From NCBI GenBank assembly GCA_022984795.1, contig JALIHJ010000008.1, forward strand, positions 248,001 to 312,000: a stretch of 64,000 nt of DNA, given 5' to 3'. The translations under genes were made by a program, and so were the position numbers. This document shows positions 1 through 64,000 of this stretch, in pieces. The notes beneath the pieces are model-generated. The model ran no database searches, was not told the DNA's origin, and saw nothing but the letters and a program-made list of their open reading frames with translations. The stretch is from Fabrea salina. Its lineage: Eukaryota > Ciliophora > Heterotrichea > Heterotrichida > Fabreidae. The stretch's first letter is position 1; every line of letters starts with the position of its first letter.

Positions 1-373
1 GTGTATGGAGCAGTGCTCAGCTGGATGTGGACTACTTCACTGCATGTTAGGACGGCAAGAAGCCTTTAGTATGTGTCTTCCATACAACACACTTGAAGAA
101 GAAAAAGAAACACGCTGCAAAAGTTATGAAGGAGTCAGAGAAACTCGCTGGGAAAGTTGCATGGACGAGGACTCTTCAGGAGACACTTTGTGGATTATTT
201 TAGGAGTCCTTGCAGGAGCAGGTTTGGTGATTTTTGTGGTGTCGGTGGTTCACTACAGGTACATGCTGAAGAATTATGGAAGGCCACCTTACAGGATTCC
301 AGGGTGGTGTCCAGATGCTTTGTACCCTAGACTCCCTGCTTATGAAGGCGAAGCTTTAAGGGTAATGCAATAA
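1..373 (+). CDS. C-terminal part of a Cys-rich single-pass membrane protein
   Basis: The frame is open to the left edge, so this is probably the 3' end of a longer gene; the first ATG in view is at 5. About 57 residues rich in Cys (at least seven) precede one strongly hydrophobic segment of about 24 residues (near residues 60-85), followed by a short tail rich in Pro and Tyr. This suggests a type I membrane protein whose disulphide-bonded ectodomain lies mostly outside the window. The family is not recognised. The stop is TAA, one base from the converging stop of the next gene. Confidence 0.6.
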   Translation, partial: CMEQCSAGCGLLHCMLGRQEAFSMCLPYNTLEEEKETRCKSYEGVRETRWESCMDEDSSGDTLWIILGVLAGAGLVIFVVSVVHYRYMLKNYGRPPYRIPGWCPDALYPRLPAYEGEALRVMQ

Positions 374-374
374 G

Positions 375-1079
375 TTACTTTCTTATTTCGTAAAACCTGT
401 CTTTGAAGTAGTTAACTCTGCCAATGTTCATGCCTGTGTTAATATAGACTCCGTTGGTAACATTGGCCACAATTTCTTCGTTGACGTAGTTAGGTTTCCT
501 GTGGACTATGAAGAACCTGAACTGGCCCATACTTAAGTACAGAGGAAGTAACTGGGAAAAGTCTTCTTCAATGTAAGCTATCATGTTTTTGGGAACAGGG
601 TGCAAACTCCACATGTGCATAAGTATTGGGGTCCTTTGAACCTTGAACTCACTGATGTCGTACACTTTGCTTCTGCTTAGAAAAGGGGCGAACTTATAAG
701 TGAGTTCCACTTGCCTGCCTGAGTCCAGCAGGTGCATGTGTGTAAGGACTCTAGCCCCCAACAAAGCGTGAGTCCCTGCTACTAGCCCTGTGGTTCCAAG
801 GACCAGTGAGATCATTATAGTGAAGTCCAGCAAAGCATTAGAAGTTACTACTGCTGAGAGCCCCACTACGGCTGAAAACAACTTGGGAAGGTACATTGCT
901 TTAAGAGTTCGGTTGGTGTTTTGGTAAATAAGGCACTTGGAGTTTTCAAAGCTGAGGGACTGTTTAGGTGTGTACATGTACTGTTTGGAAGAGTCTAGGT
1001 AAAACTCCCTGCCTAGTTTTTTGGGCTTTACTTTTGAGTAGGGGTCGTTTGTGAACTTCCTAAATGTGTTTCTTAGCAT
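375..1079 (-). CDS. two-TM mitochondrial protein, TMEM70/TMEM186-like topology
   Basis: 234 aa. A basic N-terminus, two adjacent hydrophobic segments (about residues 63-110) forming a hairpin, then a soluble C-terminal half. It is clearly related to the protein at 59717-60568 in this window. Shared blocks in order: a YTP/YSP-K-SL-F start, V-Y/I-D-(I/V)-x-(E/D)-F, a MxMWSL / MFWSLYEMP block followed by a YIE, an FF(I/V) strand, and a closing VN-E-x-(V/L)-N-x-x-NG-(V/I)-YI block. The hairpin plus basic N-terminus recalls mitochondrial inner-membrane assembly factors of the TMEM70/186/223 kind, but I infer that from topology and not from a diagnostic motif. Confidence 0.75.
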   Translation of the reverse strand: MLRNTFRKFTNDPYSKVKPKKLGREFYLDSSKQYMYTPKQSLSFENSKCLIYQNTNRTLKAMYLPKLFSAVVGLSAVVTSNALLDFTIMISLVLGTTGLVAGTHALLGARVLTHMHLLDSGRQVELTYKFAPFLSRSKVYDISEFKVQRTPILMHMWSLHPVPKNMIAYIEEDFSQLLPLYLSMGQFRFFIVHRKPNYVNEEIVANVTNGVYINTGMNIGRVNYFKDRFYEIRK

Positions 1080-1110
1080 ACTGTTATTACTTATTAAAAT
1101 TACTTGTTAA

Positions 1111-1605
1111 ATGGAAGAAGTAGGTAAGGTAGCTAGCAGTCGTCAAGCAAGTCCACAAAGTCCTCCAAAGAGTCCTTCTAAAATAGTTCCACAGAGTTTA
1201 AACCAACCTTTTAGTTTGTCTGATTCAAGTGAAGAAGAATTATTAGACTTTGTTTTGTCGGCGGATCCACAGACTCCAAAGTTTGAAATTGAAAGTTACT
1301 TAGAAACTGAATCCCCTGAGTCCTCACAAAACTTCGAGTACTCTGCATCAGAGATTTCAAACGGGTCATTCAAAAGTCCGTCAGAGTCCCTTTCAGAAGA
1401 CTTTTCAGCTTTGCTGTCTTCCAAAAGCCACAAGTCAAAGTCTTTTTGTGCCAGAGACGAAGAAACTCTTACTTCTTTGAGTTCATCCAAAGAACTCCCA
1501 GATGTCCAACACACTCTTCAAAAGATGAACCAAAACCCTTTAACCGAATTCCAGTTCAAAACTAAAGAGTCAGACTGTAAATGCAATGCTTGTAGTTTAA
1601 TGTAA
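1111..1605 (+). CDS. Ser-rich low-complexity protein with a C-terminal CaaX-like motif
   Basis: 164 aa, very rich in Ser, Pro and Glu with several SP sites that would suit proline-directed kinases; no folded domain is evident. It ends in CxCxxCSLM, so the last four residues (CSLM) match a farnesylation CaaX box preceded by two more Cys that could be palmitoylated. Starts 31 bp from the divergent gene at 375-1079 and ends 26 bp before the ATG of the next gene. Function unknown; a lipid-anchored disordered protein is the most that can be inferred. Confidence 0.7.
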   Translation: MEEVGKVASSRQASPQSPPKSPSKIVPQSLNQPFSLSDSSEEELLDFVLSADPQTPKFEIESYLETESPESSQNFEYSASEISNGSFKSPSESLSEDFSALLSSKSHKSKSFCARDEETLTSLSSSKELPDVQHTLQKMNQNPLTEFQFKTKESDCKCNACSLM

Positions 1606-1631
1606 ATATTTTGGTCTTAGTTCTGATAAAA

Positions 1632-3074
1632 ATGCTCTCCAATATTGCAAGGTCTGCTTCTTCGCTGTTCAAAAAGCCTCGCAACTCCAAGTTCAAGTCT
1701 TTGCAAGACCAAGACATTAAGTTTTTTGAGTCAGTTATGCCTAAAAGTTGTTTGCTCCAAGAAGACTTGGACTCTTATAATGAAGATTGGCTAGGAATCT
1801 GTAAAGGCAACTCTTCTTTAGTCATTAAGCCCAAAACCACCCAGCAAGTCCAAGAAGTACTTAAGTACTGCAACCAGAACATGCTAGCAGTGGTTCCTCA
1901 AGGAGGCAATACTGGCCAGGTTGCTGGAGGAGTGCCCATTCACGATGAAATAGTTCTGAACCTTTCGAACATGAACAAGATCAACAAAATCGACCAAGAC
2001 TTAGGAGTAGTGTGGAGTGAAGGCGGAACTATTCTTGAGAACCTTAATAATTACTGCGAGGAAAGTGGATACATAGTTCCTCTTGACTTAGGCGCTAAGG
2101 GATCCTGCCAAATAGCAGGCAACGTAGCGACTAACGCAGCTGGACTCAAACTCCTTAGGTACGGGTCAATGCACGCAAACGTCCTGGGTGTAGAAGCTGT
2201 GCTGCCCAACGGGGAAGTGATGTGTGACATGAAAGCTTTAAGAAAAGATAATACAGGCTACGACCTAAAAAACCTTTTTGTAGGCTCAGAAGGAACTTTA
2301 GGAGTACTTACACAAGTTGCCCTACTACTAGCTCCCAAACCAGCTTCTAGAAAGGTTGCTTTCTTAGGACTGGATTCCTACGAAAAGGTGATTACTTTAC
2401 TAGGACGTTCCAAAAAACAACTTGGAGAAATTCTCTCCGCTTTTGAGTTTATGGACAACTCTCTCCACGAGTTGGTGCTCAAAAACGTGCCTAACACCAG
2501 AAGTATGTTGGGCCAGACCTACCCCTTCTACGTGGTAGTCGAAACAAGTGGAAGCAGTGAAGTTCACGACTCTGAGAAGTTCGAAAGGTTCCTTGAAAGC
2601 GTTATGGAAGAAGACCTTATAAATGACGGAATAGTTTCCCAGGACCAAAAGCAGTTTGACGAAATCTGGCACCTCAGAGACAGTGCTGCACTGGCTTACA
2701 AAGACGAAGGGTACGTGTTCAACTACGACTTCAGCTTGTCAGTCAAAGAAATGTACAACTTTGTAGAAAAAACCAAAGCCAGACTGCCGAGTGAAGACTT
2801 TGTCACGGGCTACGGACACGTAGGCGACGGAAACGTGCACCTAGTTGTAGCTACACAAGACCCTCAGCGCGTAAAAGAAACTTTGGAACCGTTTGTGTTT
2901 GAAATGCTGCAGGAGTACCAAGGAAGTGTATCTGCTGAGCACGGAGTGGGTTTGACTAAAGTAGACAAACTCTCATACTGCAAGTCTCCTGAGTCCCTTA
3001 AACTTATGAAAAAGATCAAGCAAACCTTCGACCCTAATGGAATTCTTAACCCTTATAAGGTAATTGAACCTTAG
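1632..3074 (+). CDS. D2HGDH: D-2-hydroxyglutarate dehydrogenase, mitochondrial
   Basis: 480 aa FAD enzyme of the VAO/PCMH family that oxidises D-2-hydroxyglutarate to 2-oxoglutarate, passing electrons to the ETF/ubiquinone system in mitochondria. Seen here: a basic Ser-rich N-terminus suited to a targeting peptide; the FAD-binding PQGGNTG loop near residue 90; the GNVATNAAG and VGSEGTLG blocks; and the C-terminal GHVGDGNVH and SAEHGVG motifs typical of the D2HGDH/D-LDH/GlcD group. The first ATG is at 1632; the frame is open a little upstream but has no ATG. D-lactate dehydrogenase is the main alternative within the same superfamily. Confidence 0.88.
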   Translation: MLSNIARSASSLFKKPRNSKFKSLQDQDIKFFESVMPKSCLLQEDLDSYNEDWLGICKGNSSLVIKPKTTQQVQEVLKYCNQNMLAVVPQGGNTGQVAGGVPIHDEIVLNLSNMNKINKIDQDLGVVWSEGGTILENLNNYCEESGYIVPLDLGAKGSCQIAGNVATNAAGLKLLRYGSMHANVLGVEAVLPNGEVMCDMKALRKDNTGYDLKNLFVGSEGTLGVLTQVALLLAPKPASRKVAFLGLDSYEKVITLLGRSKKQLGEILSAFEFMDNSLHELVLKNVPNTRSMLGQTYPFYVVVETSGSSEVHDSEKFERFLESVMEEDLINDGIVSQDQKQFDEIWHLRDSAALAYKDEGYVFNYDFSLSVKEMYNFVEKTKARLPSEDFVTGYGHVGDGNVHLVVATQDPQRVKETLEPFVFEMLQEYQGSVSAEHGVGLTKVDKLSYCKSPESLKLMKKIKQTFDPNGILNPYKVIEP

Positions 3075-3077
3075 TCC

Positions 3078-3368
3078 TTAGTTAAAGTAAGCGTCAGGGT
3101 CTGCAGGTAACTGAACAGGTTCGAATGAGTCAGTGAGTTCGTTGTACTGGGGAATAGCTAGTACCTGCCACTTACGTAGTTCTTGTTTGATCCTAAACTG
3201 GAGTCTTTTTTCCTTTCTCCTCTTAAAACATTCAGTGTAGTCTTCGAACTCGTCCCTGCACATCACAAGAGGGTTCTCTTCTCCTTTGTAGCACTCTTCA
3301 AACTTCATCCAGAAAGGGAAGCACTTATGCACTCCCCCAGACATCGACATACCATGGAAGTGGGCCAT
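3078..3368 (-). CDS. twin-CX9C (CHCH) protein, NDUFS5-like complex I subunit
   Basis: 96 aa. Two CX9C motifs (C-x9-C near residues 16-26 and again near 37-47) followed by a basic helix, the arrangement of CHCH proteins folded by Mia40 in the mitochondrial intermembrane space. The 10-residue linker between the motifs and the basic tail resemble NDUFS5, the 15-kDa accessory subunit of respiratory complex I. Other twin-CX9C proteins remain possible. Its stop is 3 bp from the converging D2HGDH stop, and its ATG is only 4 bp from the divergent Sec10 ATG. Confidence 0.7.
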   Translation of the reverse strand: MAHFHGMSMSGGVHKCFPFWMKFEECYKGEENPLVMCRDEFEDYTECFKRRKEKRLQFRIKQELRKWQVLAIPQYNELTDSFEPVQLPADPDAYFN

Positions 3369-3372
3369 TTAT

Positions 3373-5442
3373 ATGGGTGAGTTCATTGAATATGTTGAAA
3401 GTCTTCTTGCCAAGCACGAAGCTGTGGGTTTGAACGGCTTGGAGTCAGCACTTGACTGTGTGAGGGCTGAAATCGAAGCTGAAAGGGACAAAGTAGCTGG
3501 GGAGATCGAGTCTGTGCAAAGCGTACTTAAAGAAAAAGGAGGCATTTCTTTAGTGAACCAACTCTACGACATTAAGCAAAACGCCCAAAAAGACCTAGAC
3601 GCTGCTCAGAAGCTTTCGTCAGAACTGATGAAAGAGTACGAAACTTCTTCTAAAAAACTAGAAGAGCACGACTTACACAAAACCAACGCAGAACTACTGT
3701 ACGAATTATTAATGGACTTGTCTTCCTTAAACACCAACGACCCCGACATAGAGTTGCCTCCTCAGCACTTAGTTGTTTTAAAAAAGACTTTGGAAAACCT
3801 AGACCTTACAGAGTATTCCATTGCACAGAAGATCCTCACTCAGCAGTTCAACACTAAAAAGCTAGAGTTGCTGGAGGACTTTAAAAAAGCTTACCATAAA
3901 AGCTCTATAGAAGGAATGAAGGAAATTTACTCTTTGCTCAAAGACTTCGAAGCCCAAAACGAATGCCTTAATTACTATGTCCAGAAAACCACTGAGCCAC
4001 TTGAAATGTAATTTTTAAGCAGAAAAAACAAAGGAGGCTCTGACCCCCAAGTAGTTAATTCCCAGGTTGACCAAGCCATAGCCCAAGTTGAGAACTTAAT
4101 CAGCACAGAAATAGTGTCTAACTTCCAGAAACTCATAGAAGTCTTTGAGAAAACCCAAGAAGTTACTAAGTTGGTTCTTTGCGAAGTCTTTGAGTTAAAA
4201 CTCAAAGTGTACTTCCACCACCTCCTAGACTCAGACAACTTAGGAACAGCAAGGTTCTTGGAGTACTTAGCAATGACTCATGAAAAAGTATCCGGCTTAA
4301 CAGACAGAATCAAACACCAAACCTCTCAACTAGGTCTGGACTTAGACTACTTTATTGACCACTTATTTAGTAACATATTTGGGCCTTTTATCTCTAACTA
4401 CTTCAATATGGAGTTCAGGAACGCCAAGAATCTGCTAGAAGGTACTGAGAGCTACATTCTGCAGCCTCTTTGGAAAAAGCACAGTTCTTTACTAGGAGAC
4501 GTTAAGCAAATCCTAAACCAAAACGAAGAAACTAAGTCTACACTTGCAAACCTTTCAGAGTCAATAGGTAACTTGCAAACTTCTGACCTTATCTTTATAA
4601 TGTCTCGGGCCAACAAAAGGTGCCTAAGACTTTCTCCAGAAAGTTCTTCCAACGTGTACCAAATCATAAACTTAGGTCTTGACATTTGCTACGTAAACGT
4701 GTTTCCAGCAATCTTTTCTAGAATCCAAAGCATCACTGACTTTTCTAAGTACCTTTCTAGAATCACTCTGATGCTATCTGAACTCTGGAACTCCTTAGAA
4801 AGGTACAACCGGGACTTCTCAAGTGAACTCATCTCACAACTAACTGAACCTGAAAAAAGCCGAGCTGACAGTTTAAGGAAAAGAATGAGTTCTGGAATGG
4901 AGCAAAACATCATGAAAGCCTTGCAAAGGTGCGTGTCCCAAATAGTTGAAGACTGCTCTAGACTCCTTGAAAACGAACAAAAAAAGTCTGACTACGCCAA
5001 AGTAGACGAGTTCAAAGACAACACTTCTGCCTGCAACTCAACTTTTAAGTTCATGAAAGAACACATACTCAACATCAAAAACTCACTTCCGAAAGCCCAA
5101 TCTGGAGTTTTGCTTGCAAACTTAGCTTGGAAGTTCACTTACTTAGTGGTGGAGCACATAGGCAAGTACACTGTTTCACAAGAAAAAGCTATGTTGCTTT
5201 CAAGTGATATGAACAAGTACCGAGGAATAGTTTCAGAGTGTGAATGTGAAGACGCAAACTTAGAGTTTGAAAAGTTCAGACAAATGATGAACTTGTTCAT
5301 GCTGCCTGCAGAAAGCTTGCCTGAGTTCATCCACGAAGAACCTATAGCTTCTGTAGACTCCTCCATTCTAGCACAGTACATAAGTCGGAGAGAGGACTTT
5401 AAGTCCTGCAAAGTTTACAAGTTGCTTCCTTCCTTGTTTTAA
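3373..5442 (+). CDS. SEC10: exocyst complex subunit Sec10 (EXOC5)-like
   Basis: Two exons (3373-4007 and 4023-5442) joined by a 15-nt intron give 684 aa. Long helical protein with an N-terminal coiled coil, then all-helical rods as in CATCHR tethers. The block FLEYLAMTHEKVSGL and the C-terminal ending, in which the chain runs LAQYISRREDFKSCK, match the layout of Sec10, whose last helix has the form x-x-FxxLRxDY. Sec10 helps tether secretory vesicles to the plasma membrane. Identification rests on overall layout and these blocks, so another CATCHR subunit is possible. Confidence 0.7.
4008..4022 (+). other. 15-nt spliceosomal intron (Sec10 gene)
   Basis: GTAATTTTTAAGCAG. It contains the in-frame TAA that would otherwise end the frame. 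Removing it joins exon frames at phase 2. A at position 10 is shared by all nine introns in the window. Confidence 0.92.
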
Positions 5443-5450
5443 TAACTTAA

Positions 5451-6233
5451 ATGACAGCGTTTGTCCAAGCAAACTCACTCAAGTTAGCCAGACACATGCA
5501 GCACTTCAAAGACTTTCCTTTGGTTTTTGGAAACTTTGAGTTCCCTCAAAAGTGCTTTCCTTGGTACAAGTTTTGGCTTTACGACTACAACCAAAAAGAG
5601 TTAGAAAAGTGTTATAAAAGGTTTGTGCACGCACTAGTTGCCCAAGAACTCAACTCTGAGTTCATTGAGTGTAGTTTGTCCCAAAAACTTGCAAGTGCAC
5701 TGGAGAACTTAACTCAGAAAGGCTACAAATTCAAAGCAAGCCCTTGCGAATTTGAGTCTAGATTGTTATCAGCTTACACAAGTGCAGGCCCTTTTTGCAC
5801 CATAAAGGAACTCAACCCTCCAGAGTCCCATTTAAAGCACCACTTACTAGGGTTTTACTCCTTGAAGCCAGAACTCTACTCACACTTAGAAGAAAACACT
5901 CCAATGCTGAGAAGCACCTTAGAAAAGATCATTTGCAAAAAGAAGAACAAGTTAAGTCTAACCCAGGAAGAAGAAAAGTGCCTGTTGAAGTTCCACACTT
6001 TTTTGGACCAGAAGAAATGCAACACTGACTACTACACTGTGGCTGTGAAAGGAGGACTTGGCCTCCAGATTTAAAACCAGCAGGACCAACTAGAAGATGG
6101 AGAGTCCCAGCCTTCTGTTCACATTCTAAAGGTCCAAAGGATGCGGTTACTCGAAACCGACGAGTGGGCTGAAGAGTGGCTTCCTCTGGGCAAGTGGGTG
6201 ATTGCGGATATAGACTTTTTCATGAGTAGTTAA
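5451..6233 (+). CDS. possible Tim44/mL45-like mitochondrial protein, interrupted by one in-frame UAA
   Basis: 206 codons run from ATG 5451 to a TAA at 6072-6074. The same frame then stays open for 52 more codons to TAA 6231-6233, 4 bp before the next gene. The downstream part is protein-like (it holds EWLPLGKWVIADIDFF), recalling the closing strand of Tim44-like/mL45 domains, so I treat it as part of the gene. Removing 15 nt (6069-6083) restores a clean frame, but that 15-mer begins AT, not GT, and lacks A at position 10. Read-through, an atypical intron, a retained eliminated sequence or an error are all possible. The family assignment is weak. Confidence 0.55.
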
Positions 6234-6237
6234 CATA

Positions 6238-6849
6238 ATGATTTACAAAAAAGTAGGGGAGTTAACTCAGAACCTCCAAAACCAGTACCCAGGCTTAAAA
6301 GAGTCTTCAATCACCGTTGCTGAGCACACCAGTCCTCCTTTCAAACTAATCACTCAGCTTTCTGAGTCACAGCGTTTGCTTTCTGACATGCAAAGAGAAG
6401 ACCTAAAGTTCAGACAAGCAGTTGAAAAAGCAAATGCACCCAAACTCACTAAAGAAAAGCCTATAAAAGTTTCAGTGCCCCAATGGGAACCCAGACTTAG
6501 ACTTGACCCCCTAATGAAGTACGTGTCTAACTATTCCTTTGAACTTTCCTCAGCAAGGAACCCACCTCCTTTCTACAAAGGACTCAACGTAAGAGTTTCT
6601 CTGTCAAGCAACCCAAAAAGAAAACCCCGTCAAACGAAAAAAGCACCTCAACTGGATCACTCGAATTTAGAAATGCTGGGGCAGAAAGAAGTTTCTGGAA
6701 GCACCAAAAGGCCTTCTAAACTGAACTTGAGAAGAGTTGACAGAAGCCTCAACCGACAGGTAAAAAACTGGTGCCTCAAAGAAATAAAGCATAGAGACTT
6801 TTACTTGCAAATGGTAGACTATCAAAGTTTCAGACCTAAGTTAAAGTAA
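6238..6849 (+). CDS. hypothetical basic protein
   Basis: 203 aa, rich in Lys, Arg, Ser and Pro, with no recognisable domain. It has a heptad-poor helical start (residues 1-70), a central Lys/Pro stretch and a basic C-terminus. The ATG at 6238 follows the TAA of the previous gene by 4 bp; the next gene starts 21 bp after its TAA. Composition resembles ciliary or cytoskeletal proteins of other ciliates, but no family can be named. Confidence 0.6.
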   Translation: MIYKKVGELTQNLQNQYPGLKESSITVAEHTSPPFKLITQLSESQRLLSDMQREDLKFRQAVEKANAPKLTKEKPIKVSVPQWEPRLRLDPLMKYVSNYSFELSSARNPPPFYKGLNVRVSLSSNPKRKPRQTKKAPQLDHSNLEMLGQKEVSGSTKRPSKLNLRRVDRSLNRQVKNWCLKEIKHRDFYLQMVDYQSFRPKLK

Positions 6850-6870
6850 TAATGCTCATAATAATTAGAA

Positions 6871-7392
6871 ATGAGTAGACCGACCAGACAAAAGCCTTGT
6901 AAAGACTCCCAAAGGTCCAAAACTGTTATGCAAAGAACCCAAGAAACCATTTCTTCGCCTAATTCAGCCCTTGCACACGAGCACTCTTTTGAAGACATGA
7001 ATTCACTAGACCACCTCGAAAGCATAAAAACCCAAACTAAAGATATGAAAAAACTAATCAAAGAACGACTGGCTGAGTTGCGAGAAGAAACTTCGCAGCT
7101 TATGAACTACAAGTGCTCTATAGTGTCTTCAGACTTCACTACTCCTAGACTCGAAGAACCAGACCTCAACTATAACGACCAAATACTTTCTTTGCAAAAA
7201 AGTGTCCAAAGCATGAAGTATCGCTTGGACACTAGCTCTGAAATCCTTAAAAGAAGAAGCCAAGAAAACGAAGAACTCAAAAAGTCTATCCAACAACTTG
7301 AAGAAATACTTGAAACCAGAAACCGACAAGAAACCATTACAAGCGAAAGCTCCAAAACTTGTTCTTGTTCAGGTTCTTGTGTTTTGATTTAG
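6871..7392 (+). CDS. coiled-coil protein with CaaX-like C-terminus
   Basis: 173 aa. Disordered basic N-terminus, then two stretches of coiled coil (about residues 45-75 and 105-150). The chain ends CSCSGSCVLI: the last four residues, CVLI, fit a geranylgeranylation CaaX box, with two further Cys upstream that could be acylated. This implies attachment of a coiled-coil scaffold to a membrane. No family is recognised. Confidence 0.65.
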   Translation: MSRPTRQKPCKDSQRSKTVMQRTQETISSPNSALAHEHSFEDMNSLDHLESIKTQTKDMKKLIKERLAELREETSQLMNYKCSIVSSDFTTPRLEEPDLNYNDQILSLQKSVQSMKYRLDTSSEILKRRSQENEELKKSIQQLEEILETRNRQETITSESSKTCSCSGSCVLI

Positions 7393-7419
7393 ATTAATCT
7401 AGAGTAACGTTAGTTATAA

Positions 7420-8553
7420 ATGTCTTTGGAAGTAGAAGGGAAAGGCTACTCTCCAACTGATAAAGCCAACACCGAAAGAAAGTGCGAGTCCCCCATTAAA
7501 GCCCCTAGCACTTACAGTCTTGAAAGCAACCCTATCTTCCAAGACTTAAGAAAAAAACTAGACAACTTCTACGAATACCCCTGTAAAAAAAACCAAGAAA
7601 TCATCCATTCTTCCCTTCACTCTTTGCTCAACGAAATCGTGTTCACCCAAGACAGAAACATCCAGATGAAAATGCTCCTCAGGGTTTCTAAGTGGTACTA
7701 CTCCAAACTCAAGTGCTCAAGAGCCGGATCCAGCACAGCTTCTACCAGAAGCCAAACTGAAACTCCTTCTAAAAAGGAAAACGGCTTTTTCACCCAAAAA
7801 CTCCCAAACTTGCCTACTAGGACTCCTTCTCCTTCCTTCAAAATGGTCAGCAGCACCAAGCACTGCATGTACACTTCTAAAGAACCCACACTCCTTGACC
7901 CCCTAATCTCTGAAAATCTAGATCGCAGGCACAGCGAAGCGCGAGCTAGACAAGAAAGAGAAAGACTTGCCAAAATCAAACACGACAGTAACCCCTAGTT
8001 AGGAATCATCCAGCACTGGAAAGCCCAAAAGTCCCAAAGAAACGAAAACTTGTTCAGAAAACTCCAAACCCAAAAGAACCCCTACGCAATCCCTAGAAAC
8101 TCAGCGTACCAAGAAAACTCTTACAGAGAACCCAGTGACAGCTCAGACGACGAGCTCAAAAACCACAACTACAGAAACCTCACTAGAATCGGCAGAAAGC
8201 GGTTTGTAAACACAGAAATAATTAACGTCCAAAACGAACTCTCAACAAAAGAGCCCAGAACTACTCTTTCAGTTTACTCAAACACACTTCCCAAGCCAAT
8301 GAGAGAACTCCCTAAGCCTGACTTCAACGAACAGCTTAAAGAAGTCGAACTAGTGAAGCACAAATTCTCAAGCAGAGGCACTAAGTTTGACTTAAAGCAA
8401 CTTTCCCACGCACTCATGGGCCCGTTTGAAAGCTTCAAGTCCAAAACTGTCAACCCTTGGGACCTGCCAAAAGGCGGTGAAAACTTACTAAGCAACTCAA
8501 TTGCTTTGAAGTCAAAAGGTGGCAAAAAGAAGAAGAAGAAAAAAAAGAAGTAG
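7420..8553 (+). CDS. hypothetical basic protein with poly-Lys tail
   Basis: Two exons (7420-7987, 8003-8553) joined by a 15-nt intron give 372 aa. The N-terminal 90 residues hold a helical segment with a conserved-looking core (FYEYPCKK, LLNEIVF, WYYSKLK). The remainder is basic and probably disordered, with a charged helix around the exon junction. The chain ends GGKKKKKKKKK, encoded by a purine-rich run. No homologue is recognised; a microtubule- or nucleic-acid-binding role could be guessed from charge only. Confidence 0.65.
7988..8002 (+). other. 15-nt spliceosomal intron
   Basis: GTAACCCCTAGTTAG. It brings a TAG into frame; removal joins two long open stretches at phase 1. A at position 10. 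Confidence 0.9.
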
Positions 8554-8563
8554 TGTAATATAA

Positions 8564-8890
8564 ATGATCTGGATAATAATAGCAGGAGTCATCTGGGGAA
8601 CAACCAACATCCTTCTGAAGAAAGGCACCAACTACAACTTAGGTTTCAAAGCACTGCCTGAGTTCCTAAACTCTTTTCTGCACCCTTACTTTTTAGTTCC
8701 TTACCTGCTGAACCAATGTGGGTCTTTGATATTCTACTGGCAACTAGGACAGATCCCTCTTAAGGTTGCAGTGCCTGTGGTGAACTCTATAGCTTTCATC
8801 ATTCCTGTGCTTTTTGACTCACGCACAACAAACACCTTTATTGGAACAGCTTTAGTAATATTAGGAATAAGCTTATGCATCAGTGCGTAG
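8564..8890 (+). CDS. TMEM234: TMEM234-family membrane protein
   Basis: 108 aa with four predicted hydrophobic segments. It carries the family hallmarks in order: IWGTTNILLKK at the N-terminus, LLNQCGSLIFYWQLG in the middle, AVPVVNSIAF, and GISLCI at the end, all matching human TMEM234 (drug/metabolite-transporter-like small EamA half-protein). The molecular function of the family is poorly known. Its last 11 bp overlap the 3' end of the converging gene on the other strand. Confidence 0.88.
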   Translation: MIWIIIAGVIWGTTNILLKKGTNYNLGFKALPEFLNSFLHPYFLVPYLLNQCGSLIFYWQLGQIPLKVAVPVVNSIAFIIPVLFDSRTTNTFIGTALVILGISLCISA

Positions 8891-10034
8891 CTAAAGCGCG
8901 CTGAAGTGAACTTTGGAGTTGCTGGATCTCGTCGTCAAGGGTGTCTATTTCTCTGCGGAGTTGGTCTTCTTCGTAGTCGTCTTGGGGTTGTTTGGGGGAG
9001 TCTATGTAGTAACTGCCGTTGCTTGCTTTGGGCGAAGCAGAAAAAGAAGATATTACGCTTTTCAAGTGGTCAATGACTCCAGCTTGCTCGTTTAAAGAAG
9101 ACTGCAAGTAGTTAATGTGCTGGTTGAGCAGTTCGTTTTCTTTTTCAAGCATGCTGATTTTGTTGTCTTTTTCTTCTATTTCTTTTTTAGAGTTTTCGTC
9201 ACTTTGCAGGTCTGAAAGTCGGTTTTTGAGGACTTGGATTTGTTCACGCATTCTTTCAATGGTTTGTTTGTACTTAGAAGTGATGTTTTCGCTTTCTTTG
9301 AGTTGGGCCATTTCTTCTTGGAGTCTTTTGTTCTCGATTTCGAGTTGTTCGCAGTAGGCGTCTTGGTTGTAGTCTTCAGGTTCTTGGTTAGTTAGGACTT
9401 CTAAAACACTTTCGAAGTATTCTTTGAGCTCACTTAAGTTTTTCGAGAACTGGTTTTTAGTGGGCTTAGGAAGTGCCTGGTCTTCAAGTTGTCTTTGATG
9501 TTGGGTGAGTACACGGGTGGCTTTGTTGAGGTGTCTTTTGGCAGAAATAGCTCGATAGTTCATAAGCTTTTCGATGTCTGCGAGGGAAGACCTGAGTTTA
9601 GCTAGGGCTTTGGCTTGTTGTTTTTGTTGGGCGTTTCTGGAAGCTTCTTTTTCTTCTAGTTCTTTGTTGTGTTTGGAAGTGCTTAGTTTGAGTTCTTTGA
9701 TTAAGACTTGGTCGTGTTCATGTTGTTTTTGTAGAGAGTTTAGTTCAGCTTTGGTTTTTTTGTTTTCTTTTGTTAGTTGGGAGTGCTCTAGCTGGAGTTC
9801 AGCAAGTTGGTTCTCTGCAAGGTTAGCTCTGGCTTTGGCTTCTTTAAGTTTAGAGTTAGCTAGTTTCAGTTCGTCGTATTGTTCTTTAGAGATAAGTACG
9901 TCCCGGTCACTTGCAGCTCTTTCGTTAAGCATCCTCACAAGGGTGTTTTCGTCGTCTTCTAAAACTGTGCGTGAGTGGGACTTTTTGCGTTTGTTACTTG
10001 TAGAGCGCTTTTTGGTCCTTGCTGCTCTTTTCAT
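8880..10034 (-). CDS. long coiled-coil protein with basic N-terminus
   Basis: 384 aa. A strongly basic head (first 22 residues Lys/Arg/Ser-rich, possibly a nuclear signal) followed by near-continuous coiled coil to the end. The gene ends in TGA, the only TGA stop I find in the window; reading through it would add a hydrophobic tail lying on the antisense of TMEM234, which looks artificial. The 3' end overlaps TMEM234 by 11 bp. No family is recognised. Confidence 0.7.
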   Translation of the reverse strand: MKRAARTKKRSTSNKRKKSHSRTVLEDDENTLVRMLNERAASDRDVLISKEQYDELKLANSKLKEAKARANLAENQLAELQLEHSQLTKENKKTKAELNSLQKQHEHDQVLIKELKLSTSKHNKELEEKEASRNAQQKQQAKALAKLRSSLADIEKLMNYRAISAKRHLNKATRVLTQHQRQLEDQALPKPTKNQFSKNLSELKEYFESVLEVLTNQEPEDYNQDAYCEQLEIENKRLQEEMAQLKESENITSKYKQTIERMREQIQVLKNRLSDLQSDENSKKEIEEKDNKISMLEKENELLNQHINYLQSSLNEQAGVIDHLKSVISSFSASPKASNGSYYIDSPKQPQDDYEEDQLRREIDTLDDEIQQLQSSLQRALATH

Positions 10035-10069
10035 TTTTAAATTGGTTTACCATTTCAAAGGTTTATTTA

Positions 10070-13030
10070 TTAATCTTCTAAATAGAACTTGTTGAAGTTA
10101 ACTGAGTAAAATGCTCCTAAGTCTAAGTAAAACTTACAGTGGAAGTTGAATCCTGAGTTGGCTAGTTTAGTCAGAACTTTAAGCACTATTTTGTTAGCTG
10201 TTTGGAAAGAGTCCTTGATTCTATGAATAGTTGAGTCTAGTTGAAGTAGTTCACTTTTAGAGTCTTCAAAGTTATACACTCGTTTTTCTAAGTTCGAAAA
10301 GTGCACACAGCACTTGAACACTCCAGTAATGGCTTCGTTCAAAGAGTGGGCTTTAGGTCCTAGCAAGCATTTTTCAGTGGCTTTGTTGATGTAGAGTTGG
10401 TGGGCTTTTCTGATGTCTTCAACTGTTTGAGCTGTTTCTAGGGTTGCCTTGAACTTGTGACTTTGCGAAAACAAACTGTGTTGCATAATGTACTCTTCAA
10501 AACAACTCATAAAGTGAAGTAGTTCTTTTTGGAGCCCTATCATTTTGTTCAGCAAAAAAGGATGTGCTTTTCTGCGCCACTTAAAAGACGAAACGCAGTA
10601 AATAGCTCTTTTGATTTGAAGTAAGCGGTGAAATATCACTTGGTAAGACCTTATAGTAAGTGGGTCGAAAACTAAGTCTAGTGGTGCAGAGGGTTCGAAG
10701 TTTATCCTGATGTGCGACAAAGCCTCTATAGAGTTGGGGTCTTGAACTTCTGTGCCAAACTCAATTTTGAAGTTATCTGTGATGTCTTTGTCCCCTACAG
10801 CTTTAATGCTTTCTCCAAACATGCTGGTTACTTCGTAGTTGTTTTCTATTCTCTCTCCTTTTTCGAGTTTCTTCACCAAAAACTTCACAAACTGGTACAT
10901 AGCGTTTCCGTTTTCCAAAAACAAAATCCCTCTCAACGCTTCAAAGTGCTTGTCCAGGTTGAAGTAGTTCTTAAGCAAGTGCACTAAGTACTCAGAAGTT
11001 TCGTAGTGAAGTTGCACAACTGGCTCGCAAATAGCTTCGTCCACCACGCTTTGGAAACTTATCCAGTGGTTCTGCAAAGGCAGAGGTGGAGCTTGCTCTT
11101 GGTGGACTTCTACAAAGTAGTTAGGGAGTTCGCAGTCCACAGGAGAAAACAAGTGGAAAGGTGCGTTTGAGTCTATGAAGTGGAATTCTTTTGTGAACTG
11201 AGAAGGAGGCGCCATATAGTAGTAAGACTTAGGCTGCCAACCCACTGTGTTAACCTGAAGCAGAGTTGCAGGGGGTTCTTGGGAAAAGCAGTGAGCTGTG
11301 AGTTGTCTGAGTTTGGAACTAACTATGTGTTCGAAGTTCTGCATAAGAGCTGAAGGGGGTTGTATCATTTTGTCAAGTAGTTGTTCTTCAATCTGCTTTA
11401 TGACAGCCATTGTTTTGCCAGCGTTAAGTATCTTTCCAGAAACTTGAGTTAAAAAAACAGGTATGCAGTCAACTTTTGAAGACTTAAGCGACTCTTGAAC
11501 TACGTTGTAAGAACGTTCCCACTTTTCAAAGGTGCTGTTGTAAGTCTTTTTCTTTTCAGATATAAAAAAGTCTTTGCTGCTTAGTGAGCCAAAAGACATC
11601 CAAGAAGACAAGAACCCAATGTAGGCTTCTAGAGTCTTATCAAATAACCTTACAAGCAAAGAAGTGTTTTGGAAGTCAGTGAGTTCGTGGTTTTCGTTGA
11701 TTAAAGCAAATATGCAGGAAAGCAAGTAACTGGCTTTATAAGCTTCGTTGAATTCAGAACTTGTAACTAGTGCCTTGTTTATGATGCTTATTACAAGCTT
11801 TGAGGACTCTGTGTGTTTTTCTAGTCTGTTTCTGAGCGAAACCAGAGTTAGGGTTTCTTGAGGCAACTTACCAATGGACTCTTGGGTCACAACTCCAGCT
11901 TGTGCGCAGAACTCTTCTTTAACACTTATAAGTTCTCTTCTCACTTCTTTAATGTAGTCTTTGCAAGCTTCTCCAAAGTGCTTGTGAGTTATACAAGTGC
12001 TGTTAAATAGGAGCTTAGCGTTTTCTTCTATTTTAAACAAATTAGTTCCTAAGTCCATATAGAATTCCAGTGTGCGTTCTAAACAAGAAGGAGTCAAATG
12101 CATTACTTGGAGCTTTTTGGCTAACTTAAACTCTTTTTCGTACTTGAATACTTCAGTTTCCACGCCAAAAAGCATACTGATTACTTCGTCAATAATGGTT
12201 CTTTCAGAGTAAGTTTCATATGGCCAAGGCAGTTCCCCAGAAAAGTAACTGCACCTGTTTTCTTTCTCTAAAAGTGAGTTGTAGTAGTCATTTGCCAAAG
12301 CACAAGGGTCTACCCAGCTTCTCCTCCTTTCAATCACTAGTTTTTTAGGAGACTCTTCAGGTTCTATTAAATAGTTTGTAGGTAAAGGGGTATCTGGAAA
12401 CCCTCCATAGCATACTTTGGTCAAGGAAGAGTTGGAGGGTTCTTGGGAGTGCTCTTCTATTTGCATAGGCTCTTCTGAAAGGACTTGTGACTCTTCGAAA
12501 GGCTCTTCACTACTTGCAGACTCAGACTCCTCTCTGAATTCTCCCCAGCCGTCATAAAGTTCCCTAAGTTCTTTTTCAGAGAACTCCACTTCTACTAGGG
12601 GTTGTTGCTGCATGAACTCAGCTATGTGGTGGGATATGCTGTGCAAGTTGAATTCCTCAGACTCCAAAGGGTTCCCTGAAAGGGTGCATAGCAGCCAAAT
12701 AACTCCAAATTGCTCATCACTAGGAGTTTTACCTAAGAACTGAGAAACTAGGTTTTGAAGTTTCTGGGCTTTATCAATCTGACTGTTAACTCTGAGTTTT
12801 TTCGAGACCCTGACTAAAGCTCACCCTTCAATGTGCTTGCGGACCTTGTGGGAGTCAACGTCTTGGTAGCTGTGGTTGTACAAGTTGCCTAGTATGAATT
12901 CATTTGCAATATTAAAGTTGTTTGAGTTTTTCTAAGTGAGTTTTACAGGAACTCCGGTTTCGTGAATGATAAGTTTGCTAACTAACTTCTGGACTTGTCT
13001 TTCTTGTCTCTGTTTGAAATAAGAAGCCAT
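10070..13030 (-). CDS. GCP5: gamma-tubulin complex component 5 (GCP5)-like
   Basis: Three exons (13030-12947, 12931-12825, 12809-10070) give 976 aa. The N-terminus matches the GCP5 start: RQERQVQKLV, then an NFNIANEFILGN block, then VDSHKVRKHIEG, like human GCP5's NSHKIEKTIEG segment. The C-terminal third carries the Spc97/98 GRIP2 features: YQVIFHRLLQIKRAIY, a helix ending W-R-R-K-AHPF, and an H-x-x-YINKATEKCLL block. GCP5 sits inside the gamma-tubulin ring complex and helps template microtubules at basal bodies. The two first exons are only visible after removing two 15-nt introns. Confidence 0.88.
12810..12824 (-). other. 15-nt spliceosomal intron (GCP5 intron 2)
   Basis: On the minus strand GTGAGCTTTAGTCAG, phase 2, carrying an in-frame TGA. 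The only GTGA donor among the nine. Splicing restores the conserved GCP5 IEG-x-x-KK block across the junction. Confidence 0.92.
12932..12946 (-). other. 15-nt spliceosomal intron (GCP5 intron 1)
   Basis: On the minus strand GTAAAACTCACTTAG, phase 0, with an in-frame TAG at its end. A at position 10. Confidence 0.92.
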
Positions 13031-13045
13031 TCTTAATTATTAAGT

Positions 13046-13771
13046 TTACACTTGTAGTTTCAAGTAACCTTTTTCTATCAGAAAGTGCATTTTGGCGGCT
13101 AACTGGGGGTCCCTGGCAGCGACTTCGTGGAAGTCTATGGGTTTTCCTTTTTGCATGGCTTTTATGAGTTTTTTCACGCCTTTGTCCTGCAAGACACTTT
13201 GGACTTGAGGGTCTTGGTCAGAGAGTTGTTGGGCTTCTTTTTGCTTGGTTTCAGCTACGTTCCCGAAGTGCTCTGCCATTACTTTGGAGAACTCACTGAA
13301 GAAAGCTTTTACTTCGTGGTCGTCTTTGTACTTTGAGTTGGCAAGTGAAGGGTTAGTTTTGAGTTCTTCTACAGCTTGCATGAACCTAGGGTCTGTCAGT
13401 CCTTTAGCCAGCAAAGGGTGGCTAGCTAGTTTTTGTAAGAGTTCTGGAGTCAGCCATTCCTGTGTGTTGGAAGTAGTGTATTGCATAGCTTGCTTGACTT
13501 CTTCGAAAACCAGTGGGTCTTTTTGGGGCTTTGGATTTATAGTTGGAATTTCTTTTGTCTTGGGTTTTCTAGGTTGGCTCAAAAAGCCTTTTTTAAAGGC
13601 TGGAGTTTGCTTTTGAGGGGGATTTTGAGATGTGCTTTGAGGGGTACTTTGAGGAGTGCTTTGAGGAGTGCTTTGAGGAGTGTTTTTAGAAGTGGTATGA
13701 GGGATCTCGTAACCCTTGGTTTTGAGATAATCTGTCATATCTTCTAAAGGAGGAGGTTCTTCGTCACTCAT
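13046..13771 (-). CDS. STI1/DP-domain protein with TPQS repeats
   Basis: 241 aa. Acidic start, then a short tandem repeat of TPQS (about residues 30-50, five near-identical 12-bp units in DNA), a basic linker, then an STI1-type helical domain around residues 110-190 (LLQKLASHPLLAKGL, DPRF, NPSL). The C-terminus has a second DP-like block (ARDPQLAAKMHFLIEKGYL). STI1/DP domains occur in Hsp70/Hsp90 cochaperones (STI1/HOP, HIP) and in ubiquilins. No TPR is present, so this is not STI1 itself. Its ATG is separated from the divergent ALDH ATG by a single base. Confidence 0.7.
   Translation of the reverse strand: MSDEEPPPLEDMTDYLKTKGYEIPHTTSKNTPQSTPQSTPQSTPQSTSQNPPQKQTPAFKKGFLSQPRKPKTKEIPTINPKPQKDPLVFEEVKQAMQYTTSNTQEWLTPELLQKLASHPLLAKGLTDPRFMQAVEELKTNPSLANSKYKDDHEVKAFFSEFSKVMAEHFGNVAETKQKEAQQLSDQDPQVQSVLQDKGVKKLIKAMQKGKPIDFHEVAARDPQLAAKMHFLIEKGYLKLQV
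13625..13690. repeat. 12-bp coding minisatellite (TPQS)
   Basis: About five copies of a 12-bp unit read on the plus strand as AGTGCTTTGAGG with small variations. They encode the TPQS repeats of the STI1-domain protein in frame. Copy number is likely to vary between alleles. Confidence 0.85.
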
Positions 13772-13772
13772 A

Positions 13773-15311
13773 ATGGAAAATTCTGATCATAGTATTTCAG
13801 TGAAAACTGCACTGGGAGGTTTAAGGAAAGGGTTTAATTCTGGAGTCACTAAGTCGTATGAGTCTCGAGTTTCTATACTCAGGCAGCTAAAACAGAGCAT
13901 TCAGAAGCATGCTTCAGAGATGCAAGCTGCTTTAAGAAAGGACCTGGGAAAGAATGAGTTCTTAGCTAACCTCAGTGAAATCGAACAACTAACTGGAAAC
14001 ATTGACTACCACTTAAAGAACTTAAAAACTTGGATGCAGCCTGAAACAAGAGACCTGCCTGCTTTGCTAGCCCCTGGAAGTGCATATGTCTACAAGCAGC
14101 CTTATGGCGTAGCTTTAGTGATGGGGTCTTGGAACTTTCCCTTTGCAACTACACTCAACCCAGTAATTGGAGCACTTGCTGCAGGCAACTGCGTGTGCAT
14201 AAAGCCGTCTGAAATATCAAGTTCCACTTCGCAAGTCATGCAAGCCATTTCTGAAGAGATGCCCCAAGAAGTCATGAGGTGCCTCCAGGGAGGAGCTGAC
14301 CTTGCAGTTGCTCTCACTAGCGAAAAGTGGGACGTGATAGCTTTTACAGGTTCACCTGAAAAAGGCAAACTCGTTGCAGAGGCTGCTGCTAAGAACCTTA
14401 CTCCAGTGCTGCTAGAACTTGGAGGCAAGAACCCAGCTTTTGTGGACGAAAACGTTGACTTGGAAACAGCTGTGATGAGGATTCTCCAAGGAAGGTTTTT
14501 GAACAACGGGCAGTTGTGCTTGTCTCCAGAAGTAGTTTTTGTGAAAGAAAACAAACTTAAACAGTTTGTAGACTGTTGCAAAAAGATACTTACTCAGTTC
14601 TACGGAGAAGACCCTAGCAAAAGCGACGACTACGGAAGAATAGTTAACGAGTTCCACACTAGAAGAGTTTTGGGCCTTATAGAGAACTCAGGGGGCGAAG
14701 TGCTTGTGGGAGGAAGAGGAGACCCTAAAGAAAAGTTCATAGAACCCACTATCATACTTAAGCCTGACCTTAGTTCTTCTATTTCGACTACTGAAATATT
14801 TGGCCCTGTGTTGTTGGTGCATACTTACACCCAAGTTGAAGACTTTGTTTCCTTTGTAAACGAACGCGAAAGGCCCTTGGCACTGTACTACTTCGGAAAC
14901 AACTCTAAAAACAAAGAAAAAATCAAACAAGAAACTACTTCAGGGCACTTCAGCAGCAACGAGTGCGCTCTTAACTATACTTGCTACGACATTCCTTTTG
15001 GAGGAGTAGGCAACTCAGGAATCTCCATGATGTTCAGCAAAAACGGGTTTGACGCAATGAGCCACCAAAAGTCAGTTTTAGAAAAAGGAAGGTACAACGG
15101 GTACCCTGTGTCACTTAGGTACCCTCCTTACACCAGTCAGAAAACCAAAGCTTTCTACAAGGTCAAAGCCCTCACTAACTTTACTGTGAAGGAACTTAAG
15201 TGCGGACTTAAGTGGGTGGCAGGAGTGGCAACTTTGTCTTTTGTTTCTTGGAAGTTTGGACTCCTGGACTTAGCAATGGCACAAGTGAGTAGTTTCTCTA
15301 ACTATTTATAA
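13773..15311 (+). CDS. ALDH3: class-3 aldehyde dehydrogenase with C-terminal membrane anchor
   Basis: 512 aa. NAD(P)-dependent oxidation of aldehydes to acids. Seen: SWNFPFATTLNP and CIKPSE (cofactor binding), FTGSPEKGK (the GxTxxG-type turn), the general base Glu in VLLELGGKNP near residue 214, and the nucleophile Cys in NNGQLCLSPE near residue 248. EIFGPVL and PFGGVGNSG complete the ALDH3 pattern. A hydrophobic tail (about residues 478-505) resembles the anchor of fatty aldehyde dehydrogenase ALDH3A2, suggesting ER or another internal membrane. Its stop directly abuts the converging stop of the calmodulin-like gene with no base between. Confidence 0.92.
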   Translation: MENSDHSISVKTALGGLRKGFNSGVTKSYESRVSILRQLKQSIQKHASEMQAALRKDLGKNEFLANLSEIEQLTGNIDYHLKNLKTWMQPETRDLPALLAPGSAYVYKQPYGVALVMGSWNFPFATTLNPVIGALAAGNCVCIKPSEISSSTSQVMQAISEEMPQEVMRCLQGGADLAVALTSEKWDVIAFTGSPEKGKLVAEAAAKNLTPVLLELGGKNPAFVDENVDLETAVMRILQGRFLNNGQLCLSPEVVFVKENKLKQFVDCCKKILTQFYGEDPSKSDDYGRIVNEFHTRRVLGLIENSGGEVLVGGRGDPKEKFIEPTIILKPDLSSSISTTEIFGPVLLVHTYTQVEDFVSFVNERERPLALYYFGNNSKNKEKIKQETTSGHFSSNECALNYTCYDIPFGGVGNSGISMMFSKNGFDAMSHQKSVLEKGRYNGYPVSLRYPPYTSQKTKAFYKVKALTNFTVKELKCGLKWVAGVATLSFVSWKFGLLDLAMAQVSSFSNYL

Positions 15312-15767
15312 TTAGCCTACTCTTTTCAAAAGGATATCAGAGAACTCTTCGTAGTCTATATAGCCATTCCCGTCTTTGTCGGCTTCTGAAATGATGAATT
15401 CTACTTCTTCGTCAGTAAGGGCTTCGCCCATGGTAGTCATTACTTTTTTGAACTCGCTAGAGTCTATTTTGCCGTCTCGGTTTCTGTCAAACATTGAAAA
15501 GTATTTACAGACTTCGTCCTTAGATATAGGTTCTTCCTTTTTTTCAGAGTACAGCCTCACGAAGTCAGTGAAGTCAAGTCTTCCAGACCCGTTTGTGTCA
15601 GCTTGTCTGACCATGTTCTGCAAATCGGTCATTGAAGGGTTTAAGTTGAGTGACCTAAGCAGTTTCCCGAGTTCCTTTGTGGAGATAGTGTTGTCTTTGT
15701 TGATGTCGAAGAAGGAAAAAACCCTCCGGCACTGGTCTATTTCTTCAGGAGTGAGTCTTTCTACCAT
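15312..15767 (-). CDS. calmodulin-like four-EF-hand protein
   Basis: 151 aa, the usual calmodulin length. Four EF loops are intact: DINKDNTISTKE, DTNGSGRLDFTD, DRNRDGKIDSSE and DKDGNGYIDYEE, each with acidic residues at positions 1 and 12. It is diverged from canonical calmodulin at the linker and loop 2, so it is better called calmodulin-like. It lacks the basic N-terminal extension of centrins. Ca2+ sensing is expected; targets are unknown. Confidence 0.9.
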   Translation of the reverse strand: MVERLTPEEIDQCRRVFSFFDINKDNTISTKELGKLLRSLNLNPSMTDLQNMVRQADTNGSGRLDFTDFVRLYSEKKEEPISKDEVCKYFSMFDRNRDGKIDSSEFKKVMTTMGEALTDEEVEFIISEADKDGNGYIDYEEFSDILLKRVG

Positions 15768-15775
15768 TTATTACA

Positions 15776-16450
15776 TTATCTTTTTTTGAAACGTTTTTGC
15801 GGAGTCTCTGTGGAAAGGGTTCTGTCTATGATTTCTTGGACCTTTTCAAAGGTTTCTCGGTCAAGCAGGTCCAGCTTGACTTTGACTTTTTCAGCTTCTT
15901 CTTTTTCGACAGCTTCGGACATGTGCGTTGAAACCAAACTTACTATTTCTTCCAGTGCACTTTGGGGGAGTTTTTTTACTTGTTCAGTCATTTCCCACTT
16001 CTCTTCGAAGGTGACTGAGCCAGGCTCTTCTAGGGGGAGTTCTTCTTCTTGGGTGTTTAAGTTGGGCGACTTGGGAAAAGGCACTTTCAGTTTAGAGCAA
16101 TAGCGCCTCATTTGTTTTTCCATGAACTCAGCTTGCGAGTATATCTCAGAAGAAGGGTCGTTGTAAGTCTTGCAGTTGTCCCACACTAACTGGACGTCGT
16201 TGATGAACTCGTGCAGGTTTTTGTACTTTTTAGACTTGATTTTCTTTTTGATAGTGCCTAAGTCCATGGGGTTCTTGATTATAATGGGGTAGTCTGGGAT
16301 GTTAAGTAGTTTGTAGTCTACTGGCTGCAAGAACTCTGCACTTTCTTCTTGGATTTCTAGTAAGTTGATTAGTTGCAGTGCTTTGTTTTCGTCTTCTTTG
16401 TTGAGTGAGCGTACTTGGTCGCGTGTTTCCATGATATTTAAGAGACTCAT
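15776..16450 (-). CDS. single-bromodomain + ET-domain protein (BET-like)
   Basis: 224 aa from the ATG at 16450 (an in-frame ATG at 16432 is the alternative). Residues ~10-125 form a bromodomain: FLQPVDY, IPDYPIIIKNPMDLGTIKKK, and the acetyl-lysine-binding Asn in WDNCKTYNDP. A C-terminal NET/ET-like domain follows (EMTEQVKKLP, LDLLDRETFEKVQEII) with a basic end. Single bromodomain plus ET is the plan of plant GTE and several protist BET proteins, which read acetylated histones and recruit transcription machinery. The divergent TMEM94 ATG is 5 bp away. Confidence 0.85.
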   Translation of the reverse strand: MSLLNIMETRDQVRSLNKEDENKALQLINLLEIQEESAEFLQPVDYKLLNIPDYPIIIKNPMDLGTIKKKIKSKKYKNLHEFINDVQLVWDNCKTYNDPSSEIYSQAEFMEKQMRRYCSKLKVPFPKSPNLNTQEEELPLEEPGSVTFEEKWEMTEQVKKLPQSALEEIVSLVSTHMSEAVEKEEAEKVKVKLDLLDRETFEKVQEIIDRTLSTETPQKRFKKR

Positions 16451-16455
16451 AAAAA

Positions 16456-19400
16456 ATGGAAGGCCTGACAACTGCGCAAGCTAAAGAACAACTTTTAGAA
16501 ATCCTTAGTCGCTACAAACAACTAAACAAGCAGAAACCTGTCAGAAACGTCCACTTGTACTTTGGCTCGTCGTGGGCTTGCGAACTTATAGTTTGCATTT
16601 ATGCTGCATTTCTAGTATGTGACTTTGCTTTTATAAGTGGAGACCTAGAACGCCTCATAGTAGGCTTGGTGTTTATGATGTTTCCTTTGCGTTTTCTTTA
16701 CTACAGAGCTAACAGGTCCAAGTTCCACTTTGAAAAATTCAATGAAAGAATGAAGGACGTCAAAAAGCTCATTAAGCAAATGGGCTCTGGAGAGGACTTA
16801 ACTCACAGGTCCTACAGAAGCCACAACGACACTATGGTGGAAGTACTCAGAGATAACAAGTGGGTCAAGCTCCCCTGCACAGTGTTGTTGGAAGGCGATA
16901 TAGTTAAAGCCAAGCCTGGAGGTTGGTTCCCAGCAGAGGCAGAAGGACTTACAGGGCACTACTTAAGAAGGTGCTTAGCTCCTTATGAAGTTATACAAGA
17001 AGAGTTTTCAGATGACGTTTTGCAGGCTAAACAGAAAATCAAGTTCAGACTTAAGTCTTCTCCTATTGAAGACGTTTTGCAAAAGACCTTAGATGACCGC
17101 ATTGAACAAAAAACTAGAGCTACTACCTTTTACATGCTGTGCTTGGAGTATGGCAACAAGTTTGTCCGAACCTACTGCTTAAGTGCCCTGGTGCTAAATG
17201 CTTTAGCAGGGGTGTTTTGGGCTTTGATGAGTGACAGCAAGTGGAATGACTTGCTTTCCAACCCTTCAGTGCTTTTGTTAGCTGTGATTCCTTTGCTGCT
17301 GCCTTCTTTAGTGAACTTTTTGACTTGTTGGGGAAATGCTGTGATGTGGTGCATCTGTGACTCTTTAGACAGACACAAGTCCAAAATAGCCCAAAACGTA
17401 AGCAACGTAGAACACTTAGCAAGTATACTCAAAATCCCTCCCAAAGAGTCCTCTGGAGCTGTGTTTGACATGAACCAAATTGCTGAAAAGGCTGAAGAGG
17501 ACTTTGACGACAGGGAAATGATGAACTTAATTCCAGCTGTTAAACTTTCAGCTTGTTTGTCAAAGTGCAGGTCCTTTCTAATAGGAGGTTTGCAAAGAGA
17601 CTCTAGCATTGTGGACATTATCAGCAGCACAAGCTTTTTGTGCTTTGCTGACAAAGAAGGAATCATCAGCGAAAACGCCAAGTACATTGACGAGTTAGTA
17701 GTGATGGGCCCAGACAACCTGATTCCTTTAGACTTAATGCACAAAAGTCCACTTGACATTATTTCAGGGCAAACTGACCATGACCAAATAGCTTTTGTAG
17801 AAAGCAGGTGGGTAGACTACAAGTCCTCCCTCAAACCACTTGGGTTGGCTTTAAGTGTGTCAAGGAATCCTCGGTTCAAAGACAACCGGAACACACTTGT
17901 GAACCTTAACGAAGACCACCCTGACACCTACAACACAGGGGAACTCTTCTTTGCACAGCCAAAAGAAGAAATAGAGATCTTTGAGGACTGCGTGTGTGTT
18001 TTGGCAAGACTAATAGGGTTCACTGAAGCTTCAATTCAGAAACTGCAGCACAAGTGCACTTTGTGGAGCACCTGGAGACCCACCTACACAGACAACCTGC
18101 ACGAACTTTCCTACAAGTCAATTCGGGCAATCAAGCGCAGAGAAAAAAAGTCTGCTTCAGTAGTAGCAGACACAGCTGATAAAAGAATTACTCAAATGCA
18201 AAGAACTCACGAACTGAAAAACAGACTGCTGCGGCCCTGCCACTTACTAACTTCTATAGTGCAGCAAGAAGGCGGGTACCAAGTGATGAGTCAAGGCCAC
18301 CCCAGAGTGATTCTGCAGAACTGCACTGACTACTGGGACGGAAACAACATTGTAGTTTTAGAAGAAGCAGACAGACAAAGACTTAACACCTTACTCATGC
18401 AGTGGACTGCTGACAACTACGACACAATAGCTTACTCGTACAAACCTTTAGTCAAAGAAAAAATCATAAACGTAGTTAACGACTCTGAAGCACTTAACCG
18501 ACTCGACGAAAGAACCAAGGACTTACTCCAAGAAGCACAGAGGAAACAAATCTTTTTAGGAATGGTTGCTATCACCAACCACGCCAAACCTGAAGCCAAC
18601 CACTTCATTGAAGATACCTTTGAAGCTGGAATGCGGTTTGTGATCTTTTCAGAAGGGAACTACTTAGAAACTAAAGCTTTTGGAGACGACTTAGGTCTTT
18701 ACACAGCTTGGAACTCCTGCATATCTTTATCAGACAACGCAGAAGACGCTGAACAACTCAACCAAGCAGGAGCCCAAGTGTTGCCTAGAGGCATTCGACA
18801 GGTAAAAGAAGTGCTCCACAACAACATAGACACAGTGCCCCTGCTAGTTTCTATGTTTTCAGACGCCAACAAAAAAGACATGCTTGAAATGATTAGGCTT
18901 TACCAACAGTTCGGCGAGGTAGTTACTGTGATAGGGGGGTGCTTGCACCCACAGAACTTAGATATTTACCGAACTGCAGACGTGTCCGTTGGAATGGTTT
19001 CCCAGCCTTGTGGGTTCTGCAGCACTTGCAACGGAATGAGAATATTCTACGAGCACAGAGCTGGAGTGCTTGAACTCGTAAGTGAACAATTGGTTTCTTT
19101 GTGCTGTACCTTTACTTTGGGACCCCAAGCTTCTTTGTACTTGATTTTGCAAGTCATTAAAGAAGCTAGGAAGTTCATGGTTAACTTGAAAAACGGACTG
19201 CTTTTCACAGTAGTCATGTACGTTTCTTGGAGTTTTTCAGGCTTGGTAGGTCTTTTCTTGGGGTTCCCTCCCTTTTTGTCACCAGTGCAGTGTGTTTACA
19301 TAGCTTTGATTGTTATTCCGAGTTTGGCGTTATCGTTCTTAGCTACGCCTTCAGAACCTAAACTCATGAAGAAACTTCCAATCAAAACTGTGTTTTTCAA

Positions 19401-19932
19401 CATAAAAGACCATTACTGGTTTTTTGCCAACAGAGGACTTATGATACTGTGGTTTGTAGTTTTCATAGTGTCTTTGCACCTGTGGCAGATACTGGAACTC
19501 GAGCAAAGCACCAACATGCACTTCTTCCAGTGGGTAGCTGAAGATACCCAAATAGAAGTGTTTAAAGTTCCTGTGTTTATGTTTGGAGTGCTTGTAACTG
19601 TAGTGTTTTCGAGTGGCTTTGTTATTGGACACCACACTTTTTTGTGCAGAAAACCTATGAAAAACAAGTGGTGGTTAGCAGTGTGTTTGGGAAACGTGGT
19701 TTTGGCTTTTGCGATCTGTGTGGTCCACATTGAAGTTTACGACTTATACGGAGACTTTGAAGAGCTACTGGAGAAGTCTGTGCTGGCCTATGTTGTCTGT
19801 TTTGTAGTGGTAATTATTACTTTCTTTGGAATTCAGTTACTTAACTGGGACTTCCACAGACACTCCAAAAAACTCCAAGGCACCCTTCAAGACTACTTTG
19901 AAACGAAACTAGGGTTATATAGTCCTAAGTAA
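16456..19932 (+). CDS. TMEM94: TMEM94 (ERMA)-type P-type ATPase-like membrane protein
   Basis: 1158 aa. Layout: two N-terminal TM segments, an actuator-like domain (LPCTVLLEGDIVKAKPGGW), two TMs, a large cytosolic domain, then about six C-terminal TMs. The expected P-type DKTGT is replaced by FADKEGII, which matches the DKxGI found in human TMEM94. Human TMEM94 has been described as an ER magnesium-loading P-type ATPase. The rest of the P domain is poorly conserved with classical pumps. Length (human about 1350 aa) and motif order support orthology. Confidence 0.82.
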   Translation: MEGLTTAQAKEQLLEILSRYKQLNKQKPVRNVHLYFGSSWACELIVCIYAAFLVCDFAFISGDLERLIVGLVFMMFPLRFLYYRANRSKFHFEKFNERMKDVKKLIKQMGSGEDLTHRSYRSHNDTMVEVLRDNKWVKLPCTVLLEGDIVKAKPGGWFPAEAEGLTGHYLRRCLAPYEVIQEEFSDDVLQAKQKIKFRLKSSPIEDVLQKTLDDRIEQKTRATTFYMLCLEYGNKFVRTYCLSALVLNALAGVFWALMSDSKWNDLLSNPSVLLLAVIPLLLPSLVNFLTCWGNAVMWCICDSLDRHKSKIAQNVSNVEHLASILKIPPKESSGAVFDMNQIAEKAEEDFDDREMMNLIPAVKLSACLSKCRSFLIGGLQRDSSIVDIISSTSFLCFADKEGIISENAKYIDELVVMGPDNLIPLDLMHKSPLDIISGQTDHDQIAFVESRWVDYKSSLKPLGLALSVSRNPRFKDNRNTLVNLNEDHPDTYNTGELFFAQPKEEIEIFEDCVCVLARLIGFTEASIQKLQHKCTLWSTWRPTYTDNLHELSYKSIRAIKRREKKSASVVADTADKRITQMQRTHELKNRLLRPCHLLTSIVQQEGGYQVMSQGHPRVILQNCTDYWDGNNIVVLEEADRQRLNTLLMQWTADNYDTIAYSYKPLVKEKIINVVNDSEALNRLDERTKDLLQEAQRKQIFLGMVAITNHAKPEANHFIEDTFEAGMRFVIFSEGNYLETKAFGDDLGLYTAWNSCISLSDNAEDAEQLNQAGAQVLPRGIRQVKEVLHNNIDTVPLLVSMFSDANKKDMLEMIRLYQQFGEVVTVIGGCLHPQNLDIYRTADVSVGMVSQPCGFCSTCNGMRIFYEHRAGVLELVSEQLVSLCCTFTLGPQASLYLILQVIKEARKFMVNLKNGLLFTVVMYVSWSFSGLVGLFLGFPPFLSPVQCVYIALIVIPSLALSFLATPSEPKLMKKLPIKTVFFNIKDHYWFFANRGLMILWFVVFIVSLHLWQILELEQSTNMHFFQWVAEDTQIEVFKVPVFMFGVLVTVVFSSGFVIGHHTFLCRKPMKNKWWLAVCLGNVVLAFAICVVHIEVYDLYGDFEELLEKSVLAYVVCFVVVIITFFGIQLLNWDFHRHSKKLQGTLQDYFETKLGLYSPK

Positions 19933-19951
19933 CATATTTCAACTAAGTATA

Positions 19952-21751
19952 CTAATTAAACTTAGGTTGCTTATAGGGGTCTTTGTAAACCGGGAAGTTG
20001 ATAGGTTGGGTGTTGACTTGGATCCCCACCAAAGCTTGTAGTTCAGACAGCACTTTGTTGTGGAAAAGTTGGAGGTTAAAAGCTTGTTGGTACAGAGTTT
20101 GGTTTTTCTTTTTGTTTTTTTTAGAAAAGGTTTTAAGGACCTGTCTGATGTCTGAGTCAACTTCTTCTAGGCTTTTATAGTGCCCTTGTGCCAAAAGTTG
20201 CTTTACAGAACTTAAGTCTTGTGGAGGAATTTCTGGACTCTTGCCTTCGGGGGCCAAGTCTGCCGAGCAGGGGTGCATTAACAACACTCCTAAAATGAGT
20301 TTGGCTTGCTCTCTCCAGTCTTCGTTAGGTTTTATGATTTCGTTAAGTCTGCGTGCGTAGAGGTGGTCGTCGTAGCGCACAGCTTCCACTCCGTCTTTGA
20401 CTAGTCTGCAGAAGAAGCACATCCACTTGCCTTGTGGAACCCCTCTTAAGTTGACACAACTCAGGTGGAACACACTTGGACAAACTTCACAACATATCAA
20501 CTCTCCTCCCTTTCTGCAAACTCCGCAGTAACTCATGTTTTGGTCTCCACTTTCTTTCATTTTGGCTTGGGAAACAGGTTCTTGGTTTTCTAGTGTGTTT
20601 TGGGCAACAGTTTCAGGAAGGGGGTACTTTCTTGGCCTGCCTCTGCGTCTGCTTCCAGGAACTTCTGTTTTAATGACTTTTTTGCGGTAGTCAATTTGCG
20701 AGTAGTTGTTGGGAGTTGGAGTTTCAGTGGTTGACTGGGCTTGGTGGATCTCTGAGAAGTTAAGTGAGTTGACATCAATGTCTTTTTGCTGGTAAGGCTG
20801 GATTTGGAGGTTTTCAAGAGGAGTGTTGGCAAGTATTTGTTCGTAGCAGTAGTCCAGGTATCCCAGAACTTGGTTTACTTCAAAAGGAGTAACTGACACT
20901 GGGGGTTGTTCGCACTCTGCAAGAAGTAACTTAAGTTTTTCGTAGAGTTTGTGCATAGAAGCAAAGTCTTCTTCTTTAAGGGTGTCGTTGCGCAACACCA
21001 TCTGTGCAAACTTACTGTCTCGGTTTAAATACTTCCAAAACTGGTAAGTAAGTGCCTGGTTCAAGTTCCTTATCTTTTTGTGCTTGGAAATCGGTTTCGA
21101 GCACTGCTTGCACTCAATGCTGAGGGGGTGGTTGGAGTCTCCGCACCTAGTGCAGCTTTTCCTGTTCCAGCCCGAACTAGGTTCTTGCCTTCTTCTAGTG
21201 CTTTCAAGAGTTTTTTGCCTTTCGGTTTGTCTAGGAACGAACTCGTCTTCTTGGCCGTTTCCTTCTTGTGGGCCAGTTAAGGGTCCGTACTTTTGGCGCA
21301 GTTTTTCTAAAGACACTCCACAAGCTCTGCAGTAGTCTGAAGAGTACAGAATGGAGTCGCACTGGAGACAAGTCATGTTGTTGGCAGCGTGCTCTTCGAG
21401 TTTCCTAGGGATCCTTGTGCGGGTTTGGATGGTGTACTTTTCGATGTGGGTTATTATTTGTTCTAGTATTGAGTCAGCAATTTCTTGTTGGTCTGACTCT
21501 GAAAGTCCAAGGGGTTCTCCTATTTTCTGAGCAAAGATGTAAGGAGACTTCGTAGGCCTTGAAAGGTCCCAGTCGAACCGATCTCTAATTACTAGGTTGT
21601 GCCTGACCCTTACATTGAGCGTAATGGGGACTATCATGCGTTCTGTGTTGAGTTTGTTATAGTTGGGTTGTTGGCGCGGGCACTTGATTGAAGACCTGAG
21701 TCTTTGTTTTTCAAGGGCATCTTCAAAGTAAACGTCGGGGTCTATAATCAT
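19952..21751 (-). CDS. SNF5-type domain + zinc ribbons + AT-hook + PHD finger protein
   Basis: 599 aa. Residues ~40-115 resemble one SNF5/SMARCB1 repeat (MIVPITLNVRV, RDRFDWDLS, P-x-x-FAQKIGE-x-LGL). Two CxxC zinc-ribbon pairs follow (CLQCDSILYSSDYCRACG and CTRCGDSNHPLSIECKQC). An AT-hook (RRRGRPRKYPL, ~375) precedes a PHD finger (YCGVCRKGGELICCEVCP to WMCFFC, ~412-460). SNF5 is a core SWI/SNF subunit; PHD fingers read histone H3 tails. A chromatin-remodelling subunit is inferred. The combination in one chain is unusual to me. Confidence 0.78.
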   Translation of the reverse strand: MIIDPDVYFEDALEKQRLRSSIKCPRQQPNYNKLNTERMIVPITLNVRVRHNLVIRDRFDWDLSRPTKSPYIFAQKIGEPLGLSESDQQEIADSILEQIITHIEKYTIQTRTRIPRKLEEHAANNMTCLQCDSILYSSDYCRACGVSLEKLRQKYGPLTGPQEGNGQEDEFVPRQTERQKTLESTRRRQEPSSGWNRKSCTRCGDSNHPLSIECKQCSKPISKHKKIRNLNQALTYQFWKYLNRDSKFAQMVLRNDTLKEEDFASMHKLYEKLKLLLAECEQPPVSVTPFEVNQVLGYLDYCYEQILANTPLENLQIQPYQQKDIDVNSLNFSEIHQAQSTTETPTPNNYSQIDYRKKVIKTEVPGSRRRGRPRKYPLPETVAQNTLENQEPVSQAKMKESGDQNMSYCGVCRKGGELICCEVCPSVFHLSCVNLRGVPQGKWMCFFCRLVKDGVEAVRYDDHLYARRLNEIIKPNEDWREQAKLILGVLLMHPCSADLAPEGKSPEIPPQDLSSVKQLLAQGHYKSLEEVDSDIRQVLKTFSKKNKKKNQTLYQQAFNLQLFHNKVLSELQALVGIQVNTQPINFPVYKDPYKQPKFN

Positions 21752-21758
21752 TTATACA

Positions 21759-22340
21759 ATGCAAAGTTCCAAACTCTTAGAAAGGGAAAACAAACTCAAA
21801 ACTGCTTTGCAACAAGAAGAAACTAGAGAAAGAGTAAATGACTCTAAGTTCAGAGCTGTAGCCCAAAAGATGGACTATGAAGGCTTCCGGCAAATGGTTC
21901 TGGGAGCTAACCTCAAGCCTTCCAAAGCAGGCGAAATCTGGAACATGGCTGAAAAAACCAACACTGGGTTCCAAAACCCCCAAAGAAGCTTAGAAGTTAA
22001 CTTCACTCCTTCAAAAACAAGGAACTGGATTTCTGAGTGGCGGGCTTGCAAAACTGACTCTGAAAAGTTTAAGTGCTTGAAAGGTGTTGGCGACTACCTT
22101 AACAAAAGTTCTGACTTCGAAGTCTTTAGCGAGTGCTTAAGAGTTTTGCACGAAGGCAAAGTAAGCTGTAAGTTCGAAACAAACGACGAAGACATTCTGG
22201 AAATTCTAGAAATACTGTCAAATTACAAGGGCTTCAGCCAAGGCTTAAAGCTTTTAAGCCGTGGCGAAAAGACCAAAGTCAGGGAACTGCTCAATGCGCT
22301 GGAGTGTGAGGAGTACCTGGTTAAGTTTGGTTTAATCTAA
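21759..22340 (+). CDS. CCDC103: CCDC103-like dynein arm assembly/attachment factor
   Basis: 193 aa. The N-terminal helix and the block KFRAVAQKMDYEGFRQMVLG followed by ANLKP match human CCDC103 ([20 protein letters not shown] and then ASHLKP). A central FxxEWRxxK segment and the C-terminal GLKLLSRGEKTKVRELL block match the LSLLSRAERESCKGLF region. CCDC103 (DNAAF19) is needed for stable binding of axonemal dynein arms. ATG lies 7 bp from the divergent SNF5-PHD ATG. Confidence 0.88.
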   Translation: MQSSKLLERENKLKTALQQEETRERVNDSKFRAVAQKMDYEGFRQMVLGANLKPSKAGEIWNMAEKTNTGFQNPQRSLEVNFTPSKTRNWISEWRACKTDSEKFKCLKGVGDYLNKSSDFEVFSECLRVLHEGKVSCKFETNDEDILEILEILSNYKGFSQGLKLLSRGEKTKVRELLNALECEEYLVKFGLI

Positions 22341-22356
22341 ATGGCTGTTATCTTTA

Positions 22357-24249
22357 ATGTCGTTCTACGGTGATCGCTCTCAAGAATACTACTCCGAAAC
22401 TTACCCTAAGTCCTTATCCAATTTAGCACTGAGCAAACTAGAAACAAAACTAGTGAGTCAAAGAGGCAGTTCTTCACTGCTTTTAGGGGACTCCTTCATA
22501 GGTGACGAAGGGTGCCAAATAGTGTCTCAGTTTGTAAGGGACAACCCTACTTTCCAGCACTTAGAACTCAGAGGCAACAACATCAGTGGTTTAGGTTTAC
22601 GTTACTTGAGCACTTGCTTGAGAGGTCCATGCTACATCAAAGGTTTGTCTTTGGAGTGGAACAACTTAGGAGACTCCTTGTCTAGTTTAGCTGACTCACT
22701 AGCTTACAACGAAAGCGTGAAGTTTCTGGACCTTAGAAACAACAGAATTGGGCCAGACGGAGCGTCCCACTTAGCTAGGATGTTAGAAACCAACTCAAGT
22801 GTTACGAAAATAGACCTTCGTTGGAACGAAATAGGAGCTAGAGGAGCTAGGGCTCTTATAGAAGTTTTGAAGAAACCCAATAAACTCGAGTCATTGGAAC
22901 TCAGCGGAAACAAAGTCCCGGATGAGTTGCTTCAAGAAATCGAAACCTGTCTGAGACACTCTGAAAGAACCAACGGGTTCACTTCTCCGCCAAGAAAAGA
23001 GTCCCGGCAAACCTTTGAGTTCGAAGACATCCACTCTAAGTACGAAACCATTGTGCTTACAAACGCCAGAAACGAAGCTAGAATTAACGAACTCGAAATG
23101 ATGCTTGACCAAGAGTCCAGACGCATGCAGGACCTTAAAAACGACTTCCAAAAAGAACTTGAACACGAAAAGTCGCGCAGAGCCTACACAGAGGAAAGCT
23201 TTGTGATTTACAAAGAAGAAGTTTTGCAGAAAGAAGCCGAACTCACTCGCAGTGTCAAAGACCTTGAGTCGAAAGCATCTAAACTCAACCACGAAAAGTC
23301 CCAACTAGAGATTGAAACAGAAAACTTAAGGGACTTGCTGGACAAACACCAGCACTCAAACCAAGAAAAAACTAAACAGATGGAAGAAAAACTCAACTAC
23401 TGGCAAAAGTCTTACAGGAACTTAGAAGACTCCTCACGTGCTAGTCTCGAAAAAACCAGAAAAGACCTTGAATACGAACTTGACGAACTCAACTCTGAGT
23501 ACCAAAGCAGAATGCGTGGCGCAGAAGACACCATTAAGTCTTTAAGGAAGTCCAAAGAAAACTTAGAACTTGAAGCAAAAGAACTCAAACAACAAATTTC
23601 GAACTTAAAACTCCAGCACGAAGAAGAACTCCAAGAACTCGAAAGAGACCTTAGAGAAAAAGAAGGCACTCGCTACGAGAACGCTGTGAAACACTACGAA
23701 GACAAAATTAAAAACTACGAAGAAGAAAGAGAAAACTTAATCAGCCGCAACAACCAAGTCCAAAAAGAAATGCTGCTTAACGACCAAAGAGCCAACGAAA
23801 ACATTTCAGACCTAGAAAACTCAATTAACACTCTGCGGGAAGAAAAACTAGAGTTACAAAGACAACTCCAAAAGTTACACTCAAACATTGAGTCTTTGAA
23901 AAATGAAGTTTACATTACTAACTCTTCACTTGAACGCTCAAACGAAGAAAAAGAAGAACTCAACAACAACCTCCAAGAAACCAAACAAGTCCACATGAAC
24001 CAACTCGAAAAAGTAAGTCTTAAGTAGCTCTGCCATGAGCACGCCTCCGAAAAACAACAACTCGAGCACACCATTGAAGTCCTCAACAAACAAAAAGCAG
24101 ATCTCCAAGGCTTGCTCGAAAAGACCAAAAAGGAACGCGACCGAGCAGTCAAGGACTACGAACGCCTTGCCGAAGACCTCAAGCAAAGAGCCCACTCACT
24201 CATCCACGAAGTAGTGGCTTCTCACGTACGCCAGTTCCAAACGAAATAA
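22357..24249 (+). CDS. LRRC45: LRRC45-like centrosome/basal-body linker protein
   Basis: Two exons (22357-24012 and 24028-24249) give 625 aa. Residues 35-205 are ribonuclease-inhibitor-type leucine-rich repeats (LELRGNNI, LSLEWNNLG, LDLRNNRIG, IDLRWNEIGARGARAL), in the same order and wording as human LRRC45. The remainder is one long coiled coil. LRRC45 forms fibre-like linkers at centrioles and ciliary bases in animals. A tiny out-of-frame ORF (ATG 22341, ten codons) lies between the previous stop and this ATG; other starts in the window do not share it. Confidence 0.87.
24013..24027 (+). other. 15-nt spliceosomal intron (LRRC45)
   Basis: GTAAGTCTTAAGTAG, phase 0; its in-frame TAA and TAG would truncate the coiled coil by 73 residues. 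A at position 10. Confidence 0.92.
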
Positions 24250-24273
24250 TTCATAGTAATCCCATCCATAAAA

Positions 24274-25089
24274 ATGTTGTCTCGCCGTTCACTGCGGAGC
24301 TTCTCCACCTGGGGAGAGTACTACCCCAACCGAAACTTGTACGTAGCAGGAGGCCATAAATACAACACTCGCTACAAGGACTTTTGGCAACAACATCAGA
24401 CCTACGGACGCGAAGCTAAGGAGCACACTTACACTCATACAGCCCAGGACTACAAGATCCACCGTCCTTGGGACACCTTTAAGTTCTGGTTTCTGATCAA
24501 CATCAAAGGCCAGTGGGACTTTTTCTCGTACCGTTATTTGAGAGCAATGGACTTGTGCACGATGGCGCTTCTTCCTGCATCTGCTGCGACTTTTGCAGTG
24601 TTGGGGGCAGCAGTTTTTAAGCCTTTGTACGTTTACTCAGGAGTGTCTTTGGCAGCCTGTTACTACAGGTTGCGGGACAAGGTGTCTCACCCTGAGTTCG
24701 ACGAGTTAGAAATCAAAGACTTTTTGTACGAAAACGAAACAGTGAAGAAGTACTTCCACGACCAAACTTCTTATGTGATTGACCAGCACCAAGAGTACGA
24801 CAAGTTCAACATTGAAGACTACCCAGAGTACTCAGAGAGTGCACTAGCTAGGTTCTTCAACGTAGACTGCAACACTACAAGTGGGTACTTGAAGATGTGT
24901 GACGTGGAGACTGACGCCAGGATGACAGTGCACTTCAAAACCATGCCTTGGTCGGACGGCAAGTACAACTGCTCGCACCCCTTCATGTTCACTGACCTCT
25001 GGGCAGAAATCAACTGCAAAGGAGTCTACGAGAAAATAGTGTTCATCGACCCCAAAAAGGTAAACAAGAAGATCTTTATAATTCTATAA
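24274..25089 (+). CDS. mitochondrial membrane protein, unrecognised family
   Basis: 271 aa. The N-terminus (LSRRSLRSFST) is a classic Arg/Ser mitochondrial presequence. Two closely spaced hydrophobic segments lie around residues 95-135. The flanks are rich in Tyr, Trp, His and Asp, as in ciliate-specific subunits of mitochondrial respiratory or ATP synthase complexes, but I cannot name it. The C-terminus (KKVNKKIFIIL) is unusual in being basic and hydrophobic. Confidence 0.7.
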   Translation: MLSRRSLRSFSTWGEYYPNRNLYVAGGHKYNTRYKDFWQQHQTYGREAKEHTYTHTAQDYKIHRPWDTFKFWFLINIKGQWDFFSYRYLRAMDLCTMALLPASAATFAVLGAAVFKPLYVYSGVSLAACYYRLRDKVSHPEFDELEIKDFLYENETVKKYFHDQTSYVIDQHQEYDKFNIEDYPEYSESALARFFNVDCNTTSGYLKMCDVETDARMTVHFKTMPWSDGKYNCSHPFMFTDLWAEINCKGVYEKIVFIDPKKVNKKIFIIL

Positions 25090-25117
25090 GTAAGGGGTTA
25101 ATTCTTGATTTAAATAA

Positions 25118-25954
25118 ATGAATTTGGAAGAGTTCAGAGGAAAAGGAAAACTCACTTCGAAGTGGAAAGCTGCTGACATGCAAAAACACCGGCAGAACCT
25201 CAAAAGAGCTAGGAGCTTAATAGACAACAAACCCCCCAAACAGTACTCCCACATCAGAAACAACTGCAAGAAGTCTCGGATCCAAGAAGAAAGACACACT
25301 GAAATCGAAAGGGAAAACAGAATACTCCTAGAAAAAATCAGAGGCATCATGACTTCTAAGGCCACTAACAGCATTGTGTGCAATAGAAAAAGCCTTAACA
25401 AACAAGTAAGACTCAAACGACTCAAAGAAATATCTGAAGAAAACCAAAAAATGCTAAAACGTCTTAAGGAAAAAAAATCCGGGTTCAGGTTCGAACAACT
25501 AGAAAACGAACAACTCAGAATCGAAACCAGAAACTCCTCTTTCAGTCGAATTTCTAACAAAAGAGGAACTACCACTCCTGTAAAAAGCAGAGGCTTGATG
25601 AGTTCTTACTCCAAAAACACCACCAGCCGCATACCCAAAAGAACCACTCCACTCACCAGCGTTGCCGAGAAAACGCTGGTTTTTTCGGACTTTTTGAAAA
25701 TTGATAACTGTAACTACTTGGTTGAAATGAAAAAAAGCAAAAGGTTTTTGGAAATATTTGTGAAAGGCGAAAGCAAAGTTTTCAAACTGAACATTCCTAA
25801 TGGGTTCATGTACGGACTGATAGAAGAAGGAGACTACTACTCTTTAAGCAGGATGCTCACTATCAGGGGAAACGACTTAGTGATCCTTGACGAAGAAACC
25901 ACCAATATGATAGAAAGTCGCTTGCCCCCCCTTAAATCCACCACTCCTACTTAA
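25118..25954 (+). CDS. CFAP97: CFAP97/hemingway-domain ciliary protein
   Basis: 278 aa. Residues ~32-85 carry the CFAP97/KIAA1430 pattern: an RSLIDNKPP block, HIRNNCKKSRIQEER, then EIERENRILLEKI and an IM end. That helix is shared with hemingway and CFAP97D1, which act in motile cilia and sperm tails. The rest is basic, then a compact C-terminal region (residues 190-270) that may be a separate beta-rich domain. Confidence 0.72.
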   Translation: MNLEEFRGKGKLTSKWKAADMQKHRQNLKRARSLIDNKPPKQYSHIRNNCKKSRIQEERHTEIERENRILLEKIRGIMTSKATNSIVCNRKSLNKQVRLKRLKEISEENQKMLKRLKEKKSGFRFEQLENEQLRIETRNSSFSRISNKRGTTTPVKSRGLMSSYSKNTTSRIPKRTTPLTSVAEKTLVFSDFLKIDNCNYLVEMKKSKRFLEIFVKGESKVFKLNIPNGFMYGLIEEGDYYSLSRMLTIRGNDLVILDEETTNMIESRLPPLKSTTPT

Positions 25955-25998
25955 GTGTAATAATTATTCAGTTACAATTAAATGTTATTTGGAAGGTG

Positions 25999-26412
25999 TT
26001 AGTTTATTTTAATTTTTTGTGTTTTGTGCTTCTTCTCGTGCTTTTTCAGGATGTACTTGTTGTAAAGCACTTTGTCGCAGTATTGACATTTAACTCTAGT
26101 AGCTTTTTCGTGGACTTGTTTTTTGTGGAAGTTCAGAGCGTGGTTGTACTTGAACCCTTTGTTGCATATGCTACATACAAAGCTTCTTTTTTCAGCACAG
26201 TGGACCTTTCCTATGTGTTGCTGGAGGCCCTGGTGATTTTTGAACCCGATTCCGCACACTGGGCACAGTGCTTCTTGGCTAGCTCCAGTGTTCATAGGTA
26301 GTTGCGTAGCCCCGCACTGGTTTCTATAAAAATTGAGTAGGCAAAAGTTGTACATGGCCAGGTAGGGAGCTTGTCCCATATTCAGCTCTGGGCTTTCTGA
26401 TGGCGAAAACAT
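25999..26412 (-). CDS. three-finger C2H2 zinc-finger protein
   Basis: 137 aa. Three consecutive C2H2 fingers: CPVCGIGFKNHQGLQQHIGKVH, CSICNKGFKYNHALNFHKKQVH and CQYCDKVLYNKYILKKHEKKH (residues ~50-130). The N-terminal 48 residues are non-basic and contain two Cys. The tail is Lys-rich. Nucleic-acid binding is expected; C2H2 factors are not abundant in ciliates. Confidence 0.85.
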   Translation of the reverse strand: MFSPSESPELNMGQAPYLAMYNFCLLNFYRNQCGATQLPMNTGASQEALCPVCGIGFKNHQGLQQHIGKVHCAEKRSFVCSICNKGFKYNHALNFHKKQVHEKATRVKCQYCDKVLYNKYILKKHEKKHKTQKIKIN

Positions 26413-26469
26413 TTATGGATTATAAAACCAATATTCCTTCAAAATTTGTGTGAACAGGATAATTAAGAC

Positions 26470-27030
26470 CTAACTTAATTCTTGGAAGTTGATGAGCAGG
26501 GGCTTTTGTGGGAGTTCTGAGTTCTGGTAAACTTCGTAGTGGTAGTTAAGACTTTCTTCAGAAAAAATTTCAGACTCAAATTGCTTATAAAATCCAGGAA
26601 CCAACTCTTCTTCTCCACTGGGAAAGAAAACGTCGCACTCAAAGTCAGAGTGAATTCTGGTGAGGTACACCTGTCCGCAGTCACTCACACAGGGAGGACT
26701 CAGTGCTTCCTTGTATAAGGAGTAGCCTCCTATTATAAAAGGAGTTCCAACAGAATTACTTAGTGCTTCCCTTAAACTTCTGCAGACTTGGAAGCCTTCA
26801 GTCTGTTCTAGAGTAGAAGACACTACAATGTTTTTGCGGTTAGGCAGAGGCCTTTTGGGAAGCGAAAACCAAGTGTTTTTTCCCATAATTAGGGTGTTTT
26901 GCTGAGTACCTGCACTGGTGACTTTCCTAAAGTAAGCCAGCTCTTTAGGAAGCTTCCAGGGCAAAGTGCCTTCTTTGCCTATTCCTAAGTTCTTGCTGAT
27001 TGCAGCTACCAGTACAAAAGTCTCTGACAT
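26470..27030 (-). CDS. DHFR: dihydrofolate reductase, stand-alone
   Basis: 186 aa. Reduces dihydrofolate to tetrahydrofolate with NADPH. Seen: VAAISKNLGIGKEGTLPWKLP (substrate/NADPH loop with the Pro-Trp pair and the following acidic Glu), IMGKNTWFSLPKRPLP, NIVVSS and FIIGGYSLYKEAL. The frame closes just after the DHFR fold with TAA and a 57-bp gap precedes the zinc-finger gene, so no thymidylate synthase follows. Many non-animal, non-fungal eukaryotes, including ciliates such as Paramecium and Tetrahymena, carry DHFR fused to TS. Confidence 0.92.
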   Translation of the reverse strand: MSETFVLVAAISKNLGIGKEGTLPWKLPKELAYFRKVTSAGTQQNTLIMGKNTWFSLPKRPLPNRKNIVVSSTLEQTEGFQVCRSLREALSNSVGTPFIIGGYSLYKEALSPPCVSDCGQVYLTRIHSDFECDVFFPSGEEELVPGFYKQFESEIFSEESLNYHYEVYQNSELPQKPLLINFQELS

Positions 27031-27041
27031 TATTACATAAC

Positions 27042-27785
27042 TTAAAGGTAAGTAATTAGTTTTCCTAGTAACTCTGGAGGCAACTTCACAAGACTTGACT
27101 CGACTTGCTTCTTTTTCTTCATCAAGCTAGGAACTGCTTCGCATAAGTTAAACCAAGAAAAGTCAGAGGTGCTTTCAGGTCCCGGAGACAAGTTATGGTA
27201 GAGAAACAAAACTCCTTTAACTCTTTCCCAAACTAAGGACTCCATACCTATTCCCAACTCCAAAGCCCTGAAAAAAACCTTTTCCACGTTTTGACCTGTT
27301 TTAGAAGAAGTTTCGAAGTACTCTATTTTGTAGTCTTTTTGGGAAATAAAGACTTCAGCTATGCTGTCTTCGTCTACTGCTTTGATTTCTGAGTCAGCTT
27401 TAGTGCCAATGAGCAGCACGTGATCGTTTCTATACCCGTTTTCCTTCAACAACTCAAACTTCTTTTCCAGGTCTAAGTAAGAGTCCAAACTAGTTAGGTC
27501 CAGCACTACAGCTGCAATGTCTGAGTTCTTGATAGTTTTGAGTCTGCAGTCCATGTGCAAATCCGAGTCAGTAAGTGAGTCCATCACCATCAGTTGGCAA
27601 CTAACTCCTTGATAGTTGTAGTCAAAAGACTTAAGGTCACACCCTACTGTAGAAACGTACTCTTCTGAAAACTCGTTTGACTCGTACCTTTTCAACAAGG
27701 CACTCTTCCCTACAGTGTTTCTTCCAATCAACAAAAACTTGCTTCTTAGTGCAGTTTGGGACTGGGTGCTTTTAGAGTTTCCCAT
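27042..27785 (-). CDS. degenerate Ras/Rab-type GTPase with N-myristoylation-like start
   Basis: 247 aa. The P-loop is good (LLIGRNTVGKSALLKRY). The switch II motif, normally WDTAGQE, is MDSLTDSD, losing the catalytic Gln. The base-specifying motif is GTKAD in place of NKxD; ETSSKTG keeps the G5 SSK-type loop. The first residues, MGNSKSTQ, fit N-myristoylation, and no C-terminal prenylation Cys is present. The C-terminus ends in LPPELLGKLITYL, which resembles an SPRY/F-box-associated leucine motif. GTP binding may persist while hydrolysis is doubtful. Confidence 0.78.
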   Translation of the reverse strand: MGNSKSTQSQTALRSKFLLIGRNTVGKSALLKRYESNEFSEEYVSTVGCDLKSFDYNYQGVSCQLMVMDSLTDSDLHMDCRLKTIKNSDIAAVVLDLTSLDSYLDLEKKFELLKENGYRNDHVLLIGTKADSEIKAVDEDSIAEVFISQKDYKIEYFETSSKTGQNVEKVFFRALELGIGMESLVWERVKGVLFLYHNLSPGPESTSDFSWFNLCEAVPSLMKKKKQVESSLVKLPPELLGKLITYL

Positions 27786-27820
27786 ATTTAGCCTAAATAT
27801 AAATTGAGTCTTATAATAAA

Positions 27821-28834
27821 ATGTTGGTGTTACGTCGGCCAGTTTTGCGTAGAGCTATCATCAGAGGAGCCCATAGCGACGACGATATTTTGTTTTCAAA
27901 CGACCGAATCGAAAGTAAGCACAAACCCAAGTCAAATTCTCCTTTTCGTGTGGCACTCAGAGCTCTTTATAAGATAAGTTTGTACGGAGCTAGTTGTTTG
28001 TTTGCTTATACTTACTATGTTTACAGAAACAACGAAAAACCCTTAGAAGACTCTTTGGTCTTCCAACCCATGCTCAGTGCTGTGAAAGCCACAGACGACA
28101 AGATCGTGGACATTTATAAAATCTTCGTAGACCCCCCTGTAGACAAACTCCTCCCTGACATGCCTCGCCCTCCCCCTGGATACCCTGTTCCCAAAACTTT
28201 AGTTCTGGACTTAAAAGGCACTATCCTTTCCACTGAGTACGTCTTCGGAAAGGGCTTTGAAGTCATGAAGCGTCCAGGACTGACTGAGTTCCTCAACAAA
28301 ATGTCCCAAATGTACGAAGTAGTCATTTTCAGCGACGAAGACCCCCAATTCACTTACCAACTTTCAGAGAGTCTCGACCCCAAGCACAGGATATTTTCTG
28401 GACGCTTTGGAAGGGAGTGTCTCTGCTACAGAAACGGAGAGTTCATCAAGGACCTTAGTTACTTGAACCGCGACATGAGGAACGTCATTATTATTGAGAA
28501 GAATCCAGCCAAAGTCAAGTACCAACCGGACAACGCTATAATCCTGCCTGAGTACAAAGGAGACACTGAAGACAAAGCACTCCAAGAACTTATTCCTTTC
28601 TTAGAGCACGTTGCAAAAGACCGAGTTTCTGACGTAAGGAAAGAAATCGACAAGTACGGCCACTCTGAAACTGGAAAGAACTACTTGAAAAAACTAGAAC
28701 TAATTCGCAGCCAAATAGTAGCCCGCAACCAAAGAGGCATGTCTGGGTTCTTCAACAAAATGAAAAAGCAAAAAGAAACTGAAGACGTGGAACCCCTCAA
28801 AGAAGGAACTCCTAAACCTCCTGGCTATAAGTAA
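27821..28834 (+). CDS. TIM50: Tim50, mitochondrial import receptor of the TIM23 complex
   Basis: 337 aa. Arg-rich presequence, one TM segment near residues 46-68, and an FCP1/NLI-type HAD domain in the intermembrane space. Motifs: LVLDLKGTILSTEY, with DxDGT changed to DLKGT, VMKRPGLTEFL, YEVVIFSDED, and RDMRNVIIIEKNP. This is the Tim50 order; loss of the second Asp fits a receptor that is not an active phosphatase. The C-terminal tail is charged and ends PPGYK. Confidence 0.87.
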   Translation: MLVLRRPVLRRAIIRGAHSDDDILFSNDRIESKHKPKSNSPFRVALRALYKISLYGASCLFAYTYYVYRNNEKPLEDSLVFQPMLSAVKATDDKIVDIYKIFVDPPVDKLLPDMPRPPPGYPVPKTLVLDLKGTILSTEYVFGKGFEVMKRPGLTEFLNKMSQMYEVVIFSDEDPQFTYQLSESLDPKHRIFSGRFGRECLCYRNGEFIKDLSYLNRDMRNVIIIEKNPAKVKYQPDNAIILPEYKGDTEDKALQELIPFLEHVAKDRVSDVRKEIDKYGHSETGKNYLKKLELIRSQIVARNQRGMSGFFNKMKKQKETEDVEPLKEGTPKPPGYK

Positions 28835-28852
28835 CTCATTGCACTTACTAAG

Positions 28853-29749
28853 TTAATATTCAGTGTCGCTGCCAGCCTGTGTGCTCAAAGAAACTTCACT
28901 CTCAGTTCTCTGTTTGTTACACAGAAACCTGTGGCTCAGCAACTCCTGTGCACTGGCTCTGTTGTAGGGTTGGACTTGCAAACAACACTCCAAAAAGTTT
29001 TGGCACTCAGAAGATATTCCTTTAGGGAACTCAGGAGGAACTTGCACAAGTGCAACTGATTCCACTGCGTCTTTAACAGAGGCCAGTTCTTTAAAAAAAG
29101 GCGGAAAACCAGAAAGCATCTCAATAACTGTGCACCCTAAAGACCAAATGTCAGAACTCGAACTGTACAACTGACTCGCTGCAACTTCAGGTGCCATCCA
29201 ATAAGGCGTTCCTACTAAACTTTTATTTACAGTTTCTGTTCCGTGCTTGCAGCTATCTAGGTCTCCTAACTTCAAAGTGCCGTTTTTCTCTAGAAGAAGG
29301 TTAGAGCACTTAATGTCTCTGTGAACTATTTTGTGACTGTGCAGAAAAGCTATTGCTTGGGTTAGTTGTGAAGTGTACTTTTTCACAACAGCTTCTTGCA
29401 ACTTGCCAAAGCTGTCTATGAGTTTGCGGACAGAGCCGCATGAGGCGTACTCTGAGATTATGTATATTCTGTTCATTTGGTGGTCAACTTCAATAGCTAG
29501 GTACTTTTGAATGTACTTGTGTTTGAGCTTCTTTATAAACTCTATCTTCCTTTTGAGTTTAAAAAGGTCAACCGAGCCATTCTTTAAAGGACTCCTCACA
29601 GAAATTTCTTTTACAGCGTGGAGTTCGCCTGTGTCCAGGTTTAAACACTCATAAACATTTCCGTAAGCACCGCCTCCTATAACTACTCCTTTTTTCCACC
29701 TTAGCAAGCACTCATCTCCCTTGGAGTCAGACTGCTTCTCCGAAATCAT
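28853..29749 (-). CDS. STE11/MAP3K-like Ser/Thr protein kinase with DLD in place of DFG
   Basis: 298 aa, almost all kinase domain. Glycine loop IGGGAYGNVY, VAIK-type Lys in HAVKEI, HRDIKCSN catalytic loop, and GTPYWMAPEV with SDIWSLGC as in MAP3K/STE kinases. The Mg-binding DFG is replaced by DLD (LGDLDSCKHG); the Asp is kept, the Gly is lost. The C-terminal 20 residues are Ser-rich. It is probably active but with an altered activation-loop hinge; a pseudokinase is less likely since Lys, HRD and Asp remain. Confidence 0.85.
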   Translation of the reverse strand: MISEKQSDSKGDECLLRWKKGVVIGGGAYGNVYECLNLDTGELHAVKEISVRSPLKNGSVDLFKLKRKIEFIKKLKHKYIQKYLAIEVDHQMNRIYIISEYASCGSVRKLIDSFGKLQEAVVKKYTSQLTQAIAFLHSHKIVHRDIKCSNLLLEKNGTLKLGDLDSCKHGTETVNKSLVGTPYWMAPEVAASQLYSSSSDIWSLGCTVIEMLSGFPPFFKELASVKDAVESVALVQVPPEFPKGISSECQNFLECCLQVQPYNRASAQELLSHRFLCNKQRTESEVSLSTQAGSDTEY

Positions 29750-29863
29750 GGAAATTGTGTATATTCAGACTAATCTTTTAGTTTATTTACAAACATGAAT
29801 GAACAGAATCCAGTTTGTAGTACTAAAAATTTTTTTCTGATAAAACTATTAAATAAGCCATTC

Positions 29864-30817
29864 TTAGTTATTGGAGTACCTCACAAACACAGTCCTTTTA
29901 ATCAAGCGCCTGCAGATAGGACATTCCTTAACGTTTTCCTTGCAAGAACTACAAACTACAATATGAAGGCATGGCTCTAAAATCACATTTCTGATGTTGG
30001 TCAAACAAATGCAGCACTCAAAGCCCTCAGGAACCTCAAAGTCTTCCTGGGCCATCAAAACCATGTTTCTTTTCTTTCTGTTCCTCCTAGAAGCCAAGCT
30101 CTTCATAAGTATCCACCCGAACATTCCACAAAAGACCAAATTCAAAAAGAGATTGCGTTTCAATCCCTCCAGCAGAAATTCTTTGGACTGAGTTATGTTG
30201 TCTGCAACTATGCCCAAATTACCATCGACTTCTTTTAGTTTCCCTATTGCGCACAAAGCTGAATCCACAGGAATTACTTGTTCAAAGGTGCTTATTGAAA
30301 TTCCGGAACCCAAGAAAATCCTTATAAAGGCGCTTGCAAAAATTGAGAGCAGTGACTCTACTATCTTTATCAAAGAAGGCTTTACTGACCTCCGACATTT
30401 GTAAACTAATTGAGAATTCACTTGTGTTTTGTTCTTTAAATGAACTTCCATTGCTAGGTTTTCGTCTCCCAGTCTAAACTTGGGGCTTTCAATTTTATTT
30501 GTAATTCCAGGTGCTAGGGCAACAGGCGAGAACTCTAAGTTTATAACTCTAGAGTAAACCACTTTTCCTACAGCTTCTTTGTTGTAACTAGGCTAAGTGT
30601 GAATTACTTCAAATGAGTTTTCTGCTTGTGCAAACCCTGTTAAGGCTATTCTAGATTCTTTGTACTCAAGAAAGTTGTTGAAAGCTTCCGAAACAGATAT
30701 TTCTTTAACACCCTTCAAGTTAAGGTAATCAGTTAAGCTAAAAAAACTCCCCAAACCTGTAGCTAGGACTCCAAAACCTCCTACGCATATTCCAAGAAAC
30801 TCACCACCGTAATCCAT
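29864..30817 (-). CDS. MUL1: MUL1/MAPL-like mitochondrial RING E3 ligase
   Basis: Two exons (30817-30608 and 30592-29864) give 312 aa. N-terminal hydrophobic segment, a GIDE/BAM-like beta region, a second TM (about residues 205-225), a basic stretch (RRNRKKR), then a C-terminal RING: CCICLTNIRNVILEPC with H-x-x-CSSC and CPICRR. This is the MUL1/MULAN plan for an outer-membrane ubiquitin/SUMO ligase controlling mitochondrial dynamics. Human MUL1 is 352 aa. The minus-strand ATG directly follows the TAA of the upstream gene with no spacer. Confidence 0.85.
30593..30607 (-). other. 15-nt spliceosomal intron (MUL1)
   Basis: On the minus strand GTAATTCACACTTAG, phase 0, ending in the in-frame TAG that separates two open halves of MUL1. 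A at position 10. Confidence 0.92.
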
Positions 30818-31513
30818 TTAATCTATTTTAGGAAAGCTAGGAATGGTGTCTTGCAAGTTGTGCTCTATTTCCATTTCGTCTAGGCCAAGAACAAGCCCTC
30901 GGGGCACCTCTGTATCTGGCAAGTTTAAAATAGCTTCATTAAAAGCTTTGGCAAGTTTTCCTTGGTGGGCTTTAAGGGCCATTCGGATTTTCACAGCCAT
31001 ACTTACAATTTCTTCCTTGGACATGTTGTTGTCTACTCCAATAGTTTGTGCCAGAAGCTCAGGAGAGTTAAGTCGGGTTGCAAGGTCGTAGTGGAGTTGC
31101 TGTCCTTGGTACTGGAGTGCAACTAACTGTTCCCCTGGCAACCCCTGTGTGCAATGTTTAGTTCCCATGACTTCCCTGAAAACCTGGACCTGCTCTCTTA
31201 TGCTGGCAGCTAGTTTTCCAGCAATTTCTAAAAGTTGGGATTTGGGCTGCTTAACTCCTAAGTCTTCTAGTAGTTTTATACAAAAGTTGTACTCTGCAGT
31301 CATGTCTGAGTTCTGGGCACTCCAAAGCAAAAACTCAGGGTTGCCCATAATGTTGAGTTTCACAGGAGCTAAGTCGTCCCCTGGAAAGTAAGGCATAGAC
31401 CCCTCTGCTTGTGGTTGGACCTCTACTTTTTGGGTCAGTTGGGCCCTGGGCTGGGAAACTTTAGGCGGGTCCTGGAGTTCTTGTTGAGTGAGTTCTTTTA
31501 AAGAAAGACTCAT
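30818..31513 (-). CDS. hypothetical protein
   Basis: 231 aa. Gln/Pro-rich first 45 residues, then an apparently folded, mainly helical region (residues 60-200) with no motif I recognise. The composition (Gln-rich, moderately acidic end) would suit a nuclear or mediator-like protein, but that is a guess. Its TAA abuts the MUL1 ATG on the same strand, giving zero intergenic bases. Confidence 0.65.
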   Translation of the reverse strand: MSLSLKELTQQELQDPPKVSQPRAQLTQKVEVQPQAEGSMPYFPGDDLAPVKLNIMGNPEFLLWSAQNSDMTAEYNFCIKLLEDLGVKQPKSQLLEIAGKLAASIREQVQVFREVMGTKHCTQGLPGEQLVALQYQGQQLHYDLATRLNSPELLAQTIGVDNNMSKEEIVSMAVKIRMALKAHQGKLAKAFNEAILNLPDTEVPRGLVLGLDEMEIEHNLQDTIPSFPKID

Positions 31514-31527
31514 AGTAAATTATTAAT

Positions 31528-33015
31528 TTATACCGGGGGAATAAGGTTCCCAGAATTAAGAACTTCGCCATTCATATTGTTGAGGCCAACTACATGAGTA
31601 TCTACATACGGAAGCGTAGGAGGCACAAAGTTGGGGTTGACAGCTTTGGCTTTAGCCGTGAGTGCGTCCCACTTAGCTTCTGCAGAGGCCCTTTGAGGCA
31701 AGTGGTGCATAGCTTTGAGGGAGTTGTTGCGTGCAGCTTCTCTAGAGCCGGTTTGGAGAGCTCTGTCAAAGGCCACGGGGTCGATTTCCTTCAAAATGAC
31801 TTTTAAGGCGTTGAGTGACTCCTGCAGGATTTTGTGCCAATGAGTTTCAGCTAGCTCCACTATAACAGGGACGACCATAGGGAAGGTGCTTTGCTTGTAA
31901 GTTCTTAAGATTCCTAAAAAGTAGTCGTTTTCGAAAAAGCACATTGCGCGGTCAGCCACTTGCAACTGGGGTCCAGAAATGCACCTGACTAGTCTTTTGA
32001 AAAGTTTAGGAATAAGAGGTTCTAGCTTGGCGTTTTCACAGATTTCCAGGACTTCTTGGAGTTCAGCCAAAAAAAGTATTTCTTTAGGAGAGTTTCCAAA
32101 AGGCCAGTAACGCAGCAAGCCCTCCACTAAGTGAATAGCTAAAGAATGGTCTTTGCTCAGAAACAGCATAGAGCACCTAAGTAACTGTTCGTGGAACAAA
32201 TGAGAAGTTTGGACCTTGTGCAGAGGAATAATGATAGTTTTGAAGAAGATCACGTGTTCTTCGCGCAAAGGCACTGCAAAGCCCGATATAATAGCAGCTA
32301 AGATGTCGAGCAGTTCAGAAGCCCCGTTGAACCTCTGTGTTTCGTGAATCATAGTTAAGAAACAGTCGTTAATGGCTTTGCGGATCATGCGTCTTCTAGG
32401 AACTAACTTAGCGTAGAGTCTGTGCAGAATGTTTTTGAGGTAGTCTCTTTCTCTAGGTTCTTCGCTGTCAAACAGCTGCAGGAACTCTTGCACGAAGTAA
32501 GGTGTTATAAATACCTTTAAACTCTTCACGTCTGTGGCTTCACTTATGATGAGCTCAAAGAAAAACTCGTACACACCTTGCAAGTGCGGCCAGGCAGGGT
32601 CAATGATCACTTCTTCTTCGTCCACACCAGCTTCTCCAGGACCTAGTTTATCCCCGGCCTTTTTATCCATAGGCAAGGGGCGGAACACGTTTTTTTGGAT
32701 CATTTCCATGACAGGTTCCAGGTGGGGAATCACGTACTGGGCAACGTTTTTGGTGTCTGATAAGAACTCTTTGAGCTCCTGCAAAGCTGTGATTCTTTCG
32801 GACTTAGCCTTGACGTCCTTGGTTTCGTCAGAGTAATCGTAAGTAACTGAACAAAGTTGAATTCTTTTCAAAAACATTTCCTTGACGTCTTTGTTGTTGG
32901 GTTTGGAGTCCTGGCCTGACTTACCCCGAATAGGAGCTCCGCTAGTTTTGCCGGCCTTGCCTACTTTGCCGCGTCCAGGGTTTCCTGATCCTCTATGTCC
33001 ACTTACACCAGACAT
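31528..33015 (-). CDS. PPP2R5: PP2A regulatory subunit B56 (B')
   Basis: 495 aa from ATG 33015; the open frame extends upstream without an ATG. A Gly/Lys/Arg-rich head of about 50 residues, then the HEAT-like B56 fold: LQELKEFLSDTK, WPHLQGVYEFFFELI, RERDYLKNILHRLYAKLVPRR, ELLDILAAIISGFAVPLREEH and QLQVADRAMCFFEND. These are invariant blocks of B56, which directs PP2A to substrates bearing LxxIxE motifs. Strong identification. Confidence 0.95.
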   Translation of the reverse strand: MSGVSGHRGSGNPGRGKVGKAGKTSGAPIRGKSGQDSKPNNKDVKEMFLKRIQLCSVTYDYSDETKDVKAKSERITALQELKEFLSDTKNVAQYVIPHLEPVMEMIQKNVFRPLPMDKKAGDKLGPGEAGVDEEEVIIDPAWPHLQGVYEFFFELIISEATDVKSLKVFITPYFVQEFLQLFDSEEPRERDYLKNILHRLYAKLVPRRRMIRKAINDCFLTMIHETQRFNGASELLDILAAIISGFAVPLREEHVIFFKTIIIPLHKVQTSHLFHEQLLRCSMLFLSKDHSLAIHLVEGLLRYWPFGNSPKEILFLAELQEVLEICENAKLEPLIPKLFKRLVRCISGPQLQVADRAMCFFENDYFLGILRTYKQSTFPMVVPVIVELAETHWHKILQESLNALKVILKEIDPVAFDRALQTGSREAARNNSLKAMHHLPQRASAEAKWDALTAKAKAVNPNFVPPTLPYVDTHVVGLNNMNGEVLNSGNLIPPV

Positions 33016-33078
33016 TTTATATTGGGTACGACTTTTCAAAGACTACCATTTAGAAGAAGCACTAGTAAAAATTAGGAA

Positions 33079-33513
33079 ATGGAGTCTAATGGTAATTACT
33101 ACTCAGTCCCCCGTAACTTCCGACTATTGGAAGAACTGGAAAAAGGAGAACACGGACTAGGAGACCCCAACGTTAGCTATGGCTTAGAAAGAGGAGACGA
33201 CATCACTCTCTCTGACTGGAACGGAATGATCCAGGGGCCTCCTGGAGGAAGTCACGAAGACAGGCTCTACTCCCTCCACATCCACTGCGGAGAAAACTAC
33301 CCCAGGGAACCTCCTCAGGTGCGCTTCATCACCAAAATAAACATGGACTGCGTAAACCAAGGCAGTGGCCAAATAGAACCTAGGAAATTCAGAATTCTTT
33401 CTAACTGGAACCAATCCTACACCATGGAAACCATCCTTGTAGAACTCAGAAAGGAAATGAACTCCTCTGCAAATAAAAAGTTACGCCAGCCCTCTGAAGG
33501 TGAGACTTTTTAA
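33079..33513 (+). CDS. UBE2V: ubiquitin E2 variant (UEV, Mms2/UBE2V-like)
   Basis: 144 aa. VPRNFRLLEELEKGE at the N-terminus, then LSDWNGMIQGPPG, YSLHIHCGENYPREPPQVRF and NQSYTMETILVELRKEM are UBE2V hallmarks. The E2 active-site Cys is absent, as expected for a UEV. With Ubc13 it would build K63-linked ubiquitin chains in DNA damage tolerance and signalling. Confidence 0.94.
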   Translation: MESNGNYYSVPRNFRLLEELEKGEHGLGDPNVSYGLERGDDITLSDWNGMIQGPPGGSHEDRLYSLHIHCGENYPREPPQVRFITKINMDCVNQGSGQIEPRKFRILSNWNQSYTMETILVELRKEMNSSANKKLRQPSEGETF

Positions 33514-33529
33514 TAACTATCTGAATTCC

Positions 33530-34668
33530 TTAGTACTTAAGTTTCACATCGTAGTTTTCTTCAATAGTCTCTTCAACGTCTTCCATCTGCACTAAGTCAG
33601 GCCTCACATACTGTGACCCTACTCGGTTTGCAGCTTCTAGCTCAAGAGGGTACTTAGCCTGGCCTACTACAGTTAGTTCGGTAAAGTCTTCTTGGGTTAA
33701 AGTTCTCCAGTGGTCTGTGTCTTCTTGGATTCTTTCCCTGAAGTAAGGAAAGTGCTTGAAAGTTTTGCCCTGGAACTTAACTTCCCCGGGTTTCCTGATT
33801 ATTTCTTTCTCGGAACCTGAACGTGCTGTGATGCGTGTGAAAAGAGCGTAGAACTTGTTCCCCATTTGGATGTAGGTGTCAGAGCAGTTTTCTTCGTTGC
33901 GCAAAGTCATGTACCAGGCCCGGTCCCCCATGCGTTCTTTACTGGAGAGTTTTCTGTCCAAGAAGTCGCACTCTTCAATCTTTTCTCTGTACTCACTAGC
34001 TCGGTTAGCTACAAGTTGGGACTCGTCTTTCCTGGCCTTAGAAGAAAGGTTCTTTTCGATCTTTTTCCAGTGACAAATAGTTCTTTGGAAGTTTTCTAGG
34101 ATTCTAGTTTGCCTGGCGTAGTTGATTTGTTCGCCCAGAGTCATGTTGTTGAGTTTTTCGGTTTCTCTTTGCTTTTCAAGTGCTTTGCCTTCTTCTATGC
34201 TTTTGATCTTTTCTTGGAACTTTTCTTTAGGGTCGATTTTGGGACTCAACATTCTGATTAGACTTTTCTGGACTAGGGTGGTTTTTTCAGGGAGTTGGGA
34301 CTGGGCCAAACTAGTAGTGGAACTTTTTTTCTCAAACAAGGACCTGGGTCCTACGAAAGAAGTGGGTTTTAGGTTTCCGTTATCATCTAGCTCAGGTCTG
34401 GTGAAAAGGTCAGAGAGGTACTCCCCTGTTTGGGGATCTTTTTCTTTGAGGAAGTTAGTTACGTCTCCTTCTTTTTCGAGCACAAAGTCTTCTTGGATTG
34501 AGCTTGAGTTTAAGGTTTCACTGTCACTTAGTTTCTTTGCTACTCTCAAAACTTTTTTCTCTTAGTAGGCGAAAGGCTGGGTTGGGGTTCTTTTTTGAGA
34601 GCTAGTTCTTGAGTAGTGCTGCGTTTTTTAATTCTGACTATTTTAGAAGACTTGTTTTCTTCTTCCAT
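33530..34668 (-). CDS. hypothetical protein; frame changes at A AAA AAG
   Basis: From ATG 34668 the first frame runs 40 codons (Lys/Glu-rich) to a TGA at 34548-34546. The main frame, open from just upstream to TAA 33530, has no ATG in its first ~100 codons, so it needs the upstream start. The two frames meet at a perfect -1 slippery heptamer, A AAA AAG (34558-34552 on the minus strand). One extra A in the six-A run would also join them, so a base-calling error is possible. Together they give about 379 aa, charged and helical, with Trp/Tyr-rich C-terminal half. No family recognised. Confidence 0.6.
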
Positions 34669-34680
34669 AGTTAATTACAC

Positions 34681-35841
34681 ATGGACCTTTTAACTGGCAG
34701 ACCTTTTGAAATCAAGCAAAGTGCTTACTCAGACAAAAGAACCAAACTCAAAGAGGCTTTGTCCAAGCCCATAGACCAGAGAACTGAAGCTGAAATATAT
34801 GAAGTCACTAAGATCCTAAAAGACAACCAGTTCCTTGCTAAATTCTCTGCAACTTCTCAGTTGTTTGAGTTAGTCAGACACATGGAGTTGGAAAAGTACC
34901 AACCCATGGATCTAGTATTTGACCAAGGAGACCCCGGAGACTCCTTTTACATAATTCACTCAGGAAGAGTAGCTATATACAAACAACAGCAAACAGAATT
35001 TATCAAGGTTAGAGAACTCATTAACGGCCAGAGCTTTGGGGAACTAGCCCTTCTTCACGGAGAAACCAGAAAAGCTAAGGTAGTTGCTGTGGACAAAACT
35101 TATTTGATAGTGCTCAAAAAAGAACCCTTTGACAGAATTGTCAAGCAGTCCGAAGCTGAGCAAATCCAAAAAGTCCACAGCTTCATGAAGTCAATTCCTG
35201 CTTTAAAAAAGGTGCCTAGGCCAGTGCTGCAGAGGTTTTCTCAGATAATTTTTTTCAAAAAGTTTAAAGCAGGGTCTTTTATAATCAAGCAAGGCCAGTC
35301 GCCACCAGGAATCTACGCAATTTTTTCAGGAAACGCCAAACTGATTAGAAAGTTCCCTATGCAACTAGTAAGTTCCTTGCGCAAGAAAGTTAAGTCGCCC
35401 AGAAAAGTCAAGTCAAAAATAGTTATAGACGACCTCAGCAGAGGAGACTTGCTTTGCGACTACGAATACTTCAACAAAGAGCCCATGCAATACTCAGTGC
35501 TGTGCAACATTCCTGTGACTTGTTTGTTCTACGACAAAGAAGCTTTGCTAGAAGCCGACCCACTGATTACTCAAGAAATCAAAAAAGTTTCCAAACCCTA
35601 CCCCTCTGACTCTGAACTCCAGAAAATATACATCGATACCTACAACTGGACTAAGTACAAACAAAACATACTCAGAAGTATTTCAGTTGAAAGGGAAATG
35701 AAAAAGTAATTTTTACTCAGGGGCTTTTTGCACTCTTTAAGGAAACCACAACTTAAGTTCGTGAAGGAACTGACCTTCAGAAAACACAGAACTGAAAAGT
35801 CAACTCCCCTCCCTAAAATAAATAACTCAAGCATTATGTAG
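34681..35841 (+). CDS. protein with two cyclic-nucleotide-binding domains (PKA-R-like)
   Basis: Exons 34681-35705 and 35721-35841 give 381 aa. The first CNB domain (residues ~60-175) keeps the phosphate-binding cassette FGELALLHGETRKA with the key Glu and Arg. The second (residues ~180-320) is diverged and interrupted by a Lys/Arg-rich insertion, with no clean cassette. No dimerisation domain or inhibitor sequence (RRxS/A) is visible, so a true PKA regulatory subunit is doubtful; CNB-only proteins are common in ciliates. The last 40 residues, encoded by exon 2, are basic. Confidence 0.8.
35706..35720 (+). other. 15-nt spliceosomal intron (CNB protein)
   Basis: GTAATTTTTACTCAG, phase 2. Its TAA would end the protein 40 residues early. 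A at position 10; differs from the Sec10 intron at only two positions. Confidence 0.85.
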
Positions 35842-35851
35842 TATAATCAAA

Positions 35852-36556
35852 ATGCTTAACCCACTCAAAAGGTTTTTTAAGTCCGAAAAGTACGACCCCA
35901 AGCAACTAGCTACTTTGTCTCAGAAACTCTTGATGGTGGACTCACAAGACTGCTTTTTAGACTACATTGACAAGCACACTGCACACAAACTAGACTACAT
36001 TAACTCAACAGAAGCTTACCCTCACAGAGCTTTTTCTCTGTTTGTGTTTAACTCTGAAAACAAACTCCTTATGCAGCAACGAAGTCATAAAAAACTAACT
36101 TTTCCTCTGCACTGGTCAAACACTTGTTGTGGACACCCTTTAAAGGGCCAGAATTCAGAAGAGGTCAAGCAAGAAGCTTTGGACAGAGCTTTGCAAGAAC
36201 TAGGTGTTAAGTTCGACACTTCCTGTATTACTTTTCTAGGAAAGATCCTCTACAAAGCCCCTGCTGACGACTACTGGGGCGAGTTCGAAGTAGATTACTT
36301 GTACTTTGTTAGGGATAACCGCTTTAAGTACATCTCGCAACTCCCAATCAACTCCGAAGAATGCGAATCCGCGGAGTGGTTACAAAGAGACAAACTCCAA
36401 GACTACGTGAAAAGCCATGACAAACTAGTCACCCCTTGGTTTTATCAGTTGGTTGCTCAAACTGACTTTGGAGAGTGGTGGGACAAGTTTGCTCAAGGAA
36501 CTTTAGAACCAGCTAGTGAGAACTGCGAAGTAATGAGTTTAATTAAAGACTCTTAA
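35852..36556 (+). CDS. IDI1: isopentenyl-diphosphate delta-isomerase, type I
   Basis: 234 aa Nudix-fold enzyme interconverting IPP and DMAPP. Seen: AFSLFVFN, LLMQQRSHKKLTFP, the catalytic Cys block WSNTCCGHPL, and WGEFEVDYLYF, in which the usual WGEHE(I/V)DY has Phe for His. The metal and active-site Glu of that motif is kept. A short N-terminus with FFKSEK could be a weak organelle signal. The stop TAA overlaps the converging stop in a shared TTAA. Confidence 0.93.
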   Translation: MLNPLKRFFKSEKYDPKQLATLSQKLLMVDSQDCFLDYIDKHTAHKLDYINSTEAYPHRAFSLFVFNSENKLLMQQRSHKKLTFPLHWSNTCCGHPLKGQNSEEVKQEALDRALQELGVKFDTSCITFLGKILYKAPADDYWGEFEVDYLYFVRDNRFKYISQLPINSEECESAEWLQRDKLQDYVKSHDKLVTPWFYQLVAQTDFGEWWDKFAQGTLEPASENCEVMSLIKDS

Positions 36557-39500
36557 GGCTCCAACATAGACTCCTGAGGTCTGGAAGAACTATGTGACAT
36601 GGACTCGTTAGTTCCAATAGGCTTTTTGCTAACGACTCTTGAAGGCTTAGAAGAGCCTTGTTCCATTTTTTCTTTGAGCATAGCTTGTACTTCTTTAAGA
36701 GGTCGGTTTACTTCTATCCACTCAAACAAAGACTGGAGAGTGGTTTCGTTAAGTACTTGTTCAGGCATGTTTTTGAACTCGTTAAGTCTAGCCCTGCCGC
36801 TCGAAGCAATGCACTCAAGGGCTTGTTTGAACTCTCGGAAGTCAATAGTTTTGGGCACTCCTGCAGAAGTGGTCTTTTCTTTAGTAAGCGTTTTAAAGAT
36901 CTTTTGGTTTTCATCAGTGGTTATGAGTTCTGGGAATATGTTTAACTGCTTAGCAAACTTGTTGTAGGCTGAAAAACTCATTTTGGAAAGCATAGAAGAA
37001 GCGTCTTGTTCTATTTTAACAGGGAACTGTTTGCAGTAGTGCACGAACACAGCTTGGATTTGTTGGTTGTAAGTAGAGAAGAGTTCTTGGGTGGTTCTGC
37101 TGAGTTCTTTGACTTCTTCTTTGGCTTTTTGAGTTTTGACTTGTTCTTGTTTGGCTTTTTCAAGGGCTTTGGGGTAGGTGGCTTTGGGTTTGGGTTCAGG
37201 AGTTTTGGTTTCTTCTTGTTTGAGTTGTTTGGCTTTGGAGTCTTGTTCTTTGAGTAGTTGTTGGAGTCGTTCTTGGTTTCTTTTTTTGGCTTCCTCCATT
37301 TTTTGTTTTTTCTTTTCAATTGCTTTGTTTTGTTTGGTGAGTTCTTCTTCTTTCTGCTTTTTTTCTTCTTCGCGTTTCCTTTCCACCCACTCTTTGATTT
37401 CCCTTTCTTTTTCTTCTTTTTCTTTTCTAGCTTTTTCGGCCATGGCTTTCTTCCTGGCGTTTTGGAGTTCAGTTTCCCTTTTTTTCTTTGCGGCTTCTTG
37501 GGCTAGTTTGGCTTGTCTTTCTTCTTTGGCCTTCGCAAGTTGTTCTTGGATTATTTGTTGTCTGAGCCGGCGGCGTTTTTCTTCGGCGCGCTTGCGTTGT
37601 TCTTCTTCGGTTTTTTGGCGTTGTTGTTTTTCCTGGAACTTTTCTTCGGAAGGCCGGGGTCCTCTGTTGATGAGTCTAGTCATTTTCAGAGAGAGTGAGT
37701 GCAGAATGTCTTCAAGGGCAGAAGCAGCTTCTTCGTAGTACTCTTTATCTTCTTTGGAGGCGTTGACTATTTGGAACTTAAGAGTGGGTGAAAGCTTTTT
37801 GGACTTCTTGGGGGACTGGACTGGTGGAGGGGACCTTTCTTCCCTTTTGCGCTTAAGTAAAGAAGCAGGTCGGTCTTGGATAGGAGGCAGTTCTAGTTTT
37901 TCTTTTTTGGGAGGAACTCCTTTGGCTCTGTAAGTAGTTCTGTACTCCACAAAAGGCTCTATCAAGTGGAACCCCAAAGCAGAGTTAAAGACCTCGTCTA
38001 GCAGTTCAAAAGAGGTTTTAAAGCTTTCCTTCACTTCTAAGAACTCAGGAATTTTAAACGCAACTTCAACGTCTTTGTCAGTGACTCTTTTATAGCCTTC
38101 AGGAAGTTGAGTTTCTGGGTCGCTAGCTAGGAGTTTGTTGAGCTTCTTAACCACGTCTTTGTCGCCTACACCTGGGTCAGGTTCGTCAAATATCTCTGTG
38201 GAGAGTTTGCGTTGCTTTAAGTTGTCCCGCATGTACATTATGAGTTGCTTCACAGAAACTACTGCAGGCATGTGCGAGAAGTCGTTTGGAGGCTTAGAGT
38301 AAACGAACCAAGCTAGCTGACAAAACACTCCTTTGAATCCTTCGTAGTCAACTGTAGTGAGTTCGGTTTGTTTAAGTACTTTGTGGCAGTAAGACTTCAT
38401 AACAGTTTTAAGGTCTTCTTTGGAAAGCAGCTTAGGAATGACTCCATGTTCTCTCATGAGCTTAATGAATTCAGCTTCGTTGATTTTGTTTTTCCTTTCA
38501 GCCAGCCAGTCGAAGTCAGACTTGCCTCCTTTTTTCATAGAGAACCCAGTTCCGGAGTACTTTTGGAAGAAAACTTTAAAGACTCTTGAGTACTTTGCAA
38601 GCACTAATTTCACAGCTTCTAGTTCTTCTTGGTCTTCTTGAGAAAACTCTTTGACTACGAACTCTTCAGCAGTAATCAGTTTAGAAGCTTGGCCTTCTTG
38701 CAGCACACTACTGCCTTCTTTGCCTTGTTCGAGTCTTCTGATTTCAAGTTGTTTTTGGACTCTTTTCTGTTTGGCTGCAAAGATTTTGGCCTTTTTTTCT
38801 TCTTCTTCTTTTTTTTTGAGTTCTTTTTCTTTGTGGCGTTGTTTGACTCTTTCAATGTCAGCGTTGGCCCGTGCCCAAGGAAAAGCAGTTTTTTTCTTCT
38901 TAGGAACTGGGTTTTCTTTTATGGGCACGAGTTGCATGTCTTCTTCGTTGGACTCTTCTTGGGCTGTAAAGAGTTCTTTGCTTTTTTGGTCAAACTCCTC
39001 CAGAACTTCTTCTAAGTTCCCGTATAAACTAAGGATCTCCAGAAGTGGCTTGCAGTCACTGCCTGTCACTTGTTTGTAGCCAAAGTTGCTTTGCAGAAGT
39101 AGGTCTTTTAGCTTTTCTTCTAGTTGGTCTTGCCACTGCTGGACTATCCAGCAGACCATGTCCACTATTAAGTTGCGTTGGTACTCTAGCTCTTTGTTTG
39201 GAGTTTCTAGTTCTTGTTCTGCGCTTACAATTACGTTTAAACAGTACCTGCAGAAAATGTACAAGTACTCCTGCATAGCTTCTTCGTCTATAAACCTCGA
39301 GGCTAAGAAAGTAAAACCCACCCCTGCTGCTCTAGCGTCCACCATGTTGTTTAGGTAGATCTTGCCTAAGATGTCTATCAAGTGAATCCCTTGCTTCAAA
39401 GTAGTGCTTCCGTGCTGAGCAAGGGCCACTATAAAGTCAAAGTCAAAAGTGTTGAGTCCTAGTTCCTCAACTTGGAGTCTTTTAATTAGTGGGTCTACTA

Positions 39501-40977
39501 AGATGCTCACTGGCATTGAAGGCAAAGACTCAAAAGTGAGTACAAAGTTAGACTGGATGTAGTTCCTCAAGTCAGTTGAAGAGTAGTTTTCAACCAGCAA
39601 AAAAGTCAGTGCTCTGTATATTGTAGCAGCAAACTGACTTTTCTGTTCGGCCAAAAACTCAAGCAAGTAAAACAAGTTCCCAATAGCTAAGTACTTCAAA
39701 ATGAAGTTTTCTTCGCGACTGAGTCTGTTGAGCAAAGACAAAATTGAGTTGATGATGAATTCGTTTTCCAAAACCTTAGAGTGGAAGTGCAGAACTAGTT
39801 GAGTCAAAAAGGTCATTCCAGCAACGCGTACAGAAGCGTCCTTAGAAGAACTGTTTTCAGCTTCACTAAGTCCTAGTTCAAGCCAGTAGCCAATTACGCC
39901 TGAGTTAGAGACTTCTTCGTAACTACTTTCACTTTCAGCCAAGTAAGGAAAGAAGTCACAAAGCAAGTTTAGGTAAAGTTTACTGTCGTTCACAGCTTTT
40001 TTTAAGTGGGAAGTAAAGAACTCCACATAGTCTTGCTGGCCTATTTGCAAAAACAACTCAACAACGTTCGAGTAAATGTCCCTGCCAAACCTTTGAAGAG
40101 CATAAACGCACATAGACAGAATGTTGCTTTCTGATTTAAACCAGTTCCAGCACTCCTCAAGCAAACCGTTTTCAGAAAACTCCAAAACAAGCTTTGAAAA
40201 CACCCGCAAACACCACTGCACAGCTTCAAGGTCCTTAGAAATCAAACCAGGCTTCAGTCCTGACAGAGTAAAGTCAAGTGCTCCCTCTTTGCTTTCGTTA
40301 AGTATAAGTTGAGTTAAAGTTTCAGTGTTAGAGTAAATGTCTTGCAGCCACACTATCACGGGCTCAAAGTCCCCTTTAAGGCCCTTTGCCACTATGTGAG
40401 CCAGGTACTTGTTTCCCTGAGCCAGCAAACCTGCTCCTTGCTTTACAGTCAGCTTGAAGTTGTGGCAGAAAGACAGAATCAAAAACTCCAAACAACTCTC
40501 AGCCTCAAACAAAGGCTTGGAAGTCTCTATGTTGTCCAAAAACACACCTCCTCCACTGGGGGTTTTGTTTCTTTTCTGGGGTTTAGTTTGCTCAGCAGTG
40601 TGAATTTGTTGCAGAACTTCAAGCAGCATTTCTCTGTCCCCAGCCACTATAAGTGACTTGGTGTCTGGGTCCAAAGTAACTCCAAGAGTCTCGAGTGCCT
40701 GGGAAATCACGTTCCAGTTGTAAAGTTTTCCTGAGGGTGCACTGGCGTCTTTGAGGGTGTTTACTTCAGGAATGGGTGTTCTGAGTCTTTCTAAGTTGTT
40801 CTGCTTAAAAGTTACTTTTATTTGGTTGAGGCGCTTCACTAAGTTAGAAAAAGGGTGTCCTGTTTCAAGTGACTGCGCTTCTTCTTCAGAGATTTCAAAA
40901 GGAGGCCCTGTTGGTTCAGAGCTCGAAATAGTTCCTACGTCCTTAAGCCAGTAGTAAATGTGCTCTGGTAACTCCAT
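36553..40977 (-). CDS. 1474-aa protein: CH-like head, HEAT/ARM-like region, charged coiled coil
   Basis: ATG at 40977. Residues 1-140 resemble a calponin-homology/CLAMP-type domain as in SPEF1 (IYYWLKDVGTI, LYNWNVISQALETLGV). Residues ~165-640 are helical repeats. Then a Lys/Glu/Arg single-alpha-helix segment, a helical region with EF-hand-like spacing (~830-950), and a second very long K/E/R/Q helix (~1130-1310) with a helical C-terminus. This suits a microtubule-associated or ciliary structural protein, which I infer from architecture only. It has a shadow of long antisense open frames because of biased codons. Confidence 0.75.
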   Translation of the reverse strand: MELPEHIYYWLKDVGTISSSEPTGPPFEISEEEAQSLETGHPFSNLVKRLNQIKVTFKQNNLERLRTPIPEVNTLKDASAPSGKLYNWNVISQALETLGVTLDPDTKSLIVAGDREMLLEVLQQIHTAEQTKPQKRNKTPSGGGVFLDNIETSKPLFEAESCLEFLILSFCHNFKLTVKQGAGLLAQGNKYLAHIVAKGLKGDFEPVIVWLQDIYSNTETLTQLILNESKEGALDFTLSGLKPGLISKDLEAVQWCLRVFSKLVLEFSENGLLEECWNWFKSESNILSMCVYALQRFGRDIYSNVVELFLQIGQQDYVEFFTSHLKKAVNDSKLYLNLLCDFFPYLAESESSYEEVSNSGVIGYWLELGLSEAENSSSKDASVRVAGMTFLTQLVLHFHSKVLENEFIINSILSLLNRLSREENFILKYLAIGNLFYLLEFLAEQKSQFAATIYRALTFLLVENYSSTDLRNYIQSNFVLTFESLPSMPVSILVDPLIKRLQVEELGLNTFDFDFIVALAQHGSTTLKQGIHLIDILGKIYLNNMVDARAAGVGFTFLASRFIDEEAMQEYLYIFCRYCLNVIVSAEQELETPNKELEYQRNLIVDMVCWIVQQWQDQLEEKLKDLLLQSNFGYKQVTGSDCKPLLEILSLYGNLEEVLEEFDQKSKELFTAQEESNEEDMQLVPIKENPVPKKKKTAFPWARANADIERVKQRHKEKELKKKEEEEKKAKIFAAKQKRVQKQLEIRRLEQGKEGSSVLQEGQASKLITAEEFVVKEFSQEDQEELEAVKLVLAKYSRVFKVFFQKYSGTGFSMKKGGKSDFDWLAERKNKINEAEFIKLMREHGVIPKLLSKEDLKTVMKSYCHKVLKQTELTTVDYEGFKGVFCQLAWFVYSKPPNDFSHMPAVVSVKQLIMYMRDNLKQRKLSTEIFDEPDPGVGDKDVVKKLNKLLASDPETQLPEGYKRVTDKDVEVAFKIPEFLEVKESFKTSFELLDEVFNSALGFHLIEPFVEYRTTYRAKGVPPKKEKLELPPIQDRPASLLKRKREERSPPPVQSPKKSKKLSPTLKFQIVNASKEDKEYYEEAASALEDILHSLSLKMTRLINRGPRPSEEKFQEKQQRQKTEEEQRKRAEEKRRRLRQQIIQEQLAKAKEERQAKLAQEAAKKKRETELQNARKKAMAEKARKEKEEKEREIKEWVERKREEEKKQKEEELTKQNKAIEKKKQKMEEAKKRNQERLQQLLKEQDSKAKQLKQEETKTPEPKPKATYPKALEKAKQEQVKTQKAKEEVKELSRTTQELFSTYNQQIQAVFVHYCKQFPVKIEQDASSMLSKMSFSAYNKFAKQLNIFPELITTDENQKIFKTLTKEKTTSAGVPKTIDFREFKQALECIASSGRARLNEFKNMPEQVLNETTLQSLFEWIEVNRPLKEVQAMLKEKMEQGSSKPSRVVSKKPIGTNESMSHSSSRPQESMLEP

Positions 40978-41015
40978 TTTATGATACTGGACAGTTAAGT
41001 GGAGTTCTGATAATA

Positions 41016-41681
41016 ATGGACAACTTGAAACTAGACTTATCCAAGTACCACTACAAAACTCGCAGTCAAAACCCAACTAAAGTGAGTTGTGGAGAAAACG
41101 AACTAGACAGTTTGCTATTCCAAGAAATAGGACTTAGTTACAAGTCTTACCAATTTTTAAAAGGAATGGCAGAAACAGGAACAGCAGTCACTGAAGTGCC
41201 TCAGATTGAAGTTTTCCGACAACTAGTTGCGTCAGCCCTGCTGACTCAGATCACAGACGTGGAAATAGCTTTTTTAAGCATTTTGCTGAAAAGGTTCGGC
41301 TGGAGAGACTTTGTTGAAGAGCCTAAACTAACTCTAATTTTCAGTGCTTATGCTTCAAAAGGTACTTTGAACGAGAGTACAAGCAAACTAGACTCTCTTT
41401 TAAGTGCAAAGATTCCTAACTTCGAAGAAAAGTACAGAAGCTGGTACTCAAAAAAGGTAGGACTGGTTAACCTTAACTACATAGAGCTCAATCTGGAGTA
41501 CACTGAGCTAGGCAAGACCGAAGTAATATTTGATGAGGAACAAAAAGTAGACTACAACGAACTAGTAGACGAACTCGTAGAAACCACTCTTAGGAACGAG
41601 CACCACAACCGGTCAAGACTCAGTTCAGAAAACACCGAAGACACAGAGTCTATGAAACTTAAAAGAAGTAAGCACAAGTAA
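41016..41681 (+). CDS. hypothetical protein
   Basis: 221 aa, starting 38 bp from the divergent 1474-aa gene. Predominantly helical with a compact core (residues 30-150, e.g. LLFQEIGLSYKSYQFLKG, FLSILLKRFGWRDF) and a basic disordered tail. No family recognised. Confidence 0.65.
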   Translation: MDNLKLDLSKYHYKTRSQNPTKVSCGENELDSLLFQEIGLSYKSYQFLKGMAETGTAVTEVPQIEVFRQLVASALLTQITDVEIAFLSILLKRFGWRDFVEEPKLTLIFSAYASKGTLNESTSKLDSLLSAKIPNFEEKYRSWYSKKVGLVNLNYIELNLEYTELGKTEVIFDEEQKVDYNELVDELVETTLRNEHHNRSRLSSENTEDTESMKLKRSKHK

Positions 41682-41700
41682 TCTGTAACATAGCTAATAA

Positions 41701-43485
41701 ATGGAAAAAGAGTTCTACCACAGACAAAACGAAGTCCCTCAAAAGTTGTGTCTAGTTTTAAGCGACCAAGTTAAAACTTGCAACGAACAGATTGAGTTGC
41801 TTAAAAAAAGAAAACAAAAACTTAAGTCTGAACAAAAAAACGAACTAGCTTTTGTCCAAGAAAACAACCGCGTCAAACTCGAAGAACTCAACATCAAACA
41901 GTCAGCCACTCTAAACCAAAAACTGCAAAAACTTCAGAAACTCCAACAAGAAAAGTCAGAGTACGACAAACTCAACCAAGAAGAACTCAGTCAGTACCAA
42001 CAAACCCTTGACCTGGACTACCAAAAGCGTGAAACTAACTTAAAAGCCTCTTTGAAAACTGAAATTTCTAAGTACTACAGTTTGCGTGAGTACATCCAGC
42101 AAAAAAAAGTCAAGTTTGAAACCTACATTGAACAAACGCTAAAAAAGCACCAAGAACAACTAGACCTTTTACAAAAAGACTTTAAGGAACAGCTAACTTC
42201 AGACCAAGAAACCTACCAAGCACTTCTAACACAAGCTAAAACTGAGTCCAAAGACTTCGAAACACAACTCAAAAGCCTAGAAAACCAAAGGGAACAAGAA
42301 GTGTGCTCAGTCCAAAACGAAATGCTTTCTGAAAAGCAAAAAGAACACCAAAAAAGCCTACAGAAGTGGGAAGACCTGCAGTCCCAAAAGAAAATAAAGC
42401 AAAAAACCAAAGCACTCAAACTTGCCGAAGAAACAAAGTACCAAGAACTAAAAGGCCGGAACAACTGGCTGATCAACCAAGTAGAGTCTTTAAGGGAAAA
42501 AATGAACAAAACTGAAGAACAACTCAGAGAAAGAGACGAAGTCATCAGCCGCAAAGAAGCCACTGTGCAAGAACTCAAGGCTTCCAACATCCACCTCATG
42601 AACTTCCACTTCGTGCTCAACCAAAAAATCCAGCACTTAAAAGGCCAAAGAAACCCCTTAGAAACTCAACTAGACGAAAAAGAAGAAGCCATCAAAAACA
42701 TCTACAACGAGTTAGTTCAAAAAGTCAACCAAAAAAACAAGTACCTCTCTAAAAACGACGAGTACCGAGAAAAAAACCTGTCTGTCCAGACCTACAACAA
42801 CCGCCTTAAAAGCCAAATCTTCGCAAGCAAAAAAAAACTCACCATGCTTAAAAGCGACTTAGCTGACTTAGTCAAAACCACCCAAAAAGACGAACTCATA
42901 TACAAGCTCAAAGAACTCTACGAAAAACACGCCGAACTCCAAGAAGTCGATACTGACTCTGCCCAAGAAACCCAAGACATCAAAGGCAACATTGAAGAAG
43001 CCAACCTCCAAAAAGCCCAGAAAGGAATGCTTAACTACCACGAGTCCATAAAAGGAAAACTAGAGTCTGCTTCCAAAAACACCCAAAACTTCCAAAAGGA
43101 AAAAAAACAAGCCATCGTGAAAAAACAACGCGAAAACGCTTTCCTAATTAAAGAGTGCAACAGTCTGCGCAACGAAAACAAAGAAATCGAAAAAACCCTT
43201 AAAAACCTCCAAAGAGAAATTAAAGACCTCACACTGCAACTCGAACTCAACCCCATCAGTTACTCCAAAGTCCAGAAAAGCAACTCACTCCCTAAAGTAA
43301 AACTCAACCCTTCCGAACAAAGGAAACTCCAAAACAACGCCCAGTTTTCCAGCATCATTTCTAAACTCGACAAAAACAGCAAACAGTTCGCTCAAGAAAC
43401 TCAAGAGTTCAAAAAACTCGGCAAAAAGTTCCAGTTTTACCTTAAAGGTTTTTCAAGTCCCAATAATACAGCTCCTAAACCTTAA
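41701..43485 (+). CDS. CFAP57 C-terminus-like coiled-coil protein
   Basis: 594 aa, coiled coil almost throughout. The segment HLMNFHFVLNQKIQHLKGQ, then RNPLETQLDEKEE, the following YNxRLKSQIFASKKKL block and the final RENAFLIKECNSLRNENKEI match in order the C-terminal coiled coil of CFAP57 (FKFVLDYKIKELKRQ and QENVSLIKEINELRRELK). CFAP57 is an axonemal protein for inner dynein arm g/d placement. The WD40 part of CFAP57 is absent here, so this is a coiled-coil-only relative. The stop lies in a TTAA shared with the converging TTLL9 gene. Confidence 0.75.
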   Translation: MEKEFYHRQNEVPQKLCLVLSDQVKTCNEQIELLKKRKQKLKSEQKNELAFVQENNRVKLEELNIKQSATLNQKLQKLQKLQQEKSEYDKLNQEELSQYQQTLDLDYQKRETNLKASLKTEISKYYSLREYIQQKKVKFETYIEQTLKKHQEQLDLLQKDFKEQLTSDQETYQALLTQAKTESKDFETQLKSLENQREQEVCSVQNEMLSEKQKEHQKSLQKWEDLQSQKKIKQKTKALKLAEETKYQELKGRNNWLINQVESLREKMNKTEEQLRERDEVISRKEATVQELKASNIHLMNFHFVLNQKIQHLKGQRNPLETQLDEKEEAIKNIYNELVQKVNQKNKYLSKNDEYREKNLSVQTYNNRLKSQIFASKKKLTMLKSDLADLVKTTQKDELIYKLKELYEKHAELQEVDTDSAQETQDIKGNIEEANLQKAQKGMLNYHESIKGKLESASKNTQNFQKEKKQAIVKKQRENAFLIKECNSLRNENKEIEKTLKNLQREIKDLTLQLELNPISYSKVQKSNSLPKVKLNPSEQRKLQNNAQFSSIISKLDKNSKQFAQETQEFKKLGKKFQFYLKGFSSPNNTAPKP

Positions 43486-44747
43486 GGTGCTTTAGGGTTC
43501 TCAAGTCTCTGGGATATTTGTTTAGCAAGCTTTTTCAGTTGAGTGAACCGGGGGTTGTGGCAGCCTAAGTAAGTAGAGTAAACTGAGTTCTGCGGAGTAC
43601 TCACAGGAGTTCCTCTACAAATTAAGTCAAAACCCCCCACTTGTTCTTCTTGTCCTGTAAGTAACTTCTCCATGTCCACTATGGTTAAAGCGTCGTCCAA
43701 AAGGTTCATTTTGAGTTCGTAGTCTTCTCGAGTGTTAGCTGTCATACTGGGAGAAGCGTTTACTTCGATTAACCAAGGTTTTAAGTTGTCGTCTATAAGT
43801 ATGTCGAATCCGTAAAGCTCGAAACTGTGCTTGTCGTTAATAATGCACTTCTGCACTGCCATCAAGGTTCTAATGAAGATCCGCGAAATCTTGTAAAAGC
43901 ACTGGGAAACCCTTTCTTGGCCGTACTTAGACATCAAGTACAACTTAAGGAGCCTTAAGTCCCACTTGCCTCCTGTGACTGAATCGTAGGTGTTACTGCT
44001 TTTCTGGATGGCTACGTTGGTTAAGTGCATGTAGTTATTTGCTATGTCTTCTGGGTTGCCTGAGTACCTTTGGTGGGTGAACCTTGCAAAGCCAGTTCTG
44101 TACAAGTAGCAAGTGAGCGGTGAATAGTTTGTCACTAACACATAAATCCTTAAGTCGAACTTCTTGCCTCCTACAAGCAAGGGGTTGTTTACGTACCTCT
44201 GGACTACATAGGGCTCGGCTTGGGGGTTGTCTGGTTTCCACCTGTAGTCGGACTTCCAAGTAGACACTTGATTGAGTTTGGTGAAAAGAAAGATTCCTTT
44301 GCCCTGGGACTTTCCTATAGGTTTCATGATCCACACTGAATTAGGGTACTTTTTGAACTCTTCCACAAACAAAGAGTACTCCCCAGGCATGTTGTAAGTT
44401 ATGGGGAAGAAATCCATTTCCTGGGCTTCTTCTAAACGGCCTTCTTTTTCAAGAGACTTTTTGTAACGCTTGAGGTTTTTGATCATAAGGTCTTTGCGCG
44501 TGAGTTCTCCGTAGTTCCGGAAGTGGTTGACTCTTTGGTTGGCACTGAGGTGGATGTGGTCCATTACTTCATGGATCCAGTCTTTTTCGGCCCAAATCAA
44601 ATCCCAGTCATCGCCTTCAGTTTCTCGCCAGCCTCTTCTTTTCATTGCTTCGTAAATGCAGTTCTTAAAAGTTGTTTTGAACTTGATCGAGCTGGGGTTT
44701 ACGGGGTATTGGTCTTTCTTTATGTATTTGCGTATCACGTCTGACAT
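43482..44747 (-). CDS. TTLL9: tubulin tyrosine ligase-like 9 (TTLL9)
   Basis: 421 aa ATP-grasp enzyme. Sequence blocks match TTLL9: WIHEVMDHIHLSANQRVNHF, ELTRKDLMIKNLKRYKK, FFPITYNMPGEY, WIMKPIGKSQGKGIFLF (nucleotide-binding Lys residues), FDLRIYVLVT, NYMHLTNVAIQK and PWLIEVNASPSM (metal-binding Glu, Asn). TTLL9-type enzymes polyglutamylate axonemal tubulin. Full length. The C-terminal 60 residues are unconserved. Confidence 0.94.
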   Translation of the reverse strand: MSDVIRKYIKKDQYPVNPSSIKFKTTFKNCIYEAMKRRGWRETEGDDWDLIWAEKDWIHEVMDHIHLSANQRVNHFRNYGELTRKDLMIKNLKRYKKSLEKEGRLEEAQEMDFFPITYNMPGEYSLFVEEFKKYPNSVWIMKPIGKSQGKGIFLFTKLNQVSTWKSDYRWKPDNPQAEPYVVQRYVNNPLLVGGKKFDLRIYVLVTNYSPLTCYLYRTGFARFTHQRYSGNPEDIANNYMHLTNVAIQKSSNTYDSVTGGKWDLRLLKLYLMSKYGQERVSQCFYKISRIFIRTLMAVQKCIINDKHSFELYGFDILIDDNLKPWLIEVNASPSMTANTREDYELKMNLLDDALTIVDMEKLLTGQEEQVGGFDLICRGTPVSTPQNSVYSTYLGCHNPRFTQLKKLAKQISQRLENPKAP

Positions 44748-44761
44748 TTAAATATTAAGAA

Positions 44762-46621
44762 TTAAAATACACAACAAAAGTCCCGCGAACAGTTTCGCGA
44801 ACACCCACTGCGTGGAACTTTTGGGTGCAAGTCCACAGGGTCCAAAACAGTAGAAGCCTTTTCTGAAGAGTAAATAGGCTCAAATTCTACATGGAAACTG
44901 TCTGTGTCTAAACTAGCGTCTTCAAGCACTGCAAGCATTTTGTCTTCAATGTCCTTAATGCTAGTTTCAAGTTCTTCTTGGCTTTCTTCGGTTTCTGAGG
45001 ATGAAACTTCTTGGTGGTTCTCAGAGTTAGTTTTGATAGGTGAATGAATTTCTTCGTAGTGTCCTCCGGCTTCTGGTTGTTCGTAGTGGACACAGTTTAT
45101 AAGCACCAGAACTTGGGAAATCAAACTGTCTTCTATAATAACCTGAGTAAGGAGTTCTTTGGAAATCCACTCACGGTTCCCAGCTTCTAGTATTCTAAAA
45201 ACAGTTCCCTGGTTCTTGCGTAGTGTGTTTGACCTGAAGTCCAAACTTCTCTCTATAGTGAAGATCATGCTTGTTGCTGAGTGTATTGAAATAACTCCTT
45301 TTTTTTCTTCATCAAACACTTCAAAGCACAGTTGGAGTTTCTTGGAAACCGACTGACTGCTCAGCAGTATGAGTCCTACTTTGAAGCTTTTAAGCTCAAT
45401 ACAGCCTTCATTGAGTTGGTCTATAGTTACAAATATGTTTAAAGCAAGGGGTACTTCTATGTGTTTTTTAACTGACTTTAAAAAGCTTTCCCTTGAAACG
45501 TAGTTGTTAGACTGGATAGTGTCTAGCAAACTGCAAATTTCCAAAACAGTTTCAAAGCCCTTTTGTTCAAGAAGATAGTTAGTTTTTCTCAGTCTTTCAA
45601 TCCGCTCGAAGTTGTTTTTTTGTAGTTTTTGTGCTTGTTCGAGATAAGTCTTGTACATAAGCGACTTAACTTCTTTTTTCGAAATGGCCTTTTTGATCAT
45701 TGACTCCACTCCGAACTTCTCAACTTTGCAAACTAGCATCTTGAGTGAGTAGTTACCTGCTGCCACCAGTGCATCCACACTAGGACCTACTCCTAAGACT
45801 TTTGTTTCTTGTTTGATGCAGTTCTTCAGAAACCTTTGGTTTTTGGTAACTAAAACCAAACAGAACTTGTGGACGAACTCAAACCCGTGAATAAGCAAGT
45901 TGTCCCAAACCCGCAACAAGTCTTGTGGCATCAAAACAGTGCTAAACAAACTTTTAAAAAGCACTTCTCCCAGTTTTTTGACAGTTGTAGTGAAAGGAGT
46001 GATGTCGCTTTGTTTCTTGCTAGAGTTTTCAGGCACAAAAACAGCTTGGAGGGCAGTAACTAGTTCTGGCAGCAAGTCTTTAGCCATCAAACTCAAAGCA
46101 GTTAGTTCCCTCTCAAGCACCAATTGTCTCTTTTCACTGCTGAAGAAACCCTGAGGAAAGATTTTTTCAACAATGTGGCAAAATATCAAAAAGGCATCAG
46201 TTTCTAGACTAAACACTGAAAGAGTAACAGCCGCAATGAAGTTCATCCCTTGGTGGTAGTCAATGTCAGGTCTTTTCTGACAAAATATACTTAGGAGGTT
46301 TACTACCTTTTGCTGGCTTCCAGGAGCCTCAAGTGAAGCCAAAGGCCCTAAGAAACTGTTAGCTGCTTCTTGTTTAAGTTTCTCGTACTTCCATGCAGGA
46401 AGTGACAGCTTTTTTTGAGCTGAAATCTCTTTGTAGAAGTAAAGCACCTCCATTCCGTACTCCCTACTGACTAGTTCTATCCAAATCCGGGACCTTTGGT
46501 TTTGGGGGTCCTTCAAACCTAAGTTAGAAGCTGCCAAAACTGAAAGTTTGTTTTCTTGAGTCCCAGCTAAGTTCAAGTACCCGTTCCAAGACTTCAAACT
46601 CCTTACATGGGAACTGTCCAT
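44762..46621 (-). CDS. TBC-domain protein with EF-hand-like region and CaaX tail
   Basis: 619 aa. A Rab-GAP TBC fold at residues ~35-280 keeps the Gln-finger block (DIDYHQGMNF) and VLMPQDLLRVWDNLLIHG. The IxxDxxRT arginine-finger motif is not present at the expected place; the corresponding region reads SLEAPGSQQK. Residues ~370-490 look like a TBCK/TBC1D8-9-type EF-hand pair (CFEVFDEEKKGVISIHSA). The chain ends NCSRDFCCVF, so the last four residues can be a CaaX box with a palmitoylatable Cys. Probably binds Rab at a membrane but with weak or no GAP activity. Confidence 0.8.
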   Translation of the reverse strand: MDSSHVRSLKSWNGYLNLAGTQENKLSVLAASNLGLKDPQNQRSRIWIELVSREYGMEVLYFYKEISAQKKLSLPAWKYEKLKQEAANSFLGPLASLEAPGSQQKVVNLLSIFCQKRPDIDYHQGMNFIAAVTLSVFSLETDAFLIFCHIVEKIFPQGFFSSEKRQLVLERELTALSLMAKDLLPELVTALQAVFVPENSSKKQSDITPFTTTVKKLGEVLFKSLFSTVLMPQDLLRVWDNLLIHGFEFVHKFCLVLVTKNQRFLKNCIKQETKVLGVGPSVDALVAAGNYSLKMLVCKVEKFGVESMIKKAISKKEVKSLMYKTYLEQAQKLQKNNFERIERLRKTNYLLEQKGFETVLEICSLLDTIQSNNYVSRESFLKSVKKHIEVPLALNIFVTIDQLNEGCIELKSFKVGLILLSSQSVSKKLQLCFEVFDEEKKGVISIHSATSMIFTIERSLDFRSNTLRKNQGTVFRILEAGNREWISKELLTQVIIEDSLISQVLVLINCVHYEQPEAGGHYEEIHSPIKTNSENHQEVSSSETEESQEELETSIKDIEDKMLAVLEDASLDTDSFHVEFEPIYSSEKASTVLDPVDLHPKVPRSGCSRNCSRDFCCVF

Positions 46622-46630
46622 ATATAATTA

Positions 46631-47626
46631 TCAATTACCCGAAAGAAACTCATCGTGGCCAGAGCTCTGCAGTCCAAAAACCACTAACAAAAGGTGAATC
46701 ACTACTAAGTACACCATAACTCCTAGTCTGGCCAAAGCTACTTCTTGCAAGGTGTCGCTTACTTCTTTCACACCTTCGTCAACTGTGTTAACTACCCACC
46801 TCACTAGTCTTTTTCTTTTAAGCACTGGAATCGAAGAGAGCGGCTGCCAAACTGTACTTCTGACTCTGTTTCCTTCCAGCAACTGGAGTTTCTCGCTCTT
46901 TTCAGCTTCAAGTTGCGAAATCAGTGTTGCCCGTTCACTAATGAGTCCTTCTATAGTTCTTTGTTTGTTTTGCAGGTGCTCAGAAAGGGCCATCATGTCT
47001 TGGTTTTCACTTTTAAGGGTTTCTTTTGAACTTTCAGTCTGCACATTGCTGAGTTTTTTGCAACTTATAGACAGTTGTTCTTCTAGGTCTTTGATCTTAG
47101 CTTCTAAGTTGGAACGTTCTAGTTCCATAATGTCTCTTTGTTCTCTTTTTTCTCGCAAAGCATCTTCAGTTCGGAGTTTTTCAGCCCCCAAAAGACCTTT
47201 GAGACTAGTGACTTGCTGTTCAAGTACTTCTTGTTCTGAACCTTTGAGTTCTTCAGAGTTGCTCTGCATTGAACTGAGCAACTGGTCGTTCATTTCTTTA
47301 AGTCGGCCCTGTTTTAGTTCTGAGGAGCGCAGTTCTTCTTTCAGAAGTTTGTTTTCTTCTCCTTGTTGCTTAAGTGACAGTTCCATCGTTCTTAGGTTGT
47401 TTTGGAGGTTCTCGATCTGTGCAGAGTACTTGTCCTCTACTTCTTGGGCTTGTTGCGTGAAGAATGTCCTCAGAGACCTCATGTCTGACTGGAGTTTTTT
47501 TATGTGGTTTTGGAGTTCTTCTATGTACTCGTTGGAGTCCTCGCCTGGGTTGTGTCCTAGGGCGTCCGATGCAAAGTTGTCTAGTTTCTCTAGCTTAGTT
47601 TCAGCCCATCTTAGAATGCTGCTCAT
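46631..47626 (-). CDS. golgin-84 (GOLGA5)-like Golgi tether
   Basis: 331 aa. N-terminal WAETKLEKLDNFASDALG, resembling the golgin-84 start, then coiled coil (residues 30-255). The segment LSEHLQNKQRTIEGLISERATLISQLE matches the golgin-84 LSQTVMHKQAMMESLSAEKSSLVFQLE-type block (each shown here is longer than the key core KQ-x3-E-x-L-x-(A/S)E(K/R)). A C-terminal TM (about 300-320) anchors it. It is less than half the human length, mainly by shortening of the coiled coil. Confidence 0.78.
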   Translation of the reverse strand: MSSILRWAETKLEKLDNFASDALGHNPGEDSNEYIEELQNHIKKLQSDMRSLRTFFTQQAQEVEDKYSAQIENLQNNLRTMELSLKQQGEENKLLKEELRSSELKQGRLKEMNDQLLSSMQSNSEELKGSEQEVLEQQVTSLKGLLGAEKLRTEDALREKREQRDIMELERSNLEAKIKDLEEQLSISCKKLSNVQTESSKETLKSENQDMMALSEHLQNKQRTIEGLISERATLISQLEAEKSEKLQLLEGNRVRSTVWQPLSSIPVLKRKRLVRWVVNTVDEGVKEVSDTLQEVALARLGVMVYLVVIHLLLVVFGLQSSGHDEFLSGN

Positions 47627-47627
47627 T

Positions 47628-50039
47628 TTAATTACTATCTAGTTTACTCAAACTCAGTCGGAACTCTTGGTCTTCAGAGTGTATTTTCTGTAGGTTCTTT
47701 GAGTTAAAGTCAGGACCTAAGTTATAGTAAAACCTGCTAAAAAGGTGCCCATTTACACCAGTGCTCACACTCCACTTACTAGCAAACCGGTTGCCTAAGT
47801 CCACTATGAACCTTGCTCCTACTCCGTATAAAGCTGAAAAGTCTTTGCCGTCCCATTTGTTGTGTCTTGAATGCACACAAACGTCCGAACCCCCTACAGG
47901 TTCCCACCTGTCAAAAACCTTGCCCAACACTGTTTTGGTCAAAGGAATGTGCATGTGGTGCATATGGTGCATGTCTCCCCACTTCCTTTTGCCTGCAAGA
48001 GCAATTGCTTCTTCAAGGGTTTTGGAAAGCAACTCTGAACAGGTTTCTTTACTTGGAGTTCTGAAGTCGTCGCACCATTCGTAGTCTAGACTTTCACTGA
48101 AAGTTTTAACTACAAAGGCTCTGTACCATATGCTCCTGAGTAAAGTTCTTAGCAGCCCTTCGTCATTTAGTCTGTCTTCAATCAAAGCTTTGGAAGTAGA
48201 CCAAAACCAGATTTGGAAAACTCCAGCAGAGTAAGAGTCTTTTTTCATGTAGTAGTTCCAGTTGCTTAGTTCCCTAAGCTCTTTTTGGAACCTTCCGGTT
48301 TGGTTCACCAAAGGAATCCACACTCTGAGGAGCTTCTCTGCGTAAAGGTTGTACTCGTCAAGCTGGATGTCTATCATGTCGTCTACAGTTAGCTTCTTTT
48401 TGGCAGAGTAGTTCTCAAGTAACTGAGAGATCCTTTCTGCCCTTGAGTCAGCAAACTCTCCTCCTAAAGACAAGAAGTGTTTGTAGTTAGGAGCTATAGG
48501 TAGGTTGTTAGCTGAAACTATGTAGCCTTTTCTGGGGTTTACTAGGTAAGGCATTTCTTCAAAAGGAACAAACTCAGTCCAGTAGTAGGAAGAATTCCAG
48601 GCCTCAAGTGGCGTCACGGAATAAATATTCTTTTTAAAGTGCGTTCCGACTGTTTGGTAACCAATGTCTCCGCTTTCTGTTGCATAAATAACGTTCATGT
48701 TTGGAATCTTAACTGACTCAAGTGCTTTTTTAAATTCTTTTGTTGACTTGGTTTTGTAGACCTCCATCAAAGCATCAAATGAAGTATCTTTAACTTCGTT
48801 GCCTACCCACCTAAGCGACACCTTTTGTTTAGTAGGAATTTCCAACAAAAGCGGAGTAGTTGTCATTGCTCCCTTAGGAGCGTTTTCAAGAACTGGGCCT
48901 ACTTTCGTGATAGTTATGTTGAACTTCCTTGGTTGGCTTTCGCCTTTGACTTTTACAAACTCTTCCACAAAGGAAGGAGTTTCCCACTTTCCGCCAAACA
49001 AGTACTTCCCTTCCTGGTTGAACTTGTGGATGTAAGTGTCAATAGTGTCCGAGTTCATAGCAGTGACTGTCCAGGTCATATGCGAAGTGCTTCCCAACAC
49101 TACCACTGGGACTCCTGGAATTCCTATCCCCGACACTTCCCACTCTGAGTTCTTCATTGAAACTGGGTAAAATATTGAAGGCAACTGAGATGGCAAGTGA
49201 GGGTCCCCTGCCACTATTGGCTTTCCTGATTCAGTGAACTTCCCAGAAACCACCCAGCCGTTGCTCATCTCAGCACTAAATGAAGAGTGAACTTCATTGA
49301 AGGTTTCAAAAGCCTCAGTAAGGACTTGTTCTGAGTTAACTGGAGGTTTTTTGTCCTGGGTTTCTTTTTGAGCTCTAAGTTCCATAGGCACTTCGTAATC
49401 ACTGATTGTGTAAGTAGGTTTAGGGGAATTCTTCAGATCATAAGGAAGAATAATGTCAGTAGCGTTTCCTATCAAGCGGTTCAGTTGGTGTCTCAATAGT
49501 TCTTGGCCCCAGTAAGGATTAAGCATTAGGGCTACTTGCCTAATAATAGCTATGGAGTCTTCAGGAGTCCAGTCTTCCCAGTGAGTCCAAGTTAAGGTGT
49601 ACTCAATGGGGAGCTGGCTAGACCTTGCAGCTGCATTGACTCCCTCCGCAAACCTTTTAAGGTTAATTTGGGTTTTTCCAGACAAGTGCCTGAATGTTTT
49701 TTGGCTTTCGCGGGACACACCAATGTTTTTAGCAAATAAGTCTAGTTGAAGGGTTTCCTCTCCAAAAATCTCTGAAAGGCGTCCGTTGGCAGCTCTGCGG
49801 AGCATTTCCATCTGCCAGAGTCTGTCTTGGGCCTGCGCGAAGCCAAGTGCGTAGTAGGTGTCTTCAATTCCTTCAGCTTCTACTCTAGGAATTCCTTGTT
49901 GGGTCCTTAGGATTTCGGCACCTGACCACACTCCACTTAGTTTGAGGGTTCCTTCGTAGTTGGGCAAGTTCAAGTAGAAGTAACTCACCAGAACTATCAC
50001 TGTGGGGACTACTAACTGGCAGCAGATTATGTATTTCAT
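47628..50039 (-). CDS. penicillin acylase (S45) family Ntn-hydrolase
   Basis: 803 aa. N-terminal signal anchor (residues 5-24). A-domain with YALGFAQAQDRLWQMEMLRR and GRLSEIFG, typical of the family. The nucleophile Ser begins the B-domain at MSNGWVVSG (about residue 258), so autocleavage before Ser is expected. Also GDPHLP, a SANNLP block and a His/Met-rich GDMHHMHHMHIPL. S45 enzymes cleave amide bonds of N-acylated compounds; substrates of eukaryotic members are unknown. Secretory or lysosomal location is inferred from the N-terminus. Confidence 0.9.
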   Translation of the reverse strand: MKYIICCQLVVPTVIVLVSYFYLNLPNYEGTLKLSGVWSGAEILRTQQGIPRVEAEGIEDTYYALGFAQAQDRLWQMEMLRRAANGRLSEIFGEETLQLDLFAKNIGVSRESQKTFRHLSGKTQINLKRFAEGVNAAARSSQLPIEYTLTWTHWEDWTPEDSIAIIRQVALMLNPYWGQELLRHQLNRLIGNATDIILPYDLKNSPKPTYTISDYEVPMELRAQKETQDKKPPVNSEQVLTEAFETFNEVHSSFSAEMSNGWVVSGKFTESGKPIVAGDPHLPSQLPSIFYPVSMKNSEWEVSGIGIPGVPVVVLGSTSHMTWTVTAMNSDTIDTYIHKFNQEGKYLFGGKWETPSFVEEFVKVKGESQPRKFNITITKVGPVLENAPKGAMTTTPLLLEIPTKQKVSLRWVGNEVKDTSFDALMEVYKTKSTKEFKKALESVKIPNMNVIYATESGDIGYQTVGTHFKKNIYSVTPLEAWNSSYYWTEFVPFEEMPYLVNPRKGYIVSANNLPIAPNYKHFLSLGGEFADSRAERISQLLENYSAKKKLTVDDMIDIQLDEYNLYAEKLLRVWIPLVNQTGRFQKELRELSNWNYYMKKDSYSAGVFQIWFWSTSKALIEDRLNDEGLLRTLLRSIWYRAFVVKTFSESLDYEWCDDFRTPSKETCSELLSKTLEEAIALAGKRKWGDMHHMHHMHIPLTKTVLGKVFDRWEPVGGSDVCVHSRHNKWDGKDFSALYGVGARFIVDLGNRFASKWSVSTGVNGHLFSRFYYNLGPDFNSKNLQKIHSEDQEFRLSLSKLDSN

Positions 50040-50048
50040 TGTATAAAA

Positions 50049-50195
50049 ATGCTGGCAAAGCTAGGCTTGCGGTTTACAATGCCACTTTTGAAAGTGCCAA
50101 ACGCTTCGATTTCAACATATTACCGTTGGAAGCTCAAAATGAAAAAGCACAGACGCCAAAAACTCAGAGAGAAGAGAAAGAAGCTTAATAAGTAA
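50049..50195 (+). CDS. mitochondrial ribosomal protein mS38 (AURKAIP1/Cox24-like)
   Basis: 48 aa, ATG 50049 to TAA 50195, in a slot where no longer gene fits. The C-terminal half is WKLKMKKHRRQKLREKRKK, the (K/R)xKMxKHKxxKxxK(R/K) signature of mS38/DUF1713 proteins. The first 25 residues look like a targeting peptide. Starts 9 bp from the divergent penicillin acylase-like ATG and ends 24 bp before the converging coiled-coil gene. mS38 is a short basic mitoribosome small-subunit protein. Confidence 0.8.
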   Translation: MLAKLGLRFTMPLLKVPNASISTYYRWKLKMKKHRRQKLREKRKKLNK

Positions 50196-50219
50196 CTAAC
50201 CATCAGAACCAATTTAGCA

Positions 50220-51209
50220 TTACTTTTTGTTTTGCAAAGGAGAGTCTTCAAACCTGCAAAAAGAGTCTTCGAAGTTCAGAGTTCGTTTTGTGCTTCCAAA
50301 GGACTCATCAAGGTTCCGGAGGTAAAGATGTACCTCTGAAGTGTTGAGTTTGCCACTTTCTTTCATGAACTCCAGAACTTGTTGGACGTAAGCTTCTTTT
50401 TCAGTAATGAGTTTGAGTTTTTCTTGGGCTTGTTGGTTGATTTCCATGACTTCTTGGAGTTTGGCTTTGTAGAACTCTTTCAGACTTTCAGCTTCCTCTT
50501 CAACTTTCAGTCTGCGTGTCTCGAGTTGGTCTTTTATGAACTGGACTTTGTTCAGTTCTTTGTTGAAAAGTTTTATAGTGTCTTCAAGGTCCTTTCTTCT
50601 GATTTCTAGGTGTTTTTGGTCTTGTTTGACTTGGTAGAGTTTCTGTTCATGTTCTTCAAAGTTCCTTTTCTGTGCTTGGGACAGTTGGTTTTTTTTGCGC
50701 TGGATTTCTTCAGCTAGCTCCTGGAGTTCTTTTCTTTGGGTTGAGAGGAGTTTTTCTTTGTCTTTGAGTTTCTTTTCAGAGTTAGACAGTTCCTGCGACT
50801 TCTTTTGCAAACGTTCAACGAGTTGCAGTTGTTCTTCCTGGAGTGCTTGGTTTCTGTTTTGTCCGCAAGAGGGACAGAACTCCTCCAGTTTTTCTTTCTG
50901 TATCAAAATGTAGTCAACAACTTCTTTGATTTTAGTGAGGCACTTGCTTAGGGTGAATTCTTCGTCAGGGGCTAAACAGTAGTCTAAACGGCGCATTTGT
51001 TTGTCCAACTCCGCCAATAAATTTCTTTTCTCTGGGTTAACGGACTTGCTTTTTCCAAAAGTGTCTTGTTTCTGGAAAACAAAGTCGATGTCTGTAGACT
51101 TGGACTTGGTGTAACTAGAGTAGCTACTTTCAAGTGGAACTTTGTTAGGAGAAGGGTTGGTCGACTCTGTTTCGTTTAGGTTTTCTCCGAAGTGGAATCT
51201 TTGCATCAT
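50220..51209 (-). CDS. coiled-coil protein with one CPSCG motif
   Basis: 329 aa. Disordered Ser/Asn-rich start (1-75), then coiled coil from about residue 80 to 290, interrupted near 115 by CPSCGQN, which recalls a half zinc knuckle or a coiled-coil zinc hook (CxxC) that could dimerise through Zn. It ends with a short disordered tail. No family recognised; a cytoskeletal or centrosomal scaffold is plausible. Confidence 0.7.
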   Translation of the reverse strand: MMQRFHFGENLNETESTNPSPNKVPLESSYSSYTKSKSTDIDFVFQKQDTFGKSKSVNPEKRNLLAELDKQMRRLDYCLAPDEEFTLSKCLTKIKEVVDYILIQKEKLEEFCPSCGQNRNQALQEEQLQLVERLQKKSQELSNSEKKLKDKEKLLSTQRKELQELAEEIQRKKNQLSQAQKRNFEEHEQKLYQVKQDQKHLEIRRKDLEDTIKLFNKELNKVQFIKDQLETRRLKVEEEAESLKEFYKAKLQEVMEINQQAQEKLKLITEKEAYVQQVLEFMKESGKLNTSEVHLYLRNLDESFGSTKRTLNFEDSFCRFEDSPLQNKK

Positions 51210-51268
51210 AGTCTTTTACAGAAATGTGAATCTTATTAGTTAGTTCTGATGCAAACTAATAATCTAAC

Positions 51269-52528
51269 ATGGAAACCAAACAGGAAGCCAAAGATCTGGG
51301 TGGGTTCTTTGCTGTGTCGCCCAAGTATGACTGTCCACACATCTCTGGCCACTTAGTTGAAGACCCTCAGTTCTTCCAAGAAGTGTCCCTTAAAAACCCA
51401 TGCGGGGATTGCCAAAACATAGGCGAAAACTGGGTGTGTTTGAAGTGCAAAACTGTAAAGTGTTCACGTTACGTGAACGAGCACATGCTTTTCCACGCAG
51501 TCGAGTCAGGTCACGCCCTTGTACTTTCTTTCAGTGACTTGTCTTTTTGGTGCTACCACTGCGAATCCTACGTTTCGAGTCCAGAATTCACCCCAGTTCT
51601 TAAGCACTTCCAAACCTTAAAGTTCGGTTCTGAGGCTGACGAAATATCCAAACAGTTAAGTGGTTTAACTATTGAAGAAGAAGACACTGCTTTCAACCTT
51701 AAAACAGTTGAAGAACTTGCTACAAAACTTAAAAAAGGAGTGTTTACAAAAGTAGCTGTGATGGCAGGAGCAGGGATAAGTGTCAATTCTGGAATTCCAG
51801 ACTTCAGGTCTGAAAAAGGACTTTATGCTAAATTTGCCAAGGAAGACCTTCCACAACCTGAAGCTATTTTTGACATTTCTTTCTTCAAAAAGAAACCAGA
51901 GTTCTTTTTCCAGTTCGCAAAGGAGTTCTCCCCAGAAGGTTATGAACCTACACTAACTCACTACTTTTTGTCCTTCTTGGCTCAAAAAGATTTACTGCAC
52001 ATGTGCTACTCACAAAATATTGACGGCCTTGAAAAAAAAGCTGGAGTCCCCTCTGACAAACTAGTTCAAGCCCATGGCCACTTAGAAACTGCCCACTGTT
52101 CTGAGTGCGGAAAAGAATTTGACACTGCAGAAATGAAAACCTGCATCAGTTCTGGAGAAGTGGCTTGGTGTAGTTGTGGTTCCCCCGCTAAACCTGACAT
52201 TGTGTTTTTCGGGGAAGCTTTGCCACCTAGTTTCCACTCGGGAGTTGCTAAGTTAGACGAAGCAGACTTACTAGTGATTGTTGGAACAAGTTTAGTGGTT
52301 TACCCATTTGCAGCACTTGCTGACATGGTTCCTAAGAAGTGTCCTAGAGTTTACTTAAGCAAAGACCTGAGCAAAAGTGTGTCTTCTTCTTTTAAGTTCA
52401 AAAAAAAAGCAGACAAAAGAGACGTAGCTCTAATTGGAGACTGTGACGAAATACTAGGCCAAGTACTGGACATTTGCGAGTGGAGACAAGAATTTGAAGA
52501 GTTTGTTGCAAGCCATAAAAGTACTTAA
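51269..52528 (+). CDS. HDAC6-type ZnF-UBP fused to a SIRT2-like sirtuin
   Basis: 419 aa. Residues ~20-115: UBP zinc finger with PCGDCQNIGENWVCLKC, RYVNEHMLFH, SGHALVLS, DLSFWCYHCESYV and KFG, close to human HDAC6. The Arg, Trp and two Tyr that hold the ubiquitin C-terminal Gly-Gly are present (SRY, WCY, ESY). Residues ~145-400: class I sirtuin with GAGISVNSGIPDFRS, GLY, SQNIDGLE, catalytic HGH, KPDIVFFGE and VGTSL, plus a CxxC/CxC zinc site. NAD-dependent deacylation of a ubiquitin-marked or tubulin-related target is inferred. Confidence 0.92.
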   Translation: METKQEAKDLGGFFAVSPKYDCPHISGHLVEDPQFFQEVSLKNPCGDCQNIGENWVCLKCKTVKCSRYVNEHMLFHAVESGHALVLSFSDLSFWCYHCESYVSSPEFTPVLKHFQTLKFGSEADEISKQLSGLTIEEEDTAFNLKTVEELATKLKKGVFTKVAVMAGAGISVNSGIPDFRSEKGLYAKFAKEDLPQPEAIFDISFFKKKPEFFFQFAKEFSPEGYEPTLTHYFLSFLAQKDLLHMCYSQNIDGLEKKAGVPSDKLVQAHGHLETAHCSECGKEFDTAEMKTCISSGEVAWCSCGSPAKPDIVFFGEALPPSFHSGVAKLDEADLLVIVGTSLVVYPFAALADMVPKKCPRVYLSKDLSKSVSSSFKFKKKADKRDVALIGDCDEILGQVLDICEWRQEFEEFVASHKST

Positions 52529-52550
52529 TTCTGAAATTTCTGTTAATAAA

Positions 52551-53162
52551 ATGGAAGTAAAGTCAGCCGAAGAAGTAAACTCTGCAGAGTCCAACAACTG
52601 GGAACTCATTTCAAACGGAACAGTTAAATCCTGCAAACTCTCAGAGGATTCCCCACAAGACTTCTGGAGAGTGTCTGAACTTAGCTATAACTCAAACATT
52701 TCATCAGCAATTATGGATGGAATCCGTCAAGTAGTTAGACAAGAGGTACAAAAACTAGACCTTGCACCTAAACCAATGCCTTCAGCAAGGCACGAAGGAG
52801 TGATGTGTGACAAGTGCAAAGCAGAACCTATACTTGGAGTGAGGTACTACTGCTTCGAGTGCAGAGTTAATTTTTGCAGTAAGTGCGAAGAAGAAGATGA
52901 ACACCTGCACCTTCTTTACAAAATTAAAACCCCCAAAAAGCCTTCGTTCTTTGCGAGACTCAAGTCGATCTGCAGAAACAACAGGAAGAAAGTGATTTCT
53001 ACAGACCAAGTGCACACCCTTGAGCACTGTGGCAAAGACTTTTACGAAAAAGCCAAAGCTCTGCAGAAACTCGGGTTTGTAAATAAAGACCAAATCATCA
53101 AAGCACTCATCAACTCAAACAGTGACTTGAACACAGCCACAAAGATTTTGCAAAACGCTTAA
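52551..53162 (+). CDS. ZZ-finger + UBA protein, p62/NBR1-like
   Basis: 203 aa from ATG 52551. N-terminal acidic/Asn stretch containing NNWELI, a good Atg8-interacting (LIR/AIM) core W-x-x-I. Residues ~80-120 form a ZZ zinc finger (CDKCKAEPILGVRYYCFEC, NFCSKC, then a H-x-H end). The last 40 residues form a UBA-like domain (ALQKLGFVNKDQIIKALINS then DLNTATKIL). ZZ + LIR + UBA is the core of selective-autophagy receptors; the PB1 domain of p62/NBR1 is missing. It follows the ubiquitin-binding sirtuin by 22 bp on the same strand. Confidence 0.8.
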   Translation: MEVKSAEEVNSAESNNWELISNGTVKSCKLSEDSPQDFWRVSELSYNSNISSAIMDGIRQVVRQEVQKLDLAPKPMPSARHEGVMCDKCKAEPILGVRYYCFECRVNFCSKCEEEDEHLHLLYKIKTPKKPSFFARLKSICRNNRKKVISTDQVHTLEHCGKDFYEKAKALQKLGFVNKDQIIKALINSNSDLNTATKILQNA

Positions 53163-53191
53163 TTTTGTTCATAACTAATCAGTTACATAAT

Positions 53192-55420
53192 ATGTCAAAA
53201 CCAGACAAGAGCCAAGTTGCTTTGCACAGACAAAGTGACTCAGCCGTGTACACCATTTTGAAGCACTCCCGGAACGAAAACCTGTACATTCCAGTAAGTC
53301 CCAACACTCTGAGGTTTGAAGAACCTGGGAGAGAACTAAGGTTCACCCAAGCTCTTTTCTGTTCTGAACAAAACCCTTCTGTGCCCTCTGAAGAGTTCAA
53401 CAAGAACCTTCTGGTGTTTTACTTGTTCCTAACTGCTTACTTAGTTTTCACTGGAGTCTTTGCACTCTTACTCAACTCAGAAGGCAGTCTGAGCCAAACC
53501 CACTTAGTGTTTCACTTAATGTGGATAAGTGGGCTCTTGGTGTTCAGCTACGGTGTGCTTCTGTGCATCAAAACTAAAAGGGAAGCTTTGGTTAGAAGTC
53601 AGGGTTTGTTTTCGGCCTTAGGAGTAACAGTTTCAGTTTACTTAGTGCTGGGTGACGAAAGAGTACTTGCAGGGATAACTGGGGAAGAGTTGCAAGAAAG
53701 TTACCTTTTGCACTCGTTTGCAGTGGCTTGCTTTATAGTTATGTTCAGAATGGTTCTGTTTGACTCCTTTGTACATACTTTGGGAGTAGGGGTATCAGCA
53801 GCAGCAGTTTATCTCATGTTTTTCTTAGTGCTAAGTCCGCAGTCCTACTTTTCCACTCTACACGAGTTCTTTGTGGTGTTTGGGTTTGTGTTTTTGTTGA
53901 TAGTTGACACCCAAAAAAAGGACTTGAGGAACCGACAGTTGTTTTGGCGCAAAGAAAAAGAAGAAGAAGCTTTAGAACCCTTTGAAAGAAAGCAAGTAGA
54001 CAACTCAGTTGACATCAACACCGAAGTCGAAATCCTGGTCCAAACTTGCAACAACATCAAAAGGGATGTCAAAGCTGCCACTTCTGTAATCATGTTCAAA
54101 GACGTTAAAAAACAACTCAAGTGCGCACTCAACAACATTGAAAAAGTCAAGCGCAGAATAGCCCACGGCACTGTTGTTTCAGAAGTTAAGTTTGAGCCTG
54201 GTGTAGACATTGACGAACAAGATAAAGCCTTTATTTCCCAGATGTTTATGGACGTTTCCCGCAACAACCACAGAAGATCTTCTTCTCGCAAAATGACTAT
54301 GAACGAAATAGGGGAACGTAAGCCTTCCTTCCCCTTCTCCAACTACGGAGTTGCTGAGTTAGAAAGCGTTTTGTTCAGTGTTGGCAAAAACTGGAGTTTC
54401 GACATCTGGTTTGTGTACAACGCTACAGGCCACAGCATCTTCATAGTTTGCAAGTACTTGTTCCAGAAGTGGGGCTTTTTCGAAGCCTTTGACATCCCTG
54501 AAGACACCTTTGACAGGTACTTCCAAACACTCGAAAAAGTAAGTTTTACTTAGGAGTACAAAGACAACCCTTACCACAACCAGTGCCACGCTGCAGACGT
54601 CCTACACACTCTTTTGTACTTTTTGAACCAAGGAGACCTACTCAACAGTTTAGGTCCCCTTGACTTAGTATCTTGTATTCTTGCAGCCTCAGGACACGAC
54701 GTAGCCCACCCTGCCCTGACCAACCGTTTCTTAGTGAGCACTAGAGACAACATTGCCATTAAGTACAACGACAACTCTGTGCTCGAAAACATGCACTGTG
54801 CCAAAACTTACCAAATCATGCAAATCAAAGGGTGCAACATTTTCGAAAGCCTTGACGAAGAGTCTTGGTTTAGGTCTCGCAAACTCATCATAGAAATGAT
54901 CCTAGCCACAGACATGTCCAAGCACTTCGAAATCCTAGGAAAGTTCCGAACCCGGGTTTTGACTTTAGGGGACCTTAACTCCCAGGACAACGAAGACAAA
55001 AACTCCATTTTGTCAATGGGGATTAAGTGCGCTGACTTAGGCCACTCTGCTAAGTGCAAAGAACTCCACCAGAAGTGGACAGAGCTTGTTTGTGAAGAGT
55101 TCTTCAAACAAGGCGACATAGAAAAGTCAAGAGGACTCCCTGTGTCGATGTACTGCGACAGAGAAACTACAGACGTTCCCAAAAGTCAAGCTGGGTTTAT
55201 CAAAAACATTTGCTTGCCTCTTTTCGAAGTGTGGTGCACTTACCTAAGTTCGGAGGAGATCTACAACAACTGCTACCTCCAACTCAAAGAAAACCTCCAA
55301 ATGTGGAAGGAAAAGTCCAAAAACCGCAGGTCCACTATGCAAGCAGTAAACAAACGCCCTTCCCAAGAGCCCCTTAAACCCATCCGCGAAATTGAAACAC
55401 ACAGACAATGCTTTACTTAA
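53192..55420 (+). CDS. membrane cyclic nucleotide phosphodiesterase (6-TM + PDEase)
   Basis: Exons 53192-54538 and 54554-55420 give 737 aa. Six hydrophobic segments (residues ~75-245) are followed by a coiled linker and a class I PDE domain: YHNQCHAADVLHTL (HNxxHA metal site), ASGHDVAHPALTN (HDxxHP), STRDNIAIKYNDNSVLENMHC, LATDMSKHFEIL and IKCADLGH. All metal ligands appear intact. The 15-nt intron lies just before the first metal motif. cAMP or cGMP hydrolysis at a membrane is expected. Confidence 0.9.
54539..54553 (+). other. 15-nt spliceosomal intron (phosphodiesterase)
   Basis: GTAAGTTTTACTTAG, phase 0, ending in an in-frame TAG. Without splicing the protein would end before its catalytic centre. 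A at position 10. Confidence 0.94.
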
Positions 55421-55421
55421 G

Positions 55422-57539
55422 TTACTTTAGCTTTTTAGGGGAACCGTTTACAGGCCTAGGTGGGGAGCCCTGACTGATGCTTTCTACAGTTGAGTGGATA
55501 ATTCGGGAAGCCCTAACAGGAGTCATGCTAGGTGAGGGCGAACCTATGAATCTCGAAAGTGTCCTCATGCTCATAGGGTTACTTTCTCCCACAGCAACTT
55601 CTTGGCGTTCTAGTTCCAGAGGAGTGTACACCTCTATGAACTCGTCTATCCCAGTGTAGCCTCCCCCGACTCTTACCTTTATGCTTCCGTTCTCGAGTCC
55701 AATAAACACTCTTTTGGTCCCGAAGTAGTACTCCCCTTCTTGTGTCCTTTTGAACCCTACGTTTATAGGCTCTTCTCGGGTGTTGAGGTACTCCGAAAGG
55801 GCTACGTCAATAGGGTCGTCTTGAACGGGGTAGTAAGGAGCTGCTCTTTGCTTGATTTCAGACATGATTTGCTTGAGGTTCTCTATTTCGAAGTCCTTTT
55901 CGTTGATGCTGTTGATCATTAAGTTGAGTTTAGTTGACTCATCCAGCACAACTTGTGACTCGTTCATGACATAGTCAGTTCCGTTGTTAAGTGACTGCAT
56001 GATAAGGTCCCTTCCGGTACTATGAAGTCTGTGGAGTTTGGCTAAGTCATCAATTAGCTGTGCAAGGTCAGCTTTGATGCAGCAACTTTGTTCAAGAGTG
56101 ATTTGTTTGCTAGAGTTTTCGTAGATGTCTTTCCGGAGTTCAAGAATTTCTTGTTCTTTAGCTTCTATGCTTTTTTCGAGAGGCCCGATAGTTTCTGAAG
56201 CTTTTTTCTTTTCTGAAAGTAGTTCTTTAGTTTTTGCCTTGAACTCAGAGTTCTGGGTTTCCACTAGAGTTTCTAGTTCTTCTAGTTTGCTCCGAGTTTC
56301 TTTTCTTTTGGCTTCTTGGTCTTCAAAAGCTGACTTGGAGTTTTGGGCTAACTGGAAAAGGTTTTCTTGTTTAAGTTTGACTTTCAGTTGGTTGAGTTTT
56401 TCTTTGAGTTGTTGGTTTTCCTGGTCTATAGAGGCTTTTTGGGACTTAACAGATTCTAAGTCTTTGTCTGACTGAGCTTTGGCTGAAAGGAGTTCTTCTT
56501 TCTTTTTCAAAAACTTGTTTAGAGAGCACTCCATAGACTGCTTTGCTTCTTGGACTTCTTTCTCTAAGTGCTCTTTTCTGGAGGTGCTTTCCTTCACCAT
56601 TTGGTTTAGAGTCTCAGCTGCTTTAGAGGCGCTTTCGAAGTTGAGTTCTTGGGCCCTGAGGCTTATTTTTTCCTGGCTGGCTTTTGCTATTGAGGCCCTT
56701 AGTTCAGTTAGTTGGAACTGGAGTTCCCGTGCAAGGTTTTGTTCAGAAAGGAACTCAGAAGCTAGTTGCTGTCTTTGCAAAAGAAGTTCCTCTGCTTGGG
56801 AGTCTTCTTTTTGCCACAGACTCTTCAACCCCAAAGTAGTTTCCTCTGAACTTTGTTGGACTTGAAGACGCTCAGCTACTTGTTGGTTGATCTGTTCGTT
56901 GTACTTTTGGTGTTCTTCAGGCTTGTTGATGATCCCTTTCAAGTCAGTGCAAAGGTCCTTCAAAGCTTTTTTTAGTTGAGTTCCAGTCATTTTGGAAAGG
57001 TTTTCGAAGTCTATTTCGTCAATAGGAGGTAGGTTGTACTTAGTAGTGTCTACAGACCCTGGGTAGTCTCCTTCAATGTTGATTAAGATCCTTCCGTCTT
57101 CAGAACTGGTTTTAAAGTGCTCTTCTGAAGGCTTTTCCGAAGTAACTTCTCTTTCCAAGAAAGGACACCTAGCTTCTTCTTCGTTTTTCCTTTCGCGGAA
57201 CCCTACGTTGCTAGTTTCTATAGGTTGGATGCTGCTTCCAATCTTAATGCGGATGTCCCCTCCTTCACTTCTGAGACGAATCCACTTTTCAGCTGACCCA
57301 GGCACTGACCCCAAAAGCGCTTTGAGGGTGATTTTGGAAGTGCCTACATGACGCCCTGAAACTAGAAGCATAATGCTTAACTGCATCTCTGGACTGGCGT
57401 TGTTTACTTCTAAACGGAGTTCTTCTTTTGCGTCAAGTAGTTCTGACTCCTCACCTATCTCTACTCGGCAGTGCACCTGGTTTTTAGAGCCCTGGACCTC
57501 CTTTAGTTGGAGTTTTAGTTCGTATAACTTGTCTTCCAT
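55422..57539 (-). CDS. coiled-coil protein with C2-like head and GAR (GAS2)-like domain
   Basis: 705 aa from ATG 57539. Residues 1-110 look like a beta-sandwich C2-type domain (LRLEVNNA, IMLLVSGRHVGTSKITLKALLG). Residues ~205-545 are coiled coil. Near 605-650 a GAR-like domain: GEYYFGTKRVFIGLENGSIKVR, with VRVGGGYTGIDEFI matching the VRVGGGW-x-x-L-x-E(F/Y)L core of GAS2 domains, which bind microtubules. Disordered C-terminus with Ser-Pro sites. Likely a cortical microtubule protein. Its stop is 1 bp from the converging phosphodiesterase stop. Confidence 0.75.
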   Translation of the reverse strand: MEDKLYELKLQLKEVQGSKNQVHCRVEIGEESELLDAKEELRLEVNNASPEMQLSIMLLVSGRHVGTSKITLKALLGSVPGSAEKWIRLRSEGGDIRIKIGSSIQPIETSNVGFRERKNEEEARCPFLEREVTSEKPSEEHFKTSSEDGRILINIEGDYPGSVDTTKYNLPPIDEIDFENLSKMTGTQLKKALKDLCTDLKGIINKPEEHQKYNEQINQQVAERLQVQQSSEETTLGLKSLWQKEDSQAEELLLQRQQLASEFLSEQNLARELQFQLTELRASIAKASQEKISLRAQELNFESASKAAETLNQMVKESTSRKEHLEKEVQEAKQSMECSLNKFLKKKEELLSAKAQSDKDLESVKSQKASIDQENQQLKEKLNQLKVKLKQENLFQLAQNSKSAFEDQEAKRKETRSKLEELETLVETQNSEFKAKTKELLSEKKKASETIGPLEKSIEAKEQEILELRKDIYENSSKQITLEQSCCIKADLAQLIDDLAKLHRLHSTGRDLIMQSLNNGTDYVMNESQVVLDESTKLNLMINSINEKDFEIENLKQIMSEIKQRAAPYYPVQDDPIDVALSEYLNTREEPINVGFKRTQEGEYYFGTKRVFIGLENGSIKVRVGGGYTGIDEFIEVYTPLELERQEVAVGESNPMSMRTLSRFIGSPSPSMTPVRASRIIHSTVESISQGSPPRPVNGSPKKLK

Positions 57540-57586
57540 TTTAACGTTTTTATTATACAACTCCAACTATTTAAAGTACTAACTTA

Positions 57587-58189
57587 TTAACAACAACAGT
57601 ACCAGCTTTTTTTAGGCACATCGTTTCTAGTAATAAGCATTTCCTTGACATCGAGTTTAGGTTTATTTTTGGACTTGCTATAAATTTGTTCTAAAAGCAG
57701 TTGGAAGGCTTCAGGAACACCAAATCCTGTAAGCGCAGAAGCTTCCATATAAGAGATGTTTTCGGATTCAGCAAAACTCTGTGCTTGTTCAAAAGTCACT
57801 TGGCGCTCCATGTCTACTTTATTCCCTACTAGCAAAACTGCAATGCTGGGCTCTGCACCTCGTCTTAGTTCTTCCAGCCACTTTTTGGAGTGCCTGAATG
57901 ACTCTTCACTAGAAACATCGAAAACCAGCATCCCTCCCACAGCTTTGCGGTAGTGAGCTGTCACTATAGACCTGTACCTTTCTTGTCCTGCTGTGTCCCA
58001 AATCTGGCTTTTTACTGTGACACCCGACAACAGTGGCACTACTCGCGTAGCAAATTCCACACCAATTGTGTTGGTGGAGGGCTTAGGAAGGGTGTTTTTG
58101 ATGTACCTAGAGAGAAGGTGGGTTTTTCCTACGTTCGAGTCCCCTACTAGAACTATTTTGTATATAAAGTCGTACTCCCCTTCGCTCAT
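57587..58189 (-). CDS. Rab GTPase, Rab11-like
   Basis: 200 aa from ATG 58189. All G boxes intact: GDSNVGKTHL, TIGVEF, WDTAGQERYRSIV, GNKVDM and EASAL. Ends CCC for double geranylgeranylation. WDTAGQERYRSIV followed by AHYRKAVGG resembles the Rab11 group, which serves recycling endosomes and, in ciliates, contractile-vacuole and cytoproct traffic. Upstream codons in frame run into the tRNA and have no good start. Confidence 0.9.
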   Translation of the reverse strand: MSEGEYDFIYKIVLVGDSNVGKTHLLSRYIKNTLPKPSTNTIGVEFATRVVPLLSGVTVKSQIWDTAGQERYRSIVTAHYRKAVGGMLVFDVSSEESFRHSKKWLEELRRGAEPSIAVLLVGNKVDMERQVTFEQAQSFAESENISYMEASALTGFGVPEAFQLLLEQIYSKSKNKPKLDVKEMLITRNDVPKKSWYCCC

Positions 58190-58257
58190 ATTATTTGCCA
58201 GAAGGTAGAAACACCTAGAAGTTAGATATAAGTCAAGATTCCCCAAAACACCCAACA

Positions 58258-58329
58258 TCCGAGGTAGTATAGTGGTGAGTATTCCAGCCTGTCACGTTGG
58301 AGACCCGGGTTCAATTCCCGGCCTCGGAG
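58258..58329 (+). tRNA. tRNA-Asp (anticodon GTC)
   Basis: 72 nt. Acceptor TCCGAGG pairs with CCTCGGA, discriminator G. A-box TAGTATAGTGG, anticodon loop CTGTCAC giving GTC, and TPsiC arm CCCGGGTTCAATTCCCGG. No intron, no encoded CCA. Seven T's follow at 58330-58336 as a Pol III terminator. It sits between a Rab gene and SOD. Confidence 0.97.
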
Positions 58330-58336
58330 TTTTTTT
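58330..58336 (+). terminator. RNA polymerase III oligo-T terminator
   Basis: Run of seven T immediately after the tRNA-Asp discriminator base, the usual Pol III stop. Confidence 0.85.
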
Positions 58337-58378
58337 CAACTTAAGTTTTTAAAAGTTCTGACCAGCCATCCTTGATAA

Positions 58379-59035
58379 ATGTTCAGAAGATTCTCTTCAT
58401 TTAGATTACCTGGCTTGCCTTTCAAGGACACTGCTTTGGAACCTTATTACGACAAGACCACTTTGTCCTTCCATCACGGAAAACACCACCAGACCTACGT
58501 AAACAACCTCAACGCAGCCCTTGGCGACCAAAGCCCTTCCCTTCTAGAATGCATCCAAGAACGCGCCCAGCACTCTGAGCCTGTGCGCAAAAACGGAGGA
58601 GGACATTACAACCACTGCCTTTACTGGCTTGGAATGGGAGAACAGACTTCTGAGAAACCCTCAGGAAAACTTCTAGAATACATCAACAAAGAGTGGGGAG
58701 ACTTCTCCAAGTTCCAAGAAGAAATGAGCAAGTGCGCCACTGGAGTTTTTGGCTCAGGCTGGGCTTGGCTTACCATGACACCTGAAGGGAGACTTCAGAT
58801 CCTTGGCTCCTCGAACCAAGATAACCCTCTTATGCGTGGAATCTTCAAAGCAAACTCCATTCCTTTCTTCACCATAGACGTGTGGGAGCACGCGTACTAC
58901 CTTCAGTACCAAAACAGACGTCCTGAGTACCTGGACCAATTTTGGAAGGTAGTTAACTGGAAACAAGTCGAAGAAATGTTCGAACAGTACGCACTCAACC
59001 AAAAACCAGTTCCAGCTGACGAGCTCCTTCCTTAA
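58379..59035 (+). CDS. SOD2: Fe/Mn superoxide dismutase, probably mitochondrial
   Basis: 218 aa. Short presequence (FRRFSSFRL) then LPGLPFKDTALEPYY. Metal ligands: His in LSFHHGKHHQTYV, His in HYNHCLYW, and Asp and His in DVWEHAYYLQYQNRRPEY. GSGWAWL completes the fold. The glycine-rich GGGHYNH variant and absence of an extra Gln near the first ligand leave the Fe versus Mn choice open. Converts superoxide to H2O2 and O2. Confidence 0.94.
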   Translation: MFRRFSSFRLPGLPFKDTALEPYYDKTTLSFHHGKHHQTYVNNLNAALGDQSPSLLECIQERAQHSEPVRKNGGGHYNHCLYWLGMGEQTSEKPSGKLLEYINKEWGDFSKFQEEMSKCATGVFGSGWAWLTMTPEGRLQILGSSNQDNPLMRGIFKANSIPFFTIDVWEHAYYLQYQNRRPEYLDQFWKVVNWKQVEEMFEQYALNQKPVPADELLP

Positions 59036-59063
59036 TCTAACTAAAACATTCCAGGTATATACA

Positions 59064-59693
59064 TTATAACTTATAACAGCACTTTAACTTTTTCTTTGGC
59101 TTGTTGTGTTTTGCTGGCTCGAGTTTAACTCCTTTCACAGGCAGGTCAGTAACTCCGCTTTCAGGGCGGTTAGCACTGCAGTGTTTAAAAATCATCCTAA
59201 CTAAAGTTTCAAAGGCCTTTTCCACGTTCATGTTGGTAAGAGCAGAAGTTTCAAGAAAAGCCATGTTGTGGCGTTTGGCAAACTCAACCCCAGCTTCAGT
59301 AGAGATTTTTCTGTTTTCTTGGAGGTCCACTTTGTTCCCTAGCAAAACTGAAGCCACCAGGGAATGGCTGTGCTCCATGAGTTCGTTGTACCAAGAAGTC
59401 AACTTGGTCAAAGAGTCCCTTTGAGTCACGTCGTAAACTAGGACTGCCCCCACTACTCCCCGGTAGAACCAGTTAGAAAGGGACCTAAACCTTTCTTGAC
59501 CGACTGTGTCCCAAATGTTGACACACACAGCATTGCCTTCCAAGTTTACTTTTTTCTGCAAAAACTCAACTCCGATGGTGGCAGGGGTGTTGTGTGAAAA
59601 CTGGTCTTTGGTGTACCTGTAAAGCAAGTTAGTTTTTCCAACTCCAGTCTCTCCAAGAACTACCAGCTTGAATTGGTAGTCAATTTTTTCCAT
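59064..59693 (-). CDS. Rab GTPase with WDTVGQE switch II
   Basis: 209 aa. GETGVGKTNLLYRY, TIGVEF, IWDTVGQERFRSL, GNKVDL and ETSAL. The normally invariant Ala of WDTAGQE is Val here; the catalytic Gln is kept. The basic C-terminus ends KKKLKCCYKL with a CCxxx prenylation end. Subfamily not assigned (Rab4/14/2-like group is plausible). Confidence 0.9.
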   Translation of the reverse strand: MEKIDYQFKLVVLGETGVGKTNLLYRYTKDQFSHNTPATIGVEFLQKKVNLEGNAVCVNIWDTVGQERFRSLSNWFYRGVVGAVLVYDVTQRDSLTKLTSWYNELMEHSHSLVASVLLGNKVDLQENRKISTEAGVEFAKRHNMAFLETSALTNMNVEKAFETLVRMIFKHCSANRPESGVTDLPVKGVKLEPAKHNKPKKKLKCCYKL

Positions 59694-59716
59694 TATATTG
59701 CCTTAAACTCTCTTTA

Positions 59717-60568
59717 TTAAGGTTTAGTTTCTTTGTTGTACAGTACAAAGTATCTGTTCTGCAGGTCTTCTTCTTCAGTGATGTTTTCTGTGTCAATGTA
59801 AATCCCGTTGAGGGCATTCACCAGTACTTCTCTGTTCACAGTTTTGGCGTTCTTGGGAAGCACAAAAAAAGACCACAAACTCCACTTCTTTGCAAATGTT
59901 ATTTGAGTCATTTTCTGGCTCTCTATGTAGGTGAAAAGGTCGTCAGGCATTTCGTACAAACTCCAAAACATAAAGGCGTTCCCTGAAGGTTCTTTGAAGT
60001 CCTTTACGTCAATTACTTTTTCCCGGACAGGCAAGAACCTGAACCTTTTGTAGCGGACTTTTAGGTGCTTTCCGTCTTGGTGCAAAAGAATAGACTTAAC
60101 CATAAGACCTCTGCTGTAGATCAACAAAGGCAAACTCCAGGCCAGTGCTATCCCAAGTGCTCCGTACACGTTAGGGTGAAGGGACATGTAAGTTGCTACA
60201 CCCACAGGCAAAAAGGTTCTCCAGCAATACCTTAGTTTAGAAGCACTGGGACTTTCAAATATAGGGGTGTAGCCCTCTTGGTCAAACTCAAGTGACTTGC
60301 TAGGAGAGTAGATGTACTGCACCTTCGAAGTGTCTTCTAAGAAAAAAGGAGTAGTTTCTTCCTCTTCACTTTCACCGAATATACTGACTTCTTTTTGTTC
60401 CTTCTTAAGTTCAGGAATCGTTTCTTCAACTGGTTTGGGCAGCGCTTGTTCTAGGTCTTGCTTTTCTGCTTCCACTTTTTCTTCGTAAACCTTCTTGAGA
60501 GACTCATCATATTTCCTAAGGAACTCTTCATTCTTTTTATTAGCAAAGAAGCGCACAAGTCTCTTCAT
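59717..60568 (-). CDS. two-TM mitochondrial protein, paralogue of the gene at 375-1079
   Basis: 283 aa. Basic N-terminus (KRLVRFFANKK) suited to mitochondrial import, a charged, mostly helical stretch (residues 10-85), a hydrophobic hairpin (about 115-155), then a soluble C-terminal half sharing ordered blocks with the protein at 375-1079: VIDVKDF, MFWSLYEMP, SFFVLPKN and VNREVLVNALNGIYI. The hairpin architecture recalls TMEM70/TMEM186/TMEM223. Two genes of one family 59 kb apart. Confidence 0.75.
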   Translation of the reverse strand: MKRLVRFFANKKNEEFLRKYDESLKKVYEEKVEAEKQDLEQALPKPVEETIPELKKEQKEVSIFGESEEEETTPFFLEDTSKVQYIYSPSKSLEFDQEGYTPIFESPSASKLRYCWRTFLPVGVATYMSLHPNVYGALGIALAWSLPLLIYSRGLMVKSILLHQDGKHLKVRYKRFRFLPVREKVIDVKDFKEPSGNAFMFWSLYEMPDDLFTYIESQKMTQITFAKKWSLWSFFVLPKNAKTVNREVLVNALNGIYIDTENITEEEDLQNRYFVLYNKETKP

Positions 60569-60585
60569 TATAAATGGAACTTAAC

Positions 60586-60912
60586 TTAAGGCTCTTTAGG
60601 ACTTTCCAGTAACTCAGGTATTTGTTCCAAAGCCCACTCAGCCACTTCCCTTTTGCAGTTTTCTCTGTCTGGTGCCTCCAAGCACTTACTTACCATGGCT
60701 TGTTCTATGTCTTCCAGCATCTTTTCGCGTTTCCTTTCAAAGTTGAGTTTGAACTCCACACAGCTCTTCATGCAGTTTTCTACACACTCCTCTAAGTTCT
60801 CAGTGTCGCACTTTTTGAGAACGCATCCTGTGCAGCCCGTGAGTTTCTCTCTGAGCAAAGAGTGGAACTCGGGCATGTTGTGCAGTATCGTAGTTCTTAG
60901 CAAAAACTCCAT
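60586..60912 (-). CDS. small Cys-rich helical protein
   Basis: 108 aa. Helical, with eight Cys: CTGCVLKKC (31-35 region), CVENCMKSC about 10 residues later, and C-x9-C further on. The spacing suggests a metal site or disulphide-bonded helical hairpin, perhaps an intermembrane-space protein, but it is not a clean twin-CX9C. Start: ATG 60912. Family not recognised. Confidence 0.65.
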   Translation of the reverse strand: MEFLLRTTILHNMPEFHSLLREKLTGCTGCVLKKCDTENLEECVENCMKSCVEFKLNFERKREKMLEDIEQAMVSKCLEAPDRENCKREVAEWALEQIPELLESPKEP

Positions 60913-60934
60913 ATTAATAAGTCCCTTAGGGTAA

Positions 60935-61873
60935 TTAATGATTGAACTTGACTATTATGCAAGTCATGTTGTCGCAACCTAAGCCACCACTGCTGGCAAC
61001 GTCACTAGCTAAGCACCTATCTAGAATTCCTTCCACAATGTCACTTAACTCCTTCTGGGCCCTCAACCCTTCATAAACAATGTCCACACATTGCTGATTC
61101 GACAGCATGTCCCAAATCCCGTCACAGGCCAAAATCATGAAGTCCGAGTCTTGAGTGATTGTTTCTACTTTTACCTCAGGAAAGGCTGTGATCATTTGGT
61201 CTTGGGCAGGAATGTCGGGGTTCTTTTTGTACTCCAAGTCTCCAATTGACCGGGACAGATTTAAATTCCCCACTACTCTTCCGTCTTCGACGTAGCCTCC
61301 TGCACGCACAATGCGGTTGTGCTCGTGTTCATTGTCGGGCTTGTGGTCTATTGTCATTTCCACAGCTTTTCCTCCGCGTGCTAACACGCAACGAGAGTCT
61401 CCGGCGTTTGCTACGTGGAGTTTGCTGTCCTTCACCAAAGCTGCGACTGCTGTGCAGCCAGCCAAAGACTCGGCGTTTTCCACCGAAACACTGTAGTTGT
61501 CGGGCAGGCCTCTTTGGATTCGGACTAGTTCTTGTTGGCCCTCTTTGCTCCGCAACTTTTCATCCATCCTCATGTAAGTTTCCTGAAGGGCTATTTCGAT
61601 GTTCCCGTTTTTGTAGTGCTCGTTGGCCAGTAACTCTGCACAGAAGTGCTTTGCGACAAAAACAGCGACCTCCCTGCCTCCATGGCCGTCAAACACCCCG
61701 AAGCACATTGCATTATCAGGAATTTCTATTTCGCACAACTTGGCATCTTCCATGCCCATCCTCCAGCCTTGCATCTCCGATGCTGCGTATCTAAGTGTTA
61801 CTTACGTTATCTTATTATTTCCCCCGGTCACAGTTTCCTTTTCAGTCCTCGGCGTACTTAGATAGGCACCCAT
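60935..61873 (-). CDS. PP2C-type Ser/Thr protein phosphatase
   Basis: Exons 61873-61806 and 61790-60935 give 307 aa. N-terminus MGAYLSTPRTEK fits N-myristoylation. Then MQGWRMGMEDA, FGVFDGHGG, AGDSRCVLARGG, LNLSRSIGDLEYK, LACDGIWDMLSNQ and GCDNMTCIIV, covering the Mn/Mg-binding Asp residues of the PPM family. Without the intron the first 29 residues would be missed. Length and N-terminus match other ciliate and plant PP2Cs of this group. Confidence 0.95.
61791..61805 (-). other. 15-nt spliceosomal intron (PP2C)
   Basis: On the minus strand GTAAGTAACACTTAG, phase 2, with an in-frame TAA. A at position 10. It joins GNNKIT to YAASEMQGW, a continuous conserved stretch in PP2C. Confidence 0.95.
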
Positions 61874-62130
61874 TTATTATTTCTTGACTACGAAGCTGAA
61901 TAATATTGCTTGAAATGGCTTACAACCTCCGGTTCAAAAACCAGGCCACTCACAAAATTATTTAAGAGTTCCTTAAGAAATAGTTCCTGCCAAGTGCATT
62001 CTTTTGGCTGAGGTTTTGGCTTCCCTACTAAGTCTAAAACCACGTTTCAACTATTAAAATGAATTCTGATAAAACTAAAACTTAGTCGATTCAACCACTG
62101 AAGCTTAAAAGGAGCTTATATTAAAGGTTA
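61874..62130. other. longest gene-free stretch; open frame without a start on the minus strand
   Basis: 257 bp. Between PP2C and the UBM-type gene. On the minus strand a protein-like frame of about 50 codons (roughly 62043-61888, including KECTWQELFLKELL) is open but has no ATG and has a TGA close upstream. Possible relic or an exon whose start I cannot place. No RNA gene recognised. Confidence 0.35.
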
Positions 62131-62463
62131 CTAACGCTGCTTTTTAGGGAACTTTTTGGACGCTTTCTTAGGAGCGGAGTACTTTTTCTGAGGAGGTCGG
62201 TTTTTGCTTGGATTTTTGGGGGGCTGCCCAGGGCGGGGTTTTTGCGAAGCTGGGCGATTGGCCGAGCGCTGCGCAGGAACTTGGGACCCTGTTCTTTCCT
62301 GTTGCTTTTTGTTGAACTGCTTTAGTTTTTGCGCTCTCGGGTTTCCCGCCTGACCTTTGGTAATGGGTTTGGACTTGGCTGCTACACCCTTTTGGGGTTT
62401 TTGCTTCTTCTCTTTTTTGATGATGTCGTCCAGGCTGCTTTCGAGTTTTTCTTTGAGTTTCAT
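62131..62463 (-). CDS. small basic protein with a UAP56-binding-motif-like N-terminus
   Basis: 110 aa. The N-terminus MKLKEKLESSLDDIIKKEKK resembles the UAP56-binding motif of ALYREF/UIF mRNA-export adaptors (xMSLDDIIK). The rest is Lys/Arg/Gln/Pro-rich low complexity, with no RRM. An mRNA-export adaptor like UIF is the inference; a nucleolar basic protein is the alternative. TAG stop. Confidence 0.6.
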   Translation of the reverse strand: MKLKEKLESSLDDIIKKEKKQKPQKGVAAKSKPITKGQAGNPRAQKLKQFNKKQQERTGSQVPAQRSANRPASQKPRPGQPPKNPSKNRPPQKKYSAPKKASKKFPKKQR

Positions 62464-62602
62464 TTTATTATTATTTAGTGTATTTTTATTTGATATAACT
62501 TAGAAATTAGGTGGTTTCTTCTAACCTTACAACCTACTTAATTCTTTTGAGTTCCAAAGAGTGCTTGAGTCTTGTTAGGGCTGAGTGCATGGGAATTTAA
62601 AA

Positions 62603-63619
62603 ATGGATCTCGATTATTATAATGAACAAGACCAGTCGGTATCCGAGAACTCTTCCAGCGGAGTGTGTTCACACAACACTCCCCAAGAAACTTTAATTCC
62701 TTTAGTTGGTTCTTCAAGGTTCAGAACTACTAAATCTCCGTTTGAAAGGGTAGAAGTGACTTACTACCATGAAGACAAACTTGAAAAAATAGAGGGTGAG
62801 TGCGAGGGAACTGAGGAAGTAAGTGCCGGGGAACTCCACTTACTTGTGCACGACTACCTGAAGTACAACGGGTACTTTGAAACTCTATGTACTTTCCAGG
62901 AAGACGGTGGTTTTTGCCAGCAACTTCAGCCTAGGAGTTGCTCACGAATTTCCGAAAAAGTAGGTCCAATAGACCTAGACCCTGCTTGCAGACAATGCGA
63001 GTCACTTTCTAAGGTTTGTGAAGACTGCCTCCAAAAAATCATGGAAAACATTGAACCTTCCACTTCCATTAAGTTGTTTGGGCACCTAGAAACTGTAGAC
63101 TTGTCCACTCTGTACCTAAAGAACTGCGAGACTAAGCAAGAACTAGAAGATCAACTAAGCCAGGACTCTGTGCATAGTCGTGCCCAAGTCAGAAAGTTAC
63201 TGTTTGAAGGAGAAATAGAAGCTGCCGCAGAATTTTTGCAGGAGCACTTTCCAGAACTACTTGACGACCCAAGCATTACAAAGGCACTTTACATCCAAAG
63301 CTTCATACAACTGGTGGCCTCTGGGAACGTGTGGGGAGCCATGGAGTACGCACGGAAACACCTAAGTAAGTCCCGGAACGAAAAGGTACTTGTGAGGAGT
63401 GGAGTCGACTTAGAAGTGCCTATTTGGGAAGTAGTGGGGCTGCTTTGCTACCAAACTCCAGAAAAGAGTCCACTGGGGTACTTATTGGGTAAAGAACAAA
63501 AAGAACTCACAGCAGACATAATTAACGAAGCAATTTTGCAGGACTCAGAGAACAAAGTCCAGAAGTTGCTGAAGCACGGAATTACTTGCTACAACCTAAT
63601 TAAGGAACTGAAAATTTAA
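62603..63619 (+). CDS. LisH-CTLH-CRA protein, RanBP9/GID8-like subunit of the CTLH complex
   Basis: 338 aa from ATG 62603 (the open frame runs a little upstream without a usable ATG). LisH at residues ~75-105 (LHLLVHDYLKYNGYFETLCTF), a Cys-containing insertion (CRQCESLSKVCEDC), CTLH at ~195-250 (VRKLLFEGEIEAAAEFLQEH) and CRA (SFIQLVASGNVWGAMEYARK, then LLCYQTPEKSPLGYLL). These match RanBP9/10 and GID8, subunits of the GID/CTLH ubiquitin ligase. The RanBP9 SPRY domain is not present. Confidence 0.85.
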   Translation: MDLDYYNEQDQSVSENSSSGVCSHNTPQETLIPLVGSSRFRTTKSPFERVEVTYYHEDKLEKIEGECEGTEEVSAGELHLLVHDYLKYNGYFETLCTFQEDGGFCQQLQPRSCSRISEKVGPIDLDPACRQCESLSKVCEDCLQKIMENIEPSTSIKLFGHLETVDLSTLYLKNCETKQELEDQLSQDSVHSRAQVRKLLFEGEIEAAAEFLQEHFPELLDDPSITKALYIQSFIQLVASGNVWGAMEYARKHLSKSRNEKVLVRSGVDLEVPIWEVVGLLCYQTPEKSPLGYLLGKEQKELTADIINEAILQDSENKVQKLLKHGITCYNLIKELKI

Positions 63620-63641
63620 CAGTGTCGAAGTTACTTGAAAG

Positions 63642-64000
63642 TTAGTAATAAAACCCGTAGTGGTTCCTGCCCTTTCTGCTTTTGGTTTTTTCGTAAATAA
63701 TCCAGTGTTCTTCGTCCTTTTGGTACAAAAAGTAAAGCAAGAATATAAACGCCACGAAACAAGCTGTAGTGATGCCACTAGTGTACATTTTGCCTTTGTC
63801 AATCTTGAACTTGTAACCGCTTTTGCGTTTGGCTTCCAATTCCTCGTGGAACCTTCTAAGCACTGAAGGAGCTATCGGCACTATTGGCAGAAGGGGGAAC
63901 TCTTCTTTGGGCTTAAGACGCAGAAATCTGTTAGGGTTGATGTTTTCAATGCTTCCAGGCACTGAAATGTTGGGCACGTAATACTTTCTGTAAAGAAGCA
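63642..64000 (-). CDS. single-TM protein, N-terminus outside the window
   Basis: At least 115 aa; the frame is open to the right edge with no ATG seen inside except internal, so the start lies beyond. A hydrophobic segment (TACFVAFIFLLYFLY) lies about 45 residues from the C-terminus, followed by a basic Tyr-rich tail. A mitochondrial inner-membrane or respiratory-chain subunit is plausible (small, one TM, basic tail), but no family is recognised. Confidence 0.55.
   Translation of the reverse strand, partial: LLYRKYYVPNISVPGSIENINPNRFLRLKPKEEFPLLPIVPIAPSVLRRFHEELEAKRKSGYKFKIDKGKMYTSGITTACFVAFIFLLYFLYQKDEEHWIIYEKTKSRKGRNHYGFYY

Follow-up and report, generated by a model that had tools for sequence, protein, structure and literature searches.

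Structure of the locus

The window, that is the whole stretch of Fabrea salina DNA analysed here (64,000 nucleotides), carries on its forward strand an uninterrupted frame of 419 codons from ATG to TAA (Table 1). Within it, an N-terminal ZnF-UBP finger is followed, after a short linker, by a class I sirtuin; the first-pass annotation had read both from one frame, and the open frame, Pfam SIR2 and phmmer matches to SIRT2 and SIRT3 agree with it. By a naive estimate, 419 codons would stay open by chance at the local base composition with a probability of about 1e-11. Pfam placed zf-UBP at residues 45-106 (68.2 bits, cut-off 22.7, E 7.2e-19) and SIR2 at residues 167-346 (190.5 bits, cut-off 24, E 3.2e-56), both well over cut-off. 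Hist_deacetyl had no Pfam match in the 419-residue protein and none on its contig (C81) among the genome matches. The gene was scanned for GTA...TAG stretches of 13-23 nt, and none of this intron form was present; 15-nt stretches of the same form were recognised by eye as introns in three other genes (L019, L020, L031). A single-sequence structure model of the protein had a mean pLDDT of 34.7, too low to use.

Table 1. Features of the finger-sirtuin gene and of its two-finger paralogue.
Feature	Position	Strand	Basis or remark
Whole gene, ZnF-UBP + class I sirtuin, 419 aa + stop	51269..52528	+	open frame; Pfam zf-UBP, SIR2
HDAC6-type ZnF-UBP, aa 14-122 (Pfam core 45-106)	51308..51634	+	phmmer HDAC6 ZnF, E 4.3e-25
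Putative ubiquitin-tail pocket, R67, Y68, W94, Y96, Y101	51458..51574	+	column mapping to HDAC6
Linker, short, aa 123-144	51635..51700	+	without stop, without GTA...TAG stretch
Class I (SIRT2/SIRT3-type) sirtuin domain, aa 145-414	51701..52510	+	phmmer SIRT2, E 5.4e-63
Sirtuin zinc ribbon, knuckle 1 C-x-x-C, knuckle 2 C-x-C (C301, C303)	52094..52180	+	alignment with SIRT2, SIRT3, C22
Basic stretch KFKKKADKR	52394..52420	+	absent at that place in C22, SIRT2, SIRT3
C65 paralogue, 618 aa, two zf-UBP + one SIR2	L003 1126-2982 (G000:C65)		Pfam

Third-position GC fell from 0.55 in the first 122 codons (finger) to 0.34 in the rest of the gene. This step was the largest among the 16 window frames of at least 419 aa (next step 0.06). 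Since 110-codon windows of other genes ranged from 0.31 to 0.65, the step is a weak hint; it perhaps traces differing histories of the two domains.

The next gene (52551-53162, +) starts 22 bp downstream and encodes a ZZ finger (E 8.9e-7) and a UBA-like C-terminus below the Pfam cut-off. By eye, a WELI near its N-terminus could be an LC3-interacting motif. A p62-type autophagy receptor as partner of the finger-sirtuin was considered and rejected: the ZZ finger was nearest to MIB1 (8.9e-10; p62 only 0.002), the UBA-like end was sub-threshold, and PB1 was absent among the Pfam matches. The adjacency of the two genes was treated as incidental. On the reverse strand, 47628-50039 encodes a penicillin-amidase-family protein of 803 aa (Pfam E 1.8e-168). 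This family consists mainly of bacterial enzymes, and the gene is a candidate for horizontal transfer. Cilium and microtubule genes lie at 10070-12667, 21759-22340, 25118-25954, 43482-44747 and 55422-57566; the set holds a gamma-tubulin complex protein, a dynein attachment factor, CFAP97, a member of the tubulin-tyrosine-ligase family and a GAS2 domain.

Conservation of the finger

The first-pass annotation had recognised the wording of HDAC6 in the finger, and CGDC (residues 45-48), ENWVCL, RYVNEHML, SGHALVLS, DLSFWCYHC and KFG are indeed all present. With the first 130 residues as query against solved structures, the HDAC6 finger ranked first (E 4.3e-25), followed by USP49 (6.3e-14), USP33 and USP20. 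In the alignment with an HDAC6 chain from the PDB, 46 of 98 aligned residues were identical, and all 12 columns of Cys and His that we take to be the zinc ligands were kept. HDAC6 itself has two HDAC domains with the finger C-terminal to them. Here, by contrast, the finger sits N-terminal of the catalytic domain, which is SIR2 instead of a zinc-dependent HDAC domain.

By alignment columns, R67, Y68, W94, Y96 and Y101 correspond to HDAC6 R1155, Y1156, W1182, Y1184 and Y1189, all five of them residues of the tail pocket. For R1155, W1182, Y1184 and Y1189, contacts with the ubiquitin tail or with tail-mimicking compounds are described, G1154 hydrogen-bonds a tail-mimicking carboxylate, and an R1155A/Y1184A mutant of HDAC6 binds ISG15 more weakly (PMC10424181). 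The counterparts of R1155 and Y1184 are both kept in the window finger. Five of the six compared HDAC6 residues are retained. The sixth, G1154, is replaced by Ser (S66). The two C65 fingers have Ser in this column as well, so that it is shared by all three sirtuin fingers, while HDAC6 and five other fingers of the genome have Gly (6/6 non-sirtuin rows). The affinity for the tail may therefore differ in the sirtuin fingers, as judged from this column; G1154 is a pocket detail and not a family-defining feature.

The comparison comprised nine rows, HDAC6 and 8 of the 10 fingers of the genome (C20 and C11 were left out). In the window finger and in both C65 fingers, the five pocket residues and all 12 zinc-ligand columns match the HDAC6 ZnF-UBP (BUZ/PAZ finger), from which they share the Ser difference. 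In each of the C10 USP, C38, USP5-type and C25 fingers, at least one of these five residues is missing. A BRAP-type finger (C31) keeps all five and misses three zinc-ligand residues, so the five alone are not proof of function.

Conservation of the sirtuin domain

Against solved structures, the whole protein scored highest with SIRT2 (216.5 bits) and SIRT3 (207.9), then with yeast Hst2 and SIRT1 (best 60 of 114 matches). Of the earlier label 'SIRT2-like', the class I assignment and SIRT2 as best match stood, whereas a preference for SIRT2 holds narrowly given the score of SIRT3. The catalytic domain is 44% identical to SIRT2 and 42% to SIRT3, with the core motifs common to all: GAGIS (167-171), PDFRS (177-181), QNIDGL (249-254), the catalytic His in AHGH (268-271) and GTSL are intact. 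The PFA sub-motif (346-348) and the Ala before HG (AHG, 268-270) are present, the two features by which class Ib is recognised (PMC3191509).

All four Cys of the zinc ribbon are present. SIRT2 and SIRT3 have a C-x-x-C second knuckle and no finger, whereas the window gene has C-x-C and a fused finger. As the C-x-C form is also found in the paralogue C22 (L002), the shortening looks inherited and not like a sequencing slip. The basic stretch KFKKKADKR was noted by eye as a possible nuclear signal.

Paralogues, fingers and deacetylases in the genome

The genome searched comprised 18,328,466 bases in 103 contigs. Repeats of the type CCCTAACA were found at all eight contig ends examined (both ends of four contigs); in Blepharisma the telomere repeat is identical and introns are mostly 15-16 bp (PMC9942806). 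From its telomere repeat and very short introns the host is a ciliate, which we assign to the heterotrichs.

The window protein had 11 matches in the genome. The C65 paralogue (Table 1) contains a SIRT6-type sirtuin (SIRT6 E 4.9e-50, SIRT7 9e-48, SIRT3 5e-16). C22 is a fingerless class I sirtuin of 314 aa, with SIRT2 as best solved relative and an N-terminus that by eye resembles a mitochondrial presequence, and C32 is a SIRT6-type paralogue without finger. On C29, two adjoining near-alike sirtuins of another type (GAGLGVDSGLPDFRG; L007 and L008) appear to be a tandem duplicate.

Fingers and sirtuin domains of the two fused genes differ in their kinship. The window finger is 67% identical (72/108) to the second C65 finger, 48% to the first and 46% to that of HDAC6, and the sirtuin domains of the window gene and C65 are 25% identical. 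The sirtuin of the window gene is 52% identical to C22 and that of C65 59% to C32; each is 44% identical to its human counterpart. In a sirtuin tree of eight rows, from which the second C29 copy and the C60 sirtuin were left out, the group of C65, C32 and SIRT6 was supported by 97/96 and the pairing of C65 with C32 more weakly by 86/59; the window gene and C22 were placed beside SIRT2/3 without resolution. The only resolved group in a tree of the nine fingers was the pair of BRAP-type fingers; the sirtuin fingers were not separated, and their kinship therefore rests on the identities. The mismatch between finger and sirtuin identities is the evidence for one of two events: transfer of the finger from one sirtuin class to another, or replacement of the sirtuin part within an already fused gene. 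By these comparisons, the finger has the appearance of a module passed from one class of sirtuin to another. Of 81 finger codons compared, 27 were identical, 29 differed silently and 25 changed the residue, so the event was not recent.

The zf-UBP search of the genome, in which the best candidates were scored, gave at least 10 matches in at least 9 genes. According to Pfam, the hosts are five USP-type proteases (C10 twice, C38, C20, C11), two BRAP2-type proteins (C31, C25) and two sirtuins. The search for histone deacetylases gave six matches, and these share no contig with the 10 finger matches. One of the six, on C82 (L023), has by eye ankyrin-like repeats at its N-terminus in one frame with the deacetylase domain. 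Only the C46 deacetylase was classified against solved structures. It is a class II enzyme, and the label 'HDAC6-like' was weakened for it: by single-domain bits it is no closer to HDAC6 (225.1) than to the fungal Clr3 (227.5) and Hda1 (225.4), and full HDAC6 chains top its ranking because the scores of both their domains are summed. When five fingers were compared by tblastn with 9.9 kb around the C46 deacetylase, only chance-level pieces were obtained (best E 0.29); in 8.0 kb around C22 and around C32 the best E was 0.47 and 0.016, respectively. As positive control, the window finger found C65 with E 1e-50.

Neither the full-length protein nor the alignment of the fingers gave a confirmed relative in scans of viral and GTDB contigs. 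These scans seed on few exact peptide patterns and so miss diverged relatives; an old transfer may have escaped them.

Known counterparts

That the fusion might already be on record had been suspected in the first-pass annotation, and a published counterpart exists in Thd14 of Tetrahymena thermophila (Slade et al. 2011), in which an N-terminal HDAC6-like UBP finger precedes a class Ib sirtuin and the fusion was confirmed by cDNA (PMC3191509). After immunoprecipitation, Thd14 deacetylated histone peptides. It was located in mitochondria, nucleoli and the parental macronucleus, where it was concentrated before degradation of that nucleus; a microtubule location is not among the sites reported in the available portions of that paper (PMC3191509). 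Its authors described such a finger as uncommon among sirtuins and suggested ubiquitin binding (PMC3191509).

Thd14 and the window protein share domains and their order and are similar in size (471 and 419 aa). They differ in the conserved Cys/His of the finger (11 of 12 in Thd14 by its paper's count, 12 of 12 here). One of 11 Tetrahymena sirtuins carries a finger, whereas here three fingers are distributed over two genes and two sirtuin classes. Thd14 is partly mitochondrial, whereas here the presequence-like N-terminus noted by eye belongs to a separate fingerless paralogue, C22.

A later Tetrahymena review cites the Thd14 work for nicotinamide effects, in the portion available (PMC7339932). 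From a review of parasitic-protozoan sirtuins, the terms UBP, zinc finger, HDAC6 and ubiquitin are absent (PMC3484402). Among the literature matches listed, from a search with most subscription papers outside its scope, no other ZnF-UBP sirtuin and no SIRT6-type sirtuin with two fingers was recognised. Both architectures may well be on record in annotation databases. Dictyostelium Sir2A may also carry a UBP-type finger. A published Sir2A primer encodes MYAVNPI, which resembles the YAV.P start of the sirtuin fingers (PMC6475656, available excerpt), and Sir2A is a lead to a possible further carrier.

Proposed function and alternatives

One frame holds both domains; the zinc-ligand positions are conserved in it, as are the class Ib motifs and five of the six pocket residues compared. 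The gene probably encodes a ubiquitin-tail-guided deacetylase of the Thd14 kind, here in a heterotrich ciliate. The Ser in place of G1154 and the shortened second knuckle of the sirtuin count against this explanation. The finger would recognise a free Gly-Gly C-terminus, either that of unanchored ubiquitin or that of another protein ending in the same way, and an NAD-dependent lysine deacetylase would thereby be concentrated at sites of ubiquitin release. The protein would be nuclear or cytosolic, as its N-terminus is by eye unlike a mitochondrial presequence, whereas that of C22 resembles one. Binding, localisation and activity of the window protein are in this form predictions from its sequence. 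By analogy with Thd14, a nuclear role would be a better bet than a role on tubulin.

A narrower version of the ubiquitin-tail-guided deacetylase explanation would make the protein a Thd14-like enzyme of chromatin and nuclear death. The finger would recruit the sirtuin to nuclei that are rich in ubiquitin or dying, and its substrates there would be histones or further proteins of the nucleus. We consider this possible rather than probable. The nucleolar location of Thd14, its gathering in the parental macronucleus and its action on histone peptides point this way, although Thd14 is also mitochondrial and global H4 deacetylation in the dying macronucleus was unchanged by sirtuin inhibition (PMC3191509). 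KFKKKADKR, found in the window protein and missing from fingerless C22, is consistent with a nuclear protein, yet it is a short motif.

According to the first-pass annotation, the enzyme could be directed at tubulin or aggregates; it would then merge the cytosolic jobs of HDAC6 and SIRT2. No tie to either was found, and we regard this reading as doubtful. The substrate and its modification are probably at hand: among 12 genome matches of the tubulin family, a standard alpha-tubulin recognised by eye (L040) has Lys at position 40, and one match of the MEC-17/ATAT1 alpha-tubulin acetyltransferase family was found (C60, E 9.5e-55), so K40 acetylation is likely to exist. A finger-bearing HDAC6 was not found in the genome, with no contig common to deacetylase and finger matches, and the sirtuin might hence have become the place where the finger does its job. 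The sequence itself, however, gives no hint of tubulin as a target of the window sirtuin. The domain is almost equally near to SIRT2 and SIRT3, and no sequence feature linked to tubulin is known to us that would tell the two apart. The C46 class II deacetylase could act on tubulin itself, and the sites reported for Thd14 in the available portions of its paper are the mitochondrial and nuclear ones given above, with none on microtubules (PMC3191509).

Loss of ubiquitin binding, which would leave the finger as a structural domain or one for other peptides, appears quite unlikely. It would fit the Ser in place of G1154 in all three sirtuin fingers, but none of the three has lost any of the remaining five pocket residues, whereas four of the five other fingers of the genome (C10 USP, C38, USP5-type, C25) lack at least one of them. 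An assembly artefact or two neighbouring transcripts, to which the third-position GC step might be ascribed, is very improbable, as the frame is continuous, Thd14 is a precedent with cDNA (PMC3191509), a second finger-sirtuin frame exists on C65, and the step can also reflect separate histories of the two domains.

Beyond the ubiquitin-tail-guided deacetylase at this locus, we tentatively propose, somewhat short of even confidence, that the HDAC6-type finger serves as a transferable sensor of ubiquitin tails. Within one ciliate lineage it would have moved between two sirtuin classes and brought two NAD-dependent enzymes, one of class I (SIRT2/3-type) and a SIRT6-type one with two fingers, under the influence of free ubiquitin tails; no finger-bearing histone deacetylase was found in this genome. 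In this way NAD would link deacetylation to the turnover of ubiquitin.

Implications

Within the ciliates, heterotrichs branch far from Tetrahymena. The fusion architecture itself is already known from Thd14 (PMC3191509); added here are near-alike fingers, doubled, on a SIRT6-type sirtuin of the same genome, and the C65 two-finger gene is possibly more novel than the window gene. With its presence in what appears to be a heterotrich, the Thd14 architecture is no peculiarity of Tetrahymena, and so it may date far back in the ciliates or have evolved repeatedly. The finger-sirtuins offer a natural test of the HDAC6-type finger away from HDAC6, namely whether a deacetylase tied to it goes to free ubiquitin tails.
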